A stretch of DNA of 64,000 nt from Chryseobacterium echinoideorum (GTDB taxonomy: Bacteria; Bacteroidota; Bacteroidia; Flavobacteriales; Weeksellaceae): assembly GCF_007474535.1 (NCBI RefSeq), contig NZ_VKNW01000010.1, positions 62,001 through 126,000 of the forward strand, given 5' to 3'. A program made the position numbers and the translations under genes. The notes under the pieces are model-generated. The model was not told the origin of the DNA and did not search any database. It worked only from the letters and a program-made list of their open reading frames with translations. Positions 1 through 64,000 of this stretch are shown piece by piece (positions within the stretch are counted from its first letter, which is position 1; each line of letters opens with the position of its first letter).

Positions 1-1160
1 CCAATAGATTGATGTTTCAAACCCGATTTATCCCTTAAAATTGAAGCCATTTTTTCAGGATTTAGCTTTTTGTTTTGCTCTAAAAGTTCCCGAAGCTTTT
101 TGTAACGGTATTCCGAATGACTTTCTTTTTGATGTTTTTGATTTCTTTTATCGTTCTGATAAGCTTCTGACTGAAAATGATTGGTACAGATAACCGCATC
201 AGAATTTGCAACATCATAAACACCGAATTTTTTAGGTGAAACTTCAATAATGACTGCTTTTTTGTCTGCTGCACTTCCTACCAAAATAGATTCCGAAACA
301 AAAACTTTTCTTTTCCGGGCAATTTTGATCGCTTCATCAATTGTTTTAGCATATTGTAAAATTTCTCTTGCCACCAAAGAAATAGGTGTTTTTGCAGTTA
401 GCGGAATCGTAGATTTCCCCGCATTAATGGTTACTGTAACACCTTCTTTATTCATTCCCGAAACCACTCCGATCATTCCGGGCCAACTTACAGAAAGATA
501 AGGAATTCCGTTTTCGGGCTCAACAAATTGTATCAATTTATTTTTGGCAAAATCATCACCTGCATAAAAGTCAAAATTTCTCCCAATGAGCAGATCTCCG
601 TCTTCTGTATTATTATCCCAGACTGCGAGAGAACTGCATCCTACCATCATCAAATCCTGCATTGCATGACCAATATCGTGAGCTCCGTGCAAATACAAAG
701 CTCGTTGAAACTTTGGAGCAATAAAATCGTATTGATCTGATGAATATTGTGATAAACCATACAATTCCGCCTGAAAATCTTCTCTGATATTCAAATACAT
801 TTTACGGTTGTACCATTTCAGAAAGCCACGTAAGAGATTTTGCTTCAATTTAGACGGAACAATATCTTCTACTTTTGAAAAAAAAATCTTCTCTTGTGTC
901 TGCATTAAATCTTTAGTTAAAGCTCCGTTACTATACCCTAACTGCAAAGGGTTTCCTTTGATATACAATTCCCAAAGCTGCTGCTTATTTTTTGTTAAAT
1001 AATTTTGATTAAAACTAAAGGTAGAATCATTTAACTTATCAACTTTCGGAATTTCAAGAGAATATGACTGTATATCTGGAAGATGTTTTATAGATTTCCG
1101 AACACCGCAGGATATAAGGTTTAAAGCCAGAAATAAATAGAGCAGAAATTTATTTTTCAT
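1..1160 (-). CDS. C45-type NTN hydrolase/acyltransferase lipoprotein (partial)
   Basis: Runs off the left edge; about 386 codons are visible, starting from an ATG that overlaps the upstream stop in a TAATG. The N-terminus is a lipoprotein signal (hydrophobic core, lipobox LISC, Cys18). Cys175 lies in a GCSSLAVWDN stretch followed by a GRNFDF motif, the pattern of the peptidase C45/acyl-CoA:6-APA acyltransferase-like NTN hydrolases, where this Cys becomes the N-terminal nucleophile after self-cleavage. Members of this family occur in flexirubin clusters, so a role in hydrolysing or transferring an acyl group of the pigment is inferred. The substrate is unknown. The C-terminus lies outside the window. 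Confidence 0.75.
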   Translation of the reverse strand, partial: MKNKFLLYLFLALNLISCGVRKSIKHLPDIQSYSLEIPKVDKLNDSTFSFNQNYLTKNKQQLWELYIKGNPLQLGYSNGALTKDLMQTQEKIFFSKVEDIVPSKLKQNLLRGFLKWYNRKMYLNIREDFQAELYGLSQYSSDQYDFIAPKFQRALYLHGAHDIGHAMQDLMMVGCSSLAVWDNNTEDGDLLIGRNFDFYAGDDFAKNKLIQFVEPENGIPYLSVSWPGMIGVVSGMNKEGVTVTINAGKSTIPLTAKTPISLVAREILQYAKTIDEAIKIARKRKVFVSESILVGSAADKKAVIIEVSPKKFGVYDVANSDAVICTNHFQSEAYQNDKRNQKHQKESHSEYRYKKLRELLEQNKKLNPEKMASILRDKSGLKHQSI

Positions 1161-2689
1161 TAATTTGTTTTATTTAAAACTTCATTGAGCCGTTCATCAA
1201 TTATTTCTTTTCCTAAAATTTCTGCACAAGTATTGAATGCTCCGATAGTGCATCCCAATATCCCATGCATATTAACTGATTGTCCGGTAAGGAACAAATT
1301 ATCAATTTTTGTTCGGGGAGAAACCATTGTTTTCAAAGGATTTTCAGAGGCTTTTGCATAACCATACATATTCCCCTCAAAACTACCAATGTAATCGCGG
1401 TAAGAAAGCGGAGAAGACGTATAAATATTCTTAATGAAAGCCCGTAGATTCGGAAACTTTTTTTCCAGAGCATCAATCATTTTTTCGGCTTTTTCAAGCT
1501 TAAACTTTTCATATAATTCTCCTCTTTCATGTTTATCTGCAATGGTATTGAATGTATCTTCCCATTTACGCACTTCTTCAAAATCCATATAAGAAATTGC
1601 CGTTAAACTTTCGGCAAATTCCAAGTTGTTGTTTGATGGAGTTGACGACAACATATAGGTTTGTGGCCAATTGTCTTTGGTATATTTAAAGGCATTCCAA
1701 ACCATATTTTCTGAAGCGTAATGATATATATTGTAGTTAAAATTCAGGATTTTTTCCGGTTTCAGAACAAGATAGACACTGAAGCATGAGGAAACAGGTT
1801 CCCAACTCAAAACACGATTAATAAATGACTTTTTCAGCTGTTTTACACCAATCATTTTGATTGTGGAGCGGATTTCAATGTTTGATATAAATTTATTGGC
1901 ATAAAACTCTTTCCCTTCTTTGGTTTTAGCTGCGATCAGAGCTTCATCCGAATTAAAAATAAATTCTGAAACTTCTGTCCGTTTATAAACTTCTGCTCCG
2001 TATTCACGCAGTTTTCTGACGAGCAGTTTTGAAATCTGACTTCCGCCTTTTGTACATTTATAAGCACTTTGAATGTAAGAGTTAACCGTTAATGCATGAA
2101 CGTAAAACGGAATATTTTCGGAATCTCCTGCGTACAAAAAATTAGATCCCAATAAAACAGACTGTAATTTTTTGTTTGGTGTAATGGATTCTATAAACCT
2201 TCGGGTATTGAGATGTAAAATTTCTTCGTTATAATTCTCTTTTCCGACTACATTATACCTTGGGAAATTGCTGCAGACCCTCTGAAGTTCCTCGCAATAA
2301 TTTTCTAAACTCTCTTTTTCTTCCGGAAAATATTTTGATAACTGTTTGACAAAATTTTCATAACCCTGAGCGTGAGGAAATTCTGTTGCATCATTCCCAA
2401 AAGTGATTTTATCATACCCATCAACATTCATTTTCTGAAGCTGAAGATCCTGCATAATTTCCAGATAAGAGAAAAAATCGTGAAGGTTCTGCCCTTGCGA
2501 AAGTCCGCCCAGGTAATGAACTCCGGTATCAAAAATGAGTTTATCTCTTGAAAATGTCTGTAGATTTCCGCCATATTGGTTATTTTTCTCCAGAACACAG
2601 ACTTTCAGGCCTTCTTTTGCTAAAATAAGAGCTGAAACAAGACCGCCAATTCCGCTTCCGATTACCAATATGTCGTAGTGTTTTTTCAA
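1160..2689 (-). CDS. CrtI-like FAD/NAD(P) oxidoreductase of the pigment cluster
   Basis: 509 residues, the usual size of phytoene-desaturase/retinol-saturase-like flavoproteins. A Rossmann FAD motif GSGIGG sits at residues 11-16, followed by an acidic ribose-binding residue in VCVLEKN. The C-terminal part has the second FAD-contact block (FLTGQSVNMHGILG). The only plausible start is TTG at 2689: an in-frame TAA lies a few codons upstream and there is no ATG before the Rossmann fold. It overlaps the next gene by one base (TAATG), so the two are translated together. By family it would oxidise or isomerise C-C double bonds of the polyene chain; the exact reaction is inference. Confidence 0.78.
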   Translation of the reverse strand: MKKHYDILVIGSGIGGLVSALILAKEGLKVCVLEKNNQYGGNLQTFSRDKLIFDTGVHYLGGLSQGQNLHDFFSYLEIMQDLQLQKMNVDGYDKITFGNDATEFPHAQGYENFVKQLSKYFPEEKESLENYCEELQRVCSNFPRYNVVGKENYNEEILHLNTRRFIESITPNKKLQSVLLGSNFLYAGDSENIPFYVHALTVNSYIQSAYKCTKGGSQISKLLVRKLREYGAEVYKRTEVSEFIFNSDEALIAAKTKEGKEFYANKFISNIEIRSTIKMIGVKQLKKSFINRVLSWEPVSSCFSVYLVLKPEKILNFNYNIYHYASENMVWNAFKYTKDNWPQTYMLSSTPSNNNLEFAESLTAISYMDFEEVRKWEDTFNTIADKHERGELYEKFKLEKAEKMIDALEKKFPNLRAFIKNIYTSSPLSYRDYIGSFEGNMYGYAKASENPLKTMVSPRTKIDNLFLTGQSVNMHGILGCTIGAFNTCAEILGKEIIDERLNEVLNKTN

Positions 2690-2900
2690 GTTTTGATGAT
2701 CGTTTTTAATTGCAAAAGGTACAAAAGTTTAGTAAAATATTCAGAATAAAATATTTAGAAAAACCTCGTGGTGTAATGTTGTTTTTGAGGTTAAAATACA
2801 AAGATTTTTCAGAGGTGCGTATTTTAAGCCGTCAACTTATTAAAGGTCACAAAACTTATTTTAAATGATAATAGATATTGTAAATTCACATCATCCTCGC

Positions 2901-2917
2901 CAAGGTTTTGAACCTTG
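2901..2917. repeat. Short perfect inverted repeat
   Basis: Seven-base arms CAAGGTT and AACCTTG around TTG. It has no T-run on either side, so it does not look like an intrinsic terminator. It may belong to the dispersed intergenic repeats common in this genus (inference). Confidence 0.4.
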
Positions 2918-2980
2918 ACAAGGATTTTAACGATGACCTGTTTTTCTATTTTGGGTAAAGTTGATAAATAGCTGAATAAT

Positions 2981-3063
2981 GCAGCCCGGCTTGAGTGGAG
3001 CTCTTTTTGTGAGGAGGAACGACGAGCAAAAAAGCGGGAACGGAAGGCGGATTAAGCTGCCCC
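2981..3063. repeat. GC-rich structured element, probably a dispersed repeat
   Basis: About 83 bases, visibly richer in G+C than the surrounding spacer. The ends are complementary (GCAGC at 2981, GCTGC at 3056) and the middle can fold (GCTCTTTTTG against CGAGCAAAAAAGC), around the purine-rich GAGGAGGAACGACG. I recall similar segments between genes in Chryseobacterium genomes but could not search for them. It has no open frame of useful length. It could be a mobile miniature repeat or a transcribed structured RNA. Confidence 0.45.
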
Positions 3064-3070
3064 AAATAAA

Positions 3071-3955
3071 TTACCTTACCTCATCCCAAAAATCAAAATA
3101 ATTGAACCATTGAAGTGGATATTTCTGAATCATCAATTCAAGATTTTGTGTATAAGAACTCAAGAGCCCCTGTGTATCACGTTTTCTGATGTTTTGTGCT
3201 TTTCTTGCATATAAATGATAATGAAGTTTCTTTTCTTTCATCACATATACGTAGACAACCGGAACACTCAATCTGGAGGCTATAAGGAATGGTCCTGCAG
3301 GAAATTTTGCATTTTTACCTAAAAGATCTGCTTCTAAATACTTAGAACCTTCGAAATAACGGTCTCCGGTAAAACAGATGAGTTCGTTTTTGGACAACGC
3401 TTCATTGATCTCAAAAATATGCGACATATCTTCTTTGATGTAAATGAATTTGATGCTGCTTTTATGTACAGAAACGCTTTCAAGATATTCCTTAATCACC
3501 GTAATTTCCTGATCTGTTGTAACTAAATTGATCTGACAGTCAAAGTCAATATCTGCAAAAAAATGTTCTGCTACTTCAAAATTTCCGATATGTGCACTGA
3601 TAAGAACGCCTCCTTTTTTTTCCGCTAAAAGCTGGCGCAGCGTATCAATTCCGTCAAATTCATAAGTGTATTTTTGGCGCAGTCCTGCAGAAATTGCAGT
3701 TTTATCAATAAGTGTCTGTCCGAAAGTAAAATAGCTTTTGAATAGCGAAAGTTTTGTTTTCCAATAGCTGTAATGAAGTCTTTTGCGAAAGTAATAGGTA
3801 TAATATCTGTTGCTTTTTTTTTCAAATAAAAAATAATAGAAAGCAACGAAATAAAGAACAAAATATGAACTTCTGATCCCGACATTTTTAATGCACCAGA
3901 CGAAAATTTGGTATCCTAAAATTGTACCTTTAGACTTACCTTTCCACTTGTTCAT
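3071..3955 (-). CDS. LpxL/HtrB-like acyltransferase of the pigment cluster
   Basis: 294 residues from an ATG. Residues 14-45 are hydrophobic and probably anchor the protein to the inner membrane. His122 and Glu127 form the HX4E motif (HIGNFE) of lysophospholipid acyltransferases of the LpxL type. A second block near GDRYFEGSKY and the region FPAGPFLIASRLSVPVV match the later conserved motifs of the family. In aryl-polyene and flexirubin clusters such enzymes move the finished polyene from ACP to a lipid or resorcinol partner; that role is inferred from the cluster. The ACP gene lies just upstream on the same strand, separated by a 70-base AT-rich spacer with an inverted repeat. Confidence 0.82.
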   Translation of the reverse strand: MNKWKGKSKGTILGYQIFVWCIKNVGIRSSYFVLYFVAFYYFLFEKKSNRYYTYYFRKRLHYSYWKTKLSLFKSYFTFGQTLIDKTAISAGLRQKYTYEFDGIDTLRQLLAEKKGGVLISAHIGNFEVAEHFFADIDFDCQINLVTTDQEITVIKEYLESVSVHKSSIKFIYIKEDMSHIFEINEALSKNELICFTGDRYFEGSKYLEADLLGKNAKFPAGPFLIASRLSVPVVYVYVMKEKKLHYHLYARKAQNIRKRDTQGLLSSYTQNLELMIQKYPLQWFNYFDFWDEVR

Positions 3956-3973
3956 AAAAGTTTAATTTACTAA

Positions 3974-4031
3974 TGTAACAGTGTAACAATTAAATTCATT
4001 GACACATTGCCCAACAGGCAAATTGTTACAT
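3974..4031. repeat. AT-rich inverted repeat downstream of the ACP gene
   Basis: TGTAACAATT at 3982-3991 and AATTGTTACA at 4021-4030 are a perfect ten-base pair. The right arm overlaps the stop codon of the ACP gene. A similar pair lies at 5517-5565 between the next two genes. Neither is followed by a clean T-run, so a role as mRNA processing or stabilising hairpins, or simply a spreading repeat, is more likely than termination. Confidence 0.5.
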
Positions 4032-4277
4032 TTTAGAATTGATTTTGTTTTCTATTGTTGAATAGAAATCATCGAAAGTGACAATGTTTTTGAAATCTGT
4101 TTCACCTAATTTCACCCCAAATTTAGATTCGATAACAACAACCAAATCTATATAATCTAAACTGTCTAAACCCAAAGTTTTTTTAAAATGAGCATCATCG
4201 CTGATTTCATCGCCCTCGACTTCAAATTCATTAATTAAAAAATCATTAGCAATATCAACAATTTTTTCTCTTTCCAT
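4026..4277 (-). CDS. Acyl carrier protein of the pigment pathway
   Basis: 83 residues from the ATG at 4277, four bases after the stop of the ketosynthase. A longer reading from a TTG at 4301 would overlap that gene and is not needed. Ser39 in LGLDSLDYIDL is the 4'-phosphopantetheine attachment site (DSL motif). The rest is acidic and helical, as in carrier proteins. It carries the growing aryl-polyene chain between the ketosynthase, ketoreductase and acyltransferase encoded beside it. It is distinct from housekeeping AcpP by location and sequence. The tight spacing indicates translation together with the ketosynthase. Confidence 0.9.
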   Translation of the reverse strand: MEREKIVDIANDFLINEFEVEGDEISDDAHFKKTLGLDSLDYIDLVVVIESKFGVKLGETDFKNIVTFDDFYSTIENKINSKM

Positions 4278-4281
4278 TTCT

Positions 4282-5502
4282 TTACTCAAATTTTTTAACA
4301 ATTAATGCGGAGTTTGTGCCTCCGAATCCAAAAGAATTTGACAAAAATACGTCAATTTTTTGACTTTTTGTCTCAGCGATAAGATTTATCTTTTGAGCAT
4401 CATTATCAGGATTTTTCAAATTGATATTGGGTGCAATAAAATCGTTTTGCATCATCAGAACCGAATAAATCACTTCACTTGCTCCTGCCATCCAGCATTC
4501 GTGACCCGTCATTGATTTTGTAGAACTTACAGGAACCTTGTTTCCAAAAATTTCGTAAATAGCCTTTGCTTCGTTGGCATCGCCAATTGGTGTTGAAGTA
4601 GCATGAGCATTGATATAATGGATATCTTTTGCTTCTAAACCAGATTGTCTCAAAGCTCTGTTCATTGCCAAAGCAGGTCCGTCAACATTGGGAGTAGAAA
4701 TATGTCCTCCGTTTGATGAAAAGCCGTATCCTACAATCTCAGCGATGATATTGGCTCCTCTCTTTTTTGCAGATTCCAGACTTTCAACGACTAAAGTTGC
4801 TGCTCCGCCACTCGGAATCAAACCATCTCTTTCAGAATCAAAAGGTCTGGATGCTTTTGCCGGCTCATCTTCTCTTACAGAAAAAACGCCCAATCCGTCA
4901 AAACTTGCCATCGAATATTTATTGGTTTCCTGCGCTCCGCCACAAATAATCATATCCTGAAAACCATTTTTAATCATCATAAAAGCCAGTCCTAAAGAAT
5001 GAGAACCGCTTGCACAGGCTGCACTGATGGTTAAATTAATTCCTCGTAATTTGAAAATTGTGGAGAGATTCATGGTTACGGTAGAATTCATTGATTTGAA
5101 AATCGCTCCCGAACCTATAAGTGTAGTATCTTTTTTCTCTCTTGCGATGTCTATAGATTCTACAACTGCCTGAGAAACACTGTCATTTCCGTATAAAATT
5201 CCGACTTCGTTATTATCTAAAAAGTCTTGATCAATATTTGCCTGCTGTAGCGCATCAAGAGTCGCAATATAAGCATATTCGCTTTCTTCACCCATGCTTA
5301 TGCGCTGTCTTCTTCCTAAAAGATTTTTTAAATCGGGTTTCGGAACGATCCCTGTAAGACCAGATCTGAAACCAAATTCTTTTCTGTCTTTATCTAAAAC
5401 AATACCGGATTTTCCTTGATAGAGAGATTCTTTCACCTCTTCTAAAGAAGTTCCGATGCAGGAATAAATTCCCATTCCGGTAATGACAACTCTATTTTCC
5501 AT
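4282..5502 (-). CDS. Beta-ketoacyl-ACP synthase (FabF-like) of the pigment pathway
   Basis: 406 residues, the full length of a KAS II fold. The catalytic triad is visible: Cys163 in SAACASGSHS, His300 in INAHATSTPIGD and His334 in TKSMTGHE. It should condense malonyl-ACP with the aryl-acyl starter and extend the polyene. It stands four bases upstream of its ACP and downstream of a ketoreductase, the usual order in flexirubin/aryl-polyene clusters. Clusters of this type often carry several ketosynthases; only this one is in the window, so others may lie left of the edge. Confidence 0.9.
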   Translation of the reverse strand: MENRVVITGMGIYSCIGTSLEEVKESLYQGKSGIVLDKDRKEFGFRSGLTGIVPKPDLKNLLGRRQRISMGEESEYAYIATLDALQQANIDQDFLDNNEVGILYGNDSVSQAVVESIDIAREKKDTTLIGSGAIFKSMNSTVTMNLSTIFKLRGINLTISAACASGSHSLGLAFMMIKNGFQDMIICGGAQETNKYSMASFDGLGVFSVREDEPAKASRPFDSERDGLIPSGGAATLVVESLESAKKRGANIIAEIVGYGFSSNGGHISTPNVDGPALAMNRALRQSGLEAKDIHYINAHATSTPIGDANEAKAIYEIFGNKVPVSSTKSMTGHECWMAGASEVIYSVLMMQNDFIAPNINLKNPDNDAQKINLIAETKSQKIDVFLSNSFGFGGTNSALIVKKFE

Positions 5503-5516
5503 CTTTAAAAATTTAA

Positions 5517-5565
5517 CAATGTATCAATCTAACAATGTAAAAATCATTGGTAAACTGATACATTG
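5517..5565. repeat. AT-rich inverted repeat between reductase and ketosynthase
   Basis: CAATGTATCA at 5517-5526 and TGATACATTG at 5556-5565 are a perfect ten-base pair. A second, imperfect pair (TAACAATGTA with TATATTGTTA) is nested around it. It resembles the repeat at 3982-4030 in base composition and position between co-directional genes. Confidence 0.45.
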
Positions 5566-5582
5566 GTATATTGTTACATTAA

Positions 5583-6314
5583 TTAAGAATAAATTCCTCC
5601 GTTAATATTGATGACTTCGCCTGTGATGTAAGAAGACTTTTTAGAAGCTAAAAATGCGACCAAATCTGCCACTTCTTCTGCTTCACCAAATCGATTGACA
5701 GGAATCATTGCTTTTAATTCGTCCTCATTAAATTCCTGTGTCATATCTGTTTTAATAAATCCGGGTGCAACTGCATTTACCGTAATATTTCTTTTGGCAA
5801 CTTCCTGAGCTAAAGCTTTTGTCACTCCTACTAAAGCTCCTTTTGCTGCAGAATAATTGGTTTGACCAGCTGTACCTTTTACTCCGGAAACAGAAACCAT
5901 ATTGATGATTCTGCCATATTTATTGCGTAGCATTTTCTGAATGAAGAAATTCGTCACATTATAAAAACCGTTTAAGCTGATGTTAATGACCGAATTCCAG
6001 TCTTCACTAGGCATCCACATGAACAAGCCATCTCTTGTAATTCCTGCATTGTTGACAATCACCTCAACAACAGATTTCGGATTATTTTCCTGCCATTCTG
6101 TTAAAACTTTCTGAGTTTCTTCGGCATTTCCTACATCAAATTTCAAAATTTCTCCGGTAGATCCCAATCCCTCCACTTTAGCCAAAGTTTCTTTAGCCGC
6201 AGCTTCGTTTAAAGTGTAATTGATTAAAATATGATAGTTCTTTTCTTCAGCCAGTTTTATACAGATTGCTCTTCCAATTCCTCTGGAACCTCCTGTTACA
6301 ATTGCACATTTCAT
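5583..6314 (-). CDS. 3-oxoacyl-ACP reductase (FabG-like SDR)
   Basis: 243 residues, a classical short-chain dehydrogenase. The NAD(P)-binding TGGSRGIG lies near residues 7-14, NNAG near 88-91, and the catalytic Ser141, Tyr154 and Lys158 are in place (Y-SAA-K). The PG motif and a C-terminal NINGG typical of FabG are present. It should reduce the 3-oxoacyl-ACP produced by the adjacent ketosynthase. The start is an ATG. The upstream ammonia-lyase ends about 40 bases away, so both probably belong to one transcript. Confidence 0.9.
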   Translation of the reverse strand: MKCAIVTGGSRGIGRAICIKLAEEKNYHILINYTLNEAAAKETLAKVEGLGSTGEILKFDVGNAEETQKVLTEWQENNPKSVVEVIVNNAGITRDGLFMWMPSEDWNSVINISLNGFYNVTNFFIQKMLRNKYGRIINMVSVSGVKGTAGQTNYSAAKGALVGVTKALAQEVAKRNITVNAVAPGFIKTDMTQEFNEDELKAMIPVNRFGEAEEVADLVAFLASKKSSYITGEVININGGIYS

Positions 6315-6356
6315 CGTTACTTTTTTTATGATAAGACATTTTTGAAGTCTTAATTG

Positions 6357-7877
6357 TTACGTTGTCTTTAAATATTTTTTCACCTTTTCCAAATACGGAT
6401 ACATCACCATATCATCTGAAAATACAGGAATGATTTCTCGAATATGATCATAAAGTTCCTTTGTAGAAGATGAAATTTTATCCTGATACTCAAGAAACTC
6501 AATCGCCTGAACAACGGTAATAGCTTCAATTGCCAACACCTCAAAAGCATTCTCAATGACTTTTCTGCAAATAACCGCAGCATTGGTTCCCATGCTTACA
6601 ATATCCTGATTATCATTATTATTAGGTATACTGTGAACATACATCGGGTTTGACAACATCTGGCTTTCTGCCGTTGTAGAAGTTGCCGTAAACTGCACTC
6701 CCTGCATCCCGAAATTGAATCCTAATTTACCTAGATTAACAAAAGGAGGCAAAATTTCATTGATTTTAGAATTCAGAAGATAATTTAATTGTCTTTCCGC
6801 TAACATCGTCAGTTTTGTCACCACAATTTTCAGCTTGTCCATTTCTAAAGAAACATAATCTCCGTGAAAGTTTCCGCCGTGGTAAACATGCTGGTTTTCA
6901 ACATCTATAATCGGATTGTCATTTGCTGAATTGATCTCGTTTTCCAATACTTTTTCTGTATATTCCAAAGTATCTAAAACAGGTCCTAAAATCTGCGGCA
7001 CACAACGAATTGAATAATATTCCTGTACTTTTTCTTTAAAAACTTTTTCCTGCTCTTCAAAGTGGGTGTATAAATGATCGGCTCTTTTTCTTACCAGTTG
7101 ACTGTCGGATAAGTGCGTTCTCATTTTTTCAGCAATTTTTTGCTGTCCCGAATGTAATTTTGTCTGGTTCAATACTTCCGACAAATGATCGTCATACGCC
7201 AGAACAATCTCGTTGATCGCACAGGAAAGCTTTAGGGAAATATCAACTAACTGATTGGCTTTATAGGCATTAACCACACCTATTCCCGACATCACAGAAG
7301 TTCCGTTCATTAAACCTAAACCTTCACGAATCTCAACTTTAACTGGCGTTAAACCCTCGGTTGCAAAAACTTCTTTCGTAGATCTTCTTTCACCTTGATA
7401 AAAAACTTCGCCTTCACCAATTAAAACCAATGCTAAATGTGCCAACTGAACCAAATCTCCGCTCGCTCCTACTCCGCCGTGTTCAAAAATCAACGGGGTA
7501 ATATCTCTGTTAATTAATTCTTTAAGTAAATTAACAACCGAAACATGAATTCCTGAATTCCCTCTTGAAAGCGTATTCATTCTTGCCAACATACAGGCTT
7601 TCACTTCATCTGCAGGCAAAGGATTTCCAATACCCGAAGAGTGGCTTCTGATTAAATTATATTGAAGTTGATGCGTATCTTCATCACTGATCTTAAATTG
7701 AGCCATCGGTCCAAAACCTGTATTGACTCCATAGATTACTTTATTTTTTGAAAATTCTTTCAGAAACTCAAAACTTTCTTTTACCCGATACAAAAGCTCA
7801 TCATCCAATTCAATTTTTTCATTTTCCACAATGATTCTTTGAAAATCCCTGAGCTTTAAAAAGTTATTTATTTTCAT
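6357..7877 (-). CDS. Tyrosine ammonia-lyase (HAL/PAL/TAL family)
   Basis: 506 residues. The Ala138-Ser139-Gly140 triad in GGVGASGDLVQ forms the MIO electrophile after self-cyclisation. The signature stretches YGVNTGFGP and QLQYNLIRSHSSG (His79) and the C-terminal SIPNNNDNQDIVSMG are all present. From memory the protein closely resembles the Flavobacterium johnsoniae tyrosine ammonia-lyase over most of its length. It would convert L-tyrosine to 4-coumarate, the starter of flexirubin. Histidine ammonia-lyase is the main alternative, but no other hut gene is nearby and the pigment context argues for tyrosine. It is probably the first gene of the minus-strand operon. Confidence 0.88.
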   Translation of the reverse strand: MKINNFLKLRDFQRIIVENEKIELDDELLYRVKESFEFLKEFSKNKVIYGVNTGFGPMAQFKISDEDTHQLQYNLIRSHSSGIGNPLPADEVKACMLARMNTLSRGNSGIHVSVVNLLKELINRDITPLIFEHGGVGASGDLVQLAHLALVLIGEGEVFYQGERRSTKEVFATEGLTPVKVEIREGLGLMNGTSVMSGIGVVNAYKANQLVDISLKLSCAINEIVLAYDDHLSEVLNQTKLHSGQQKIAEKMRTHLSDSQLVRKRADHLYTHFEEQEKVFKEKVQEYYSIRCVPQILGPVLDTLEYTEKVLENEINSANDNPIIDVENQHVYHGGNFHGDYVSLEMDKLKIVVTKLTMLAERQLNYLLNSKINEILPPFVNLGKLGFNFGMQGVQFTATSTTAESQMLSNPMYVHSIPNNNDNQDIVSMGTNAAVICRKVIENAFEVLAIEAITVVQAIEFLEYQDKISSSTKELYDHIREIIPVFSDDMVMYPYLEKVKKYLKTT

Positions 7878-7900
7878 TCAGTAAAGTAATAATGTATAAT

Positions 7901-7934
7901 TTTGTGAATCTAAAATTAATTGTAATTAATTTTG
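7901..7934 (+). promoter_or_regulatory. Bacteroidetes-type promoter of the halogenase-like gene
   Basis: TTTG at 7901-7904, a 22-base spacer, and TAATTTTG at 7927-7934 match the -33 TTG / -7 TAnnTTTG consensus described for Flavobacterium and Bacteroides. The ATG follows 40 bases later. It lies in the 97-base divergent region shared with the ammonia-lyase; no equally clean box was seen for the minus direction. Confidence 0.6.
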
Positions 7935-7974
7935 CGGCAAAGATAGAAGTTATTTATAAAATAAAAAATTGGAG

Positions 7975-9219
7975 ATGAGCAAAGAATTTTTTGATGTTCT
8001 TGTCATAGGAGCAGGTCCTTCAGGATGTGTCTCTTCTTCGTACTTGAAGAACAACAACATCAATGTGAAAGTGGTTGAAAAAGCCAAATTCCCCAGATTG
8101 GTTGTTGGCGAAAGCTTAATCCCAAGAGTGATGGATCATTTTGAAGAAGCAGGCTTATTTCAGGCTTTGGATAAAATTGGTTTTGAGAAAAAACTCGGCG
8201 CAAGATTTCTGAGAGGAAATGAAGTTTGTATTTTTGATTTCAGCAATAAATTTGGTGAAGGCTGGGACTGGACATGGCAGGTTCCCAGAGCTGATTTTGA
8301 TCAGGTTTTAGCTCAGGAAGTCCTTAATAAAGGAATTGATCTCGAATTTGAAACAGAAGTAATCGGAATTGAGTTTAACGGAAGCGATTCTGTCACCACT
8401 GTAAAGAATAAAAACGGAGAAACCAAAGAAATTCACGCTAAGTTTGTGATAGATTCCAGTGGTTACGGAAGAGTTTTACCAAGGCTTCTGGATTTGGAAA
8501 AACCTTCGAAACTTTCTCCGCACTCTGCAATTTTTTCCCATTTACAAGATATTCACAGAGAACAAGGCACAGAAGGAACTTTAATTTCTTTTGATATTAT
8601 TGAAACTGAAGTCTGGCTTTGGGTAATCCCTTTTTCTAATGGCAATACAAGTGTCGGAATTGTAGGACCAACTGAGTATATTGATAAATTATCTGAAAAT
8701 GGTGATACCGAAGAAGCTTTGAGAAAAGCAATTTCTCTTTCCGAATATTATGTGAAACGTTTTGGAGATGTGGAGTTTTTATTTGAACCAAAACATTTGA
8801 AAGATTATTCCTGTTCGGTTAAAAAATTATACGGAGACGGATTTGCTTTGACGGGAAATGCGTCAGAATTTCTTGATCCTGTTTTCTCATCAGGGATGGC
8901 ATTCGCAACAGAATCCGGAATGCTGGCTGCAAAATTAGCTTTAAGACAGCTAAACGGTGAAAAAATTGATTGGCAGAAAGAATATTCGGATTACATTTTA
9001 TATGGTGTGAATGTTTTCACTACATATGTGAAAGAATGGTACACCGGAAATCTTCAGGAGTTGTTTTTCCATCAGCCGGAAAATCCGGATGTGAAAAGAA
9101 AAATCTGCGCAGTTTTAGCCGGTTACGTCTGGGACAAGAAAAATACTTTCGTGAGGATACACGATTCTGCAGTCAAAAATCTTGCAGAATTTATTAAAGC
9201 TGAAAAACAAAAAATATAA
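7975..9219 (+). CDS. Flavin-dependent halogenase-like oxidoreductase
   Basis: 414 residues from the ATG at 7975; a TTG two codons earlier is possible but unnecessary. A Rossmann motif GAGPSG lies at residues 12-17, and VGESLIP near 44-50 is the conserved block after it. Trp214-Leu-Trp-Val-Ile-Pro219 fits the WxWxIP motif of FAD-dependent halogenases, which keeps these enzymes from acting as monooxygenases. A lysine at about residue 73 (EKKLGARF) lies where the catalytic Lys of PrnA-type enzymes is expected. Many flexirubins are chlorinated on the aryl ring, so a role in chlorinating the pigment is likely. It is the only plus-strand gene of the cluster and has its own promoter. Confidence 0.75.
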   Translation: MSKEFFDVLVIGAGPSGCVSSSYLKNNNINVKVVEKAKFPRLVVGESLIPRVMDHFEEAGLFQALDKIGFEKKLGARFLRGNEVCIFDFSNKFGEGWDWTWQVPRADFDQVLAQEVLNKGIDLEFETEVIGIEFNGSDSVTTVKNKNGETKEIHAKFVIDSSGYGRVLPRLLDLEKPSKLSPHSAIFSHLQDIHREQGTEGTLISFDIIETEVWLWVIPFSNGNTSVGIVGPTEYIDKLSENGDTEEALRKAISLSEYYVKRFGDVEFLFEPKHLKDYSCSVKKLYGDGFALTGNASEFLDPVFSSGMAFATESGMLAAKLALRQLNGEKIDWQKEYSDYILYGVNVFTTYVKEWYTGNLQELFFHQPENPDVKRKICAVLAGYVWDKKNTFVRIHDSAVKNLAEFIKAEKQKI

Positions 9220-9244
9220 AAGACTGAAGTTCCAGACCTTATAT

Positions 9245-10558
9245 TTATCTTAAATCTATGAAATTAATAGGTTTTCTGCTGTTTGGGTTAAAAACAGTTT
9301 TAGACAAAACATCAAAATCAACTACTTCAATTTTTGGGCTTACTCTTAATTTTGCCCTGAAATGATCCCTTATTTCGCTTACAAAATTATCCTTGCTGAT
9401 TTCCGTGCTTAATTTGATCATGATTTCATCTAACCCAATTTCATTGGACTGAATAACAATTTGGTAACATAAAATCCCATCAAAATCATTCAGAATATCA
9501 CTCATGGCAGGCGGGTATAAAGTCGTTCCTTTATATTTGATCATCTGCTGTTTCCTGCCGATAACCGGACCCAATCTCATTGTATTTCTGCCGCATTGGC
9601 ATGGCTCATAATGAGCTTTTACAAGATCTCCGGTTTTAAATCTCAATAAAGGTAAAGCTTCCACACCTAAGGTCGTAATCGTTAATTCTCCGCTCTCACC
9701 GTCTTTTACAGGTTTTTCATTCTCGTCAAGAATTTCGGTAATAATTAATTCCGGATGTTGATGTCCGCCATTTTGAAATATACACTCCGTAAAAGCGGTA
9801 CTCATCTCTGTTGACGCATAGGTAGAAAACAGCTGAATATCCCATTTTTCTTTGATTTTCTGAGAAAGAATATTATCTGTAAAATCCTGATTTTTGAGAC
9901 TTTCACCTATGCAAACCGCAGCTGTTACACTTGAGTTTTGATAATTGATCCCGTGTTTTTCTGCGTAGTCAATCATTTTTAATAAAAACGACGGAACGGT
10001 TATCAAATATTTTGGTCTATATCTAAAAATAGAATCCCATTGAAGCTCGGGAATTCCAGGTCCCATTCTGACAACACTTGCTCCCATTTTTCTTAAACCT
10101 AAAAAATACGCAAGACCGGCCATGAATCTTTTATCAATCGTGGTAATCATCTGTACAACGTCACCTTTTTTGATTCCTGCACAGGCAAAAGAAATCGCTT
10201 CATTGTAAGCCAACCGCTCAAGATCCTGATCAGAAAGACCAAAAGTCACCGGATCACCCAAAGTTCCGGAAGTTGTGCTGTAATCGACGATTTTATCCTG
10301 CGGAATACAAAAAAAATCATCATTGTATTGCTGAAGGTCATTCTTTGTGGTAGTTGGAATTTTCTGTAAATCTTCCAGTTTCTGAATTTCAGAAATCTGA
10401 ATGTCATTTTCTATGAACAATCTTTGATAAAAAGGCGAATGTTTTTCAAGATACTGTAAAAGCTCCTGAAGTTTTTCTTCCTGAAAAACTTTTATTTCCT
10501 GAATGGTAGATTTCTCAATGAGTGGGAAGAGTTCCAATAGTTTAAATTTAGATAACAA
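9245..10558 (-). CDS. PaaK-like AMP-forming aryl-CoA/ACP ligase
   Basis: 437 residues, the size of phenylacetate-CoA ligase family proteins. The phosphate-binding loop YSTTSGTLGDP lies near residue 95, with FSTYASTEMSTAF, the aryl-adenylate block FKTGDL and GRKQQMIKYKG further on. It should activate an aromatic acid as an adenylate; in this cluster 4-coumarate is the expected substrate and the cluster ACP or CoA the acceptor (inference). The start appears to be TTG at 10558 because an in-frame TGA lies three codons upstream and no early ATG exists. The gene faces the halogenase-like gene tail to tail, with 25 bases between them. Confidence 0.78.
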   Translation of the reverse strand: MLSKFKLLELFPLIEKSTIQEIKVFQEEKLQELLQYLEKHSPFYQRLFIENDIQISEIQKLEDLQKIPTTTKNDLQQYNDDFFCIPQDKIVDYSTTSGTLGDPVTFGLSDQDLERLAYNEAISFACAGIKKGDVVQMITTIDKRFMAGLAYFLGLRKMGASVVRMGPGIPELQWDSIFRYRPKYLITVPSFLLKMIDYAEKHGINYQNSSVTAAVCIGESLKNQDFTDNILSQKIKEKWDIQLFSTYASTEMSTAFTECIFQNGGHQHPELIITEILDENEKPVKDGESGELTITTLGVEALPLLRFKTGDLVKAHYEPCQCGRNTMRLGPVIGRKQQMIKYKGTTLYPPAMSDILNDFDGILCYQIVIQSNEIGLDEIMIKLSTEISKDNFVSEIRDHFRAKLRVSPKIEVVDFDVLSKTVFNPNSRKPINFIDLR

Positions 10559-10801
10559 ATTTATTCAAATTAAAAGTTAGAAGCCAAATGACAGAAAAAT
10601 TTTATCCCACAAAAATATCATTTCATTCATTAAAAATTAAAACTAAAACAGGAGCTGTTTTAAGCAGTTATGATTCACTTCAAAAAATGTTTGAATTTTT
10701 GTGTTTTTTTAAAAAAAGCAATCAAAATAAACATATATTATAAACCGTTAAAATTCACTAAATTTGCCAACTTAATTAATCAACGAAATTGAGAAATTAC
10801 A

Positions 10802-13800
10802 ATGAGCCAATTTAAAGAATATAAAAACCTCAATCTTATAGACGTAGCCGAAAATGTTTCGGAGTTCTGGAAAGCAAATGACACTTTTGCAAAAAGTGTG
10901 GAAACACGTCAGGGAAATCCTGAGTTTGTGTTTTACGAAGGACCGCCTTCAGCCAACGGAATGCCCGGAATTCACCACGTTATGGCAAGAGCATTGAAAG
11001 ATATTTTCTGTCGTTACCAAACGCAGAACGGAAAGCAGGTTTTCCGTAAAGCAGGTTGGGACACGCACGGACTTCCCGTAGAATTAGGAGTTGAAAAAGA
11101 ACTTGGAATCACAAAAGAAGATATTGGCAAAAAAATTTCGATTGAAGATTACAACAAAGCTTGTCGTGAAGCAGTAATGCGCTACACGGATGTTTGGAAC
11201 AACCTTACCGAGAAAATCGGATATTGGGTAGATTTGGAAGATCCATATATCACGTACAAATCAAAATACATGGAAACCGTTTGGTGGTTGCTAAAGCAAT
11301 TGTACAGCAAAGAATTGTTGTATAAAGGTTACACAATACAACCGTATTCTCCAAAAGCAGGAACCGGACTTTCTTCTCACGAGCTAAATCAGCCGGGAAC
11401 TTACCGTGATGTTACCGACACTACAATTGTTGCCCAATTTAAAGTTAAAAAAGATTCTTCAGAATTATTCAACGATGTTGACGGAGATGTAAACATTTTA
11501 GCTTGGACGACAACTCCGTGGACTTTACCTTCAAACACAGCTTTGGCGGTAGGAAGAGATATTGAATATGTTGTAGTGAAAACTTTCAACCAATATACTT
11601 TTGAGCCTATAACCGTTGTTTTAGCAAGAGTTTTATTGGAGAAAAATTTCGGTAAAAAATTCGTAGAAGGAACTGATGAAGATTTGTCAAATTATACTTC
11701 AGACAGCAAAACTATACCCTATAAGATTCTAAAAGAATTTACCGGAGAAAAGTTAGCCGAAACTCAATACGAGCAATTAATTCCTTGGTTTACCCCAAAT
11801 GAAAATCCTGAGAAGGCATTCAGAGTGATTATCGGAGATTTCGTAACAACGGAAGACGGTACAGGTATCGTACACATCGCTCCTACCTTTGGTGCAGATG
11901 ATGCAAGAGTTGCTAAAGAAAACGGAGTTCCGCCAATGTTGGTGAAAGATGAAAATGACAATCTGGTTCCCCTTGTTGATTTGCAGGGTAAATTTATTAA
12001 AGGAAAAAATATTCCTGAATTATTTTCAGGAAAATATATTAAAAACGAATATTACGATGAAGGAACTGCTCCTGAAAAGTCTTGGGATGTAGAACTTGCC
12101 ATTTTGCTGAAAACAGAAAACAAAGCTTTCAAAGTAGAGAAATATGTTCACAGCTACCCACATTGCTGGAGAACCGATAAACCTGTATTGTACTATCCGC
12201 TTGATTCATGGTTTGTGAAAATGTCTCAGGTGAAAAACCGTTTGGTAGAACTCAACGAAACCATCAACTGGAAACCGAAATCTACAGGAGAAGGTCGCTT
12301 CGCAAACTGGCTTGAAAATGTAAACGACTGGAATCTTTCCCGATCAAGATATTGGGGAATCCCATTGCCAATCTGGAGAACAGAAGATCTGAAAGAAGAA
12401 AAAATCATCGGTTCTGTAGAAGAATTATATAATGAAATTGAGAAATCTATCGCTGCAGGATTGATGACAGAAAATCCGTTCAAAGGTTTTGAAATCGGAA
12501 ATATGTCTGAAGAAAATTATTCTTTGGTTGATTTACACAAAAACATCGTTGATAAAATCGTTTTAGTTTCAGACTCAGGAAAAGCAATGAACCGTGAAAG
12601 CGATTTGATCGATGTTTGGTTTGATTCCGGAGCGATGCCTTATGCACAATTACATTATCCTTTTGAAAACAAAGAATTAATTGATAACAATAAAGCATTC
12701 CCAGCAGATTTTATTGCTGAAGGCGTTGACCAAACTCGTGGATGGTTCTATACACTTCACGCGATCGGAACAGCAGTGTTTGATTCAGTTGCTTATAAAA
12801 ATGTGATGAGTAACGGACTTGTTTTGGATAAAAACGGTCAGAAAATGTCCAAACGCCTCGGAAATGCAGTTGATCCGTTTGAAACTCTTGCAGTTTACGG
12901 ACCGGATGCAACGCGTTGGTATATGATTTCAAACGCAAATCCTTGGGAAAACCTGAAATTTGACATCGAAGGAATTGATGAGGTAAGAAGAAAATTCTTC
13001 GGAACTTTATACAATACTTATTCATTCTTCGCTTTATATGCGAATGTTGACGGATTTAATTATTCTGAAAAAGAAATTGAAAACAGACCGGAAATCGACC
13101 GTTGGATCTTATCTGAATTAAATCTTTTAATTAAAGAAGTAAAAGCATTCTACGAAGATTATGAACCGACAAAAGTGGCAAGAGCAATCAGCACTTTTGT
13201 GAATGATAATTTAAGTAACTGGTACGTAAGATTGTGCAGAAGACGTTTCTGGAAAGGAGATTATTCTGATGACAAAATCTCAGCTTACCAGACTTTATAT
13301 ACCTGTCTGGAAACGGTTGCTAAATTATCTGCACCAATTGCTCCGTTCTTTATGGATCAATTGTATCAGGATTTGAATAAAGTAACAGGAAAAGACAGCA
13401 ATGAATCTGTACATCTAACAGATTTCCCTGTTGTGAATGAAAGTTTAATTGACCAGGATTTGGTGGAAAAAACACATTTGGCGCAAAACATCACAAGTAT
13501 GGTTTTCTCATTGAGAAAAAAGGAAAACGTAAAAGTTCGTCAGCCGTTACAAAAAGTATTGATTCCTGTCTTGGATTCTAAAACTGAAGAACAGATTTTA
13601 GCAGTAGCAGAATTAATTAAACAGGAAGTTAATGTTAAAGAATTGCAATTAATCAATGCAGAAGAAGCATCTCATTTAATTGTAAAACAGATTAAACCGA
13701 ACTTCAAAACATTAGGTTCGAGACTTGGAAAAGACATGAAAGTTGTTGGTAATGAAATCAATAACCTTTCAGCAGAGCAGATTGCTTCTTTAGAAAAAAA

Positions 13801-14191
13801 TGGAAGCATCCATATTCAGGGATATGAAATTACAACAGCCGATGTTGAAATTTCTACAAAAGACATTCCGGGCTGGACGGTAACTTCTGACGGAAAAACA
13901 ACTGTGGCATTAGATTTGAAGCTGACAGATGAATTAAAATCTGAAGGGATCGCAAGAGAGTTTATCAACAGAATTCAGAATATCAGAAAAGAAAAAGATT
14001 TTGAATTAACAGATAAAATCAGCATCATTTTGGAAGAAAACAATCCTTATCTTGAACAAATCAGACAAAATGAAGAATATATTTCATCTGAGGTGTTGTC
14101 AAACAAAATAGAAGTTGTATCTTCACTTTCAAATTTTAACGAAATCGACATTGATGACCAAAATTTTAAAGTGAATGTTGAAAAAAATTAA
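10802..14191 (+). CDS. ileS: Isoleucyl-tRNA synthetase, type 2 with swapped GxHH signature
   Basis: 1129 residues, full length for IleRS. It charges tRNA-Ile with isoleucine in the cytoplasm. The class I signature region reads PSANGMPGIHHV, with Gly56-Ile-His-His59 where HxGH is usual: the first and third residues are exchanged. The second signature KMSKR is at 681-685 and the CP1 editing region (WTTTPWTLPSN) is intact. The long eukaryote-like form and GxHH mark an IleRS2, a type known for mupirocin resistance. It is followed by a DksA-like protein and lspA on the same strand. A TAAATTTG box at 10759-10766 may be its -7 element. Confidence 0.97.
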   Translation: MSQFKEYKNLNLIDVAENVSEFWKANDTFAKSVETRQGNPEFVFYEGPPSANGMPGIHHVMARALKDIFCRYQTQNGKQVFRKAGWDTHGLPVELGVEKELGITKEDIGKKISIEDYNKACREAVMRYTDVWNNLTEKIGYWVDLEDPYITYKSKYMETVWWLLKQLYSKELLYKGYTIQPYSPKAGTGLSSHELNQPGTYRDVTDTTIVAQFKVKKDSSELFNDVDGDVNILAWTTTPWTLPSNTALAVGRDIEYVVVKTFNQYTFEPITVVLARVLLEKNFGKKFVEGTDEDLSNYTSDSKTIPYKILKEFTGEKLAETQYEQLIPWFTPNENPEKAFRVIIGDFVTTEDGTGIVHIAPTFGADDARVAKENGVPPMLVKDENDNLVPLVDLQGKFIKGKNIPELFSGKYIKNEYYDEGTAPEKSWDVELAILLKTENKAFKVEKYVHSYPHCWRTDKPVLYYPLDSWFVKMSQVKNRLVELNETINWKPKSTGEGRFANWLENVNDWNLSRSRYWGIPLPIWRTEDLKEEKIIGSVEELYNEIEKSIAAGLMTENPFKGFEIGNMSEENYSLVDLHKNIVDKIVLVSDSGKAMNRESDLIDVWFDSGAMPYAQLHYPFENKELIDNNKAFPADFIAEGVDQTRGWFYTLHAIGTAVFDSVAYKNVMSNGLVLDKNGQKMSKRLGNAVDPFETLAVYGPDATRWYMISNANPWENLKFDIEGIDEVRRKFFGTLYNTYSFFALYANVDGFNYSEKEIENRPEIDRWILSELNLLIKEVKAFYEDYEPTKVARAISTFVNDNLSNWYVRLCRRRFWKGDYSDDKISAYQTLYTCLETVAKLSAPIAPFFMDQLYQDLNKVTGKDSNESVHLTDFPVVNESLIDQDLVEKTHLAQNITSMVFSLRKKENVKVRQPLQKVLIPVLDSKTEEQILAVAELIKQEVNVKELQLINAEEASHLIVKQIKPNFKTLGSRLGKDMKVVGNEINNLSAEQIASLEKNGSIHIQGYEITTADVEISTKDIPGWTVTSDGKTTVALDLKLTDELKSEGIAREFINRIQNIRKEKDFELTDKISIILEENNPYLEQIRQNEEYISSEVLSNKIEVVSSLSNFNEIDIDDQNFKVNVEKN

Positions 14192-14250
14192 TATTTAATT
14201 GTTGTTTTTTCAAATTCCAATTTATAATTTTATTAAAAAGAAAAAGAGCC

Positions 14251-14631
14251 ATGCAAGACGAAAGAGTGCGATACAGCGACGCTGATTTACAGGAATTTAA
14301 AAAAGTAATTAAAGAAAAAATAGATAAAGCTGAGAGAGATCTTCAGCTGATCAGAGAGAGTTTCATTAATGACCAGAATAATGGCACAGATGATACCTCA
14401 CCTACATTCAAAGCTTTTGAAGAAGGTGCTGAAACATTGAGTAAAGAACAGAATTCTATTCTTGCCGGAAGACAGGAGAAGTTTGTACGTGATCTGAAAA
14501 ATGCGCTGATCAGGATTGAAAACAAAACATACGGCATCTGCAGAGTGACCGGAAAGCTGATTCCGAAAGAAAGGCTTCTTGCCGTTCCGCACGCTACACT
14601 AAGTATTGAAGCTAAAAATATGCAGAGATAA
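14251..14631 (+). CDS. TraR/DksA-family protein lacking most zinc cysteines
   Basis: 126 residues. The N-terminal two thirds form a long charged helical hairpin (about residues 5-85), as in DksA coiled coils that enter the RNA polymerase secondary channel. The C-terminal part YGICRVTGKLIPKERLLAVP has the shape of the DksA zinc-finger core, but only one Cys remains where four ligands are usual. Flavobacterial homologues often show this loss. It may modulate transcription initiation with ppGpp; that is family knowledge, not shown here. It lies 59 bases after ileS and upstream of lspA, a frequent arrangement in this group. Confidence 0.82.
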   Translation: MQDERVRYSDADLQEFKKVIKEKIDKAERDLQLIRESFINDQNNGTDDTSPTFKAFEEGAETLSKEQNSILAGRQEKFVRDLKNALIRIENKTYGICRVTGKLIPKERLLAVPHATLSIEAKNMQR

Positions 14632-14717
14632 TTATTTTATCTTATTTTTGTAAATAATTAATTGGGTTTATATAATGTTTTTACAGCATTTTATAAACCT
14701 ATTTTTTAATTATAACT

Positions 14718-14963
14718 ATGAATGAGTTTTTGATTTTAGTCGTGATCGTTGCTGCAGTTTTGGTGTTTTTTAACAGAGAAAAACTAAAGCAGAGGTTTTT
14801 TCCTGAAAAGGAGAAAAATTACACGATTGACGATAAATTTAATTCTGACAAGCGCGAAAGAGAGAAGGAAATAGACAGACTTCTTAGTAAAATGGGTAAA
14901 AACGGAATCAATGACCTCTCTGCAAAAGAGAGAAAAAGACTTGATGAACTTTCCCGTAAATAA
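14718..14963 (+). CDS. Small membrane-anchored DUF6576-like protein
   Basis: 81 residues: one transmembrane segment (about 3-18), then a basic and charged tail. The tail reads YTIDDKFNSDKREREKEIDRLL then LSAKERKRLDELS, a pattern I know from the C-terminal tail of Bacteroidetes rhomboid-like proteins (DUF6576). Here it stands alone on a single membrane anchor. Function is unknown. It is co-directional with the genes on both sides and only 15 bases from the next one. Confidence 0.6.
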   Translation: MNEFLILVVIVAAVLVFFNREKLKQRFFPEKEKNYTIDDKFNSDKREREKEIDRLLSKMGKNGINDLSAKERKRLDELSRK

Positions 14964-14978
14964 TTTTAAAATTGAACA

Positions 14979-15170
14979 ATGGAATCTATCATCGTACACA
15001 CCAAAAATTCTATGGAAATGAATGCGCTCAAAAGCGTATTGAAGGAAATGGGAATTAAATATGAAAAATTTCACACCAAAAATACTTTTCACAATCAGAA
15101 AACGATTAAAAAAGTAATTGATAAGAAAAACGAAAAAATAAATAAACCTTCAAAACCAAAAGGACTGTAA
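14979..15170 (+). CDS. Small basic protein, DUF2683-like
   Basis: 63 residues, strongly basic at the C-terminus. It opens MESIIVHTKNSMEMNALKSV, close to a family of small Bacteroidetes proteins that begin with an IVHPKN-type motif and often act as the antitoxin-like half of small modules. No toxin partner is adjacent. Its stop overlaps the lspA start (TAATG), so the two are translationally coupled. The role is not known. Confidence 0.6.
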   Translation: MESIIVHTKNSMEMNALKSVLKEMGIKYEKFHTKNTFHNQKTIKKVIDKKNEKINKPSKPKGL

Positions 15171-15811
15171 TGAAGAAGATTGCTTTGGTAACCTTTCTTA
15201 TCTTATTGATAGATCAGGCTTCTAAAATTTATGTGAAAACAAATTTCCAGCTTAATGAAAGCATTCCCGTAATTAATGGCTTTTTTAATAAAACTTTTGT
15301 TGAAAATCCCGGAATGGCGTATGGCTTTCACTTCGGAGGAATTATTGGCAAATACTTTCTTGTGATTGTTCGTTTGTTTCTGATTGGCGGAATGATCTAT
15401 CTCTTTAAAAAATGGCTGAAAAGAGGAGAATCTAATTATCTCCTGATTCCAATGGCTATGATTTTCGCAGGAGCCATCGGAAATTTAATCGACGGAATGT
15501 TCTATGGTTTAATATTCGACAGCGGAACCGTCTTTGATGAAAATACCGGAAGATGGATCGGCTATGGCGGAGTTTCCAAATTGGTTCCTTTCGGCGAAGG
15601 ATATTCTGCGTTTATGAAAGGCTGTGTGGTAGATATGCTGCATTTTCCTATTGTAGACTGGAATGTACCTGAAAGCTGGCCTCTGATTGGCGGAAAGCAC
15701 ATTGAGTTTTTTAAATATATTTTTAATATTGCCGATTCTGCAATCACTGTAGGAGCTGCACTATTGTTAATTTTCAGGAAAAAAGCATTTCCAAACGGAT
15801 TGGAATTCTAA
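15170..15811 (+). CDS. lspA: Lipoprotein signal peptidase (signal peptidase II)
   Basis: 213 residues with four membrane segments. The catalytic aspartates are Asp108 in GAIGNLIDGMFYG and Asp155 in GCVVDMLHF. It cleaves prolipoprotein signal peptides before the lipid-modified Cys in the inner membrane. The protein is longer than the roughly 165-residue E. coli enzyme, mostly through a loop of about 30 residues between the two aspartates (about 114-145), a common Bacteroidetes feature. The window encodes several lipoproteins it could process. The start ATG overlaps the preceding stop. Confidence 0.95.
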   Translation: MKKIALVTFLILLIDQASKIYVKTNFQLNESIPVINGFFNKTFVENPGMAYGFHFGGIIGKYFLVIVRLFLIGGMIYLFKKWLKRGESNYLLIPMAMIFAGAIGNLIDGMFYGLIFDSGTVFDENTGRWIGYGGVSKLVPFGEGYSAFMKGCVVDMLHFPIVDWNVPESWPLIGGKHIEFFKYIFNIADSAITVGAALLLIFRKKAFPNGLEF

Positions 15812-15825
15812 AATATCCTCACAAG

Positions 15826-16470
15826 ATGAAAAAAATACTGAAAAACTTTTTAAAATTTTTCCTGCTTCTTTTTGTGGCAGGATTTATTTTTGTTGTATTT
15901 GCTAATTACAGCATTAAAAAAAGTACCGAACCTTTTCTATATGATACCATTTCACCGATTCCGCAAACTAAAACTGCAATACTTTTAGGAACAAGCAAAA
16001 CACTGAGTAACGGTTATCCGAATGCGTATTTCACCAACCGTATAAAAGCGGCGGCAGACTTATATAAAAGCGGGAAAATTCAATACATCATCGTAAGCGG
16101 TGACAACAGCAGGAAAGATTACAACGAACCTGAAGATATGCAGCAGGCTCTGATGCAGTATGGAATTCCACAGGATAAAATATTTCTTGATTTTGCAGGA
16201 TTCAGAACTTTAGATTCGGTAGTAAGAGCCAAAGAAATTTTCGGTCAGAAGCAACTGATTATCATTTCGCAAAAATTTCATAACGAAAGAGCAGTCTTTC
16301 TTGCCAGAAAAAACGGTATTGAAGCGTACGGCTATAATGCTGAAAATGTCAATAAATATGCTGGTTTAAAAACAAATCTCAGAGAATATCTTGCAAAATC
16401 TAAAGTTTACTGGGATCTTGTGTTTGGCGTGGATCCTAAATTTGGTGGTGATAAAGTTTTAATTCCGTAG
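15826..16470 (+). CDS. SanA/YdcF-like DUF218 membrane protein
   Basis: 214 residues with one N-terminal membrane segment (about 9-28) and a DUF218 domain facing the periplasm. The motifs AILLGTSKTLSNG, IVSGDNSRKDYNEP and IISQKFHNERAVFLARKNG match the SanA branch, linked in E. coli to envelope barrier function and vancomycin exclusion at high temperature. The start lies 14 bases after the lspA stop, so it is probably the last gene of that operon. The biochemical activity of the family is not settled. Confidence 0.85.
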   Translation: MKKILKNFLKFFLLLFVAGFIFVVFANYSIKKSTEPFLYDTISPIPQTKTAILLGTSKTLSNGYPNAYFTNRIKAAADLYKSGKIQYIIVSGDNSRKDYNEPEDMQQALMQYGIPQDKIFLDFAGFRTLDSVVRAKEIFGQKQLIIISQKFHNERAVFLARKNGIEAYGYNAENVNKYAGLKTNLREYLAKSKVYWDLVFGVDPKFGGDKVLIP

Positions 16471-16673
16471 TTTTCTTATAAAAACTTATGTTTTCAATTT
16501 CCGGGTACAGATTCTATTTTAAGACCGAAAATTAGAGCCATCAAAAATAGTTTTTCATAATGATCATCATTTTAAAGTAAATAAAAAGTGATAATCTTCA
16601 TAGATTAAAAACATCTTAAACAAGCTCGGATATTTATTTATTTAATATTTTTGTAACATAAAATTTATACGAA

Positions 16674-17558
16674 ATGGGGGTTATTTTAAAACCTATTGAT
16701 ATAGTAGATGATATTTCGAAAGAAGATTTCTTTGAAAAATATCTCAAGCCGAGAAAACCACTGGTTATCAGAAACATGGCAAGAAAGTGGCCAGCTTATC
16801 AAAAATGGACGATGGAATACATGAAAGAGGTCGTAGGTGATGTCACTGTTCCTTTATATGACAGCTCCAAAGCAGATCCTGCCGCTCCGATTAATGCTCC
16901 TACTTCAGAAATGAAATTTGCAGATTACATAGATCTCATTCAAAGAGAGCCTACCGATTTACGAATTTTCTTTTTTGATCCTATTAAAAAGGCAAACAAG
17001 CTTCTGGAAGACTATATCTCACCTAAAGAATTGATGGGAGGTTTTCTGGATAAATTTCCTTCTATGTTCTTTGGAGGAAAAGGGTCTGTGACATTTTTGC
17101 ATTATGATATAGATTTAGCACATATCTTTCACACTCATTTTAATGGCAGAAAACACATTCTGCTTTTTGACTATAAATGGAAAGACAGGTTATACAAATT
17201 ACCATATGCAACCTATGCCCTTGAAGATTTTGATATTTCAAATCCTGATTTTGAAAAATTTCCGGCATTGGACGGTGTTGAAGGGATTGAATGCTTTTTG
17301 GAGCATGGGGACACCTTGTTTATGCCTACAGGATGGTGGCACTGGATGAAATACTTAGATGGAAGCTTTTCTATTTCTCTTCGTGCCTGGGATAAATCAT
17401 GGGCAGTGAAGACCAAATCTCTTTACAATCTGACTATTCAGAGAAATCTGGATAATTTTATGAAAGCAAGATTCAAGAAAAAATATATGGACTGGAAAGA
17501 GAAAAAAGCTGTCGAAAGAGCCAACTATGCCTTAAAAAAAGGTTTACCTAGAAAATAA
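16674..17558 (+). CDS. Cupin_8/JmjC-like Fe(II)/2-oxoglutarate oxygenase
   Basis: 294 residues. The double-stranded beta-helix metal site is visible as HYD in VTFLHYDIDLAHIFH and a distal His in MPTGWWHWMKYL. The N-terminal part RKPLVIRNMARKWPAYQKW is typical of cupin_8 proteins related to asparaginyl hydroxylases (FIH-like). By family it would hydroxylate a protein or small molecule; the substrate is unknown. A TATTTTTG box at 16646-16653 lies 20 bases before the start. A strong terminator follows, so it is probably monocistronic. Confidence 0.8.
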   Translation: MGVILKPIDIVDDISKEDFFEKYLKPRKPLVIRNMARKWPAYQKWTMEYMKEVVGDVTVPLYDSSKADPAAPINAPTSEMKFADYIDLIQREPTDLRIFFFDPIKKANKLLEDYISPKELMGGFLDKFPSMFFGGKGSVTFLHYDIDLAHIFHTHFNGRKHILLFDYKWKDRLYKLPYATYALEDFDISNPDFEKFPALDGVEGIECFLEHGDTLFMPTGWWHWMKYLDGSFSISLRAWDKSWAVKTKSLYNLTIQRNLDNFMKARFKKKYMDWKEKKAVERANYALKKGLPRK

Positions 17559-17939
17559 ACATCTGAAATATAACTAAACCCGAAACATCTGTTCGGGTTT
17601 TTTTGTAAATATCTTTGCCAATGTTCTCCATGTAATTCTAAAAACTGTAAATAAAAACCATTGGTAAAGCGGAGGGAAATTACAATGTTATCAGAACTCA
17701 AATGTTCCTACAATTTAATTAATAAAGTTCTTTTCATGGAAATCGTTTTCAGAATCATTTCAAATTTAATAAAATAATTTCAATATATGTGGTATTATGA
17801 TAAATATTTAATGAAAATTTTATATATAATTCATAACAGTTCAGTACTTTATTCTTTCTTTATACCATTCTAATAGTTAATATTAATTATCCAAAGCAAA
17901 TGAAAATTTGTAAATTTGCAATAATAAAACTTATAAAAA
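17559..17939. other. Gene-free spacer between cupin and bacilliredoxin genes
   Basis: Holds the cupin terminator (17576-17604) and, at the right end, a TAAATTTG box at 17911-17918 that could be the -7 element of the bacilliredoxin gene. The middle is AT-rich and shows no useful open frame or strong repeat. Confidence 0.5.
17576..17604 (+). terminator. Intrinsic terminator after cupin gene
   Basis: Nine-base arms AAACCCGAA and TTCGGGTTT around a seven-base loop, followed directly by further Ts. Confidence 0.85.
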
Positions 17940-18350
17940 ATGTATCCAACAGATTTAGTAATGCCGATGAAGGCTGAACTTACAGATAAAGGTTTTGAAG
18001 ATTTGGCAACACCGTCACAGGTAGAAGATGCTTTAAAAAAATCAGGAACTACCCTTTTGGTAATCAACTCTGTATGCGGTTGTGCAGCAGGAGCGGCAAG
18101 ACCAGGAGTTGTATATTCTTTAACAGGAGACAAAAAACCCGATCACTTAACAACCGTTTTTGCAGGGTATGACACTGAAGCAGTTGCAGAAGCAAGAAAA
18201 CACTTGGCACCGTTTCCTCCAAGTTCGCCATGTGTAGCTCTTTTCAAAGATGGAGAATTGGTTCACATGCTGGAAAGACATCATATCGAAGGAAATCCTG
18301 CAGGTGCTATTGCAGCTAACCTTCAGGCAGCTTATAATGAATACTGCTAA
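17940..18350 (+). CDS. BrxA/BrxB-family bacilliredoxin-like protein
   Basis: 136 residues with the CGC active-site motif (Cys46-Gly-Cys48) in NSVCGCAAGAARPG, and FPPSSPCVALFKDGE near the C-terminus, as in the YphP/YqiW family. In Firmicutes these proteins remove bacillithiol from oxidised protein thiols; many Bacteroidetes also carry the family. Low-molecular-weight thiol use here is an inference. It has its own promoter region and terminator. Confidence 0.9.
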   Translation: MYPTDLVMPMKAELTDKGFEDLATPSQVEDALKKSGTTLLVINSVCGCAAGAARPGVVYSLTGDKKPDHLTTVFAGYDTEAVAEARKHLAPFPPSSPCVALFKDGELVHMLERHHIEGNPAGAIAANLQAAYNEYC

Positions 18351-18372
18351 ATTTCAGCACTTAAAATAAATC

Positions 18373-18402
18373 AAACCGTTACAATTTTGTAGCGGTTTTT
18401 TT
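18373..18402 (+). terminator. Intrinsic terminator after bacilliredoxin gene
   Basis: AAACCGTTACA pairs with TGTAGCGGTTT (one G-T pair) over a four-base loop, followed by a T-run. It lies 46 bases upstream of the next start. Confidence 0.8.
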
Positions 18403-18448
18403 GAGGAAAGCATGCGCAGGAAATTCAAATATTATTATATTTGTCGTA

Positions 18449-19969
18449 ATGGCAACCAAAGCACTTTTCAACACCGTCGTCAACTGGTTTATTCGTCAAA
18501 GAATTGATCAGATTCAGAATTTCATGAAGTATCCTGTAGAAACTCAGAAAGGAATACTTTTCTCTCAATTGTTTCATGCAGAAGATACGGAATATGGCAA
18601 AAAATATGGTTTTAATTCTATTTCGAGCTATCAGGATTTTAAAAATAAAGTTCCGGTAGTCACTTATGAGGATTTTGAACCTTACATCGAAAAAGCCAGA
18701 CAAGGACAAAAAGATATAAGCTGGTCCGGATATATCAAACATTTTGCAAAATCTTCGGGAACTACCAACGCAAAAAGCAAATTTATTCCTATTTCTTCCG
18801 AAAGTTTAGAATACTGCCATTTGAAAGCGGGCAAAGATATGGTTTCCATTTACGCCAACAATCATCCCGAAAACCAGCTTTTCACCAACAAAAACCTGCG
18901 TTTAGGCGGAAGTTCCGAGTTGTATGCAGATTTCAACACAAAATTCGGTGATCTCTCAGCAATTTTGATTGACAATCTTCCTTTCTGGGTAGAAATCACC
19001 ACCACTCCGAGCAAAAAAGTTTCGCTGATGGGCGAATGGGAAAGTAAGCTGAATGCTATTGTTGCTGAAGTGAAAAATGAAGATGTGGGAAGTATTCTGG
19101 GCGTTCCCAGCTGGATGATGGTGCTTTTGCAAAGAGTTTTAAAAGAAACGAACGTCAACAGCGTCTCTGAGCTATGGCCTAATCTGGAAGTATTTTTTCA
19201 TGGTGGAATCAGTTTTAAACCTTATAAAGACCAATACAAACCAATCATCGGAAAAAACATTAATTATTATGAAATTTATAATGCTTCCGAAGGATTTTTC
19301 GGGATTCAGGACAGATCAAATAGTGACGAAATGCTTCTGATGCTGGATTACGGAATTTTTTATGAATTTATTCCGATGGATCAGTTTCATCGTTCCAATC
19401 CGAAAGTTGTCTCTCTGGAAGACGTGGAAATCGGGAAAAATTATGCTATGGTGATTACCACCAATGGCGGACTTTGGAGATATTTAATTGGAGATACTGT
19501 TATTTTTACTTCTCTTGATCCTTTCAGAATAAAAATTACGGGAAGAACAAAGCATTACATCAACGCTTTCGGTGAGGAACTTATGATTACCAATGTAGAA
19601 TCTGCCCTTACCAAAGCCTGTGAAGAGACCAATTCTTCTGTGACCGATTTTACCGGTGCTCCTATTTTTATGAAAGAAAACAAAAGCGGTGCCCACGAAT
19701 GGATTTTTGAGTTTAGTAAACCACCGGAAAATCTTGACCTTTTTACTGATATTTTTGACCGTCATTTAAAATCAGTTAATTCTGATTATGAAGCCAAAAG
19801 ATATAACAATATTACCCTAAATAAACCTGTTGTACACATTGCAAAACCCAATCTTTTCTATTGCTGGCTGGAATCAAAAGGAAAACTTGGCGGACAAAAC
19901 AAAGTTCCGAGATTAAGCAACGACAGGGAATATATTGATCCTCTTCTTGAGCTTAATCATCAACAATAA
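18449..19969 (+). CDS. GH3-family acyl-acid amido synthetase-like protein
   Basis: 506 residues from the ATG at 18449; an upstream TTG at 18401 would run through the preceding terminator. The ATP-binding block FAKSSGTTNAKSKFIP and the later YNASEGFFGIQ and ITGRTKHYINAFGEEL follow the GH3 pattern of the ANL adenylating superfamily. Plant members join amino acids to auxin or jasmonate; the bacterial substrates are largely unknown. A TATATTTG box at 18436-18443 sits just before the start and would give a very short leader. It runs tail to tail with menD with no gap. Confidence 0.88.
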   Translation: MATKALFNTVVNWFIRQRIDQIQNFMKYPVETQKGILFSQLFHAEDTEYGKKYGFNSISSYQDFKNKVPVVTYEDFEPYIEKARQGQKDISWSGYIKHFAKSSGTTNAKSKFIPISSESLEYCHLKAGKDMVSIYANNHPENQLFTNKNLRLGGSSELYADFNTKFGDLSAILIDNLPFWVEITTTPSKKVSLMGEWESKLNAIVAEVKNEDVGSILGVPSWMMVLLQRVLKETNVNSVSELWPNLEVFFHGGISFKPYKDQYKPIIGKNINYYEIYNASEGFFGIQDRSNSDEMLLMLDYGIFYEFIPMDQFHRSNPKVVSLEDVEIGKNYAMVITTNGGLWRYLIGDTVIFTSLDPFRIKITGRTKHYINAFGEELMITNVESALTKACEETNSSVTDFTGAPIFMKENKSGAHEWIFEFSKPPENLDLFTDIFDRHLKSVNSDYEAKRYNNITLNKPVVHIAKPNLFYCWLESKGKLGGQNKVPRLSNDREYIDPLLELNHQQ

Positions 19970-21646
19970 TTATATCTCTTTCAGAAAATTAAAGTAAGCT
20001 TTTTGTGTATCTGCATTGGTTTTCCCTTGAGTATTGACTTCAAGAATTTTAGGCTGAACATCCGGCTTGAAAAAGTTTGTTAAAACACGGTCGAGTGTTC
20101 CGTCATCATCCACCTTTACATAAGAGAATCCAAAATGTTTTGCTAAAAACTCAGCATTTTTTTGGTGTTTGGTTGAGATAAATTCGTCCACAGTATTTGA
20201 ATTGGCATTTCCCGGACCGGGGATTATTTTAAAAATATTTCCTTCTCCGTTATTAAAAATAATAATTCTGGTGAATGGCGGAATATATTGGTTCCAAAGA
20301 CCATTAATATCATAAAAAAAACTTAAATCTCCTGTCACTAACAAGGTCGGATTTGGATTTTTTATGGCAAAACCCATTGCTGTTGACGTTGACCCGTCAA
20401 TTCCGCTGGTGCCTCTGTTGCAATAGACTTTTCTTTTTCCGAAGTCAAATAATTGTGCATACCGAATTGCCGAGCTGTTGCTGAAATGTAAATTATAGTT
20501 CTCCGGAACACTTTCTGAAAGACGGTTGAAAAAATAAAAATCTGAAAATTCAATTAAATTTAAAAAATCACGATGTTTCTTATCTTTTTTATCTCTTAAT
20601 ACATCCCAAAGGTTGTAAAAAGGTCTTGGTTCGAGGTTAATAAAATTCAGCAATTTTGAGAAGAAAACTTCAGGTTTTGTTTCAATTTTCTGCGTCAGAG
20701 AAAAATAAGTATCAGGTTGCCATATTTCGTCAAGATGCCAATGCTGTTTAGGTTTTGCAGCTCTCAGAAATTGCTTTACCTTTTTGGAAACTACATTTTG
20801 ACCTACAGTAATTAATAAGTCCGGAGCGTAAGTTTTGAAATCCTGTTCTGTAAAACCGAAAATATAACGGTCGATATGTCTGAAAAATTTTTCGTGATAG
20901 AGATTAGAATTCACTTCCGTTAAAACCACCACAGAATGATTTTTCACCAATTGCGACAGTTGATTTTCAAGTTCCGGGCTGTAATTTCTTGTTCCCACCA
21001 AAATCATGATCCGCTGTGAAATGTTCCAGTCTGCAATAAGATCTGAAGGGATTTCATAGTCTTTTTGCTTAATAGTTTTCTCCACTACCGGAAAAGCAGG
21101 AAGTTCTGAAACCAAATCATATAAAGGTTCTTCCAGCGGAATATTGATATGAACCGGACCCATTTTTTCAAAACAAAGCTCAATCGCTTTTTTGATCGTT
21201 TCCGAATTGATGTCTTCTGCATTTTCTTGGGAGTCTTCCACCAACTGAAAGTCTCCGTAAGAATGTTGCTGAAAGAGATTCTTTTGGCGAATGGTTTGCC
21301 CATCGAAAAGATCTACGTAATCCGTAGGTCGGTCTGCTGTTAAAATCAGCAAGGGGATATTAGAGTAAAAAGCTTCTGTAACTGCGGGATAATAATTTGC
21401 TGCCGCAGAACCGCTTGTACAGGTAATTGCCATCGGTTTTTTCTCACTCATTGCCATTCCAAGAGCTACAAATGCTGCACTTCTTTCGTCTACAATACTG
21501 TAACAGTTGAATGCATCCATCTCTGAAAAATGAATTGCCAATGGCGCGTTTCTGGATCCCGGAGAAATAACAACATCTACAATACCATATTGCTGAAGAA
21601 GATTGGCAAGCACCTGAATACTTCGCTTGGAAGAATATTTTTTCAT
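19970..21646 (-). CDS. menD: SEPHCHC synthase (MenD)
   Basis: 558 residues, full length. It is a ThDP enzyme joining isochorismate and 2-oxoglutarate in menaquinone synthesis. SPGSRNAPLAIHF and DERSAAFVALGMA carry the N-terminal ThDP and substrate elements, and GDLSFFYDINGLWN is the metal/diphosphate-binding block. Menaquinone is the usual quinone of this phylum. No other men gene is in the window. The divergent 87-base region toward the oxygenase gene holds both promoters. Confidence 0.95.
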   Translation of the reverse strand: MKKYSSKRSIQVLANLLQQYGIVDVVISPGSRNAPLAIHFSEMDAFNCYSIVDERSAAFVALGMAMSEKKPMAITCTSGSAAANYYPAVTEAFYSNIPLLILTADRPTDYVDLFDGQTIRQKNLFQQHSYGDFQLVEDSQENAEDINSETIKKAIELCFEKMGPVHINIPLEEPLYDLVSELPAFPVVEKTIKQKDYEIPSDLIADWNISQRIMILVGTRNYSPELENQLSQLVKNHSVVVLTEVNSNLYHEKFFRHIDRYIFGFTEQDFKTYAPDLLITVGQNVVSKKVKQFLRAAKPKQHWHLDEIWQPDTYFSLTQKIETKPEVFFSKLLNFINLEPRPFYNLWDVLRDKKDKKHRDFLNLIEFSDFYFFNRLSESVPENYNLHFSNSSAIRYAQLFDFGKRKVYCNRGTSGIDGSTSTAMGFAIKNPNPTLLVTGDLSFFYDINGLWNQYIPPFTRIIIFNNGEGNIFKIIPGPGNANSNTVDEFISTKHQKNAEFLAKHFGFSYVKVDDDGTLDRVLTNFFKPDVQPKILEVNTQGKTNADTQKAYFNFLKEI

Positions 21647-21733
21647 AAAGCAAATTTAACTTATAAATACTTAATTCTAAAATGATTTAATTCAAAAATG
21701 ATGTAAATTAGCATCACGTAAAATTTCTATAAA

Positions 21734-22684
21734 ATGGATAAAATACCTAGTGTAGACCTGCGTGATTTCCTTTCGGGTGACCCGGAACGCAAACAGAAAT
21801 TTGTAAATGAAATCGGAAAAGCTTACGAAGAAATTGGTTTTGTTGCCTTAAAAGGACATTTCCTGGATGATAAGCTTGTGAGTGAATTGTATGGCGAGGT
21901 GAAAAACTTTTTTGATCTTCCCGTAGAAACCAAACAAAAGTATGAGATTCCGGGAATTGGAGGACAAAGAGGTTACGTGGGTTTTGGAAAAGAAACCGCA
22001 AAAGGATTTAAAAAAGGAGATTTGAAAGAGTTTTGGCATTTCGGACAGTACGTTTCGGATGACTCAAAATATAAGAGTCAATATCCTGACAATGTAACGG
22101 TTGAAGAGCTTCCAAAATTCAATGAAGTAGGTAAAGAGACTTACCAGATGCTCGAAAAGACAGGAAAATATGTTTTGAGAGCTTTAGCTTTATATCTTGG
22201 TCTTGATGAGTTTTATTTTGATGATAAAATTGCAGAAGGAAATTCTATTTTAAGACCTATCCATTATCCGCCAATTACGGAAGAACCGGACGATGCTGTA
22301 AGAGCTGCTGCACACGGAGACATTAACCTCATCACTCTTTTGATGGGTTCTCAGGGAAAAGGGCTTCAGGTTCAAAATCATAAAGGAGAATGGATTGATG
22401 CGATTGCAGAACCAGATGAACTGATGATTAATGTTGGAGATATGCTATCCAGACACACCAACAATAAACTAAAATCTACCATTCACAGAGTGGTAAATCC
22501 GCCAAGAGAACTGTGGGGAACTTCAAGATACTCTATACCTTTTTTCATGCATCCTGTAAGTGAAATGTCACTGAATGCTCTTGAAAACTGTATTGATGAA
22601 AACCATCCCAAACTGTATGAAGATACAACAGCCGGTGAATTTTTACATGAACGATTAATTGAGTTGGGATTGATTAAAAAATAA
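21734..22684 (+). CDS. Isopenicillin-N-synthase-like 2-oxoglutarate/Fe(II) dioxygenase
   Basis: 316 residues. The N-terminal DIOX_N part (IPSVDLRDFLSGD) and the C-terminal 2OG-Fe(II) domain are both complete. Iron ligands His194, Asp196 (AHGDINLITLL) and His251 (STIHRVVNPP) are in place, and Arg265-x-Ser267 is the 2-oxoglutarate clamp. Bacterial relatives act on varied small molecules; the substrate cannot be read from sequence. True isopenicillin N synthesis is unlikely because no NRPS is near. A terminator follows immediately. Confidence 0.88.
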   Translation: MDKIPSVDLRDFLSGDPERKQKFVNEIGKAYEEIGFVALKGHFLDDKLVSELYGEVKNFFDLPVETKQKYEIPGIGGQRGYVGFGKETAKGFKKGDLKEFWHFGQYVSDDSKYKSQYPDNVTVEELPKFNEVGKETYQMLEKTGKYVLRALALYLGLDEFYFDDKIAEGNSILRPIHYPPITEEPDDAVRAAAHGDINLITLLMGSQGKGLQVQNHKGEWIDAIAEPDELMINVGDMLSRHTNNKLKSTIHRVVNPPRELWGTSRYSIPFFMHPVSEMSLNALENCIDENHPKLYEDTTAGEFLHERLIELGLIKK

Positions 22685-22688
22685 TTTC

Positions 22689-22716
22689 AAAACCGGGCTT
22701 TTCAGTCCGGTTTTTT
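22689..22716 (+). terminator. Intrinsic terminator after oxygenase gene
   Basis: AAAACCGG and CCGGTTTT arms around a ten-base loop, followed by a short T-run. It marks the boundary to the accessory patch on the right. Confidence 0.8.
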
Positions 22717-22749
22717 ATTTACTTATCTAAGTAACTTATTAAACTATAA

Positions 22750-23655
22750 GATATCTTGATGATTTCAAAAAGGCAATATTCATTTTGGTTAAGTGATAGG
22801 AAATTCGCTTGTAACACTTCACTGGTCGGACAATGCTTCAAAAGATGACCCAAGCAGATTTCTAACAGAGAAATTTCCATCCTCAAAAAATATATGAATC
22901 TGAGCAAACACAAAACATGGTGCATTCGTTCCATTTGGGGAAAGGCAATTCGGGATGGAGTAGTATCTATGGCGGAGTCAACTTGGTACAAATACACTAG
23001 AAAGCTCGGATATTCCGAAGTCAGAAAACCTAAGAAGAAACCAAGAAAGAAAGGATCTTATAATGCAAAACGACCGAATGAGACTTGGCATATGGATATT
23101 TCCCAATATAAAACTTTGGATAATATTACCTTCTACATTTACACCGTGGTCGACAACTTTTCTCGAAAGATTCTGTCTTGGGATATTTCTACCAAGAAAT
23201 GCTCGAAGATCAGAATGGAAACCGTAAAGCAAGCCATCAAAAATGAATTTGATGTAGATCTCAAAGATCAAAATCTTGAACTTATTGTAGATGGCGGAAG
23301 TGAAAACAATAACAAAACGATTGCTGAATTTATTAAAAATTGCCACGTCAACATCAGTAAAAAGATCGCTTTGAAAGATGTTACTTTTTCTAATTCCATT
23401 GTGGAGGGACCTTACAAGATTATGAAATCCTATTACTTCCGCTTCAAAGAAATATTGTCTACAACCATTTATCAGGAGCTAAAATTCTTTATTGAGGATT
23501 ACAATTTTAACCGACCTTGTTACAAACACAAGATTTACACTCCAAATGAAGTTCATAATAATCCTGAACTGGCAAACTTCAAACTGGTTTTAGAAAATTC
23601 TAATCAACAGAGGTTGGAAGAAAACCGCAATTTCTGCTGTAAAATTTCTGCGTAA
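22750..23655 (+). pseudogene. IS3-like DDE transposase remnant with in-frame stop
   Basis: An open frame from the ATG at 22894 (253 residues) carries an rve-type core: Asp68 in WHMDIS, Asp133 in VDGGSENNN and Glu171 in SNSIVEGPYK. The same frame continues upstream to an ATG at 22759 but is broken by TGA at 22846-22848, where a Trp codon would make sense. The N-terminal DNA-binding part expected for an IS3-type OrfAB protein is missing, and no terminal inverted repeats were found. It is most likely a decayed, truncated insertion sequence. It begins only 30 bases after the oxygenase terminator. Confidence 0.75.
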
Positions 23656-23828
23656 TCCAAAGAATGATACTATAGAATGTTTATCTTTTAATCTTTCCAG
23701 AATTCACCTTTTTTTTCTCTAAAATATCAAAGATCATTTTCTCTTTTAAAACATTCTGAAAAATCAGATGTTCAAATATCCTTTTTTCTTATAAATTCTT
23801 TCTAAAAAGAATCATTTGAATTCTGCAC

Positions 23829-23856
23829 CAAAGCATTCGAATTTTCGAATGCTTTG
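23829..23856. repeat. Perfect 13-base inverted repeat
   Basis: CAAAGCATTCGAA and TTCGAATGCTTTG with a two-base centre. Too tight for a good RNA loop and without a T-run, so it may be a protein-binding palindrome or an old mobile-element end rather than a terminator. Confidence 0.6.
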
Positions 23857-23868
23857 ATATAGAATCTC

Positions 23869-24009
23869 TTACATTGTTTTAACTTTTGTAACTGTCTTCT
23901 TTTCAGAAGCTTGGTTGTTTCTCAAAACCCTCTGTTTTTTTATTGGGTTAATAGGGAGCCAGCCATCCCAAAATTTACCTCCAGCTATTGATGAAGAAAA
24001 CGCAACATT
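23869..24009 (-). pseudogene. Orphan C-terminal coding fragment
   Basis: A 46-codon frame bounded upstream by TAG, without a start codon, ending at TAA 23869. It reads in part SSSIAGGKFWDGWLPI and has protein-like composition. The AGGKFWDG stretch recalls the hinge before polymorphic tips in Bacteroidetes Rhs-type proteins, but this is only a resemblance. It is probably the tail of a gene lost by rearrangement beside the transposase remnant. Confidence 0.35.
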
Positions 24010-24028
24010 CTATATAAGCTATAGTATA

Positions 24029-24241
24029 TTATTCTACATCATAATAAAACCAATATTCAGGGCTATAATCTGCGCAACTACTAAATAAATATGTATTGAA
24101 TGATATTTTAAATCTATATTTACCTTTGTTTGAAAAAGGAAAATGCTCTCTAATATCAATGTAATAATCAACAATTTCACCTCTTTTTATTTTTTTTAGC
24201 TTCCCAAAACAGTTTTTATTACAATTGAAATCTGAGGACAT
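24029..24241 (-). CDS. Hypothetical protein, possibly truncated at the N-terminus
   Basis: 70 residues from ATG 24241. The same frame stays open for about 24 further codons upstream with sensible residues but no good start, then meets TAA. The visible part (GEIVDYYIDIREHFPFSNKG then YRFKISFNTYLF) looks like a beta-sandwich domain in which a Gly-Lys-Tyr turn precedes a strand. I do not recognise the family. It may be the C-terminal half of a secreted protein whose beginning was lost. It follows the TPR gene on the same strand. Confidence 0.4.
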   Translation of the reverse strand: MSSDFNCNKNCFGKLKKIKRGEIVDYYIDIREHFPFSNKGKYRFKISFNTYLFSSCADYSPEYWFYYDVE

Positions 24242-24319
24242 ATAAGATAATGAATTAAAATAATTATTTTCTACATCATAAAACTCTATATCATGAATAT
24301 AAGCATCTTATATACACAT

Positions 24320-25222
24320 CTAAAAGAGACAAAGCGGACCAAAATTATTTTTAATTGTATGATTTTGGGTTTCAATGGTAATAAGAACATCATAATTTTT
24401 CTGAAGTTTTGCCATATCCCGAATATACTTTAAGAATAAGGGATCATTTTTTTCTACTGTATTAAAATAATTTACAGCTTTATTGAGAGCCTCAGTATTA
24501 TTTTTCTGTTTTCTTAGTTTCTGAAATGAAAGTTTATAAAGTTCCCGGATATGAGGTTTCCGATCCTTTGAATAAGGCTTGGTAATTAATTTATTTAATC
24601 TTACCTCTAATTGACTAACAGTATCTTCGGAGAATCTTTTCTTAAACTTTTTTTGTTCTAATTTTCTATAATTTTTTAATGCGGTATTTTGCTTAGGATT
24701 TTGCGTGTCCGCATTTGCATCTAAAAGCCGGATAATTTTCGCATACTGCTTTTGAACATTTATGTTGTTAGGATGGTTATTTACAAATGTTTCATATTTT
24801 TGTTTTACTTCAGAAAGTAAACGACCATTAAAGTTTACAAGATTCTTGACCTTTTTATTACCCAAACAAGCTCTAAAATATTCATTATATAACCTTTGTT
24901 TAAGTTCTACATTATTCGGATTCTGCAAAAGAGCACCCTTAAAAAGAAGAATAACTTGCCATTCTTTGTTCTTTTGAGACAATATAACTTTTCTCATTCC
25001 ATCATATGCTCGTATTTCATTCGGAAACTGAGAAATAATCTGTTGATATATCTGCCTAGCTTGATTATATTTTTTTTGCTTTCTAAGACTTGCAGCCTGT
25101 TTTAATAGCACATTTACATTGTTATTTTGATATTCAGATCTGTTTTTAGAAAATAAAATACTCGGAAAGAGTAGTGTAAAAATCCCCATAGAAGCTAAGG
25201 ATAGAAATTTTTTTCTATTCAT
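24320..25222 (-). CDS. Secreted TPR-like protein
   Basis: 300 residues. Residues 1-25 form a signal peptide (basic start, hydrophobic core, ends near LFSKN). Tetratricopeptide-like helices follow: KQKKYNQARQIYQQIISQFP near 48-68 and QNPNNVELKQRLYNEYFRA near 100-120, with further charged helices to the end. TPR repeats mediate protein contacts in the periplasm or at the outer membrane. No partner is recognisable nearby. Its codon use is AT-rich like the rest of this accessory patch. A folded inverted repeat lies 36 bases upstream. Confidence 0.65.
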   Translation of the reverse strand: MNRKKFLSLASMGIFTLLFPSILFSKNRSEYQNNNVNVLLKQAASLRKQKKYNQARQIYQQIISQFPNEIRAYDGMRKVILSQKNKEWQVILLFKGALLQNPNNVELKQRLYNEYFRACLGNKKVKNLVNFNGRLLSEVKQKYETFVNNHPNNINVQKQYAKIIRLLDANADTQNPKQNTALKNYRKLEQKKFKKRFSEDTVSQLEVRLNKLITKPYSKDRKPHIRELYKLSFQKLRKQKNNTEALNKAVNYFNTVEKNDPLFLKYIRDMAKLQKNYDVLITIETQNHTIKNNFGPLCLF

Positions 25223-25258
25223 CTTTTGTGATCGTTATAATAGTTTCAATTAAAAAAG

Positions 25259-25333
25259 AAGGAGAAGACAGGATTACTGGGCCTGTATCGTGGTACCTCA
25301 TGGGTTATAAATTCAATTGTTTGACTTCTCCTT
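25259..25333. repeat. Nested inverted repeat, possible structured RNA
   Basis: Outer arms AAGGAGAAG (25259-25267) and CTTCTCCTT (25325-25333) enclose an inner hairpin ACAGG/CCTGT (25268-25286) and a short ACC/GGT stem-loop near 25295-25305. On the minus strand the outer stem is followed by CTTTTTT and then the TPR gene 36 bases away. It could be a leader attenuator of that gene, or the terminator of a gene displaced by the IS982 insertion at 25424. Confidence 0.45.
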
Positions 25334-25423
25334 TGATTGTAAAATTAAAACATTTTTTATTTCAAGCAAATAAAATTGTGATTTTTTGCATAATATTTAT
25401 AAAATTAAATTTTTATATAACAT

Positions 25424-26401
25424 ACCCGTAGTGCATTTAGGTAATATTGATTTTTAAATTATTGATATTCCTATTTGCATTTCTATTTATTGTTTGAATC
25501 ATAGTAAGCGTTACTATTTTTGAGAGTATCCTCGTTTTAAAACCTAAAAAACTTTTGGCGTAATTTCTTCTGATCATAAACTGATCACAAAGTTGAGAGA
25601 ATAAAGTTTCTATCCTCTTTCTGGACTTCCGTATTATGTGAGGCTGAATTTTATAATTTTTTTGATTCTTTCTCATTGGAACTTCCAGCTTTATATTATG
25701 TGATGTAAACAAGTCTAATTGGTATTCCGCAGACAAATATCCTTTATCACCCAAGATTGTACAATTTTCAATTTGTTGCTTTATATCTTTCAGAAAATGA
25801 ATATCATGCACCGAGGCAGGGCTAATATCCAAACTCTGAAATACTCCTTCTGTTGAGCAAACCGCATGAAGTTTATAGCCATAGTAATGCATTTTCTGTG
25901 AAGCACAATAACCTCTGTTTGGCAGCGCATAATCTGTTTCTTTACATATTCTACTACGTGAACTTCTTGATAATTTGCAGACCTCTAATGGCATGCTGTC
26001 TACAACAAAATACTTTTCAGACCCATTAAACCTTTCCGCCAATAATTTTCTAATCCGTTCCATATGGTCAAACAGCTTCCTTTTTCTTCTATTGTAAACG
26101 CTCCGTTCGATAAGTGATTTGATTTCAGCAGGTAAGATTCTGAAAGGCTGATGCTCACTATCGATACTCATATATTCAGAAGTCAGATTTATTGCGATTA
26201 TCCTTAAATCCGTTAACTTGGGTTTTCGTATCTGAAATAAAAAATTCTCGCTATCTAATTCTAATTTCTTCAATTCTTCTAAAATTTTCTCGTAATTTGC
26301 CGTAAAGTTGTGCATTGAATTGTCTGTGTGGTAACTACAATTTACTGCTTTCTAGCAGCTTGCACAACTTTTATTTAAGCTAACCCAAATGCACCACGGG
26401 T
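25424..26401 (-). mobile_element. Complete IS982-family insertion sequence
   Basis: 978 bases. The terminal inverted repeats begin ACCCGTAGTGCATTTAGGT (left) and, read inward from the right end, ACCCGTGGTGCATTTGGGT, a 17 of 19 match. The flanks are ATAACAT (25417-25423) and ATAACGT (26402-26408), an imperfect seven-base target duplication. The single transposase gene fills most of the element. Both ends and the transposase look intact, so the copy may still be mobile; the mismatch in the duplication suggests it is not brand new. Confidence 0.88.
25437..26315 (-). CDS. IS982-family transposase
   Basis: 292 residues, the usual size. The DDE residues are visible: Asp106 in FVVDSMPL, Asp190 in ILGDKGYLS and Glu236 in RIETLFSQL. 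A helical N-terminal domain (residues 1-90) precedes the catalytic core. The start is an ATG. No stop or frameshift interrupts it, so it should be functional. Confidence 0.93.
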   Translation of the reverse strand: MHNFTANYEKILEELKKLELDSENFLFQIRKPKLTDLRIIAINLTSEYMSIDSEHQPFRILPAEIKSLIERSVYNRRKRKLFDHMERIRKLLAERFNGSEKYFVVDSMPLEVCKLSRSSRSRICKETDYALPNRGYCASQKMHYYGYKLHAVCSTEGVFQSLDISPASVHDIHFLKDIKQQIENCTILGDKGYLSAEYQLDLFTSHNIKLEVPMRKNQKNYKIQPHIIRKSRKRIETLFSQLCDQFMIRRNYAKSFLGFKTRILSKIVTLTMIQTINRNANRNINNLKINIT

Positions 26402-26432
26402 ATAACGTATCTTCATTTAACATACCACATAA

Positions 26433-26466
26433 AACTCCGATGGAAAACCAATCGGAGTTCATTTTT
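26433..26466. terminator. Hairpin right of the IS982 element
   Basis: AACTCCGAT and ATCGGAGTT around a nine-base loop, followed by CATTTTT on the plus strand and by TTTA on the minus strand. No plus-strand gene precedes it directly, so it may be a leftover terminator of a gene removed or separated by the insertion. Confidence 0.5.
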
Positions 26467-26580
26467 AATCCTTCTTACAGAATTTGGTAAGATAATCTCA
26501 ACTTGGAGCAGAAGACACACTAGTCACTTGGAGGTTTTGAAACTGATCTAAAATGTTGTACAAAAGTTGCAGCCAAAAAT

Positions 26581-26608
26581 AAAAAAAACACCTACATTTC
26601 TGTAAGTG
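26581..26608 (-). terminator. Intrinsic terminator of tRNA-Asn
   Basis: On the minus strand CACTTACA, loop GAAA, TGTAGGTG (one G-T pair) and a run of eight Ts, starting 16 bases beyond the tRNA 3' end. Confidence 0.75.
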
Positions 26609-26623
26609 CCTGATCTTAATTAG

Positions 26624-26697
26624 CTCCTCCTGCTGGGCTCGAACCAGCGACCCTCTGATTAACAGTCAGATGCTCTAACCAACTGAGCTAAGGAGGA
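26624..26697 (-). tRNA. tRNA-Asn (anticodon GTT)
   Basis: 74 bases. The acceptor stem TCCTCCT pairs with AGGAGGA, the D-arm is GCTCAGTTGGTTAGAGC, the anticodon stem TCTGA/TCAGA frames loop CTGTTAA with anticodon GTT, and the T-arm is CTGGTTCGAGCCCAG. The discriminator base is G. CCA is not encoded. It stands alone and has its own terminator. The accessory patch with the IS elements lies on its 3' side. Confidence 0.95.
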
Positions 26698-27237
26698 ATG
26701 TCATTGTTTTTAAGTGGTGCAAATATAAAATGAAAAATAATATCTGGCAAATATTTTTTCTCTAAAACAGCAGCAAAGCATTTATAATACTAACTTTCAG
26801 GAAATTAAATTTCATCTTTTATTTCGATGATTGATTAAATAATGTAAACTAAATTATATTAAATTTGATTGAATTGGATAATTATTTTAAAAGCTATACA
26901 AATATTAAGTAAATATAAACAACAATAGAAAAGATTAAGATCTACTGTAAGATACAGACAAGCTCCGATACATATAAACTCCAACCTTCTGATCTCAGAA
27001 AAAATATTTTCGTAATAAAATTTTGCTATATTTGTTTCAAAGACTAATATAAACTCAAATTTATTACACCATGACATATTCGTTTACACACATTCGTATA
27101 TTCAATTCGAATTACTTAAACTAATACTTCAAGCCTAAAAAGCTGTCAACCTTATAAGTTTCTTACTCTTTTATAAACAACATTATAAAAAGAGTGATAA
27201 GAACACGTATTAATCTAATCTTAATAAATAAACAACT
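26698..27237. other. Long gene-free spacer before the secreted pair
   Basis: 540 bases, very AT-rich. It holds a TATATTTG box at 27027-27034 and a weak hairpin near 27167-27197 (ACTCTTTTATAA against TTATAAAAAGAGT). A minus-strand frame at 26859-27077 looks random. A long leader for the gene at 27238 is possible. Nothing else is recognisable. Confidence 0.45.
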
Positions 27238-28209
27238 ATGAAAAAACAAATTGTAGCCTTAGCCTTTTTAGCTTCAACTGCATTATCTGCGCAACTATTT
27301 TCTCCAAATGGCGCACCTATCACTTCCAACCCATCAACAGAAAATGTAGGCATAGGTATATCTTCACCAAATTCCAAACTACATGTTAATGGAGATATAA
27401 ATTCTACAGGCTGGAATTTACCGCAAAACTCAATTCTGAATATCGGATTTAATACTACCGATAAAACGAATGGTATTTCAAATTACGGTTTATCTTTATT
27501 AGGAATATATCCTACAGGAGTTCAGAATGACCAAGGTCCAGGTATCAATCTTTCCGGATATTTTGGTGTAAGCTTATCTACAGGTACCCAGGAAAGAATT
27601 AGAATTGATCGTTTAGGAAATGTCGGCATTAACACTCTAAACCCTGCAAGAAGACTGACGGTAAATGGTGACATTTATGCAATTGGAGGTTCTGCAATAA
27701 GCCTTCAAGATGACACTAGATTTAATGTTACAGCATCTGATGTTCCTGCACTTACTGGTACTGTATCTATGCCACATTATGGAATCTTATCTCCATCAGT
27801 ATCTGGCGGTGCAGAACTATGGATGGCTGCATTTAAAGGGGTAAGAATATTTACAGGAGGTGAATCCAATCCTAAATTTTTTATTAACACAAATGGCAAT
27901 GCTTACCTTCAGGGAAAATTTGAAGCCAAAGAAATAAAAGTAACCCTGACCCCTACCGCAGATTTTGTGTTTGAAGAATCTTATAATCTTCCAAAATTAG
28001 AAGATATAGAGAAGCACATTAAAGAAAAAAAGCATTTACCTGAAATTGCTTCTGCTAAAGAAATGGAAAAAGAAGGTGTAAATGTAGGTGAATTTCAAAT
28101 TAAACTTTTGCAGAAAATTGAAGAATTGACTCTTTATACGATTGAACAGAATAAGTTGATTAAAGAACAGCAGAAGAGAATTGAAATTCTAGAGAGCAAA
28201 AACAAATAA
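27238..28209 (+). CDS. Secreted tail-fibre-like protein with C-terminal coiled coil
   Basis: 323 residues. Signal peptide 1-18 ends in LSAQ. Next come NVGIGISSPNSKLHVNGDI and LGNVGINTLNPARRLTVNGD, paired beta-repeats found in phage-tail-like and adhesin proteins of Flavobacteriia. The end is conserved in this group: a NLPKLEDIEKHIKEKKHLPE block, then VGEFQIKLLQKIEELTLYTI and a coiled coil, a trimerising or chaperone-like tail. It is probably exported to the surface. The vWA protein gene starts five bases after its stop, so the two form an operon. Confidence 0.75.
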   Translation: MKKQIVALAFLASTALSAQLFSPNGAPITSNPSTENVGIGISSPNSKLHVNGDINSTGWNLPQNSILNIGFNTTDKTNGISNYGLSLLGIYPTGVQNDQGPGINLSGYFGVSLSTGTQERIRIDRLGNVGINTLNPARRLTVNGDIYAIGGSAISLQDDTRFNVTASDVPALTGTVSMPHYGILSPSVSGGAELWMAAFKGVRIFTGGESNPKFFINTNGNAYLQGKFEAKEIKVTLTPTADFVFEESYNLPKLEDIEKHIKEKKHLPEIASAKEMEKEGVNVGEFQIKLLQKIEELTLYTIEQNKLIKEQQKRIEILESKNK

Positions 28210-28213
28210 TAAT

Positions 28214-29917
28214 ATGAAAACTAACATATATTTTATTCTAAGTCTTCTCACAACATTCTGTATGGGGAATATTACATATTCACAAACAGGATTGGGAAGC
28301 GACATTATTATTTGTCTTGATAATAGTGCTTCTATTGATTTTACAGAATTTAATGACATGACGACTTCTACAAATAACCTTATAGCTGGAGTACTTAATT
28401 GCAACCCAAATAATAGAGTTTCAGTTGTTCATTATGGCACAAATAAGTTAAATAATCCGGTCTTTCCAACATACGTACCTAGAATTTACATAGAATCAGA
28501 TTTTACAAATAATATAGCAACAGCACAAAATTTCACAAGAAGATTATTTAATGGCGATCATTTTCATGAAGCTATAGGATTAATAGGAAATGCCATTGAC
28601 CATATTTCAAATCTTAATATAGTTAGTCCCCAAACTACCTTAAATACAATATCTACTAGACCTTTAATAATATTTCTTTTTACAGATGCAGAAAGAGCAT
28701 CCGGAGATATAACCGGTGGATCGTTTTTAGTTAGATTTGGTAACCCTCCTCCATCTATTGGAAACAACAATGCTTTCACAAATTTTACAGATTTCAAAAA
28801 TAATAGAAATGCTCAATTTGTAGTAGTTCATATAAATAGTAGTAATATTGCTCAAGCTACCGCAGCAAGTATAGCAAGTCTGGGAGGAACATATATGGGG
28901 TCAAACATTGAGCTATATCCTGCAGATCCAGATAATGGGCAATTTCCCAGATTATACTTAAATAAAACAAACTTTATATTAACTAACACTGAACTATTAA
29001 ACCTTACAAATAATATTTGCATTATTGGAACCGGAAGTATTCAGTTTTTATACGAACCTCATTCGTGTAAAGAAATTTCATATCCACTAAATGTTTCAGG
29101 AAATTATTTTGTTCCATCGGGTACAACTGTTACTAATTTTCAAATATCTTTGGTAAATACATTAACAGGCATCAACTACCCCACAACAGCTACAGTAACC
29201 TATCCTTTCGCCAATCAGTTTGAATTTAATATTAATCAAACAGACCTTACAAATCCGCAATCGGGTGAATATAATTTATTAATATCATTAACATATTCTA
29301 ATGGAAGTTCAACTCAGACCATTTTTGCTAATAATTCTGCTACAGGAGTTCCGTTTGACATTAAGTTTTGCTGTTCTGACAATTTAGATATTACCACAGA
29401 AGTCGTTCCTTCATCTGTAGATATTCAAGCAGCAGCAAACAGTATTACGGCAAACAATATTATTCATAATGGAGCTACTGCGGTCTATCATGCTGGCAAT
29501 TATGTTTCCTTGAAACCTAATTTTCACGCAAAAGCAGGTTCACAATTTCATGCTTATATTGAAGGATGCTCTACAATTATTACTAATAGGGAAAAAAATA
29601 GTAACGATGAATATTATTATTTTGATCCAGATGCTGATCCTAATAATTTGAAATCTATATCAAAAGAAAATATTACACTACAAAAAACATCTCAGATATC
29701 CCCTAATCCCAATAATGGCATATTTAAGATTATATTTAATAATACAAAGTCAGGTTCATTACAAATTATTAATATGAATGGGAAAATTGTAAATCAAAAA
29801 TTATTTAAAAACGAAAAAGAACTTTTGATAAATATCCAATCTTTACCATCAGCTGCCTACATGGTAAAGATAATGTCTGATAATGAAAACTTTATAGAAA
29901 AAATAATAAAAAAATAA
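28214..29917 (+). CDS. Secreted vWA protein with 3-coathanger and T9SS sorting domains
   Basis: 567 residues. After a signal peptide (1-24), a von Willebrand A domain spans about 28-270 with the metal-binding DxSxS as Asp36-Asn-Ser38-Ala-Ser40. A middle beta-rich region follows, then a 3-coathanger stack segment (ANNIIHNGATAVYHAGNYVS and FHAKAGSQFHAYIEGC, about 410-455). The C-terminal 75 residues, from ISPNPNNGIFKI to the final lysines, are a type A T9SS sorting domain. It should be secreted by the type IX system and held at the surface. vWA domains bind other proteins; the ligand is unknown. Confidence 0.85.
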   Translation: MKTNIYFILSLLTTFCMGNITYSQTGLGSDIIICLDNSASIDFTEFNDMTTSTNNLIAGVLNCNPNNRVSVVHYGTNKLNNPVFPTYVPRIYIESDFTNNIATAQNFTRRLFNGDHFHEAIGLIGNAIDHISNLNIVSPQTTLNTISTRPLIIFLFTDAERASGDITGGSFLVRFGNPPPSIGNNNAFTNFTDFKNNRNAQFVVVHINSSNIAQATAASIASLGGTYMGSNIELYPADPDNGQFPRLYLNKTNFILTNTELLNLTNNICIIGTGSIQFLYEPHSCKEISYPLNVSGNYFVPSGTTVTNFQISLVNTLTGINYPTTATVTYPFANQFEFNINQTDLTNPQSGEYNLLISLTYSNGSSTQTIFANNSATGVPFDIKFCCSDNLDITTEVVPSSVDIQAAANSITANNIIHNGATAVYHAGNYVSLKPNFHAKAGSQFHAYIEGCSTIITNREKNSNDEYYYFDPDADPNNLKSISKENITLQKTSQISPNPNNGIFKIIFNNTKSGSLQIINMNGKIVNQKLFKNEKELLINIQSLPSAAYMVKIMSDNENFIEKIIKK

Positions 29918-29922
29918 CAACA

Positions 29923-29955
29923 AAAAAGGTTCAGAAAATTCTGAACCTTTTTAAT
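29923..29955. terminator. Bidirectional terminator between vWA gene and sodA
   Basis: GGTTCAGAA, two-base centre, TTCTGAACC with an A-run before and a T-run after, so it can end transcripts from both convergent genes. Confidence 0.88.
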
Positions 29956-29970
29956 TATATAAACTGAAGA

Positions 29971-30567
29971 TTATTTATTAAATAATTCCTCAACTTTATC
30001 CCAATTCACTACATCGAAAAATGCTGTTACATAATCAGGTCTTCTGTTTTGATAGTTTAAATAATAAGCGTGCTCCCAAACGTCTAATCCTAAAACCGGA
30101 GTTCCTTTTACATCAGCAACCGGCATTAGTGGGTTATCCTGATTTGGAGTAGAGGTTACAGAAACAGATCCGTCTTCATTTTTTACCAGCCAAGCCCATC
30201 CTGAACCGAATCTTGTTTTGGCAGCATCAGAAAAATCATTTTTGAATTTTTCAAAACCACCGTAGTTTTCGATAGCAGCTTTTACACTTCCTACAGGCTC
30301 TTTACTACCACCCGGAGTTAAAATCTCCCAGAATAATGTATGATTAAAATGACCGCCTCCATTGTTTCTCACAGCCGGTTTTTCAGAACCGTTCTTACAA
30401 ATATCTTCAATAGACTGACCTTCGAGATCGGTTCCTTCAATGGCTTTGTTTAAATTATCTACATAAGCCTGATGATGCTTAGAATGGTGTATCTCCATTG
30501 TTTTTGCATCAATTGTTGGTTCTAAAGCATCGTAAGCGTATCCTAATTTTGGTAATTCAAATGACAT
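29971..30567 (-). CDS. sodA: Superoxide dismutase, Mn-type
   Basis: 198 residues. It converts superoxide to oxygen and peroxide in the cytoplasm. The metal ligands are His27, His76 ([11 protein letters not shown]), Asp162 and His166 (DVWEHAYY). Gln143 in PNQDNPLMP is the outer-sphere glutamine position typical of the Mn form; Fe enzymes usually have Ala-Gly here. A cambialistic enzyme cannot be excluded. A promoter is visible upstream at 30592-30623. Confidence 0.93.
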
Positions 30568-30591
30568 AATTTTGTTTTTAATGTTAATATG

Positions 30592-30623
30592 TAAATTTAG
30601 CCAATATTCAAGCCAAGTTCAAA
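30592..30623 (-). promoter_or_regulatory. Putative promoter of sodA
   Basis: On the minus strand TTTG, a 20-base spacer and TAAATTTA, seven of eight positions of the TAnnTTTG consensus, 25 bases before the start codon. Confidence 0.5.
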
Positions 30624-30665
30624 AAAACGGGATTATTTTAATAAATCTTTAACATTGACAATAAC

Positions 30666-30706
30666 AAAAACTAAAGCAGCCAAAAATTTGACTGCTTTAG
30701 TTTTTA
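30666..30706. terminator. Terminator downstream of rho
   Basis: CTAAAGCAG and CTGCTTTAG arms with A- and T-runs on both sides. It serves the minus-strand rho gene and also isolates the sodA promoter. Confidence 0.8.
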
Positions 30707-30718
30707 TAATTAAAAGTC

Positions 30719-32548
30719 TTATTTGTTCATCGACATCAAAAACTCTTCGTTATTTAAAGTTCCTCTGATATTTTTATTCACAAATTCCATTGCTTCCACA
30801 GGATTCATTTCAGAAAGATACTTTCTTAGAATCCACATTCTCTGGGTAGTGACATCATCCATCAACAGATCATCTCTACGCGTACTGGAAGCTACGAGAT
30901 CAATCGCAGGATAAATCCGTCTGTTGGCAATTTTTCTGTCCAGTTGAAGTTCCATGTTTCCTGTACCTTTGAATTCTTCAAAAATAACTTCATCCATTTT
31001 AGAACCGGTATCAATTAGAGCCGTTGCAATGATGGTTAAAGATCCACCACCTTCAATTTTCCTTGCTGCTCCAAAAAATCTTTTCGGTTTATGAAGCGCA
31101 TTGGCATCAACCCCACCGGAAAGCACTTTTCCGGAAGCAGGAGTTACCGTATTGTAAGCTCTTGCCAATCTTGTAATAGAATCCAGAAGAATTACCACAT
31201 CATGTCCGCACTCTACCATTCTTTGGGCTTTTGCCAAAACAAGATTCGCTACTTTCACATGTTTATCGGCAGCTTCATCAAAGGTAGAAGCAATTACTTC
31301 TGCATTTACGCTTCTTTCCATATCGGTTACTTCTTCAGGACGTTCATCAATCAGAAGAACCATCATATAAACCTCAGGATGATTGGCAGCAATAGAATTG
31401 GCAATATCTTTCAGCAACATAGTTTTACCGGTTTTGGGCTGTGCAACGATCATTGCTCTCTGACCTTTACCAATAGGGGCAAAAAGATCAACTATTCTTG
31501 TAGAGATAGTGGAATTATTTCCTGCTAAATTAAATTTCTCTTCAGGAAAAAGCGGCGTAAGATATTCAAACGCAACTCTATCTTTGATGAAAGCTAAATC
31601 ACGTCCGTTAACTTCAGTAGGTTTTAATAAAGAAAAATATTTTTCACCTTCTTTAGGCAGACGTACGATTCCTTTTACGGTATCTCCGGTTTTTAAACCG
31701 AAGTTTCTGATCTGAGCAGTAGAAACATACACATCGTCTGGTGAAGAAATGTAGCTGAAATCTGATGATCTCAAAAATCCGTAATTATCCGGTAAAATTT
31801 CCAGAACCCCTTCAATACTTACCATTCCGTCAAAACTGAATTCTTTTCTTGGTTCAGCTTCCTCCTGCTTTTCAGCATGTCTGTTCTGGTTGGGATTTTG
31901 ATTTTGACCGGAATTTTGATTTTGATTCGGATTATTATTGTGATTCCTGTTCTGAGAATTTCCGTTATTCGGATTTTGGTGATTTTGACCTTTTGTATTC
32001 TGAGGCTGACCTTGTGGTCTTTTCGGTCTTTCTTCTTTTGGCTGAACAGGCTGAGAATCTGTATTCACCGGAGTTTCTGTTTTCTCCTGTATTTCGGTTT
32101 CTGTTTTGGGTGTGGCAGAAACTCTTTTTCTTTTTGGTTTGGGTGCGTTTGCAGGTTTTTCTTCGGAAATCTCTTTTACTTTATCCTCTTCAGTTGCTTC
32201 AGGAGATGGGATTTCTTCATTTTTAATTTCCTTTTCCGGAACTTCCTGTGTCTCCTTTTTTTCAATTTCAGCTTCCGGAGGTGTCTTTTTAGTCGTTCTT
32301 TTGGAGGCTGTTGCTTTTCTGGAGGTAGTTTTTACCGGTTTTTCTGCAGGTTCTTCTTCTTTCTTTTCAGAAACTTCCGTAGAGTTAAAATACTCTTTCG
32401 TTACTTTTGGATTGGAAGCCTGAAAATCTAAAATAGCAAAGATTTTGTCGTTTTCATTGCTTGTTCTTGCAACCTTCACGCCCAAATCTTTCAAGATTTT
32501 AGTCAATTCCGTTACGGATTTTGACCTTAACGTTTCTATGTTAAACAT
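30719..32548 (-). CDS. rho: Transcription termination factor Rho with long disordered insert
   Basis: 609 residues against about 420 in E. coli. The N-terminal Rho_N helices are at 1-50. Residues about 56-235 are low-complexity: first Lys/Glu/Pro/Thr-rich, then an Asn/Gln-rich tract near 178-222. The RNA-binding cold-shock-like domain ([19 protein letters not shown]) begins near 243, the Walker A motif AQPKTGKT near 369-376, and the Q- and R-loop regions follow ([20 protein letters not shown]). It ends transcripts by translocating along RNA. The extra segment is typical of Bacteroidetes Rho and should be intrinsically disordered. Confidence 0.97.
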
Positions 32549-32644
32549 ATTTTATGTAAAAATGTAATTAATTGTGAGTAAGAAAAGTAAGTCCGGTGAC
32601 TTTTGTTTTCAAGTACATTGTATATTGCAAATCTACACTTATTT

Positions 32645-32674
32645 TTGAATTGTGCAAAATTTATATTATTTTTG
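32645..32674 (+). promoter_or_regulatory. Strong Bacteroidetes-type promoter of the DUF4293 gene
   Basis: TTG at 32645-32647, a 19-base spacer and TATTTTTG at 32667-32674, an exact fit to the -33/-7 consensus, 19 bases before the ATG. Confidence 0.7.
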
Positions 32675-32693
32675 CTTCTGAATTTTAAATTCT

Positions 32694-33083
32694 ATGCTAC
32701 AAAGAATACAAACAGTTTGGATTTTACTCGCAGTTTTAGGTGCAGTATTTCTCTATATAACAGGACAGGATGTTGAGGTTTTCGGAAGTTTCCCCGTAAT
32801 TGATGCGGCTTCAATTGTTCTTGTTTTAGTTGGAGCATTCAGTTTATTCAGCTATAAAAACAGAAAAAGACAAATCATGCTCAATACATTCAGCATGATT
32901 ATAAACGCTTTGTTGATTGGTATTTTGGTGTATTGGCTGCAAAATTTATCCGGAGGAATAGATTTTCCTGAGAAGGGTATTGAGCCGGTTTTTCCATCTG
33001 TTTCGGTAATTTGTTTGCTGATAGCAAATATTTTTATCAGAAAAGATGAGAGGCTCGTAAAATCTGTAGACAGACTCCGATAG
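32694..33083 (+). CDS. DUF4293 membrane protein
   Basis: 129 residues with four membrane segments (about 5-22, 36-53, 61-80 and 98-115). The opening MLQRIQTVWILLA and the pattern of helices match the DUF4293 family found next to rho in many Flavobacteriia. Function is unknown. It is divergent from rho, has a clear promoter and is followed by a terminator. Confidence 0.85.
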   Translation: MLQRIQTVWILLAVLGAVFLYITGQDVEVFGSFPVIDAASIVLVLVGAFSLFSYKNRKRQIMLNTFSMIINALLIGILVYWLQNLSGGIDFPEKGIEPVFPSVSVICLLIANIFIRKDERLVKSVDRLR

Positions 33084-33108
33084 CCTAACAACGATTTTTT
33101 GAGTGAGA

Positions 33109-33139
33109 ACAGCTTCTTTTTTAGGAGCTGTTTTTTTTT
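33109..33139 (+). terminator. Intrinsic terminator after DUF4293 gene
   Basis: AACAGCTTC pairs with GGAGCTGTT (one G-T pair), followed by nine Ts. Confidence 0.85.
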
Positions 33140-33353
33140 AATTTAAAAAAAATATAGATCATTTTGAAATATCTTTTTATTTTCTAGCAACCTGCAACAA
33201 TTTGCTGAAAGCTGCGACATATTTGAATTAGATAAATCTTAAGGAAAATTAACATGAGAAAAACCTCACTCCAAAACACAATAATAAAGTAAAGTTTGAT
33301 TAAAAACGTCTAATCATTATATTTTAAGTAATTTTGCTATCCAATTTTATTGA

Positions 33354-35192
33354 ATGAACGAATATAGAAAAATATTAAAATTCGCCAAACCTCATCAAAA
33401 ATACATTTACGGAAGTTTGTTTTTCAATCTCTTGTATTCGGTATTTCAGATTGCTTCTTTAGGTACAATTCTTCCTGTTTTGGGTATGCTGTTTGGTACA
33501 ATAAAACCAGAGAAATATGAATCTGCCCCTGTCTATTCAGGTGATATTCTGGATTTGTTTTCATACCTCAAAGACTATTCCAACTATTATATTCAGACTT
33601 TAGTTTCCGATTACGGAGCTCTTAAAGTTCTGGCATGGCTTTGCATCGTCACTGCATTTATGTTTTTTCTGAGAAATGTCTTCAGATATTTAGGATCTTT
33701 TCTTTTGATTAATTACCGTGTGGGAGTTACCAAAGATCTTAGAGGCGAAATGTACAGAAAAGTATTATCGTTGCCTGTTTCCTTTTTTACCGACAGCCGA
33801 AAAGGTGATATGATGTCTCGGATGTCGAATGATGTAGGTGATGTAGAAGGGAATATTTTAGGAAGCTTAGTTGAGCTCATCAATGCTCCTTTCATGTTAA
33901 TAAGCACATTGATAACCCTATTTTGGTTAAGTCCTGAAATGACGCTTTTCTCTCTTTTGGTTTTACCTGTAATGGGAACTTTAATTGCTTTGATTGGTAA
34001 AAGCCTGAAAAAAGATTCGCATGAAGCTCAACACGAAATGGGAACCATATTTTCTATCGTTGATGAGACTTTGAAATCATCAAAGGTGATAAAAATTTTT
34101 AGTGCAGAGAAAATCATGAATTCCAGATTTATGGGTTCTATGCAAAAGTGGATCAACAGTTCTATCAGATTAGGAAGAAAGAAAGAATTAGCCTCTCCTA
34201 TGAGCGAGTTTCTGGGTTCTGTAACTTTTCTGATTATTGCATGGTACGGCGGAAAGCAAATTATTGTAGATAAAAGCATTTCTCCTGCAGACTTTCTTGT
34301 ATTTCTAGGCATTTTCTTCCAGATATTACCTCCGGTAAAAACCTTATCCTCTTCTATTTCTAATGTACAGAAAGGCGAAGCTTCACTTAAAAGAGTTCTG
34401 GAAATTCTGGAAGCTGATGTAAAAATTGAGGAAATTGCAGAACCTGTCTCTATTTCTACGTTGAATAATCATATTGAGTTTAAAGACATCGGTTTTTATT
34501 ATGATAAATCTAATTTAATTTTAAAGAACTTTAATCTTACGATTCCTAAAGGAAAAACAGTTGCCCTTGTCGGACAAAGCGGAAGCGGAAAAACTACCAT
34601 TGCCAATCTTCTTGCAAGATTTTATGATGTTTCCGAAGGTCAGATTTTAATAGATGACACGGATATCAAACACTTGAAACTTAAAGAATACAGAAAACTT
34701 CTGGGTATGGTTACTCAGGAATCTGTTTTATTCAACGATACGGTTTACAATAATATTCTGATGGGGAAACCCGAAGCGACAAGAGATGAAGTGATTGCCG
34801 CTGCTAAAATTGCGAATGCGGATACTTTTATTTCACAGCTTCCTAATAGTTATGAAACCAATATCGGAGATGACGGCGGAAAACTTTCCGGTGGCCAGAA
34901 ACAACGGGTTTCTATCGCAAGAGCTGTTCTTAAAAATCCGCCGATTATGATTTTAGACGAAGCAACTTCTGCTTTGGATACAGAATCTGAAAAATTTGTG
35001 CAGGATGCCTTGGAAAAAATGATGGAAAACCGTACATCACTGGTTATTGCTCACCGACTTTCAACCATTCAGAAAGCTGACTGGATTGTCGTAATGGAAA
35101 AAGGTGATATCGTGGAACAGGGAAGTCATCAAGAGCTAATGGCTCAAAAAGGTGTTTACCATAAATTGGTGGAACTTCAGAATTTTGACTAA
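33354..35192 (+). CDS. MsbA-like ABC exporter (fused permease and ATPase)
   Basis: 612 residues. Residues 1-330 hold six membrane helices of the type I exporter fold; the ATPase half follows with Walker A GQSGSGKTT (about 408-416), signature LSGGQKQR (about 514), Walker B ILDEATSALD and the H-loop IAHRLSTIQ. It should work as a homodimer in the inner membrane. Flavobacterial proteins of this type are the best candidates for lipid A flipping, but drug or peptide export is also possible. A DUF1801 gene follows 15 bases later. Confidence 0.88.
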   Translation: MNEYRKILKFAKPHQKYIYGSLFFNLLYSVFQIASLGTILPVLGMLFGTIKPEKYESAPVYSGDILDLFSYLKDYSNYYIQTLVSDYGALKVLAWLCIVTAFMFFLRNVFRYLGSFLLINYRVGVTKDLRGEMYRKVLSLPVSFFTDSRKGDMMSRMSNDVGDVEGNILGSLVELINAPFMLISTLITLFWLSPEMTLFSLLVLPVMGTLIALIGKSLKKDSHEAQHEMGTIFSIVDETLKSSKVIKIFSAEKIMNSRFMGSMQKWINSSIRLGRKKELASPMSEFLGSVTFLIIAWYGGKQIIVDKSISPADFLVFLGIFFQILPPVKTLSSSISNVQKGEASLKRVLEILEADVKIEEIAEPVSISTLNNHIEFKDIGFYYDKSNLILKNFNLTIPKGKTVALVGQSGSGKTTIANLLARFYDVSEGQILIDDTDIKHLKLKEYRKLLGMVTQESVLFNDTVYNNILMGKPEATRDEVIAAAKIANADTFISQLPNSYETNIGDDGGKLSGGQKQRVSIARAVLKNPPIMILDEATSALDTESEKFVQDALEKMMENRTSLVIAHRLSTIQKADWIVVMEKGDIVEQGSHQELMAQKGVYHKLVELQNFD

Positions 35193-35207
35193 AGATTATT
35201 TATTAAA

Positions 35208-35555
35208 ATGAATCCTATACAAGAATACTTCTACAAAATCAGTGAGCCTGAAAGAAGTATTCTTTTGTTTTTAAGAAAGAAAATTCTGGAATCTGATACG
35301 GAAAACATTACCGAAACATTCAGCTTTGGTCTTCCTTTTTTCAAGTATAAAAAGAAGATGCTCTGCTATTTTTATTTCAGCAAAAAGCATAAAAAACATT
35401 ACATCAGCTTTTATCATGGCGATAGGCTGGACTATCCTGAACTCATTAGTGAAGGAAGAAAAAAGTTTAAAATCCTTTTAATTGAAGAAAGTGCCGATTT
35501 GCCTTTGGAGTTGATTTTGAATATTATTGAAGAAGTGAAGAAATATATACGGTAA
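35208..35555 (+). CDS. DUF1801 family protein
   Basis: 115 residues. TFSFGLPFFKYKKKMLCYFY and KHYISFYHGDRLDYPEL follow the DUF1801 (YdhG-like) fold, a small domain related to the frataxin-like YdhG group. Function is not established. It is probably co-transcribed with the ABC exporter 15 bases upstream. Confidence 0.8.
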   Translation: MNPIQEYFYKISEPERSILLFLRKKILESDTENITETFSFGLPFFKYKKKMLCYFYFSKKHKKHYISFYHGDRLDYPELISEGRKKFKILLIEESADLPLELILNIIEEVKKYIR

Positions 35556-35601
35556 GAAAAATCCTCTCTAAATTATTCGGAGGATTTGTTTTTTTTAATA
35601 G

Positions 35602-35844
35602 TTCTATTTTCTCAATACTGTCAGAGATACAATTGATAAGATTACAAAATTTTTAGATAAAGGCTTTACAGATTTATTACCTGATGAATGTATAAATTTT
35701 GTGAACAACGAAATCAGTGGCGGAAACGACGGTTATATTAACAACAACCTCCCGGACAAGCTTATTGAGCAGTATGAAGAACGCATCAAAGAGCTGAAAG
35801 AGCAGGTAGAATACTGGAAGAACAAAAGCGAAAGCAGTAAGTAA
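35602..35844 (+). pseudogene. C-terminal remnant of an XRE-type regulator
   Basis: An 80-codon frame open from TAG at 35599 to TAA at 35842-35844, without an ATG. It reads TVRDTIDKITKFLDKGF, then an Asn/Gly-rich linker, then LIEQYEERIKELKEQVEYW and stops soon after. The layout (linker rich in Asn, then a short coiled coil at the end) is that of the XRE regulator at 43702-44079 in this window. The helix-turn-helix part is missing, so this is most likely the tail of a deleted regulator gene. It lies convergent to the exosortase genes. Confidence 0.55.
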
Positions 35845-35862
35845 ATTCCGTTCAAAAAAATT

Positions 35863-36309
35863 TCAGCTGTTGATAGTTTTGTTTTTCAACATTTGCTTCC
35901 TATAATAAAACAACGGCACAATCAGCAAAAGAATCAACGGCTGAATGACGAACCGTCTCATGTAAAAAGAGAAAAGATAGCCTATTTCAAAACGGTTGTG
36001 GATACAGAATAAGTATATCGGGAAGGTAATCAGAAAAATTATCGTAATCAATACAGCTCCCTGCATAGTCCATGCTTTATTTTTAAATAAAAACTGAACA
36101 ATAACACAGGAAAAAAACAGATTCAGAATAAACCTGAAGATATAATGAGTGATCAGCCTACCCCAGACAAATTCGGGAAATACCACAGTCTGGTCAGCCT
36201 TATGAAAATATTCCAGAAAAGGATCATAGAAGATCTTGTCTTCAAGCATTCTCACACCTACAAGACCACAAAATCCTACAATAACGAAAAACCAGCTAAG
36301 AATTTTCAT
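35863..36309 (-). CDS. Exosortase F system-associated membrane protein
   Basis: 148 residues, mostly membrane helices (about 5-20, 58-75, 80-102 and 118-138). It overlaps the end of xrtF by 14 bases and matches in size and topology the small partner always found beside exosortase F in Flavobacteriia. The periplasmic loop between helices 1 and 2 carries FYDPFLEYFHKAD. The biochemical role is unknown; assistance in substrate processing is inferred from the constant pairing. Confidence 0.85.
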   Translation of the reverse strand: MKILSWFFVIVGFCGLVGVRMLEDKIFYDPFLEYFHKADQTVVFPEFVWGRLITHYIFRFILNLFFSCVIVQFLFKNKAWTMQGAVLITIIFLITFPIYLFCIHNRFEIGYLFSFYMRRFVIQPLILLLIVPLFYYRKQMLKNKTINS

Positions 36310-36826
36310 TTTTTAAAGCGTAAAATTTAATCCAGACCAGCCACAAAATAACCACACTTCCGTAAATAACCGCCGGAAAAAAATAATCGTGAGCCATTTT
36401 TCCATAACTGCTGTAATCACTATTAATGACGTTGAGTCCTACAATACGAAGTACATTCATCACATAAAGTAAAATCAGACTTATTCCTGCAAAAACGAAA
36501 GTTTTAGTTCCTTTATAAAAAGCAAAAATAAACGCTAAAAACAAAATAAGAATAGATATTGCATTGCAGCCTTCTACCATTCTGCTTACGGCGGTTGTTC
36601 TGATATAAAACCATATCTGCTGTTTGGGAATATCATCATAAAATGATGTTTTGAAACCCAAAGCTTCCTGAACAATCCGAACGTGATCCGCAATCATACG
36701 AGAATAAGGATCTAAGCCCGAATCTTTAAAACTGTTCAGATAAAACTGATAGGCAAAAAGCAACACCAGATAAATAATGATGAAGCGTAACAGAATTCCC
36801 AAAACAGGTTTAAAATCCTTTAGCAT
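36296..36826 (-). CDS. xrtF: Exosortase F (XrtF)
   Basis: 176 residues from the ATG at 36826; a TTG at 36853 is less likely. It is a multipass membrane cysteine transpeptidase-like protein. The catalytic Cys87 (EGCNAISILI), Arg127 (MNVLRIVGLN) and His146 (AHDYFFPAVIYG) form the conserved exosortase triad. Exosortases cleave C-terminal sorting signals of exported proteins. No obvious target gene is adjacent. A TATATTTG box lies just upstream of the start on this strand, and a matching one serves the divergent kinase gene. Confidence 0.9.
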   Translation of the reverse strand: MLKDFKPVLGILLRFIIIYLVLLFAYQFYLNSFKDSGLDPYSRMIADHVRIVQEALGFKTSFYDDIPKQQIWFYIRTTAVSRMVEGCNAISILILFLAFIFAFYKGTKTFVFAGISLILLYVMNVLRIVGLNVINSDYSSYGKMAHDYFFPAVIYGSVVILWLVWIKFYALKNENS

Positions 36827-36858
36827 GATGCAAATATAAAAATTAGGATTCAAATTAG

Positions 36859-36866
36859 TATATTTG
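36859..36866 (+). promoter_or_regulatory. -7 element of the sugar-kinase operon
   Basis: TATATTTG, an exact TAnnTTTG match, 10 bases before the ATG at 36877. No clean -33 TTG was found at the usual distance. The divergent xrtF start has the same octamer on the other strand. Confidence 0.45.
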
Positions 36867-36876
36867 TTTCAGTATT

Positions 36877-37896
36877 ATGATATTAGAACGCGCAAAATTA
36901 TTCTTCGAAAATTATGATGATGAAAAATCTTCCCGCTTTGTCTCTTTGGCGCAAAGCGGTTCAGCGAGAGTCAATTTTATAGCAGAAAACTCAACAGGCA
37001 CATCCATCATCACTTATAATGAGAACATCCGGGAGAATGAGAGTTTTATCTATTTTTCGGAAGTTTTTACACAATCAGAACTCAACACTCCAAAAATTTA
37101 CGCAGTTTCGGAAGACCGGACGATGTATATTCAGGAATTTATGGGAAAAAACACATTATCTGAAATAATTGCGGAACAAGGAATGTCTGAAAATGTACAG
37201 TCTCTTATAATGCAATCTCTGGAAAAACTTTTTATACTTCAGACAAAAACGGATGGCAAAATAGACTTCGCCAAAACTTTTGAATACGAACGTTATGATG
37301 AATTACCGGTGCTGCATGATTTATACTATTTCAAAAATTTTGTTGCAGATATTTTGGAACTTGAATATCACAAATCATCACTTCTGAAAGAATTTAAAAA
37401 AATTGTTATCCTTATTGAAAGTCTGGAACCGAAAGGTTTAATGCTTCGTGACTTTCAGTCGAGAAACATTATGGTAAATAACCAGAATGAAGTTTCGTTT
37501 ATTGATTATCAGTCGGCAATGAAAGGTCCACTGATGTATGATGTGATTTCGTTCCTGTTTCAGGCTAAAGCTAATTTACCTGAAAACTTTAAAAATAAAA
37601 TGCTCGAATATTATATTCAATTGTTTAAAAATAAGGGCATTCAAACTCAACTAAAAAACTCGATAAAACCAATTCAAATGATGAGATATCTTCAGGTATT
37701 GGGAGCTTATGGTTTTCGGGGATTAGTTCAAAAGAAACAGCATTTCATTTCAAGCATTGAAAAAGGGATAGACAATATTACAGAACTTGCTCAAAGCTGG
37801 GAAATGATGAACGATTTCCCTGAACTTAAAAAAGTAATTGAACAACTAAATTTAGAGAAAACTAAATCTAAAATAAAAGAAATATTAAACCATTAA
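36877..37896 (+). CDS. AmgK-like aminoglycoside-phosphotransferase-fold sugar kinase
   Basis: 339 residues with an APH fold. The catalytic-loop motif is LMLRDFQSRNIMV (Asp as base, Asn for metal) and the metal-binding motif is VSFIDYQSAMKGPLMYD. RDFQSRN and the Gln-Ser after Asp-Tyr are typical of the MurNAc/GlcNAc anomeric kinase AmgK rather than drug-modifying enzymes. A MurU-like nucleotidyltransferase follows in the same operon, supporting a role in recycling peptidoglycan amino sugars to UDP-sugars. The RapZ-like gene lies between the two. Confidence 0.82.
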   Translation: MILERAKLFFENYDDEKSSRFVSLAQSGSARVNFIAENSTGTSIITYNENIRENESFIYFSEVFTQSELNTPKIYAVSEDRTMYIQEFMGKNTLSEIIAEQGMSENVQSLIMQSLEKLFILQTKTDGKIDFAKTFEYERYDELPVLHDLYYFKNFVADILELEYHKSSLLKEFKKIVILIESLEPKGLMLRDFQSRNIMVNNQNEVSFIDYQSAMKGPLMYDVISFLFQAKANLPENFKNKMLEYYIQLFKNKGIQTQLKNSIKPIQMMRYLQVLGAYGFRGLVQKKQHFISSIEKGIDNITELAQSWEMMNDFPELKKVIEQLNLEKTKSKIKEILNH

Positions 37897-37978
37897 GTTA
37901 CATTTAAGGAATAAAAAAATGAAGCTTTATGACGAAGAAACCTTAATGGTCAAAAATTAAAATTATTAAACAACAAAT

Positions 37979-38389
37979 ATGCTGCACATAGACATCCATA
38001 GTTTTTCCTATAAAAAAGGAGGAATTCCAAAAGATGAAACAGGAAACGGAGGCGGATTTACTTTCGATTGCCGGGGAATCTTGAATCCCGGAAGAGTTGA
38101 AGAATATAAAATCCAGACCGGAAATGACATCGGAGTACAGGAATATCTGGAAACCAAAACAGAAATGCCCCAATTTTTAGAACTTATTAAAAGTCTGGTT
38201 TCCATTACGATTGATAATTATCTGGAAAGAGGTTTCGAAAACCTGCAGATCAATTTCGGATGTACAGGCGGACAGCACAGATCAGTATATTCAGCCATAA
38301 AAATCACTCATTTCATTGAAGAAAAGTATGGTGATAAAATTGAGATCAGCCTGCATCATGACGAGCAGCACCAACTTAATCATCAATAA
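37979..38389 (+). CDS. Stand-alone RapZ C-terminal domain protein
   Basis: 136 residues. It matches only the C-terminal half of RapZ: HSFSYKKGGIPKD at the start, FDCRGILNPGR, and the signature FGCTGGQHRSVYSA. The P-loop ATPase half of E. coli RapZ is absent. In E. coli this C-terminal domain binds glucosamine-6-phosphate and the sRNA GlmZ. Its place between kinase and nucleotidyltransferase genes of amino-sugar recycling suggests a sensing role for an amino sugar. The spacers before (82 bases) and after (70 bases) are AT-rich, the latter with a weak inverted repeat. Confidence 0.88.
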   Translation: MLHIDIHSFSYKKGGIPKDETGNGGGFTFDCRGILNPGRVEEYKIQTGNDIGVQEYLETKTEMPQFLELIKSLVSITIDNYLERGFENLQINFGCTGGQHRSVYSAIKITHFIEEKYGDKIEISLHHDEQHQLNHQ

Positions 38390-38459
38390 TGATTGATAAA
38401 TTAAATGATTTTAGAAATCTAATGGTCAATCATCGTTCATCACTTATCAACAATCAATA

Positions 38460-39173
38460 ATGAAAGCATTAATTTTTGCAGCAGGAAAAGGAACACGTCT
38501 CAAGCCATTTACAGATTATCACCCCAAAGCTTTAGCAAAGGTAAACGGCGTGGCTCTTCTGGAAAGAAATATTAATTATCTCAAAAGCTTTGGGATTACT
38601 GATTTTGTGATTAATATTCATCATTTCGGAGATCAGATTTTTCAGTTTCTGAAAGAAAATAATAATTTTAACTGCAATATTGAAATTTCAGATGAAACCG
38701 GTGAACTTCTTGAAACGGGCGGCGGTCTTGTTTTTGCCAAAAAATTCCTGAATCATGGTGAAGATTTTCTCATTATGAATGCTGATATTTTAACGGATAT
38801 CAATATCAACGAATTTGTTAAATACCATAAAAAAATTAAAGATTTTGCTACCTTAGCGGTTTCAGACAGAGAAAGTTCACGAAAATTACTGTTCAATGAG
38901 GATTTGGTTTTACGCGGTTGGCTGAATGTTCAAACTGGCGAACAGCGTCTTGCAGAATTTAACAAAGGATTCAAACCCCTCGCTTTCAGCGGAGTACATT
39001 GCATTAATCCTATTATTTTTGACAAGATTAAAAGAACCGGAAAATTTTCTGTAATGGAAGAATATCTGGATCTGATGAATACCGAGAAAATTCACGGATA
39101 TGTGCACAGCAATATTTTGATAGATGTCGGAAGACCTGAATCTGTTGTGGAAGCTGAAAAATATTTTAAATAA
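38460..39173 (+). CDS. murU: MurU-like sugar-1-phosphate nucleotidyltransferase
   Basis: 237 residues. The N-terminal FAAGKGTRLKPFTDYHPKAL is the nucleotidyltransferase signature (GxGTRxxP and the Lys), and LIMNADILTD carries the metal-binding Asp. LETGGGLVFAKKFL is typical of MurU and related enzymes. It would make UDP-MurNAc or UDP-GlcNAc from the sugar-1-phosphate delivered by the upstream kinase. A related hexose nucleotidyltransferase is possible, but the kinase partner supports the recycling pathway. Confidence 0.85.
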   Translation: MKALIFAAGKGTRLKPFTDYHPKALAKVNGVALLERNINYLKSFGITDFVINIHHFGDQIFQFLKENNNFNCNIEISDETGELLETGGGLVFAKKFLNHGEDFLIMNADILTDININEFVKYHKKIKDFATLAVSDRESSRKLLFNEDLVLRGWLNVQTGEQRLAEFNKGFKPLAFSGVHCINPIIFDKIKRTGKFSVMEEYLDLMNTEKIHGYVHSNILIDVGRPESVVEAEKYFK

Positions 39174-39180
39174 CTGAACG

Positions 39181-39933
39181 ATGGAAAATAAAAATACAAG
39201 AGACGAAAGCTTAGAAAATACAGAATTACGGATTGATGAGACTAAACTGCACAACAGTTTAAGACAAAAAACCTGGGACGAAACCATTACCAAAGACAGC
39301 TGGATGGTTTTTAAAGTAATGGCGGAATTTGTTGAAGGCTACGAAAAAATGGCGAAAATTGGTCCGTGTGTTTCAATTTTCGGTTCTGCAAGGCTGAAGC
39401 CGGAGAGCAAATACTATCAAATGGCGGTAGAAATCGCAGAGAAAATTACAAAAATCGGTTTTGGCGTGATCACCGGAGGCGGACCGGGGATTATGGAAGC
39501 AGGTAATAAAGGGGCGTACAATGCAGAAGGAAAATCTATAGGCTTGAATATTGATCTGCCTTTTGAGCAGCATTTTAATCCTTACATCAACAAAATGTAT
39601 TCGCTGAATTTTGATTACTTCTTTGTAAGAAAAGTAATGTTTGTGAAATACTCGCAGGGCTTTATCGTTATGCCGGGCGGATTTGGAACTCTGGACGAAC
39701 TTACCGAAGCCATAACTTTAATTCAGACTCTCAAAATAGGAAGATTTCCGATTGTTTTGGTCGGCACAGAATTTTGGAGCGGTTTACTAGACTGGTTCAA
39801 AGCAACATTACTTAAAGAAGGAATGATTTCTGAAGGCGATCTTGATCTTTACCGCGTGGTAGATACTGCTGATGAAGCAGTAGCACACATCAAAGCATTC
39901 TATGATAAATATTCTGTAAACGTGAATTTTTAA
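39181..39933 (+). CDS. LOG-family (TIGR00730) nucleotide phosphoribohydrolase-like protein
   Basis: 250 residues. GGGPGIMEAGNKGA and PGGFGTLDELTEAITLIQT are the two nucleotide-binding and catalytic motifs of LOG proteins, with the Arg and Glu needed to split nucleoside 5'-monophosphates to base and ribose-5-phosphate. Plant and some bacterial members release free cytokinins; in most bacteria a purine-salvage role is more likely. It starts 7 bases after murU, so it belongs to the same operon. Confidence 0.88.
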   Translation: MENKNTRDESLENTELRIDETKLHNSLRQKTWDETITKDSWMVFKVMAEFVEGYEKMAKIGPCVSIFGSARLKPESKYYQMAVEIAEKITKIGFGVITGGGPGIMEAGNKGAYNAEGKSIGLNIDLPFEQHFNPYINKMYSLNFDYFFVRKVMFVKYSQGFIVMPGGFGTLDELTEAITLIQTLKIGRFPIVLVGTEFWSGLLDWFKATLLKEGMISEGDLDLYRVVDTADEAVAHIKAFYDKYSVNVNF

Positions 39934-39992
39934 TTGGCATATTATTTGAGCCTACTATAACTAAGCAATATGCTGAAAATCCAACAATTGAG

Positions 39993-40463
39993 ATGAAAAG
40001 ATTATTCTATATTTTGAGTGTACTTACATTAACCATAATGATGAGTTTTAATGCTGCAGACTTCTATTCTTCTATGACTAAAGTTGATTATATTGACGGA
40101 AGCAAGACTTTGAAGTTTACAACAAAGATGAATACAAGCCATATTTCCGATGCTATAAAAATCAATAGAAATACAGCAGGATTTGAGGCGGAAGTAAAAA
40201 AATACGTTAATAACAATTTTGACGTTTTTGTGAATGATGCTCCAAAAAATCTGACTTTTACGGGAAGTCAGGTGAGCGGAGAAACAGTTTGGGTTTATTT
40301 TGAAACATCCGGAGTTTCTGAAATAAACAGTTTGAAAATCAAAAACACGATACTTTTGAGCGCATTTCCTAAGCAGATTAACTTAGTGAATATTGCCTAC
40401 AAAGGAAATTTAAAAACAATGAATTTCCAACGTGGAAAGGAGGTGAATGAAGTTATTTTTTAA
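39993..40463 (+). CDS. DUF6702 exported protein
   Basis: 156 residues with a signal peptide (1-21). The body is a beta-rich domain with the early pattern YSSMTKVDYIDGSKTLKFTT, as in the DUF6702 family of Bacteroidetes, often found beside peptidases or copper-related genes. No function is established. It ends the operon: a strong terminator follows. Confidence 0.75.
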   Translation: MKRLFYILSVLTLTIMMSFNAADFYSSMTKVDYIDGSKTLKFTTKMNTSHISDAIKINRNTAGFEAEVKKYVNNNFDVFVNDAPKNLTFTGSQVSGETVWVYFETSGVSEINSLKIKNTILLSAFPKQINLVNIAYKGNLKTMNFQRGKEVNEVIF

Positions 40464-40487
40464 AAGAAATACTTTAAAATAAAAGAG

Positions 40488-40519
40488 AAGTCAGCAATTT
40501 CAATATTGCTGACTTTTTT
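40488..40519 (+). terminator. Intrinsic terminator after DUF6702 gene
   Basis: GTCAGCAAT and ATTGCTGAC arms with a T-run after the stem. Confidence 0.88.
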
Positions 40520-40600
40520 GTTCTAAGCCTTAATAAAAATCCCCTTTCTTGAAAGAGGATCTTGTTTTAAAAATGTTTATAAGGATAAATTTTTAGCTTA

Positions 40601-40766
40601 TTATAGTCCATAATAATTTAATGCCTTCTGCTTCAAAGGATTTTTACTCCATTCTTCCCATTCATTATTATATGGATTATAACCGCACTTTAACGGTCTA
40701 GAAACATCTAACCTTTTTCATTCCGTATGTTGTTCTTTCATTATTTTCAGAGATTATGAGTATCAT
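40601..40766 (-). pseudogene. Small frameshifted gene downstream of the DUF6624-like lipoprotein
   Basis: An ATG at 40766 lies two bases after the stop of the upstream gene. Its frame reads MILIISENNERTTYGMKKV and then stops. A second frame, open from a TGA at 40704-40709, continues DVSRPLKCGYNPYNNEWEEW and ends LNYYGL at TAA 40601-40603. Joining both needs one frameshift near the A-run at 40700-40712 and gives a protein of about 55 residues. The sequence looks like real coding. Decay, programmed shifting or a base error are all possible. Confidence 0.45.
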
Positions 40767-40768
40767 AT

Positions 40769-41641
40769 TTAACGTTTGAAATAATCCTTATGAATTTTTC
40801 TACTATGCCTTAGACTTGGCATACCTATTTTTTTTCGGTTTCTATTTACTAATGCTGAATCTTTAATTGGTACATTAGAAAAAGTTCCGTATGAGTCTTC
40901 GTTGGTCATCAAATTGTACTTATCAATCATTGCTGCATAATCTTCCGGAGTACATTCTCCGTTTTTCAAGTATTTGAATAGTTGCTCTTTAAAATAAAGA
41001 TAAGTTGGGGTATCTCTTGTTGCCATGTGATTGAGCATATTCCCCATAGGCATAAAGATACCGTTATTGCCCCAAAGTCCTATTTTTTGTAGAGACGGAA
41101 ATCCTACTTCGTTAAATGTTCTGATTAGCAGTTCAGCGTTTTTCTCATCATTTGTTGCCTGTAGTTTACTATTATAAACCGGAGTCCTGAACTCTTGATT
41201 TCTGTAAAAAGCTACAGAGAAAGAATCTACAAGCTTCTTATCCAAATCTTTTTTCCAGTCGGCAATTTTGTTTTCTATTTCGATACTGTCTATTCCATGC
41301 TTTTTATACAAAGCAAAGAAATTTTTATCCATTCTGTTATATTTCCAATTGGGTGCAACAAGAGGAATTAATTTATACAGACTTTCTTTACCCCCGAAAT
41401 CCTTTTGGTATTTATCTGACAGCACAATATATGTCTGGTATTCATCAATAAGGTAAGAATTGTGGGGACGATACTTTTTAAATAGCTTATGATACATGTT
41501 TAAAGCAGCAACCGTATCATTCTTGAAACGATAGATACTATCAATCTTATTGACTTTATTGTAATAATTGACATAATTATATTTTCTCGTTTTACAAGAA
41601 AATAATAACAAAAAACATAGAAAGAAAATGATTTTATTCAT
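40769..41641 (-). CDS. DUF6624-like lipoprotein
   Basis: 290 residues from the ATG at 41641; an earlier start would add 12 residues before the signal peptide. MNKIIFFLCFLLLFSCKT is a lipoprotein signal with lipobox LFSC. The C-terminal half (VGFPSLQKIGLWGNNGIF, YKNG-like turn, PEDYAAMIDKYNLM, YGTFSNV, VNRNRKKIGMPSL) follows the order of DUF6624 proteins as I recall them. Function is unknown. It sits after the Cys-rich operon but is separated from it by a terminator. Confidence 0.6.
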   Translation of the reverse strand: MNKIIFFLCFLLLFSCKTRKYNYVNYYNKVNKIDSIYRFKNDTVAALNMYHKLFKKYRPHNSYLIDEYQTYIVLSDKYQKDFGGKESLYKLIPLVAPNWKYNRMDKNFFALYKKHGIDSIEIENKIADWKKDLDKKLVDSFSVAFYRNQEFRTPVYNSKLQATNDEKNAELLIRTFNEVGFPSLQKIGLWGNNGIFMPMGNMLNHMATRDTPTYLYFKEQLFKYLKNGECTPEDYAAMIDKYNLMTNEDSYGTFSNVPIKDSALVNRNRKKIGMPSLRHSRKIHKDYFKR

Positions 41642-41693
41642 ATAAGTTATTATTTTAAGAATCATCAAACTCAACATCTACTTTTTATATAAC

Positions 41694-41724
41694 AAAAAAA
41701 TCCTCTTTAAAGAAAGAGGATTCC
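41694..41724 (-). terminator. Intrinsic terminator of the Cys-rich/GLPGLI operon
   Basis: On the minus strand AATCCTCTTT, short loop, AAAGAGGATT and seven Ts, 11 bases beyond the stop of the last operon gene. Confidence 0.88.
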
Positions 41725-41734
41725 ACACTTGCAT

Positions 41735-42214
41735 CTATGCACATTCAACTCCGCATTCAAGAGAACAAAGTAAGACGCCTGATGTTGTTGGTTTATCATA
41801 ACAACCTTTTGTACGATGACATTTTGTTACACATTGTGTAGGTGTTTCTGCCAAACTTTCTATGCTATTTTCCGGACCTGTTAAAAGTTTCTTTAGATTA
41901 GCAACTGTATTCTCAGAAATCTCTTTATCTTCAATTGCATAATATGTTGCTATTGGTTTTTCATTTTTATCTAAAACAACTTTAAAATAAAAGCCTTCTC
42001 CTTTTGAGTTTTTTTTATAAATTACATAAAAAGCATCTCCTTTCTGATCAGAGCTTTTACTAAGGATATTGAATTTCTTATTCTTTGGCTCTTCATTTTT
42101 TTTGAACGAGCTAAAATATTCCTTATCATTTCCTACTTTTTCATTATTGTTTGCTTTGACTGTTATAAATGCCAATAATAAAAAAGCCAGTGTCATTAAA
42201 ATATTTTTTTTCAT
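41735..42214 (-). CDS. Secreted protein with six-cysteine tail, paralogue A
   Basis: 159 residues with a signal peptide (1-21). A charged middle domain (KGDAFYVIYKKNSKGEGFYF) leads to a C-terminal tail with Cys128, 132, 138, 150, 154 and 158: spacing C-X3-C-X5-C-X11-C-X3-C-X3-C. The residues CYDKPT and LCSLEC are shared with the protein at 43058-43507, which has exactly the same spacing. Outside the tail the two differ. Three disulfides in a helical hairpin would fit a secreted product. I do not recognise the family. It is the last gene of a three-gene operon. Confidence 0.75.
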   Translation of the reverse strand: MKKNILMTLAFLLLAFITVKANNNEKVGNDKEYFSSFKKNEEPKNKKFNILSKSSDQKGDAFYVIYKKNSKGEGFYFKVVLDKNEKPIATYYAIEDKEISENTVANLKKLLTGPENSIESLAETPTQCVTKCHRTKGCYDKPTTSGVLLCSLECGVECA

Positions 42215-42228
42215 AATGTTAGATTGTT

Positions 42229-43056
42229 TTAAAGTTCAATTTTGTTTTCTCTTTTATACTGTTCGATCATTTTCTTTTGAGTTTCGCCAAGCATTTTTTT
42301 CATATCAACGATATTACCATTTGCATCCTTTTTTTCATAAATTTGATGAGTATTCATCAATTCAAACATTCTTTTCAAGGGTGCCTGAGCATGACTCTTC
42401 CTCATTTCGACAAATTTCTCTTTTGTCGTTTCAATATACTTCCCTTTGGTAATGCGGTCGTTAATAGAGATTTTTTTCTCTTTAGAAATACCGACTGCTA
42501 AAAAATGATGATCCATTTTTTCATCAAAAATTTCAAGAATTAAGCCGGGTAATCCAAAAAATTTATATGGTCCGTCCTGAATTGGAATTTCTGCTGTGAA
42601 ATAAGCTTTATAGCTTCTGCCTGCATATATTACAGTTGCCGAAAGCACCTGAAATCCCATAATCTCTTTATTTTCTTTACTAATATTCCACTTAAGTTCG
42701 GGGTTTTCGTTATACTTAAATTCATGTTCATCAAATTCATCAGAATAATAAGTAATTTCTTTATTTAATACATTCTTTTTAATAAAGCAGCCAAGCAGAT
42801 CAGCAGGTAAGGCTTTAAAATTAATTTTCTTACCTTGTTTTTCATCTGCTGCCATAATAGAATCGCATAAATAAGGTGCCTCACTGAAAAAAGTAGAATA
42901 ATCTTCCTCAATATTCAAAAACGTATTCTGAGAAATTATTTTTGTGCTGTCTTTTTCTGCATGCTTGAAATAAGCATATTGAACAACAAATGATTGCCCT
43001 TTTGCACAAAAAATAGAATTAAAAAAAAGCAAAAGTAATAGGGAAGTATTTTTCAT
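42229..43056 (-). CDS. GLPGLI family protein
   Basis: 275 residues with a signal peptide (1-20). The naming motif GLPGLI is at 168-173 in FFGLPGLILEIFD. The family is widespread in Bacteroidetes, secreted, and without assigned function. Here it sits between two paralogous Cys-rich secreted proteins: one base after the stop of the first and 14 bases before the start of the second. It ends in a charged helical region (KKMLGETQKKMIEQYKREN). Confidence 0.9.
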   Translation of the reverse strand: MKNTSLLLLLFFNSIFCAKGQSFVVQYAYFKHAEKDSTKIISQNTFLNIEEDYSTFFSEAPYLCDSIMAADEKQGKKINFKALPADLLGCFIKKNVLNKEITYYSDEFDEHEFKYNENPELKWNISKENKEIMGFQVLSATVIYAGRSYKAYFTAEIPIQDGPYKFFGLPGLILEIFDEKMDHHFLAVGISKEKKISINDRITKGKYIETTKEKFVEMRKSHAQAPLKRMFELMNTHQIYEKKDANGNIVDMKKMLGETQKKMIEQYKRENKIEL

Positions 43057-43057
43057 G

Positions 43058-43507
43058 TTAAGCTCCGCTACATTCTAAAGTACAATCCAATGCACATAAT
43101 GCTGTACCCACTTCAGTAGGTTTGTTATAGCAATCCCATTTAGCTGTACATTTTGAAACACAATTACCAATAGTCAACACAGGTCCCGATGCCCCACCTC
43201 GTAAAGAATTCGCAGATGAAATAATTTGTAAAAGATTTGTTCTTATATTTTCTTTATTAGCAGAAAATAATTTTTCTAAACTTTTGTCACCCCCTAAAAC
43301 TTCCACAGAAAAAGATGTCACTTTACCTAAAAAACCTTCTCCGACAGACACTTTTAAATCATACACTTTATCATTATACTTTTTCTGTATAATTACGGTA
43401 TTGATTTTAATCTCTTTGAGTTCGTTTTTATAAATAAGCAAATTATCACCGCAATAGTGAAAACTAAAAACCAATAGAGCTAAAAATAAAAAAAATTGTT
43501 TTTTCAT
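43058..43507 (-). CDS. Secreted protein with six-cysteine tail, paralogue B
   Basis: 149 residues with an N-terminal export signal (hydrophobic to about 17). The C-terminal tail has Cys116, 120, 126, 138, 142 and 146, the same C-X3-C-X5-C-X11-C-X3-C-X3-C spacing as paralogue A, with CYNKPT and LCALDC in the same places. The middle region is a short beta-rich domain unlike that of A except for charge. A Gly-rich stretch (LRGGASGP) precedes the tail. It is the first gene of the operon; the divergent 194-base region toward the XRE regulator holds the promoters. Confidence 0.75.
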   Translation of the reverse strand: MKKQFFLFLALLVFSFHYCGDNLLIYKNELKEIKINTVIIQKKYNDKVYDLKVSVGEGFLGKVTSFSVEVLGGDKSLEKLFSANKENIRTNLLQIISSANSLRGGASGPVLTIGNCVSKCTAKWDCYNKPTEVGTALCALDCTLECSGA

Positions 43508-43701
43508 AATAATTAATATTATAGTTAAATTTAAGTTTAAATATTGCTAATGAATTACGTACTTCATCAACTTTTTTCATCAGTACTGATAGGTCAAAGA
43601 TGAAAAATATTTTTAATTTTCAGGCGTGAAATATTTGCGTTTTTTTTGTAATTTTTTGGTTTAATTTGAGCAAAATTTTAGATATTTGTACAAAAATCAC
43701 A

Positions 43702-44079
43702 ATGATACATGAAAAATTAAGAACTATCAGAAAGCAAAAAGGCATATCCCAGGAAAAAATGGCAAAAATATTATCAACAGATACCTCTAATTATTCACGA
43801 AAAGAACGTGGAGAAACCAAGATATACGATGATGAATGGGAGAAGATTGCACAAGCACTTGAAGTTCCTGTAGAGGAACTGAAGGAAAGCCCAAAAAATT
43901 TAATTAAAAACGATAATTCTACTTTTAATGATAATTCAGGGAATTATAATCAATATTATTCATATCCTAATCATTTAGACGATTATATAACCCTGCTTAA
44001 AGAACAAAACCAATTGCTAAAGGAAGAAAATTCAACACTTAAAAATGATCTTGAAATTGCCAAGGGAAATAACAAGTAA
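43702..44079 (+). CDS. XRE-family regulator with C-terminal coiled coil
   Basis: 125 residues from the ATG at 43702; a TTG at 43666 is possible but upstream of the natural helix-turn-helix start. Residues 4-60 are an HTH_3 domain (LRTIRKQKGISQEKMAKIL and DTSNYSRKERGE). An Asn-rich linker (NDNSTFNDNSGNYNQYY) leads to a coiled coil (YITLLKEQNQLLKEENSTLK). It is divergent from the Cys-rich/GLPGLI operon and may control it; that is inference from position. A remnant of a similar regulator lies at 35602-35844. Confidence 0.85.
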   Translation: MIHEKLRTIRKQKGISQEKMAKILSTDTSNYSRKERGETKIYDDEWEKIAQALEVPVEELKESPKNLIKNDNSTFNDNSGNYNQYYSYPNHLDDYITLLKEQNQLLKEENSTLKNDLEIAKGNNK

Positions 44080-44119
44080 TAGAATAGAAAATTATTCATC
44101 CTAGTTTAAAAACATAAAA

Positions 44120-44150
44120 AAGTCCGTTTCATTATTGGTGAAACGGACTT
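44120..44150 (-). terminator. Terminator shared by serS and the XRE gene
   Basis: AAGTCCGTTTCA and TGAAACGGACTT arms. On the minus strand the stem is followed by six Ts, so it mainly serves serS. Confidence 0.82.
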
Positions 44151-44172
44151 CTTATTGGTAAGCAAAAAGGTT

Positions 44173-45441
44173 TTAGTTAATCAAATCAAATTTTGCATAT
44201 TCAGCAATTTTCTTTGGAAGTTTTATTCCTCTTTCTGTCTGGTTGTTCTCCAGTAAAGCCGCCATAATTCTTGGCAGTGCCATTGCAGAACCATTCAATG
44301 TGTGAACCAACTGAGATTTTCCGTCTGCTTTATAACGGCATTTCAATCTGTTCGCCTGAAAAGTTTCAAAATTGGAAACAGAGCTTACTTCAAGCCATTT
44401 CTCCTGTGCCGCACTCCATACTTCAAAATCGTATGTCATAGCTGAAGCAAAACCTGTATCTCCGCCACACAGTCTTAGAACTCTGTATGGAAGCTCCAGA
44501 TCTTCCAGAATATCTTTAATATGGTCTACCATCTCTTCCAGAACAGCGTAAGAATTTTCAGGTTTTTCAAGCCTTACTATTTCTACTTTTTCAAACTGAT
44601 GAAGACGATTCAGACCTCTTACATGAGCTCCGTAACTTCCTGCTTCTCTTCTATAGCATTGAGAGAACGCCGTATTTTTAATAGGAAGGTCTTTTTCATC
44701 CAGTAAAACATCGCGGTAAAGATTGGTTACCGGAACTTCGGCAGTAGGAATTAGGTATAAATCATCAAGACCAATGTGATACATCTGCCCTTCTTTATCC
44801 GGCAATTGTCCCGTTCCGTATCCGGAAGCTTCGTTTACCACATGAGGAGGATTAACTTCCTCATAACCTGCATCTACATTTTTATCTAGGAAATATTGCA
44901 CCAAAGCTCTCTGCAATCTCGCTCCCTTTCCGAGATAAACCGGAAACCCTGCTCCGGCAATCTTTACTCCCAGTTCAAAATCAATCAGATTATATTTTTT
45001 TGCCAGCTCCCAGTGAGGAATAGCTCCTTCACCTAAACCTTCAACATCATGAGACTGATAAATAATTTCGTTATCGTCAGCAGAAACTCCGTTTTTTACC
45101 AGTTCGTTGGGAATATTGGGAATTTGATAAAGAATGTCAAGTAAAGCTTTTTCTTTAATTTCTAACTGAGACTGCAATTCTTTGCTCGACTCTTTATACT
45201 GCGCTGTTTTAGATTTGGATGCTTCGGCTTCTTCTTTTTTTCCTTCTTTCATCAGCATACCAATCTCTTTAGAGATTTTATTGATTTCTGACAATTGGGA
45301 ATCTAATTCAAACTGAATTTTTTTTCTTTGTTCATCGGTAGCAATAGCTTCATCTACCAGATCAAGATGCCTGAACTGTCTTTTCTTAAGACCTTCTAAA
45401 ACGCGTTCTTTATTGTCGCGCAAAAACTGAACCTGTAACAT
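44173..45441 (-). CDS. serS: Seryl-tRNA synthetase
   Basis: 422 residues, full length. It charges tRNA-Ser (and tRNA-Sec where present). The N-terminal coiled-coil arm (about 25-105) grips the tRNA long variable arm. Class II motifs follow: motif 2 FSQCYRREAGSYGAHVRGL and motif 3 HTLNGSAMALPRIMAALLE. The start is an ATG. Confidence 0.97.
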   Translation of the reverse strand: MLQVQFLRDNKERVLEGLKKRQFRHLDLVDEAIATDEQRKKIQFELDSQLSEINKISKEIGMLMKEGKKEEAEASKSKTAQYKESSKELQSQLEIKEKALLDILYQIPNIPNELVKNGVSADDNEIIYQSHDVEGLGEGAIPHWELAKKYNLIDFELGVKIAGAGFPVYLGKGARLQRALVQYFLDKNVDAGYEEVNPPHVVNEASGYGTGQLPDKEGQMYHIGLDDLYLIPTAEVPVTNLYRDVLLDEKDLPIKNTAFSQCYRREAGSYGAHVRGLNRLHQFEKVEIVRLEKPENSYAVLEEMVDHIKDILEDLELPYRVLRLCGGDTGFASAMTYDFEVWSAAQEKWLEVSSVSNFETFQANRLKCRYKADGKSQLVHTLNGSAMALPRIMAALLENNQTERGIKLPKKIAEYAKFDLIN

Positions 45442-45530
45442 TTGTTGTGGGTGTTAGATGTTTGTTGTTGGGTGTTGCATAATTCTACCATCATGCTTCC
45501 ATCATCCAACAGAATTTTGCAAATTTAAGA

Positions 45531-46037
45531 TTATTTTACAATTGTAACTATATTTGGCTGATCCGCCGTTTTTGAAAATTTCAAAACTTTGTTATAATAT
45601 ACCTCCGAAACCTCAAAAACCGCCGGCGTCATTCTGTAGAAAATCTGCAGAGTATCTCTTTCTACAGGAGCAAATTCTGTATTCGATATTTTCTTTGTCA
45701 AAGAAAACTGTATTTCAGAACGGTAGATTTTGTTTCCGTCTGCTGATTCTGAAACCAATTGTCTTGTAGCTCCCGCAAGATATTCCATATAATACGTAGA
45801 ATCAGAAAGCATCTGTCTTGAAAAATTGACATTGGCTACATCAGTAGGAGCAAGCTCATCATTCCACGTAATCCCGGAATAAGATCCGACTTTGGTGGGA
45901 TTTACCAAATCTTTTCCCGAAGCATCTTTCATAAAAATCTGCAGTTTCTGATCTATTTTCTGCAGAGAATCTTCGTCACTTCCGCAACTTACCAATGCAA
46001 AACCAATGAATATATAAGCAAGAAAATGTTTCTTCAT
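45531..46037 (-). CDS. Hypothetical surface lipoprotein
   Basis: 168 residues. The signal ends in lipobox LVSC (Cys18) followed by GSDED, which fits the lipoprotein export signal (acidic residues after the +2 Ser) that sends Bacteroidetes lipoproteins to the cell surface. The body is beta-rich, with WNDELAPTDVANVNFSRQML and a C-terminal VSEVYYNKVLKFSK. I recognise no domain with certainty. It lies between serS and a flippase gene, 14 bases from the latter, so it may be cotranscribed with the glycan genes. Confidence 0.6.
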   Translation of the reverse strand: MKKHFLAYIFIGFALVSCGSDEDSLQKIDQKLQIFMKDASGKDLVNPTKVGSYSGITWNDELAPTDVANVNFSRQMLSDSTYYMEYLAGATRQLVSESADGNKIYRSEIQFSLTKKISNTEFAPVERDTLQIFYRMTPAVFEVSEVYYNKVLKFSKTADQPNIVTIVK

Positions 46038-46051
46038 GATACAAAGTTACT

Positions 46052-47299
46052 TTATTTTAGTTTTCGGAGATAATTCAAAAAAGAAAACATCAGAAAAAAT
46101 CCCATCAAAGTAAGTGATATACTCATTGCTACTGCCATTCCTTCAAGTCCGCCTTTGGGTACCAGTAAAAATGCAAAAAAACTTAAAATAATGATAGAAA
46201 GAGCAGAATACAGGGTGTTTTTTTTCATCATACCGACCGCCGCCAAAAGATTTCCGTATAAATTTCTCAGCAGCATGCTTCCGCAAAATGCCAGAAGAAA
46301 CAAAGAGAAAACGAAAGAATTATCCATATATTCAGCTCCAAAAAATATCTTCATGATAAATCCGCTCAAGAAATATCCGGAAATAAATATTGCTGCTGAA
46401 ACCGGAATAAAAATTTTGTAATAATTAAATATATAATTTTTTAGAAAAACTTTATTTCTGAAGTTTTTTGCCAAAACAGGATAATCACTCTGCAGAAAAG
46501 AAAGTGCCAGAAAAGTAATGTTGGAAGGAATAAGAATAGCAATTTTATAATTGGCAACTGCATTTTCATCTTTAAAAAAGCTCAACAGGAGAATATCCGC
46601 AGAAAAAAAGGCATCGGAAAGCAAAGCTGTAGAAGATGCATGTAGCGCAAAAGACCAAATTTCTTTTTTACCGAACTGATGTAAATCTGGAGCAGCATTT
46701 TTAATTGATCCCTGAAACCAAAAAAGCGAAATAAAGGGTGCCAATGCATTGGCAATCAGATAACCCAAAAGTCCCCAATAATAAGTAAACAACAGCATCA
46801 TCAGTAATCCGGAAATATTAACGACATTATTCATTCTTGCAAAATCTCTGTTTTTAAAATGAATACGTCTTTCGGACTGAATATGATAGAAAAAGTAAAC
46901 TCCTACCAAACGGATCGTAAAAAATGAAAAAATCAAAAATATTTGAGAATACTGATTAATGTACACGAAAGCAAAAAGAAAGAATACAATACTCAATAAC
47001 AGTTGATTAATAAATCCTTTTTTGAAAAGGTAATCAGACAGTTCGCTTTTGGCTTTTTCATCATCACATAAAGATCCGAATCTCATGAGGCTTTGCGTAC
47101 TTCCAAAACCACTGAATGGAGAGAAAACAGCAAAAACCGTTGCCGCAATAGTAAGAACCCCAAATTCGTTTTCAGGTAAAATCCTGACCATCAAAACGGA
47201 ACCTGCAAAAGCGCAAATTTTAGCAATCAGCAAAGACAAAAACACAAACTGACCGTTGTTCCTGAGAAATGCTTTTATAAAATCTAACAAACTTTTCAT
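46052..47299 (-). CDS. Polysaccharide flippase (Wzx/MATE-like)
   Basis: 415 residues with about 12 membrane segments, the size of oligosaccharide flippases. The N-terminal SLLIAKICAFAGSVLMVRIL and the mid FQGSIKNAAPDLHQFGKKEIW pattern fit the RfbX/Wzx group that moves lipid-linked sugars across the inner membrane. It is directly downstream of a glycosyltransferase gene (21 bases apart), so both probably serve one surface glycan. Confidence 0.82.
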   Translation of the reverse strand: MKSLLDFIKAFLRNNGQFVFLSLLIAKICAFAGSVLMVRILPENEFGVLTIAATVFAVFSPFSGFGSTQSLMRFGSLCDDEKAKSELSDYLFKKGFINQLLLSIVFFLFAFVYINQYSQIFLIFSFFTIRLVGVYFFYHIQSERRIHFKNRDFARMNNVVNISGLLMMLLFTYYWGLLGYLIANALAPFISLFWFQGSIKNAAPDLHQFGKKEIWSFALHASSTALLSDAFFSADILLLSFFKDENAVANYKIAILIPSNITFLALSFLQSDYPVLAKNFRNKVFLKNYIFNYYKIFIPVSAAIFISGYFLSGFIMKIFFGAEYMDNSFVFSLFLLAFCGSMLLRNLYGNLLAAVGMMKKNTLYSALSIIILSFFAFLLVPKGGLEGMAVAMSISLTLMGFFLMFSFLNYLRKLK

Positions 47300-47320
47300 T
47301 TTAAAACGGTCAAAAGATTT

Positions 47321-48442
47321 TTATGAGTCAATCACAGATTTCTGATAAACATCATCAAAGAGTTCAGCTATTTTTTTTGCTGAAAAATTTTTCTCCACAT
47401 ACTGGTGAAGTTCTTCTGCAGAATCAAGCCTGTAATTCCCTTTTAAAATGGTAAGCATTGCTCCGTACAAATCATCATCAGACTGATTAATCAGAATACC
47501 CTGATTTTCTTTAATGATCTCAGGAATAGCTCCCACTTTTGTCGCAATCACCGGAACACCCGAAGAAAGAGACTCCAGCAAAACACAGGAAAAACTCTCA
47601 TAATCGCTGAATAAGACAAAACAATCACTTTCTCTCATTTTTTGTGCAGCTTCAGTGTGAGAAATTTCTCCAAAGACTTTAATGAAATTTTCGGCATTGT
47701 TTTTTTTAACTATATCATTCAATCTTTGATAATCTCCGTCACCGCCAATATGAAGCTCAAAATTATCGGAATCTTTTCTCAACCTTAAAGCTGCATTAAT
47801 GATCGAATCAGGATTTTTTAACGGAATTAAATTGGAAAGATGAAAAAATCTAAATGTTGATTTTTCTTTTTTTTCCGGATAGAAGATCTGAGTATTGATG
47901 ACATTTCCAACTACCGCAAATTGACTTCCAATGTCCATCTGCTTTAGACTATTTTTTAGAATATCGCTTACAGGCAATACAAAATCTGCATGTTTTGCAA
48001 TTGTTTTTGCTAAAAACTTTTCGCCAAATGATAATTGGGAACGATTAACCGGAAGGAAACCCGACCAATGCTCCGAGATAACAAACGGAATCTGATACTT
48101 TTTCTTTAGAAACACTGCAAACAGCATAGTTTTTTGCAGAATATTGGCGTGAACCAAATCCGGCTTCTGCATCATTCTGAATCCTTTAAGATACGCTTCC
48201 ATCCTTCGTATAAAATTAAGCGCAGGATTTGACGAATTTCTGTAATACACCACAAGCGTTCTGATTCCGTTGATGAATTGATCGTCAAATATTAGTTTCT
48301 CATTTTGTGAAGGATCACCAATTGCATGAAGAATTTCTACCTCATGCAACAGCGCAACAGATTCTGCATGTCTTTGTACAAAATTTCCGTTGGTAGATTC
48401 CAACTTATTAGGAAACCATGATGAGATAAAAAGTATTTTCAT
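47321..48442 (-). CDS. GT4-type glycosyltransferase
   Basis: 373 residues, a GT-B fold. The N-terminal half starts MKILFISSWFPNKLESTNGN; the donor-binding half contains FFHLSNLIPLKNPD and the E-X7-E-like ESFSCVLLESLSSGVPVIAT, which grips the nucleotide-sugar. Sugar and acceptor cannot be read from sequence. It lies between a flippase gene and a short conserved gene, 6 bases from the latter. Confidence 0.88.
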   Translation of the reverse strand: MKILFISSWFPNKLESTNGNFVQRHAESVALLHEVEILHAIGDPSQNEKLIFDDQFINGIRTLVVYYRNSSNPALNFIRRMEAYLKGFRMMQKPDLVHANILQKTMLFAVFLKKKYQIPFVISEHWSGFLPVNRSQLSFGEKFLAKTIAKHADFVLPVSDILKNSLKQMDIGSQFAVVGNVINTQIFYPEKKEKSTFRFFHLSNLIPLKNPDSIINAALRLRKDSDNFELHIGGDGDYQRLNDIVKKNNAENFIKVFGEISHTEAAQKMRESDCFVLFSDYESFSCVLLESLSSGVPVIATKVGAIPEIIKENQGILINQSDDDLYGAMLTILKGNYRLDSAEELHQYVEKNFSAKKIAELFDDVYQKSVIDS

Positions 48443-48448
48443 TTACCG

Positions 48449-48937
48449 TTACTTGATCGAAGCCGCCCAACTTCTTTCCAGAGGCAGAAGAAAATGGCTG
48501 ATGAAATCAAGATAAGTATTTTTTGAAAAGTCAAAAACCTGAATATCTGGTGAAAGCTCGTTATTTCTCAGTTTGGCTTTAAAATCCTGAAGTTTCAGTG
48601 TTTTTACTTCGCCATTTTCTACAAAGCTGGCTTTCATTCTGTCAAACAGCCCAAGCTGATATTCTTCATCAATTTCCCGCATTACTTTTCCTAAAGCATC
48701 AATACTGCAGCCTGAAGCTGCTTCTTTTTCTTCGTCCACACAAACTACAATAAACTGATTTTTTTCAATTTTAAAAGATGAAGAAAGTGGCTTTCCGTGA
48801 GCTGCCCAACCTGCGAGAAAATCATACAGCTTTTCAGTGATTGTTTTTGCTTCTTTTGTGGTGAAAGGTCTTGAAGCCGGATATATGATGACTCTGTAGT
48901 CGTTGGTTTCTACAATGTTTGATTCTTCTATTTTCAT
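48449..48937 (-). CDS. Conserved Bacteroidetes protein, wrongly named ABC transporter ATPase
   Basis: 162 residues. RVIIYPASRPFTTKEAKTI, FLAGWAAHGKPLSSSF and SIDALGKVMREIDEEYQLGL are typical of a conserved Bacteroidetes family often labelled ABC transporter ATPase in databases. No Walker A, signature or Walker B motif is present, so that name is not supported. GCSIDALG carries a conserved-looking Cys. Function is unknown. It is the first gene of the glycan group on this strand. Confidence 0.75.
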   Translation of the reverse strand: MKIEESNIVETNDYRVIIYPASRPFTTKEAKTITEKLYDFLAGWAAHGKPLSSSFKIEKNQFIVVCVDEEKEAASGCSIDALGKVMREIDEEYQLGLFDRMKASFVENGEVKTLKLQDFKAKLRNNELSPDIQVFDFSKNTYLDFISHFLLPLERSWAASIK

Positions 48938-49056
48938 ATCAGATTTTATTTGTTAAATGAAATCGCTTATTTCATACGTTTTGTTTTTCATAAGTGTAGC
49001 GATTTCGTTGCCGTAAAATTTAGATAAAATTACGGTTTTTTATTGATACATTAAAG

Positions 49057-49881
49057 TTATTTCGATCCCATAAATTCAAAGACCGCGTTATAAGAGTTAT
49101 CATTTTCGCTGAGAATTTTTATCACTTGATATTCTTTTTCGGAAAATAATCTTTTGATTTGATCTTCGCTGTAACCCGAGTTTTTTAAAGCTATCTTATT
49201 GATTTCGATGATAATTTTCGGTTTAAAATTATTTAAAACTTCGCTCATTCCTAATAACTCAGAATACTCTCCTCCTTCAATGTCTATTTTGATTAAATCA
49301 ATTTTAGAAATGTTTTTGTTTTTTACATAAGTATCAAGATCCATACTTTGAACGAGTTCTCTTGCTGTATAATTTGACAGATAAGAAGAAGCCATTCCTA
49401 CATTATCATAAGCCTCATTATAAAAGATTTCTAAAAATCCGGATTCTGAAGAAACAGCAAGATGTTCAAGTCTAACATTATGAATATTGTTTGCTTTCAG
49501 ATGGGTATTAAAAATTTGATAATTAGGTTTAAAAGCCTCAAATGCGTATACATTACCGGTTTTACCTACCAATTTTGATGCATTAAGAGAGAACACGCCT
49601 ATATTTCCACCGACATCAATAAAACAGTCTCCTTCCTTTAATGTCTTGTATAAATAATCAATCTCAGACTTTTCGTAATCTCCCAGAAAATAAATCTGCT
49701 GCTGGATCCAGTCATCAAGATTCAGATTCATTTTAAATTGATTTCGATAAACCACATCCTTTTTTACTCCTTTAAAAAGAGGGTAACGGCTAAACAAATA
49801 CTTATGAAAGGTGAAGTATTTTTTCCTGAAGAAATCAATTTTGAAAATAGATCTGAAAATTAAAGCTAAAATACTTCTCAT
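49057..49881 (-). CDS. FkbM-family methyltransferase
   Basis: 274 residues. The SAM-binding block is GDCFIDVGGNIGVFSLNASK (about 87-106), followed by VYAFEAFKPNYQIF with the acidic ribose contact, and IDLIKIDIEGGEYSELLGM, the FkbM signature. FkbM enzymes usually O-methylate sugars or polyketides; next to the glycosyltransferase and flippase a sugar substrate is the better guess. It is separated from them by a 119-base gap. Confidence 0.85.
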   Translation of the reverse strand: MRSILALIFRSIFKIDFFRKKYFTFHKYLFSRYPLFKGVKKDVVYRNQFKMNLNLDDWIQQQIYFLGDYEKSEIDYLYKTLKEGDCFIDVGGNIGVFSLNASKLVGKTGNVYAFEAFKPNYQIFNTHLKANNIHNVRLEHLAVSSESGFLEIFYNEAYDNVGMASSYLSNYTARELVQSMDLDTYVKNKNISKIDLIKIDIEGGEYSELLGMSEVLNNFKPKIIIEINKIALKNSGYSEDQIKRLFSEKEYQVIKILSENDNSYNAVFEFMGSK

Positions 49882-49972
49882 CTTTTTAATAAATGGGAAA
49901 GTTAGTACAAATTATTAAAACAAAACAACTCAAGAATGATCCTGAGTTGCTCTATTTTGTAAAGTTAATAGA

Positions 49973-50758
49973 TTATAAGTCTTCAGCTTCAGCCAGAAGT
50001 TCTACAATATCTTTCACCTCGACTTCTGTATTTTTATTAAAATGTTTCACTCCATCGGTAAGCATCGTATTGCAGAAAGGACACCCTGTTGCAATCACTT
50101 TAGGCTCAAACGACAAAGCCTCTTCTGTTCTTTCAATATTGATATCTTTTTTACCTTTTTCAGGTTCTTTAAACATTTGCGCTCCACCTGCTCCACAGCA
50201 AAGTCCATTGGTTTTACAGCGCTTCATTTCTACCAGTTCGGCATCAAGTTTTTCCAGCAATTCTCTTGGTGCTTCGTACTCGTTATTGGCTCTTCCCAAA
50301 TAACAAGGATCATGAAAAGTAATTCTTTTTCCTTTAAAAGCTCCACCTTCAATCTTCAATCTTCCCTCCTCCATCAGTTGTCTCAGAAACTGGGTGTGAT
50401 GAATAACTTCATAGTTTCCGCCCAAACTTGGATATTCATTTTTAAGTGTATTGAAGCAGTGCGGACAAGCGGTAACTATTTTTTTTACTTCGTAGGCATT
50501 CAGAATTTCAATATTCGTCATTGCCATCATCTGAAAAACAAATTCGTTTCCTGCTCGTTTTGCAGGGTCACCTGTACAGCCTTCTTCCTGACCGAGGACA
50601 GCAAATTCTACCCCGATTTTGTTTAATATTTTGCAAAAAGCTTTTGTGATTTTTTTAGCACGGTCGTCAAAACTTCCCGCACATCCTACCCAAAACAGAA
50701 CTTCGGGAGATTTACCTTCGGCAGCATAATCTGCCATTGTTTTTATAGTGAAATCCAT
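49973..50758 (-). CDS. CCG-domain Fe-S protein (HdrB/GlpC-like)
   Basis: 261 residues with two cysteine-rich CCG domains: VGCAGSFDDRAKKI and ACPHCFNTLKNEYP in the first, HDPCYLGRANN and LCCGAGGAQMFKEP with ATGCPFCNTMLTD in the second. Such domains bind a special 4Fe-4S cluster or cofactor in heterodisulfide-reductase-like electron transfer. The membrane Fe-S partner is encoded at 51199-52530 on the same strand; a small membrane protein gene lies between the two. Confidence 0.88.
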   Translation of the reverse strand: MDFTIKTMADYAAEGKSPEVLFWVGCAGSFDDRAKKITKAFCKILNKIGVEFAVLGQEEGCTGDPAKRAGNEFVFQMMAMTNIEILNAYEVKKIVTACPHCFNTLKNEYPSLGGNYEVIHHTQFLRQLMEEGRLKIEGGAFKGKRITFHDPCYLGRANNEYEAPRELLEKLDAELVEMKRCKTNGLCCGAGGAQMFKEPEKGKKDINIERTEEALSFEPKVIATGCPFCNTMLTDGVKHFNKNTEVEVKDIVELLAEAEDL

Positions 50759-50764
50759 AATTGG

Positions 50765-51193
50765 CTACGAATTTTTATTAAATAATTTATTATAAATCTT
50801 TTCTATAAAAGTAACTTTACTTTCTAAAAACTGATCTTGATATGTTTCGATTAAAAACCCTTCTAAATCAATATATTTTTGTCTGTTTAAAATTGAAACA
50901 AAAGTATTTGTAGTTAAATTCAGAATTAAGATATGTAAAGCAAAATTAATTATCAAAAATCTCAATGGCAGAAAAAGTAAAAATTCTGAAGAATTAACTT
51001 TCTTTAAAATTAAATATATTATCGCAATAAAAGTCGGCAATAGCATTACATAATTAAATGTGCTTTCTGAATAATACGTTTTAACAAAAAAAATACTAAT
51101 AACCAAATACCATAACGAGTTTATAGCAATTAACCAAAAACACAAAATTAATTCAATTTTATTCTTCTTTAAAAAATTAATTATTTTCAGCAT
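50765..51193 (-). CDS. Small membrane protein inserted between Fe-S genes
   Basis: 142 residues, about four membrane segments (about 13-36, 46-63, 69-97 plus an amphipathic part) and a charged tail (FLESKVTFIEKIYNKLFNK). I recognise no family. It is much richer in A+T than the genes on both sides and splits a pair that is normally adjacent, with only 6 bases to either neighbour. A recent insertion into the operon, or a lineage-specific accessory subunit, would explain this. Confidence 0.65.
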   Translation of the reverse strand: MLKIINFLKKNKIELILCFWLIAINSLWYLVISIFFVKTYYSESTFNYVMLLPTFIAIIYLILKKVNSSEFLLFLPLRFLIINFALHILILNLTTNTFVSILNRQKYIDLEGFLIETYQDQFLESKVTFIEKIYNKLFNKNS

Positions 51194-51198
51194 TTAAA

Positions 51199-52530
51199 TT
51201 AATCTTTTGACCAATTCAGACGGTCTGCCTGATTGTATTGCCAAGGTGCAGCATTATTTTCAACATTGGTCATCATCAGATTCAATTCCTGTGGCGCTGC
51301 AGATTGTTCCATTACCAAAAATCTTCTCATTTCAAAAATAATAGAAAGCGGATCTAATAAAACAGGACAAGCTTCTGTACAGGCATTACAGGTTGTACAA
51401 GCCCAAAGTTCTTCTTTCGTAATATAATCGTTGAGCAATTTTTTACCATCATCTTCAAACTTTCCGTTTTTATCAATGTTTCTTCCAACTTCTTCCAGAC
51501 GGTCTCTGGTTTTCATTAAAATTAACCTTGGAGAAAGTTTCTTGCCCGTAATATTTGCGGGGCAAACTGACGTGCATCTCCCGCATTCTGTACAGGAATA
51601 AGCATTCAACAGCTGCACCTGATTCAAATCAAATACATCTTCAGCTCCAAACTTTGACGGAGCTTCTTCTGATCCTTCAGCCGGAGCAGCATAAGGATCT
51701 GCATTGGGATCCATCATCAGTTTAATTTCTTTCGTAACAGAATCTAAATTGTTGAATTTGCCGTACAAATCAAGATTTGCATACCAAGTACTCGGAAACG
51801 CTAAAATAATATGTAAATGTTTAGAATAGTAAAGGTAATTCATAAAGAAAAGAATCCCCACAAAATGAAACCACCAAGCTGCTCTTTCTACAACCATTAG
51901 GAAACCATTATCAAAACTGAAAACTTCTAACAACGGAACAAAAGTCATCTCGCTCACCGGAAAGCTGCCATGTTCTGCTAAAGCTCCTCTCTGCTGTAGA
52001 ATAAGATCGGAAGAATTCATAGTGAAGAATGCAACCATTAAAGCAAATTCAATAATTAAAATCCAGTTGGCATCATCTTTTGGCCATCCGAAAAGTTCTT
52101 TCATTGTTAATCTTTTCACTCCATAGAAGTTTCTCCGGATAAAAAATATAACAACCCCGATAATTACCAAAAGTGCTAACACTTCTAATGTGGCGGTGAA
52201 AAAGCTGTAAAATCCATGTCCGAAAACCTGAGCCAGAAAACGGTGAGTTCCGAAAATACCGTCTACAATAATTTCAATCAATTCGATATTGATGATTACA
52301 AAACCTACATAAACGAAAAGGTGAAGAATACCTGCAACAGGTCTTTTCACCATTCTGCTTTGTCCCAAAGCCACTCTTGTCATAGTCGCCCATCGTTCAG
52401 ATTTTCTGTCACTCCGGTCGATCTCTCTTCCTAATCTGATGTTTCTGTAAATTTTTTGCAGACTTTTGGCAAAAAGACCGAAACCTGCAATAAGTAATAT
52501 CAGAAATAAAATATTATCAAGATACTGCAT
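51199..52530 (-). CDS. Membrane-bound 4Fe-4S oxidoreductase
   Basis: 443 residues. The N-terminal half (about 1-250) has several membrane helices like the NarI/HdrE cytochrome-b-type subunits. The C-terminal part holds two ferredoxin motifs: CTECGRCTSVCP and CTTCNACTEACP. It should pass electrons between the quinone pool and the CCG protein encoded downstream. Bacteroidetes carry this pair commonly, but the substrate is not known. Confidence 0.88.
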   Translation of the reverse strand: MQYLDNILFLILLIAGFGLFAKSLQKIYRNIRLGREIDRSDRKSERWATMTRVALGQSRMVKRPVAGILHLFVYVGFVIINIELIEIIVDGIFGTHRFLAQVFGHGFYSFFTATLEVLALLVIIGVVIFFIRRNFYGVKRLTMKELFGWPKDDANWILIIEFALMVAFFTMNSSDLILQQRGALAEHGSFPVSEMTFVPLLEVFSFDNGFLMVVERAAWWFHFVGILFFMNYLYYSKHLHIILAFPSTWYANLDLYGKFNNLDSVTKEIKLMMDPNADPYAAPAEGSEEAPSKFGAEDVFDLNQVQLLNAYSCTECGRCTSVCPANITGKKLSPRLILMKTRDRLEEVGRNIDKNGKFEDDGKKLLNDYITKEELWACTTCNACTEACPVLLDPLSIIFEMRRFLVMEQSAAPQELNLMMTNVENNAAPWQYNQADRLNWSKD

Positions 52531-52544
52531 AAATATAATAGCTA

Positions 52545-53495
52545 TTAGTCCTTATTGTTTTTTCCGAAAACTGAGAAATTGATGTATCTTTTCGGATTTG
52601 CCTTCATATCTTCGATCAAAGAATTCAGATTGGTGGAGGCAGAATTCAGATTGTTATACAATTGATCGTCTTTCATAATTTTACCTAAGCTCCCTTCTCC
52701 TCTATCAATTCCTGCAACCACTTTATTCAATTGACCAACCGTTTGATCCAAATTGGCAATGGTTTGATTCAGTTGTTTAGTGTCAATACTTTCTGCAAGA
52801 TTCCCATACTTATCCAAGGTTACCTTTCCGCTCTTCATGGTCATGCTTGCTTCATCCAATACTCTTTGAAGTTTAGGATCATTATTTCCTACCAATCTGT
52901 TTACACTTCCTGCAGTATTTTCTAAAGCTCCAACTGTTCGGTTAAGATTATGAAGCAAAATCTTTATTTCTTCCCTGTTTTGTGCGTTCATGATTTGATT
53001 GGCATTTGCCATCAAAGAATCTACCCTGTGAAGTACTGTTTGCAACTGATCTTTTACAGGACCTACCTGCGAAGAAAGGCTATTCATCATTCCTAATTTG
53101 AAAGCACCTTTCAGAGTATCCCCATCTTTTGCAATAGGACCTCCATAGACGAGATTCACCCTCATTTCTTTTCCAGACATGAGTCCAGGTTCAAATATTT
53201 CAAGATTTGAATTTTTTGAAAACTCGAAATTATCATCTACCGTTATTTTAACAATGAAATATAATCTGCCATCTGCACCTGTCTGTGGAATAATTTTATC
53301 AACCTGCCCTACTTTAAGACCGTTGATTGACACTGGTGAAGACTGTGCCAAACCTTCAACATTGTCGTATTTTGCATAAAAGATATTGTCTGTTGTAAAA
53401 AGACTTCTGCCTTTCATAAACTGGAATAAAATAACAAAGCCGACAATGGCCAAGAGTGCTATTAAACCTGCTTTTAATTCTTTACTGAATTTCAC
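52545..53495 (-). CDS. MCE/MlaD-family lipid transport protein
   Basis: 316 residues from a GTG start. One membrane anchor (about 9-27), then the MCE domain (TDNIFYAKYDNVEGLAQSSP, VSINGLKVGQVDKI, about 36-115), then a helical region with NLDQTVGQLNKVVAGIDRGE. MCE proteins form hexameric rings that carry phospholipids between the membranes. The ATPase and permease partners are not adjacent. It starts the operon that continues with the Fe-S oxidoreductase (15 bases). Confidence 0.9.
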   Translation of the reverse strand: MKFSKELKAGLIALLAIVGFVILFQFMKGRSLFTTDNIFYAKYDNVEGLAQSSPVSINGLKVGQVDKIIPQTGADGRLYFIVKITVDDNFEFSKNSNLEIFEPGLMSGKEMRVNLVYGGPIAKDGDTLKGAFKLGMMNSLSSQVGPVKDQLQTVLHRVDSLMANANQIMNAQNREEIKILLHNLNRTVGALENTAGSVNRLVGNNDPKLQRVLDEASMTMKSGKVTLDKYGNLAESIDTKQLNQTIANLDQTVGQLNKVVAGIDRGEGSLGKIMKDDQLYNNLNSASTNLNSLIEDMKANPKRYINFSVFGKNNKD

Positions 53496-53571
53496 TTTCT
53501 CAATTTTTTCTAATGTAGCAAATATAGCACATTTATATTAATGTTTTTCTGTATTGCTATGGGTTAAACGT

Positions 53572-53603
53572 AAAAAAAGTGGCAAAAACTCTGCCACTTT
53601 TTT
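53572..53603 (-). terminator. Intrinsic terminator of ppiD
   Basis: AAAAGTGGCA and TGCCACTTTT arms around a short loop, with a T-run on the minus strand, 21 bases beyond the stop. Confidence 0.85.
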
Positions 53604-53623
53604 ATGTATGATTTAAGAATATT

Positions 53624-55765
53624 TTACTGTTGATTTCCAAGTTTACTCCAGATTTCGATTCTGTAATCATCGATATCTGCATTGTCCTGAAGGCTTTTTA
53701 ACCAAGCCTGTCCAAACATTCCTGAATTTCTCTGAGTAATAGATTCTGTAAACTCTTTTATATCTCCCGGTTGTTTATTGAGTGTTTCGTTCTTTTTAAC
53801 GATTACATAAACTCCGGTTCCGCCTTCAATCGGGTTAGAAACTTTTCCTTTAGCGATACCAAATGCAGCTCCTGCAACTTTAGGCTCCATAGCTCCTGCG
53901 ATATTTGGACTGAGCATATTGATCTGTCCTGATTGTTTTGTTGTTGCAAACATTTTTGCTACCTGATCCAAATTAGCTGTTTTACCAATTTTTTCTGAGA
54001 TCTGCTTAGCAGCAAGTTTATTTTGAACCACTGTTTCAATCTGCTCTCTTACAGATTCAGGATCTGCAAGACCTTTCTCTTGTTTTCCGTTCAGATAGAC
54101 AACCACTTTATCTCCTGTTCCTTCTACATTGAATAGTTCAGAATCTCCTTTTTCTCTTTTCTTATCAAAAGCCCATGCAATGATTTCGGCATCTTTATCT
54201 GTTCCTAAACCTTGTAATCTTCCGTCAAATCTTTTAGCTGTTTTAGCATTAGAGTACTGGAAATTTGATTTTTTAGCAATATTCACAAAATCATTGAATG
54301 ATTTCCCTAAAACCTGCTGAGCAAACCTTCTTGCTTTTTTATCAACTTCAGTTTCTGTAGCTTCAGAAGGCTTAACCTCTTTTACAACGTGAGCCACTTT
54401 ATAGCTCATCGTACCTGCTTTTTTATCTTCTACATTAATAATGTGATACCCGAAACTTGTTTCTGCCAATCCTGTAGAACCTTTGGGGTTTGAAGCCAGA
54501 AAGTTTAGGTAACCCGGCGCAAACTGACTCTCAGGAGTAGTCCAGCCAACACTACCGTTTCTTGCTACAGCATTAGGCTCATCAGAAAGTTTAAGACCCT
54601 CAGCAAATTTTGCAGGATTTGATTTAATTACTGCCATAAGGCTATCCGCAATTTTCTTCGCCTGTTCTTTAGTTCTGGTTGCAGTAGATCTTTCCGCACC
54701 TTTATAAGCAATTAAAATATGCTTTGACAAAGTAGAATCGGAAGGTTTCTTATCAACCAATTTTGAAAGCACGTAGAAATTCTGCTCTTTATATGGTCCG
54801 ATTACCTGACCGATTGCTGCAGTTCCAATTTTATCTTTCAATGAAGGAGGCATCTGTGCAGAAGTGATATACTGATTATTGTAAGGCATATCAGAATTTG
54901 CCATTACAAACATAGAATCGTTTGTTGTATTCTGGAAATTTTCCTTTCCTCCGCTTGCATCAGTTCCCTGAGAAAAAAGCTTGTTAATTTCTTTCTGAAC
55001 AGCAGCATCGTCTGCCGGACTTGGCTGAGAAGGAAAATAGACAATTCCTAAATTTCTGCTTGGTTCTGTTTTAAACATTACCGGATGCTGGTTGATATAA
55101 TCCTGAAGATCTTTTGTGGTAACTTTAATTTTATTTTTCTGAAGATAAGAAGCATAATCTACTTTCACAAAATCAATATCTGCAAGCTGATCTCTTTGTT
55201 TCATCAATTCCTCAGCTTCTTTTTTACCTGTTGTAATACCTGTAGAAATATTAGCAAAAACCTGTCTTGCCATAATTCTGTATTCAATTGTTTTTCTGGT
55301 TTTAAGCCACTGATTATATCCGTCCGGATTTGTATTTTGTAAAGTTTCTACTTCTTTTTTAAGTTCCTGAAGTTTAAAATTCCCCTTCTCATCAAACAAC
55401 TGCTGATTCTGAGCAAACATCTGATCGTATTGAATCTGGCTCCAGAACAAATCATCCGTCATCTCGAAGCCCATTTTTTCAAACTGCTGCTTTACGAGCT
55501 TAGACTGTACCAAAAGTTGCCAAGCCTGCTCTTCAAGACCATTTTTAGGCTGCCCTTGCTGATCTGCCTGCTGCTGCAATACAAAAAGTTGATCGTTAAA
55601 CTCTTCACGGGTGATTTTTTCACCATTTACTTTACCTAAAACATCAGGGTTTTTACCAAAAACCTTATCAATGCTTTCAGGATTTACCAAAAAAGCCAAA
55701 AGAGCCAGTGCGATTACTCCCATCAAAAGCCAAGGTCTACTTCTAATCTGTCCTAAAATTGCCAT
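53624..55765 (-). CDS. ppiD: PpiD-like membrane-anchored peptidyl-prolyl isomerase
   Basis: 713 residues. One N-terminal membrane segment (about 13-28) is followed by a SurA_N-like chaperone part (KVNGEKITREEFNDQLFVLQ). A first parvulin domain lies near 340-450 (LSKHILIAYKGAERSTATRT to GYHIINVEDKKAG), and a second, degenerate one near 615-690. It should help fold outer-membrane and secreted proteins in the periplasm. It is divergent from lon, so both quality-control genes share a 259-base control region. Confidence 0.88.
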   Translation of the reverse strand: MAILGQIRSRPWLLMGVIALALLAFLVNPESIDKVFGKNPDVLGKVNGEKITREEFNDQLFVLQQQADQQGQPKNGLEEQAWQLLVQSKLVKQQFEKMGFEMTDDLFWSQIQYDQMFAQNQQLFDEKGNFKLQELKKEVETLQNTNPDGYNQWLKTRKTIEYRIMARQVFANISTGITTGKKEAEELMKQRDQLADIDFVKVDYASYLQKNKIKVTTKDLQDYINQHPVMFKTEPSRNLGIVYFPSQPSPADDAAVQKEINKLFSQGTDASGGKENFQNTTNDSMFVMANSDMPYNNQYITSAQMPPSLKDKIGTAAIGQVIGPYKEQNFYVLSKLVDKKPSDSTLSKHILIAYKGAERSTATRTKEQAKKIADSLMAVIKSNPAKFAEGLKLSDEPNAVARNGSVGWTTPESQFAPGYLNFLASNPKGSTGLAETSFGYHIINVEDKKAGTMSYKVAHVVKEVKPSEATETEVDKKARRFAQQVLGKSFNDFVNIAKKSNFQYSNAKTAKRFDGRLQGLGTDKDAEIIAWAFDKKREKGDSELFNVEGTGDKVVVYLNGKQEKGLADPESVREQIETVVQNKLAAKQISEKIGKTANLDQVAKMFATTKQSGQINMLSPNIAGAMEPKVAGAAFGIAKGKVSNPIEGGTGVYVIVKKNETLNKQPGDIKEFTESITQRNSGMFGQAWLKSLQDNADIDDYRIEIWSKLGNQQ

Positions 55766-55998
55766 TTTATAAATATAGTTTTTATATCAGTGTGCGAAAA
55801 TACACATTTTTAAGAAATTACAGAAATATATGTTGTGTTTTTAAAATTTTAAAATTCAAATATCTCTAAAATGGAAATTTTGACCGCATTTCCTGATGAG
55901 TAAGAAATGGCATTAATCTTGACAAACTTTCTCACACTTTACACAAACACTTCTGTAAGAGAAGATTTCGTGAGAGGGTTATAACTACTTTAACTATA

Positions 55999-56015
55999 AA
56001 TGACAATTTGTCATT
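55999..56015. promoter_or_regulatory. Perfect palindrome just upstream of lon
   Basis: AATGACAATTTGTCATT: eight-base arms around a single T, ending nine bases before the lon ATG. It sits in the expected 5' leader and could be a repressor operator. It does not match CIRCE. Confidence 0.5.
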
Positions 56016-56024
56016 CAATTTATT

Positions 56025-58433
56025 ATGACAGAATTTGAAGATATAAATTTTGATGATATCATCGGCGACGGTTTTAATATTGTTGCAGAAGAAATCAATT
56101 TATCCGATTTAGATATAAATCAGGATAACCAATTGCCGCAGAATATTTTTCCGATTCTTCCGGTAAGAAATATGGTGATGTTTCCCAATGTTGTCATTCC
56201 GATTACAGCCGGAAGGAAAAATTCTATCAAATTATTGGAAGAAGCCCAGCAAAAAGGAGAATTTATCGGAATTGTAAGTCAGAAAAATTCAGATATTGAA
56301 CAACCTAATGAAAAAGATCTTTATCAGATCGGAACTTTAGCCAAGATTATTAAAATCATTAAGCTTCCCGAAGGAAACATAACGGCTATTACCAAAGGCT
56401 TTCAAAGGTTTAGAATCAAAAATATCACTGAAACAAAGCCTTATTTTAATGCTGAAATCGTTAAGCTGAAAGATACGAAAGCAAAAAATAAAGAGGAGTA
56501 TGAAGCGTTGCTGGAAAACATCAAAGATCTTGCTCTTAAAATCATTGAGCTTGATCCTAATATTCCCAACGCTGCCAATTTTGCGATAAAAAACATTAAC
56601 AACAATGATGATCTCCTGAATTTCATCTGTACCAATGCTAATTTCCCTTATTCTGAAAAGCAGAAGCTTCTTGAGGAGAAAAGCCTTATGGAAAGAGCCA
56701 ACAAGTGCTATGAAATGATGCATGCAGATTTCAGAAAACTGGAACTCAGAAATCAGATTCACCAGAAAACATCAAAAGATCTCGACAGACAGCAAAGGGA
56801 ATACTTTCTGAACCAACAGATCAGAACAATTCAGGATGAGTTGGGAGGAGGGCCGGAAAGTGATGTCGAAGAACTTCAAAAAAAAGCTGCTGAGAAAAAA
56901 TGGAAACCAGAGGTTGAAGAGCATTTTCAAAAGGAAATCAACAGGCTTCAAAGACAAAACCCCAATTCTCCCGATTATAATGTTCAGAGAAATTACCTTG
57001 ATTTCTTTACCGATCTTCCGTGGGAAACTTTTACCAAAGATATTTTCGACATAGAAAAAGCCCAAAAAGTTTTAGACAAAGCACATTTTGGCTTGGAAGA
57101 CATCAAAAAAAGGATTTTGGAGCACATGGCTGTTCTGAAGCTTAAAAATAATATGAAGTCTCCCATTTTATTGTTGGCAGGACCTCCCGGAGTTGGTAAA
57201 ACCTCGTTAGGAAAGTCTGTTGCTGATGCTTTAGGAAGAAAATACGTGCGTGTTTCTTTGGGCGGACTTCATGACGAAAGTGAGATTCGCGGTCACAGAA
57301 AAACCTATATTGGTGCAATGGCTGGGAGAATTCTTCAGTCTATCAAAAAGGCAGGAACTTCAAACCCGGTAATTGTTCTGGATGAGATTGACAAAGTAGG
57401 AAAAGGAATGCATGGCGATCCTAGTTCGGCTTTACTAGAGGTTCTGGATCCTGAACAAAACAATTCTTTCTACGATAATTTTCTTGAAATGGGCTATGAC
57501 TTGTCTAAAGTCATGTTTCTTGCTACAGCAAACTCACTTTCTACAATCCAGACTCCTCTTTTAGACAGAATGGAAATCGTTCAAATTTCGGGTTATACAC
57601 TAGAAGAAAAAATTGAAATCGCCAAAAGACATTTAATCAAAAAACAACAGGAAGAAAACGGCTTGAATACAAAATCTTTCAAGCTTGGAAATCCTGAACT
57701 TAAACATATCATTGAAGCGCATACTTCTGAGAGTGGTGTAAGAACCTTAGAAAAAAGAATTGCTGCCATTGCACGCTGGGCTGCCTTACAAACTGCTTTG
57801 GTGAAAGAGTATGATGCTAAAATTTCAATTGATAAAGTTGATGAAATCTTAGGTGTTCCCAGACCAAAAAGCTTATCAGAATTAACAGATGTTCCGGGAG
57901 TTGTAACCGGTTTGGCTTGGACAAGCGTTGGAGGTGATATTTTATTTATTGAAAGCATCATCAGCAATGGAAAAGGAAATCTCTCAATGACCGGAAATCT
58001 TGGAACTGTGATGAAAGAATCTGCTACCATTGCTCTGGAGTATATTAAAGCAAAACATCTTGATCTCGGAATTGATGAAGAGCATATTGAAAAGAAAAAC
58101 ATTCATGTACACGTTCCGGAAGGTGCAACACCAAAAGACGGACCTTCTGCAGGTATTGCAATGCTGACCTCAATGGTTTCTTCGTTTACCAACAGGAAAG
58201 TGAAACCTCATCTTGCCATGACAGGAGAAATCACGCTACGCGGAAAAGTACTTCCTGTAGGCGGAATTAAAGAAAAACTTTTGGCAGCCACAAGAGCCGG
58301 AATCAAAGAAGTGATCCTTTGCGAAGCCAACCGAAAAGATGTGGAAGAAATAAAACAGGATTATCTCAAAAACCTTACAATACATTACGTAGGATGGATG
58401 AGAGAAGTTTTGGATATTGCTCTGGAAAAGTAA
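56025..58433 (+). CDS. lon: ATP-dependent protease Lon
   Basis: 802 residues, full length. The N-terminal substrate domain (about 40-235, [20 protein letters not shown]) leads into the AAA+ part with Walker A GPPGVGKT at 386-393 and Walker [12 protein letters not shown]. The protease domain has the Ser708/Lys751 dyad (DGPSAGIAM and GGIKEKLL). It degrades damaged and regulatory proteins in the cytoplasm. An acidic N-terminal extension of about 35 residues precedes the domain, as usual in this phylum. A terminator follows. Confidence 0.97.
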
Positions 58434-58457
58434 TATGCATAACTTGGCAAAAAAATT

Positions 58458-58488
58458 AAAACACGTTTTTTAAAGACGTGTTTTTTTT
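58458..58488 (+). terminator. Intrinsic terminator after lon
   Basis: AAAACACGT and ACGTGTTTT arms followed by a further run of Ts, 25 bases after the stop. Confidence 0.88.
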
Positions 58489-58572
58489 ATTTGAATAGCT
58501 TCCTGATTATTTTAAAGAAAAACATTTCAAATCAGCTACATTTCATTATTTTTATACAGTAGAACATCTTAT

Positions 58573-59685
58573 ATGAATTATTTCAAACTTCCATTCCTCA
58601 CGAGACTCACTTTAGCCGTAGTTTCAATCATCGGAATAGGGTATCTTATAAAACTAGGACAAAGCATTTTGGCTCCGTTTTTTTTGGCATTTTTGATGGC
58701 AATGATCTTTTTGCCTATTGCCAATTTTTTAGAAAAAAAATTAAAATTTCCCAGATCATTTTCTACCATCTTCTCTGTGATGATATTGCTTATTGTACTT
58801 ACAGGATTGTTGTTTTTCTTCGGGTCTCAGCTTTCGAGTTTCACCAGAGATATTCCACAGCTCACCGATCAGGCAACACATGTTTTCCACGATTTGCAAA
58901 AATGGGTTTCCAAAACATTTAATGTAAAAATTGATGAGCAGTTTACTTATCTGGATCAGGGATTGAAGAAACTTCTCTCTTCTACAGCAATAATTTTAGG
59001 ATTTACCTTAGGCGTTTTTTCCAGCAGTCTGGGTTTTTTAGCATTCTTTATTGTGTTTTTTATTTTTATTTTAAATTACAGGAGAATATTACACAATTTC
59101 ATTGTTAATGTATTTAGCGAAAAACATAAAACAAATGTTAAGGAAGCAGTTGCAGAAGTTAGAATAATGACAAAACGGTACATTATTGGGCTATGTCTTC
59201 AGATTATCATCGTTTCAATTCTTACAACAACATTTTTAACTATTTTAGGGGTAAAATATGCAATTCTGCTTGGCGTTTTAACGGGTTTACTTAATGTGAT
59301 TCCGTACATTGGGATTTTCATATCGCTACTCATCTCTTGCTTTATTGCTTTTGCGACAGGCACTCTTTCAACCTGTATCTATGTTGCCATCGGTTATGTG
59401 ATCATCCATGCAATAGATGGAAATATTGTTCTTCCTTTTGTGGTAGGTTCAAAAGTAAAAATTAATGCCTTATTTTCGTTTATCGGAATTTTGGTTGGCG
59501 AACATCTGTGGGGAATTTCCGGAATGTTTCTTTGTATTCCTGCTATTGCTATTATTAAAATTATTTTTGAAAGAGTGGAAGGTCTCAAACCTTGGGGAAA
59601 ACTCTTGGGTGAAGAAGAAAAGCCCAATAAAAAGAAAAAAAGCTATAAAATTTCTAAGAATATTACGCTGAAAGAAATGGATTAA
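58573..59685 (+). CDS. AI-2E family transporter (TqsA/PerM-like)
   Basis: 370 residues with about eight membrane segments. The family pattern is visible in SILAPFFLAFLMAMIFLPIA, GLLNVIPYIGIFISL, and the C-terminal HAIDGNIVLPFVVGSKVKIN and LVGEHLWGISGMFLCIPAIA. Despite the family name many members move other ions or solutes, so the substrate is open. The C-terminus is a short basic tail. It is convergent with the acyl-CoA dehydrogenase gene. Confidence 0.88.
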   Translation: MNYFKLPFLTRLTLAVVSIIGIGYLIKLGQSILAPFFLAFLMAMIFLPIANFLEKKLKFPRSFSTIFSVMILLIVLTGLLFFFGSQLSSFTRDIPQLTDQATHVFHDLQKWVSKTFNVKIDEQFTYLDQGLKKLLSSTAIILGFTLGVFSSSLGFLAFFIVFFIFILNYRRILHNFIVNVFSEKHKTNVKEAVAEVRIMTKRYIIGLCLQIIIVSILTTTFLTILGVKYAILLGVLTGLLNVIPYIGIFISLLISCFIAFATGTLSTCIYVAIGYVIIHAIDGNIVLPFVVGSKVKINALFSFIGILVGEHLWGISGMFLCIPAIAIIKIIFERVEGLKPWGKLLGEEEKPNKKKKSYKISKNITLKEMD

Positions 59686-59689
59686 AAAA

Positions 59690-59753
59690 GTGAATGGTCA
59701 ATTGTGATTTTTATTTCTTAAATGAATTTAAAAATTGACAATTGACCATTCAC
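59690..59753. repeat. Long inverted repeat between convergent genes
   Basis: Perfect 16-base arms GTGAATGGTCAATTGT and ACAATTGACCATTCAC with 32 bases between; the inner part is partly complementary too. It lies between two convergent genes and may act as a bidirectional terminator without a T-run. The TCAATTG-type repeat is one I associate with intergenic spacers in this genus. Confidence 0.6.
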
Positions 59754-59759
59754 ATCATT

Positions 59760-61118
59760 TTACACAAATGCACTGAATCCTGTAATGGATCTTCCGACAA
59801 TCAGAGAATTAATTTCCTTCGTGCCCTCATAAGAATAAATAGCTTCTGCATCGGCTACAAATCTTGCCACATCATATTCCAGCAAAATTCCGTTTCCGCC
59901 CATTACTTCCCGCGCTCTTGAAACCACATCTCTTGTTCTCATGGTACAAAAAACTTTGGCTAAAGAAGCATGCTCATCTTTCAGAATTCCTTCATCCTGC
60001 ATTTCAGAAAGCCTGAAAACCATTGTCTGCATTGCTGTCAGGTTTGAAAGCATTTCCACCAAATGCCCCTGAATCATTTGAAACGAAGCAATCGGCTTAC
60101 CGAACTGTTCTCTTTTTCTTGTATAATCTAATGCGCTTTCATAAGCTCCTCTTGCACAACCTGTCGCCATCCAGGCGACTCCGGCTCTTGTCATTTGCAG
60201 AACTTTTGCAGTATCTTTGAACGAGTTAGCTTTTTGCAGACGATTCTCTTCAGTGATTACACAATCTTTTAAAGTTATCAAACCATTCTGAACAATTCTC
60301 AGAGCCATTTTACCTTTAATTTTTTCAACAGAATAACCTGGGTTATCTTTCTCAACAATAAAGCCTTTTACTTCACCATCATCTAAATCTCTTGCCCAAA
60401 TAATCACTAAATCAGCAAACGTAGCGTTTCCGATCCATTTCTTTTGTCCGTTCAAAACCCAGCCTTCAGACGTTTTTTTACAGGTTACGGTTAAGCCACC
60501 TGCTGCTCCGGAGCCAACTTCAGGTTCTGTCAGTCCAAAAGCTCCTATTTTTTCAAACTTCTGCATCTGAGGAAGCCACTTTTGCTTTTGCTCTTCCGAA
60601 CCGCAAATGTAAATAGACCCCATTGCCAAACCAGATTGTACACCGAAGAATGTTGCAATAGAGGCATCAATTCTAGCCATTTCCATTGCAATAACTCCTT
60701 CCATTAAAAACGGCATTCCGGGGCAGCCATATCCTTCGTAAGTGACACCGCAAATATTTAATTTCTGAAATTTTGGAATTAACTCATGTGGAAATTCATC
60801 ATGCAGCCAATAATGGTTGACCAATGGTTTTACTTCTTTTTCCATAAAATCTCTTACTTTAAGCTGCACTTCTCTTTGCTCGGGAGTCAATGTGTGCGAA
60901 ACATCATAAAAGTCTCCGTCAATTGCAGGCAGTTCTTTTTTCTTTTTATTCGGATCCAGCATTTTCATCATTCCCTTTAGCTGTTTGTCATCCAACTTAG
61001 AAAAATTTTCCATCAGCTTGCGAAGATTCACTTTTTGTGAAATTTCGCTAAGCTGATCAAAATCTATTGATTTAAATAATTCTATGGCGTTTCTGATTTT
61101 GGAAAAAGTTTTAGACAT
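59760..61118 (-). CDS. Acyl-CoA dehydrogenase (glutaryl-CoA dehydrogenase-like)
   Basis: 452 residues from the ATG at 61118; an earlier ATG at 61181 would add 21 residues that look non-coding. An N-terminal extension of about 85 residues precedes the dehydrogenase core. FAD contacts lie in GAFGLTEPEVGSGAAGGLTV and KKWIGNATFADLVIIWARD. The catalytic Glu is in YSYEGTKEINSL, the position used by glutaryl-CoA and short-chain enzymes, and GGNGILLEYDVARF is also of that type. It should oxidise an acyl-CoA and pass electrons to ETF. The exact substrate is unknown. Confidence 0.88.
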   Translation of the reverse strand: MSKTFSKIRNAIELFKSIDFDQLSEISQKVNLRKLMENFSKLDDKQLKGMMKMLDPNKKKKELPAIDGDFYDVSHTLTPEQREVQLKVRDFMEKEVKPLVNHYWLHDEFPHELIPKFQKLNICGVTYEGYGCPGMPFLMEGVIAMEMARIDASIATFFGVQSGLAMGSIYICGSEEQKQKWLPQMQKFEKIGAFGLTEPEVGSGAAGGLTVTCKKTSEGWVLNGQKKWIGNATFADLVIIWARDLDDGEVKGFIVEKDNPGYSVEKIKGKMALRIVQNGLITLKDCVITEENRLQKANSFKDTAKVLQMTRAGVAWMATGCARGAYESALDYTRKREQFGKPIASFQMIQGHLVEMLSNLTAMQTMVFRLSEMQDEGILKDEHASLAKVFCTMRTRDVVSRAREVMGGNGILLEYDVARFVADAEAIYSYEGTKEINSLIVGRSITGFSAFV

Positions 61119-61320
61119 ACGGATTGAGATTTGATTTTGTAAAACATTAGCAAAAATCAATCCGAAATACCACGCATCCATCCATGTTTGTTTTACAAAA
61201 AACTTAAAATCACCATCTTAAAACAATTATTTATTTACAAAATCTTTACCTGTAATATTCAAACATTACAAACAATTCTGCTGGAACTTTGACCTAAGTA
61301 AAACATTAAAAAATAAATAT

Positions 61321-62235
61321 ATGAAAACGACTTACATCAGATTAACCATCGCAACAGCACTTTTATTAGGAATTTATTCATGCAAAAAAGGCGAAGCTTT
61401 AGAAAGTAATTCAGAAACCACCAACTATAGTAACGAAATTTCTGCAGACAGTATTTCTTCAGTAGCAACCATGTCTGTAAAAGATAAGCAGTTTATCAAA
61501 ACAGCCAATGTAGATATGGAAGTAAAAGATGTATATGATGCAACTATCTCCATAGAAAAATCAATACAGGAACTTGGCGGATTTGTTACGCACAGTAATT
61601 TACAAAGCAGAGTAATCTCTGAGGAAACTTACAATACTTCTGACGAAAATGCTATGATGATTAAAAAATATCAAACTGAAAATTCAATGCAGGTAAGAGT
61701 TCCCACAGCAAAGCTTGGCGAACTTCTATCTTTGATTAATAATAAAAAGCTTTTTTTAAATTCCAGAATCATCAATGCTGAAGATGTGACTTCAAGCATC
61801 AAATATGCAGAAATGGAAGGCAAAAGAATTAAAAAAACCAGCGAGAATATTTCTGAACTCAAAACCACAAAAGATAAAGTAAAAATGAGCGATGAGAATA
61901 TGTCTGAAGAAAACCTTCAGCAACTTGCCAATCTTGATGTAACCGATAATCTGAAATACAGCACAGTAGATATTTACATTAAAGAACCTAAGCTAAGAAT
62001 TGCAGAAATCGCCATTACCAACTCGAAAAACATTGACAATAAATACAAATTCAATTTTATGTATGATGTGAAAAATGCTTTTGTGGAAGGTTTTTATCTG
62101 ATTCAGAGAATTATAGTCGGACTAATCACCATCTGGCCGGTTATCATAATTTTTGCTCTGGGATTTTACTTTTACCGCAAAAGTCAATCTAATAAAAGAC
62201 TGAAAATCAAAACAACAGACCATCCGGCATCCTAA
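61321..62235 (+). CDS. DUF4349 lipoprotein
   Basis: 304 residues. The signal ends in lipobox IYSC (about residue 21) followed by KKGE. The DUF4349 domain covers about 58-225 (KTANVDMEVKDVYDATISIE, GGFVTHSNLQSR, a coiled-coil hairpin near 155-190). A C-terminal membrane segment (about 258-285) and a basic tail follow. In other bacteria DUF4349 proteins resemble partners of mechanosensitive or CesB-like systems, but no function is firm. A terminator follows. Confidence 0.82.
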   Translation: MKTTYIRLTIATALLLGIYSCKKGEALESNSETTNYSNEISADSISSVATMSVKDKQFIKTANVDMEVKDVYDATISIEKSIQELGGFVTHSNLQSRVISEETYNTSDENAMMIKKYQTENSMQVRVPTAKLGELLSLINNKKLFLNSRIINAEDVTSSIKYAEMEGKRIKKTSENISELKTTKDKVKMSDENMSEENLQQLANLDVTDNLKYSTVDIYIKEPKLRIAEIAITNSKNIDNKYKFNFMYDVKNAFVEGFYLIQRIIVGLITIWPVIIIFALGFYFYRKSQSNKRLKIKTTDHPAS

Positions 62236-62572
62236 CCTTTTGGTTATTTATATAAATTCTGACAACCTCTGCTTTTTGTAGAGGTTTTTAATTTTGCAGA
62301 AAACAACTTTATATATGGGAGCCGTTTCATAGAAATCAAAACCCAGAAGATTAAAAAAAAACAACGATAAAGAATTGAATTTGAGAACAAAAATCTATAT
62401 TAAAATCAGATTATGTATCTAGGACCAAATTTTAGTAAAAAAGTTCAATAATGTAATTTCACTAAGGTTTTATTTTTACGTAAATTTGTAGTTTAAAATA
62501 TACTGTCTGAATTTCAGAGACATTTAGCCCATAACTACAGAAATTCAGCTTTTTAAATCGTAAACTTAATTT
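62236..62572. other. Spacer between DUF4349 gene and pgi
   Basis: Holds the DUF4349 terminator (62264-62289) and a TAAATTTG box at 62481-62488 that could be the -7 element of pgi, although no -33 TTG is at the right distance. The rest is AT-rich without open frames. Confidence 0.5.
62264..62289 (+). terminator. Intrinsic terminator after DUF4349 gene
   Basis: AACCTCT and AGAGGTT arms around a nine-base loop, followed by Ts. Confidence 0.8.
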
Positions 62573-64000
62573 ATGCTATCTAAAATAAATCCTACACAAA
62601 CTAACAGTTGGAAAGCGCTTGATGAACATTTCGGGAATAATGACTTTGATTTGAGAAGTCTTTTTCAGTATAATCCGAAGCGTTTTGAAGAGTTTTCTAT
62701 CAAAAAAGATAATTTTTTATTTGATTATTCTAAAAACTTAATCGATTTAAGAACTAAAGAACTTTTATTAAATCTAGCTGAAGAATGTGAATTGAAAGAC
62801 GCTATTTCTAAAATGTTTTCGGGTGATAAAATCAACGAAACTGAAGGAAGAGCAGTTTTGCATACCGCTTTGAGGGATTTTTCTGATAAAGAAATTTTGG
62901 TTGATGATGAAAACATCAAGCCTCAAATCAAAAGAGTGCTTGATCACATGAAATCTTTCTCTGAAAAAATTATTTCAGGAGAACACAAAGGTTTTAGCGG
63001 AAAAGAAATTACGGATGTTGTCAATATCGGAATTGGAGGTTCAGATTTGGGACCAGTAATGGTGGTTTCGGCGTTGAAGCATTTTAAAACAAGATTAGAT
63101 GTTCATTTCGTTTCTAATGTAGATGGAAATCATATTGCAGAAGTTGTAAAAAACTTAAATCCTGAAACAACTTTATTCATCATTGCTTCAAAAACATTCA
63201 CAACTCAGGAGACCATGACAAATGCCAATTCTGCTAAAGATTGGTTCTTACAAGTCGGCAAACAGGAGGATGTGGCAAAACATTTCGTCGCTTTATCCAC
63301 TAACATTCAATCAGTTAAAGACTTCGGAATCGCAGAAGAAAATATTTTTGAATTCTGGGATTGGGTTGGCGGAAGATATTCATTGTGGAGTGCAATTGGT
63401 TTGAGCATCGTTCTTTCCGTAGGTTATGAAAATTTTGAACAATTATTAAGAGGAGCTTATGATACCGATCAACATTTCCAGACAGCAGATTTTGCTGAAA
63501 ACATTCCTGTTTTAATGGGACTTTTAGGAATCTGGTATCGTAATTTCTATGCAGCAACCACGTATGCTATTCTTCCTTATTCTCAATATTTAGACAGATT
63601 TGCAGCGTATCTTCAACAAGGAGATATGGAAAGTAATGGAAAATGTGTGGACAGAAACGGCGAATTCGTAGAGTATGAAACAGGACCCATTATTTGGGGA
63701 GAACCTGGAACAAACGGGCAACACGCTTTCTATCAATTAATTCACCAGGGAACAGAATTGATTCCTGCGGATTTTATTGCTTATGCGAAAAGCCCAAATA
63801 AAGTTTCTGATCATCAGGACAAATTGTTAGCAAACTTTTTTGCTCAAACTGAAGCACTTGCCTTTGGAAAAACAGAAGAAGAAGTAGAAGCCGAGTTAAA
63901 AGCTTCAGGAAAATCTGATAAGGAAATTGATTTTCTATTAAACTATAAAGTCTTCCACGGAAACACACCCACTAACTCCATATTATTCAATGAATTAAAT
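62573..64000 (+). CDS. pgi: Glucose-6-phosphate isomerase (partial)
   Basis: 476 codons are visible from the ATG at 62573; the frame runs off the right edge, where about 70 residues are missing compared with the usual 545. It interconverts glucose-6-phosphate and fructose-6-phosphate. The signatures [49 protein letters not shown] and [19 protein letters not shown] are present, including the catalytic Glu and His of the PGI family. Confidence 0.95.

What the first reader, a model, noticed from the sequence alone, without database searches (positions are those of the whole stretch)
40769..44079. Two paralogous six-cysteine secreted proteins around a GLPGLI protein, with a divergent XRE regulator
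Seen directly: proteins at 41735-42214 and 43058-43507 both end in a tail with exactly C-X3-C-X5-C-X11-C-X3-C-X3-C, sharing CY[DN]KPT and LC[SA]L[ED]C, while their middles differ. A GLPGLI protein lies between them with gaps of 1 and 14 bases, a terminator closes the operon, and an XRE regulator with an Asn linker and coiled coil is divergent. All three operon products have export signals. Inference: a secreted disulfide-rich product (effector, signal or envelope factor) with GLPGLI as a carrier, immunity or maturation partner. I know no described system of this form; the GLPGLI family has no function assigned.
Basis: partly seen in the sequence, partly recalled or inferred. Interest (0 to 1): 0.75.

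Follow-up and report, generated by a model that had tools for sequence, protein, structure and literature searches.

The report
Paired six-cysteine secreted proteins with GLPGLI
A small gene cassette of Chryseobacterium and its relatives pairs two exported, six-cysteine proteins with one particular member of a widespread bacterial protein family of unknown role, which suggests that this family may carry or handle small exported proteins.

Summary
Genes A (43058-43507), GLPGLI (42229-43056) and B (41735-42214) form a tight operon with a terminator and a divergent XRE gene; the genome holds a second such cassette. In 23 aligned tails from five genera the six Cys and one Gly are invariant with identical spacing, while the A and B middles show no detectable kinship. 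No significant Pfam, NCBIfam, PHROGs, PADLOC or PDB-sequence match covers A or B. Of 296 family genomes, 14 hold the tail (three of them as broken, truncated or four-Cys copies). The cassette's own GLPGLI subtype is in 9 of these 14 and in none of the other 282; all 11 copies adjoin a tail gene. Its predicted fold is a half-barrel, nearest the N-terminal domain of PNGase F-II, then VioE and LolA. More widely, 15 of 71 GLPGLI genes follow a small exported Cys protein, against 9 of 343 control genes. Best reading: A and B are Sec-exported proteins with disulfide-stapled helical tails, and GLPGLI is their periplasmic carrier or chaperone. An antagonistic or signalling role is inferred only. Counter-examples: a four-Cys relative has XRE but no nearby GLPGLI; two loci use another GLPGLI plus an ABC pair.

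The parts
43058..43507 (-). Gene A: exported protein, 149 aa, six-Cys tail at its C-terminus
   Evidence: ORF; homologues 23-91% identical in nine-row alignment A10; tail residues 116-146
42229..43056 (-). GLPGLI protein, 275 aa, predicted half-barrel
   Evidence: TIGR01200 147.4 bits, cut-off 50; Porph_ging 37.1 bits, cut-off 25; model and fold search
41735..42214 (-). Gene B: exported protein, 159 aa, six-Cys tail at its C-terminus
   Evidence: ORF; 13-row alignment; model
41738..41839 (-). Six-Cys tail of B with two residues before and one after
43067..43168 (-). Six-Cys tail of A with two residues before and one after
41697..41724 (-). Terminator-like hairpin after B
   Evidence: 12 pairs, 3 of them G-C, then T run
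43702..44079 (+). Divergent XRE regulator, 125 aa
   Evidence: HTH_3 E 1.3e-9; divergent XRE in 9 of 12 A-containing cassette loci
43579..43590 (.). Candidate operator: 12-base perfect palindrome; a different perfect palindrome of the same form stands at the like place in C. binzhouense L075
   Evidence: low complexity of the region, not tested against chance
43550..43567 (.). Second imperfect palindrome, also in L075 on the reading strand
   Evidence: not tested against chance

Best explanation
The cassette makes a pair of exported proteins together with a dedicated periplasmic handler. XRE (inferred) holds the operon off until a cue arrives. A, GLPGLI and B go through Sec (inferred from N-termini). 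The A and B tails fold as helical hairpins stapled by three nested disulfides, C1-C6, C2-C5, C3-C4 (inferred from spacing, the B model and one natural four-Cys variant), joined by a possibly cleavable linker to a less conserved N-terminal domain. GLPGLI, predicted to be a LolA-like half-barrel, binds A and B in its concave face and holds or escorts them in the periplasm (inferred). The released pair acts at or outside the outer membrane, most likely against competitors or as a signal (inferred). My odds: real conserved module 0.97; GLPGLI acts directly on A/B 0.7; carrier or chaperone rather than immunity 0.5; antagonistic role 0.35.
For: Second cassette in the same genome. Six Cys and one Gly invariant in 23 of 23 aligned tails. 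Mean identity of tail against middle 0.67 to 0.46 for B and 0.56 to 0.35 for A. Cassette-type GLPGLI in 9 of 296 genomes, 11 copies, all beside a tail gene, all within the 14 tail-positive genomes (Fisher 4.7e-14 without correction for descent). Cassette GLPGLIs on one side of a branch in an 83-row quick tree, support 90. GLPGLI model: PNGase F-II N-terminal domain Z 17.1, VioE 10.1, LolA 9.4, RseB 8.8. B model: helices 125-136 and 144-158 after a stretch under pLDDT 50. Small exported Cys protein upstream of 15 of 71 GLPGLI genes.
Against: The four-Cys relative in G270 has a divergent XRE but no GLPGLI in 16 kb. In G190 and G222 the tail sits with a different GLPGLI and an ABC pair. A is missing in L051 and L056. 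56 of 71 surveyed GLPGLI genes have no such small neighbour upstream, so the family has other roles too. In the three genomes that supplied the controls the excess is weaker: 7 of 44 against 9 of 343 genes (p 8e-4) and against 3 of 85 exported genes (p 0.018). Both models have mean pLDDT near 70. LolA-like folds also serve as sensors (RseB) and enzymes (VioE), so fold alone does not show a carrier. No binding, export or activity was tested.
Confidence: 0.42

Rival explanations
1. Two-component antibacterial with immunity: A and B are a toxin pair and GLPGLI is the periplasmic protein that neutralises them in the producer.
For: Three-gene order with one GLPGLI per A/B pair; patchy spread, 14 of 296 family genomes; no cassette-type GLPGLI found away from a tail gene.
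Against: Immunity genes often persist alone as orphans, and none was seen among 296 genomes (best 8 candidates scored per genome); G027 keeps an intact B with only the C-terminal end of GLPGLI seen at a contig start, and G270 has a tail gene with none nearby.
Confidence: 0.22
2. Envelope factor: A and B are structural or protective proteins of the periplasm or outer membrane and GLPGLI is an RseB-like sensor or assembly factor; XRE tunes the set to stress.
For: Half-barrel fold shared with RseB/MucB (Z 8.8); PhoP of Riemerella acts on GLPGLI genes, whose tables list several (PMC9603813, passages).
Against: Rare and patchy, unlike a general envelope part; two cassettes in one genome and several broken copies fit an accessory trait better.
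Confidence: 0.15
3. Signal system: processed tails act as peptide signals and XRE answers to them.
For: Divergent XRE in 9 of 12 A-containing cassette loci and also beside the GLPGLI-free relative in G270.
Against: No receptor or importer gene is linked in the cassette; XRE acts in the cytoplasm and no route inward was found.
Confidence: 0.12

Closest known systems
GLPGLI family (TIGR01200; Pfam Porph_ging PF09697)
   Same: The middle gene is a full member: 147.4 bits against a cut-off of 50.
   Different: A distinct subtype bound to the six-Cys genes; the family has no stated function in the three papers found.
LolA/LolB, RseB and VioE half-barrels; N-terminal domain of PNGase F-II
   Same: Predicted fold: Z 17.1 to PNGase F-II, 10.1 VioE, 9.4 LolA, 8.8 RseB; Pfam PNGase_F-II_N hit in 10 of 10 cassette GLPGLIs at E up to 0.01, the window's own below the cut-off.
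   Different: No catalytic PNGase domains in a 275-aa protein; A and B are not lipoproteins by their N-termini (read by eye); ligand unknown.
Bacteroidetocins (PMC6671954, passages read)
   Same: Small disulfide peptides of Bacteroidota.
   Different: Bacteroidetocins have a 15-aa GG leader, four Cys, and a peptidase-ABC exporter and thiol oxidoreductase; here a Sec-type N-terminus, a large middle, six Cys and none of these genes in the operon.
Alpha-hairpinins of plants (recalled, no call)
   Same: Two Cys-x3-Cys helices joined head to tail by nested disulfides.
   Different: Three disulfides expected here rather than two; no sequence match of the tail in PDB or Pfam.

Membership tests
GLPGLI family TIGR01200 | Score over the curated cut-off over nearly the whole model | tested here: met
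   147.4 bits, cut-off 50, model 4-226 of 229
LolA-type carriers | Half-barrel fold | tested here: met
   LolA 2w7q Z 9.4, rmsd 3.6, 136 aligned, on a model of mean pLDDT 71.7; moderate only
LolA-type carriers | Carries lipoproteins or another hydrophobic cargo | not testable with these tools
   needs binding assays
PNGase F-II | Catalytic PNGase domains after the N-terminal domain | tested here: not met
   275-aa protein; Pfam finds Porph_ging and the N-terminal domain only
Bacteroidetocins | GG leader, peptidase-ABC exporter and thiol oxidoreductase in the cluster | tested here: not met
   operon and neighbours read in 36-48 kb; seven proteins scanned
Two-peptide bacteriocin with immunity protein | Killing that needs both peptides, and protection by the third gene | not testable with these tools
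   needs assays
Grasp-with-spasm RiPP cluster | ATP-grasp and SPASM maturase beside the precursor | tested here: not met
   A C-terminal piece of TIGR04193 stands beside the L076 cassette (147.9 bits, under its cut-off of 175); none among the window genes scanned
Known anti-phage defence or phage protein families | Model match of A, B or GLPGLI | tested here: not met
   no match at E 0.01 in PADLOC or PHROGs for these three; only XRE matches general regulators

The most novel reading that the evidence does not exclude
Part of the GLPGLI family is a set of LolA-fold periplasmic carriers, each dedicated to its own small Sec-exported disulfide protein: six-Cys A/B here, short Cys-Gly proteins elsewhere. 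Together they would be an undescribed route by which Bacteroidota assemble and release small cysteine proteins, with the A-GLPGLI-B cassette as its most elaborate form.
Probability: 0.3. Interest if true: 0.85.

Novelty: new variant of a known kind. Interest (0 to 1): 0.6.

Why it matters
GLPGLI genes number 11 to 27 in the four Chryseobacterium genomes searched at E 1e-6, yet the three papers of the library that hold the word give them no function in what I saw (passages of two, listing only of the third). A predicted fold and a specific, recurring gene partner turn 'what does GLPGLI do?' into a direct test: pull down GLPGLI and look for its neighbour. If A and B prove active, they are a new family of disulfide-stapled bacterial proteins.

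Tried and rejected
Chance or artefact: rejected by the second cassette and the constant spacing. Gene 40769-41677 as a member: rejected (terminator). Phage or plasmid carriage: no hit for the B profile in viral contigs, for B in plasmids, or for A in phages; other combinations were not run. Spread beyond the family: the tail searched in 395 order and 395 phylum genomes gave, outside the family, only weak hits in G336, G454, G792, G827, G843 and G877; read in plain frames, none shows the six-Cys tail. Fold of B's middle: Foldseek best E 0.16, VIA-align best Z 5.4, inconclusive; the tail was not folded alone and A was not folded. A shared XRE operator across genera: none clear; an inverted repeat in L048/L081 has only partial likeness in L057 and L058. 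Small Cys proteins as known bacteriocins: best NCBIfam hit E 0.14; Pfam best E 0.0021, under its cut-off. Papers: none of the library holds all of Chryseobacterium, bacteriocin, cysteine-rich and signal peptide, nor both PNGase F-II and bowl-like; searches listed nothing on this system (listings only, apart from PMC11885536 and PMC6671954, of which I read passages).

Errors made and mended: one search printed Fisher tests on a mistyped 16 of 71; one search repeats them with 15 of 71. In one search the GLPGLI of L057 was translated in a wrong frame and left out of the tree (83 of 84 rows kept); its frame is open from a GTG. On that check I mended the count of GLPGLI genes from other genomes in the survey (15, not 14) and the best stretch of the GLPGLI model, read the other five weak hits outside the family, and added the same-genome comparison and the signal test.

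Limits of the survey: of 79 rows, four long ORFs (559-586 aa, taken as PNGase-like without a scan) and two rows of one broken G019 gene were dropped and two rows of one G012 gene joined, leaving 72; L092 gave no ORF, leaving 71, of which 15 come from nine genomes outside the genus. The 27 control regions of 20 kb were spaced by hand over three Chryseobacterium genomes. Some control hits are plainly spurious ORFs, which makes the control generous. The signal rule is a hydropathy test. One search scored the best 8 candidates of each genome. The tree is the quick one; the careful search did not finish.
Full report
What is there. Window genes A (43058-43507), GLPGLI (42229-43056) and B (41735-42214) lie on the minus strand with gaps of 1 and 14 bases; a terminator-like hairpin follows at 41724-41697 and an XRE gene diverges at 43702-44079. 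A and B share C-x3-C-x5-C-x11-C-x3-C-x3-C. BLASTP gives E 3e-12 for the pair, but a comparison of the two family profiles aligns 43 columns at the tail and nothing of the middles.

A cassette, not a coincidence. Protein A hits 9 of 173 genomes of the genus. The own genome has a second A-GLPGLI-B set on contig C9 with its own divergent XRE. The B profile hits 13 of 296 family genomes and the tail profile 14 of 296, in 7 of 33 genera; three of the 14 are not whole six-Cys genes (G142 broken, G222 a 45-aa ORF, G270 four Cys). Searches of 395 order and 395 phylum genomes gave nothing real outside the family. One scan of named genomes gives ten loci: Chryseobacterium binzhouense (two), C. edaphi, C. 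daeguense, Chryseobacterium sp. Leaf405 and YIM B08800, Amniculibacterium aquaticum, Frigoriflavimonas asaccharolytica and two MAGs.

Conservation. In 23 aligned tails from five genera the six Cys and one Gly are invariant and the spacing never changes; two broken or truncated copies keep the spacing too. Mean pairwise identity is 0.67 in the B tail against 0.46 in its middle, and 0.56 against 0.35 for A. No significant match to A or B was found in Pfam, NCBIfam, PHROGs or PADLOC, nor by sequence in PDB.

The partner is specific. The cassette-type GLPGLI (E up to 1e-60 with profile A9) is in 9 of 296 genomes, 11 copies, and each copy adjoins a tail gene by coordinates; one of these tail genes, on G201 C4, is broken. 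The 9 genomes are all among the 14 with the tail (Fisher 4.7e-14, not corrected for descent). The other five: G027 shows only the C-terminal end of such a GLPGLI, at a contig start; G142 has a broken B and no GLPGLI of this type; G190 and G222 have the tail before an ABC ATPase, a permease and a different GLPGLI; G270 has a four-Cys relative with a divergent XRE and no GLPGLI in 16 kb. In a quick tree of 83 GLPGLIs the 11 cassette rows lie on one side of a branch, support 90, ten of them at 99.

Variants. A is absent in L051 and L056; in L061 the order is A-B-GLPGLI. Of 12 distinct A-containing cassette loci (window, L048, L049, L050, L052, L053, L054, L057, L058, L061, L075, L081; not independent of each other), nine have a divergent XRE gene, two (L050, L053) a divergent TPR-AraC protein and one (L061) a cNMP-binding protein upstream. 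XRE genes of window, L048, L049 and L057 were scanned; the others follow from the clustering or, for L075 and L081, from reading.

Structures. B: signal helix, four strands and a helix between 49 and 112, a stretch 113-122 under pLDDT 50, then helices 125-136 and 144-158; mean pLDDT 70.4. With C128 and C132 on the first helix, C138 between, and C150, C154, C158 on the second, a hairpin would bring C1 to C6, C2 to C5 and C3 to C4; this is inference. The G270 relative has no Cys at C6 and one Cys fewer upstream, the remaining one shifted by two places, which fits loss of the C1-C6 pair (a single case). GLPGLI: mean pLDDT 71.7, about 88 or more from 121 to 190. Foldseek E 7e-9 to PNGase F-II. VIA-align Z 17.1 (rmsd 3.0, 169 aligned) to its N-terminal part, 10.1 to VioE, 9.4 to LolA 2w7q (rmsd 3.6, 136 aligned), 8.8 to RseB (rmsd 5.0, 127 aligned). 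LolA proteins are Sec-exported periplasmic carriers, of which Flavobacterium johnsoniae has three (PMC11885536, passages).

A wider rule, perhaps. Of 71 GLPGLI genes in 13 genomes, 15 have within 400 bases upstream on the same strand an ORF of 40-170 aa with an export signal by my rule and at least two Cys; random regions of three of these genomes give 9 of 343 genes, and 3 of 85 exported genes of 150-400 aa. Fisher p 3e-7 and 6e-4; without the two six-Cys cassettes 4e-6 and 2e-3. Within the three control genomes alone it is 7 of 44, p 8e-4 and 0.018. The 13 neighbours that are not six-Cys are 68-102 aa long and 12 of them hold a Cys-Gly (my count); nine of these, and one more from L089, were scanned and none passes a cut-off. 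In G190 four small exported genes alternate with six GLPGLI genes. The GLPGLIs with small neighbours lie in several parts of the tree and only one is in its largest group of 33.

Reading. Shown: cassette, invariant tail, specific GLPGLI subtype, a regulator upstream. Predicted: half-barrel, helical hairpin. Inferred: export, disulfide ladder, carrier role, action outside the cell. I prefer carrier or chaperone to immunity because of the fold and because no solitary cassette-type GLPGLI was found; the margin is modest.

Verdict. A real cassette that I found described nowhere in the searches made, with a sharply defined partner; its function is open but now testable. Interest 0.6.

Noticed in passing
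L222:7496-8363 (G270): Four-Cys relative of the tail genes (128 aa) with a divergent XRE gene and no GLPGLI in 16 kb.
   Followed up: partly
L062:5892-8399 and L095:10790-15550 (G190): Four small exported genes alternate with six GLPGLI genes; the last has the six-Cys tail and is followed by an ABC ATPase, a permease and a GLPGLI, then an outer-membrane-receptor-like gene.
   Followed up: partly
L089:1003-4997 (own genome, contig C26): XRE gene divergent from a small exported protein of 77 aa, two more exported-looking genes, a signal peptidase S26 and a GLPGLI: another XRE/small protein/GLPGLI set.
   Followed up: partly
L085:5299-10680 (own genome, contig C31): Small exported two-Cys protein, GLPGLI, a 912-aa protein with a CarboxypepD_reg start, and a second GLPGLI in a row.
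   Followed up: no
L076:7700-11515 (C. edaphi): C-terminal piece of a grasp-with-spasm SPASM maturase, a bacteriocin-type ABC exporter and a HlyD gene lie just beyond this cassette.
   Followed up: partly
L059:6413-6676 (G142); L060:6156-6700 (G201): Broken copies of B, a sign that the cassette is lost in some lineages.
   Followed up: partly
window 44117-44153: Strong terminator-like hairpin readable on both strands between the XRE gene and the seryl-tRNA synthetase-like gene at 44173-45441 (the latter named by reading).
   Followed up: no
L048:5140-5266 and L081: Inverted repeat in the gap between XRE and A, partly kept in L057 and L058: a lead for the XRE operator.
   Followed up: partly
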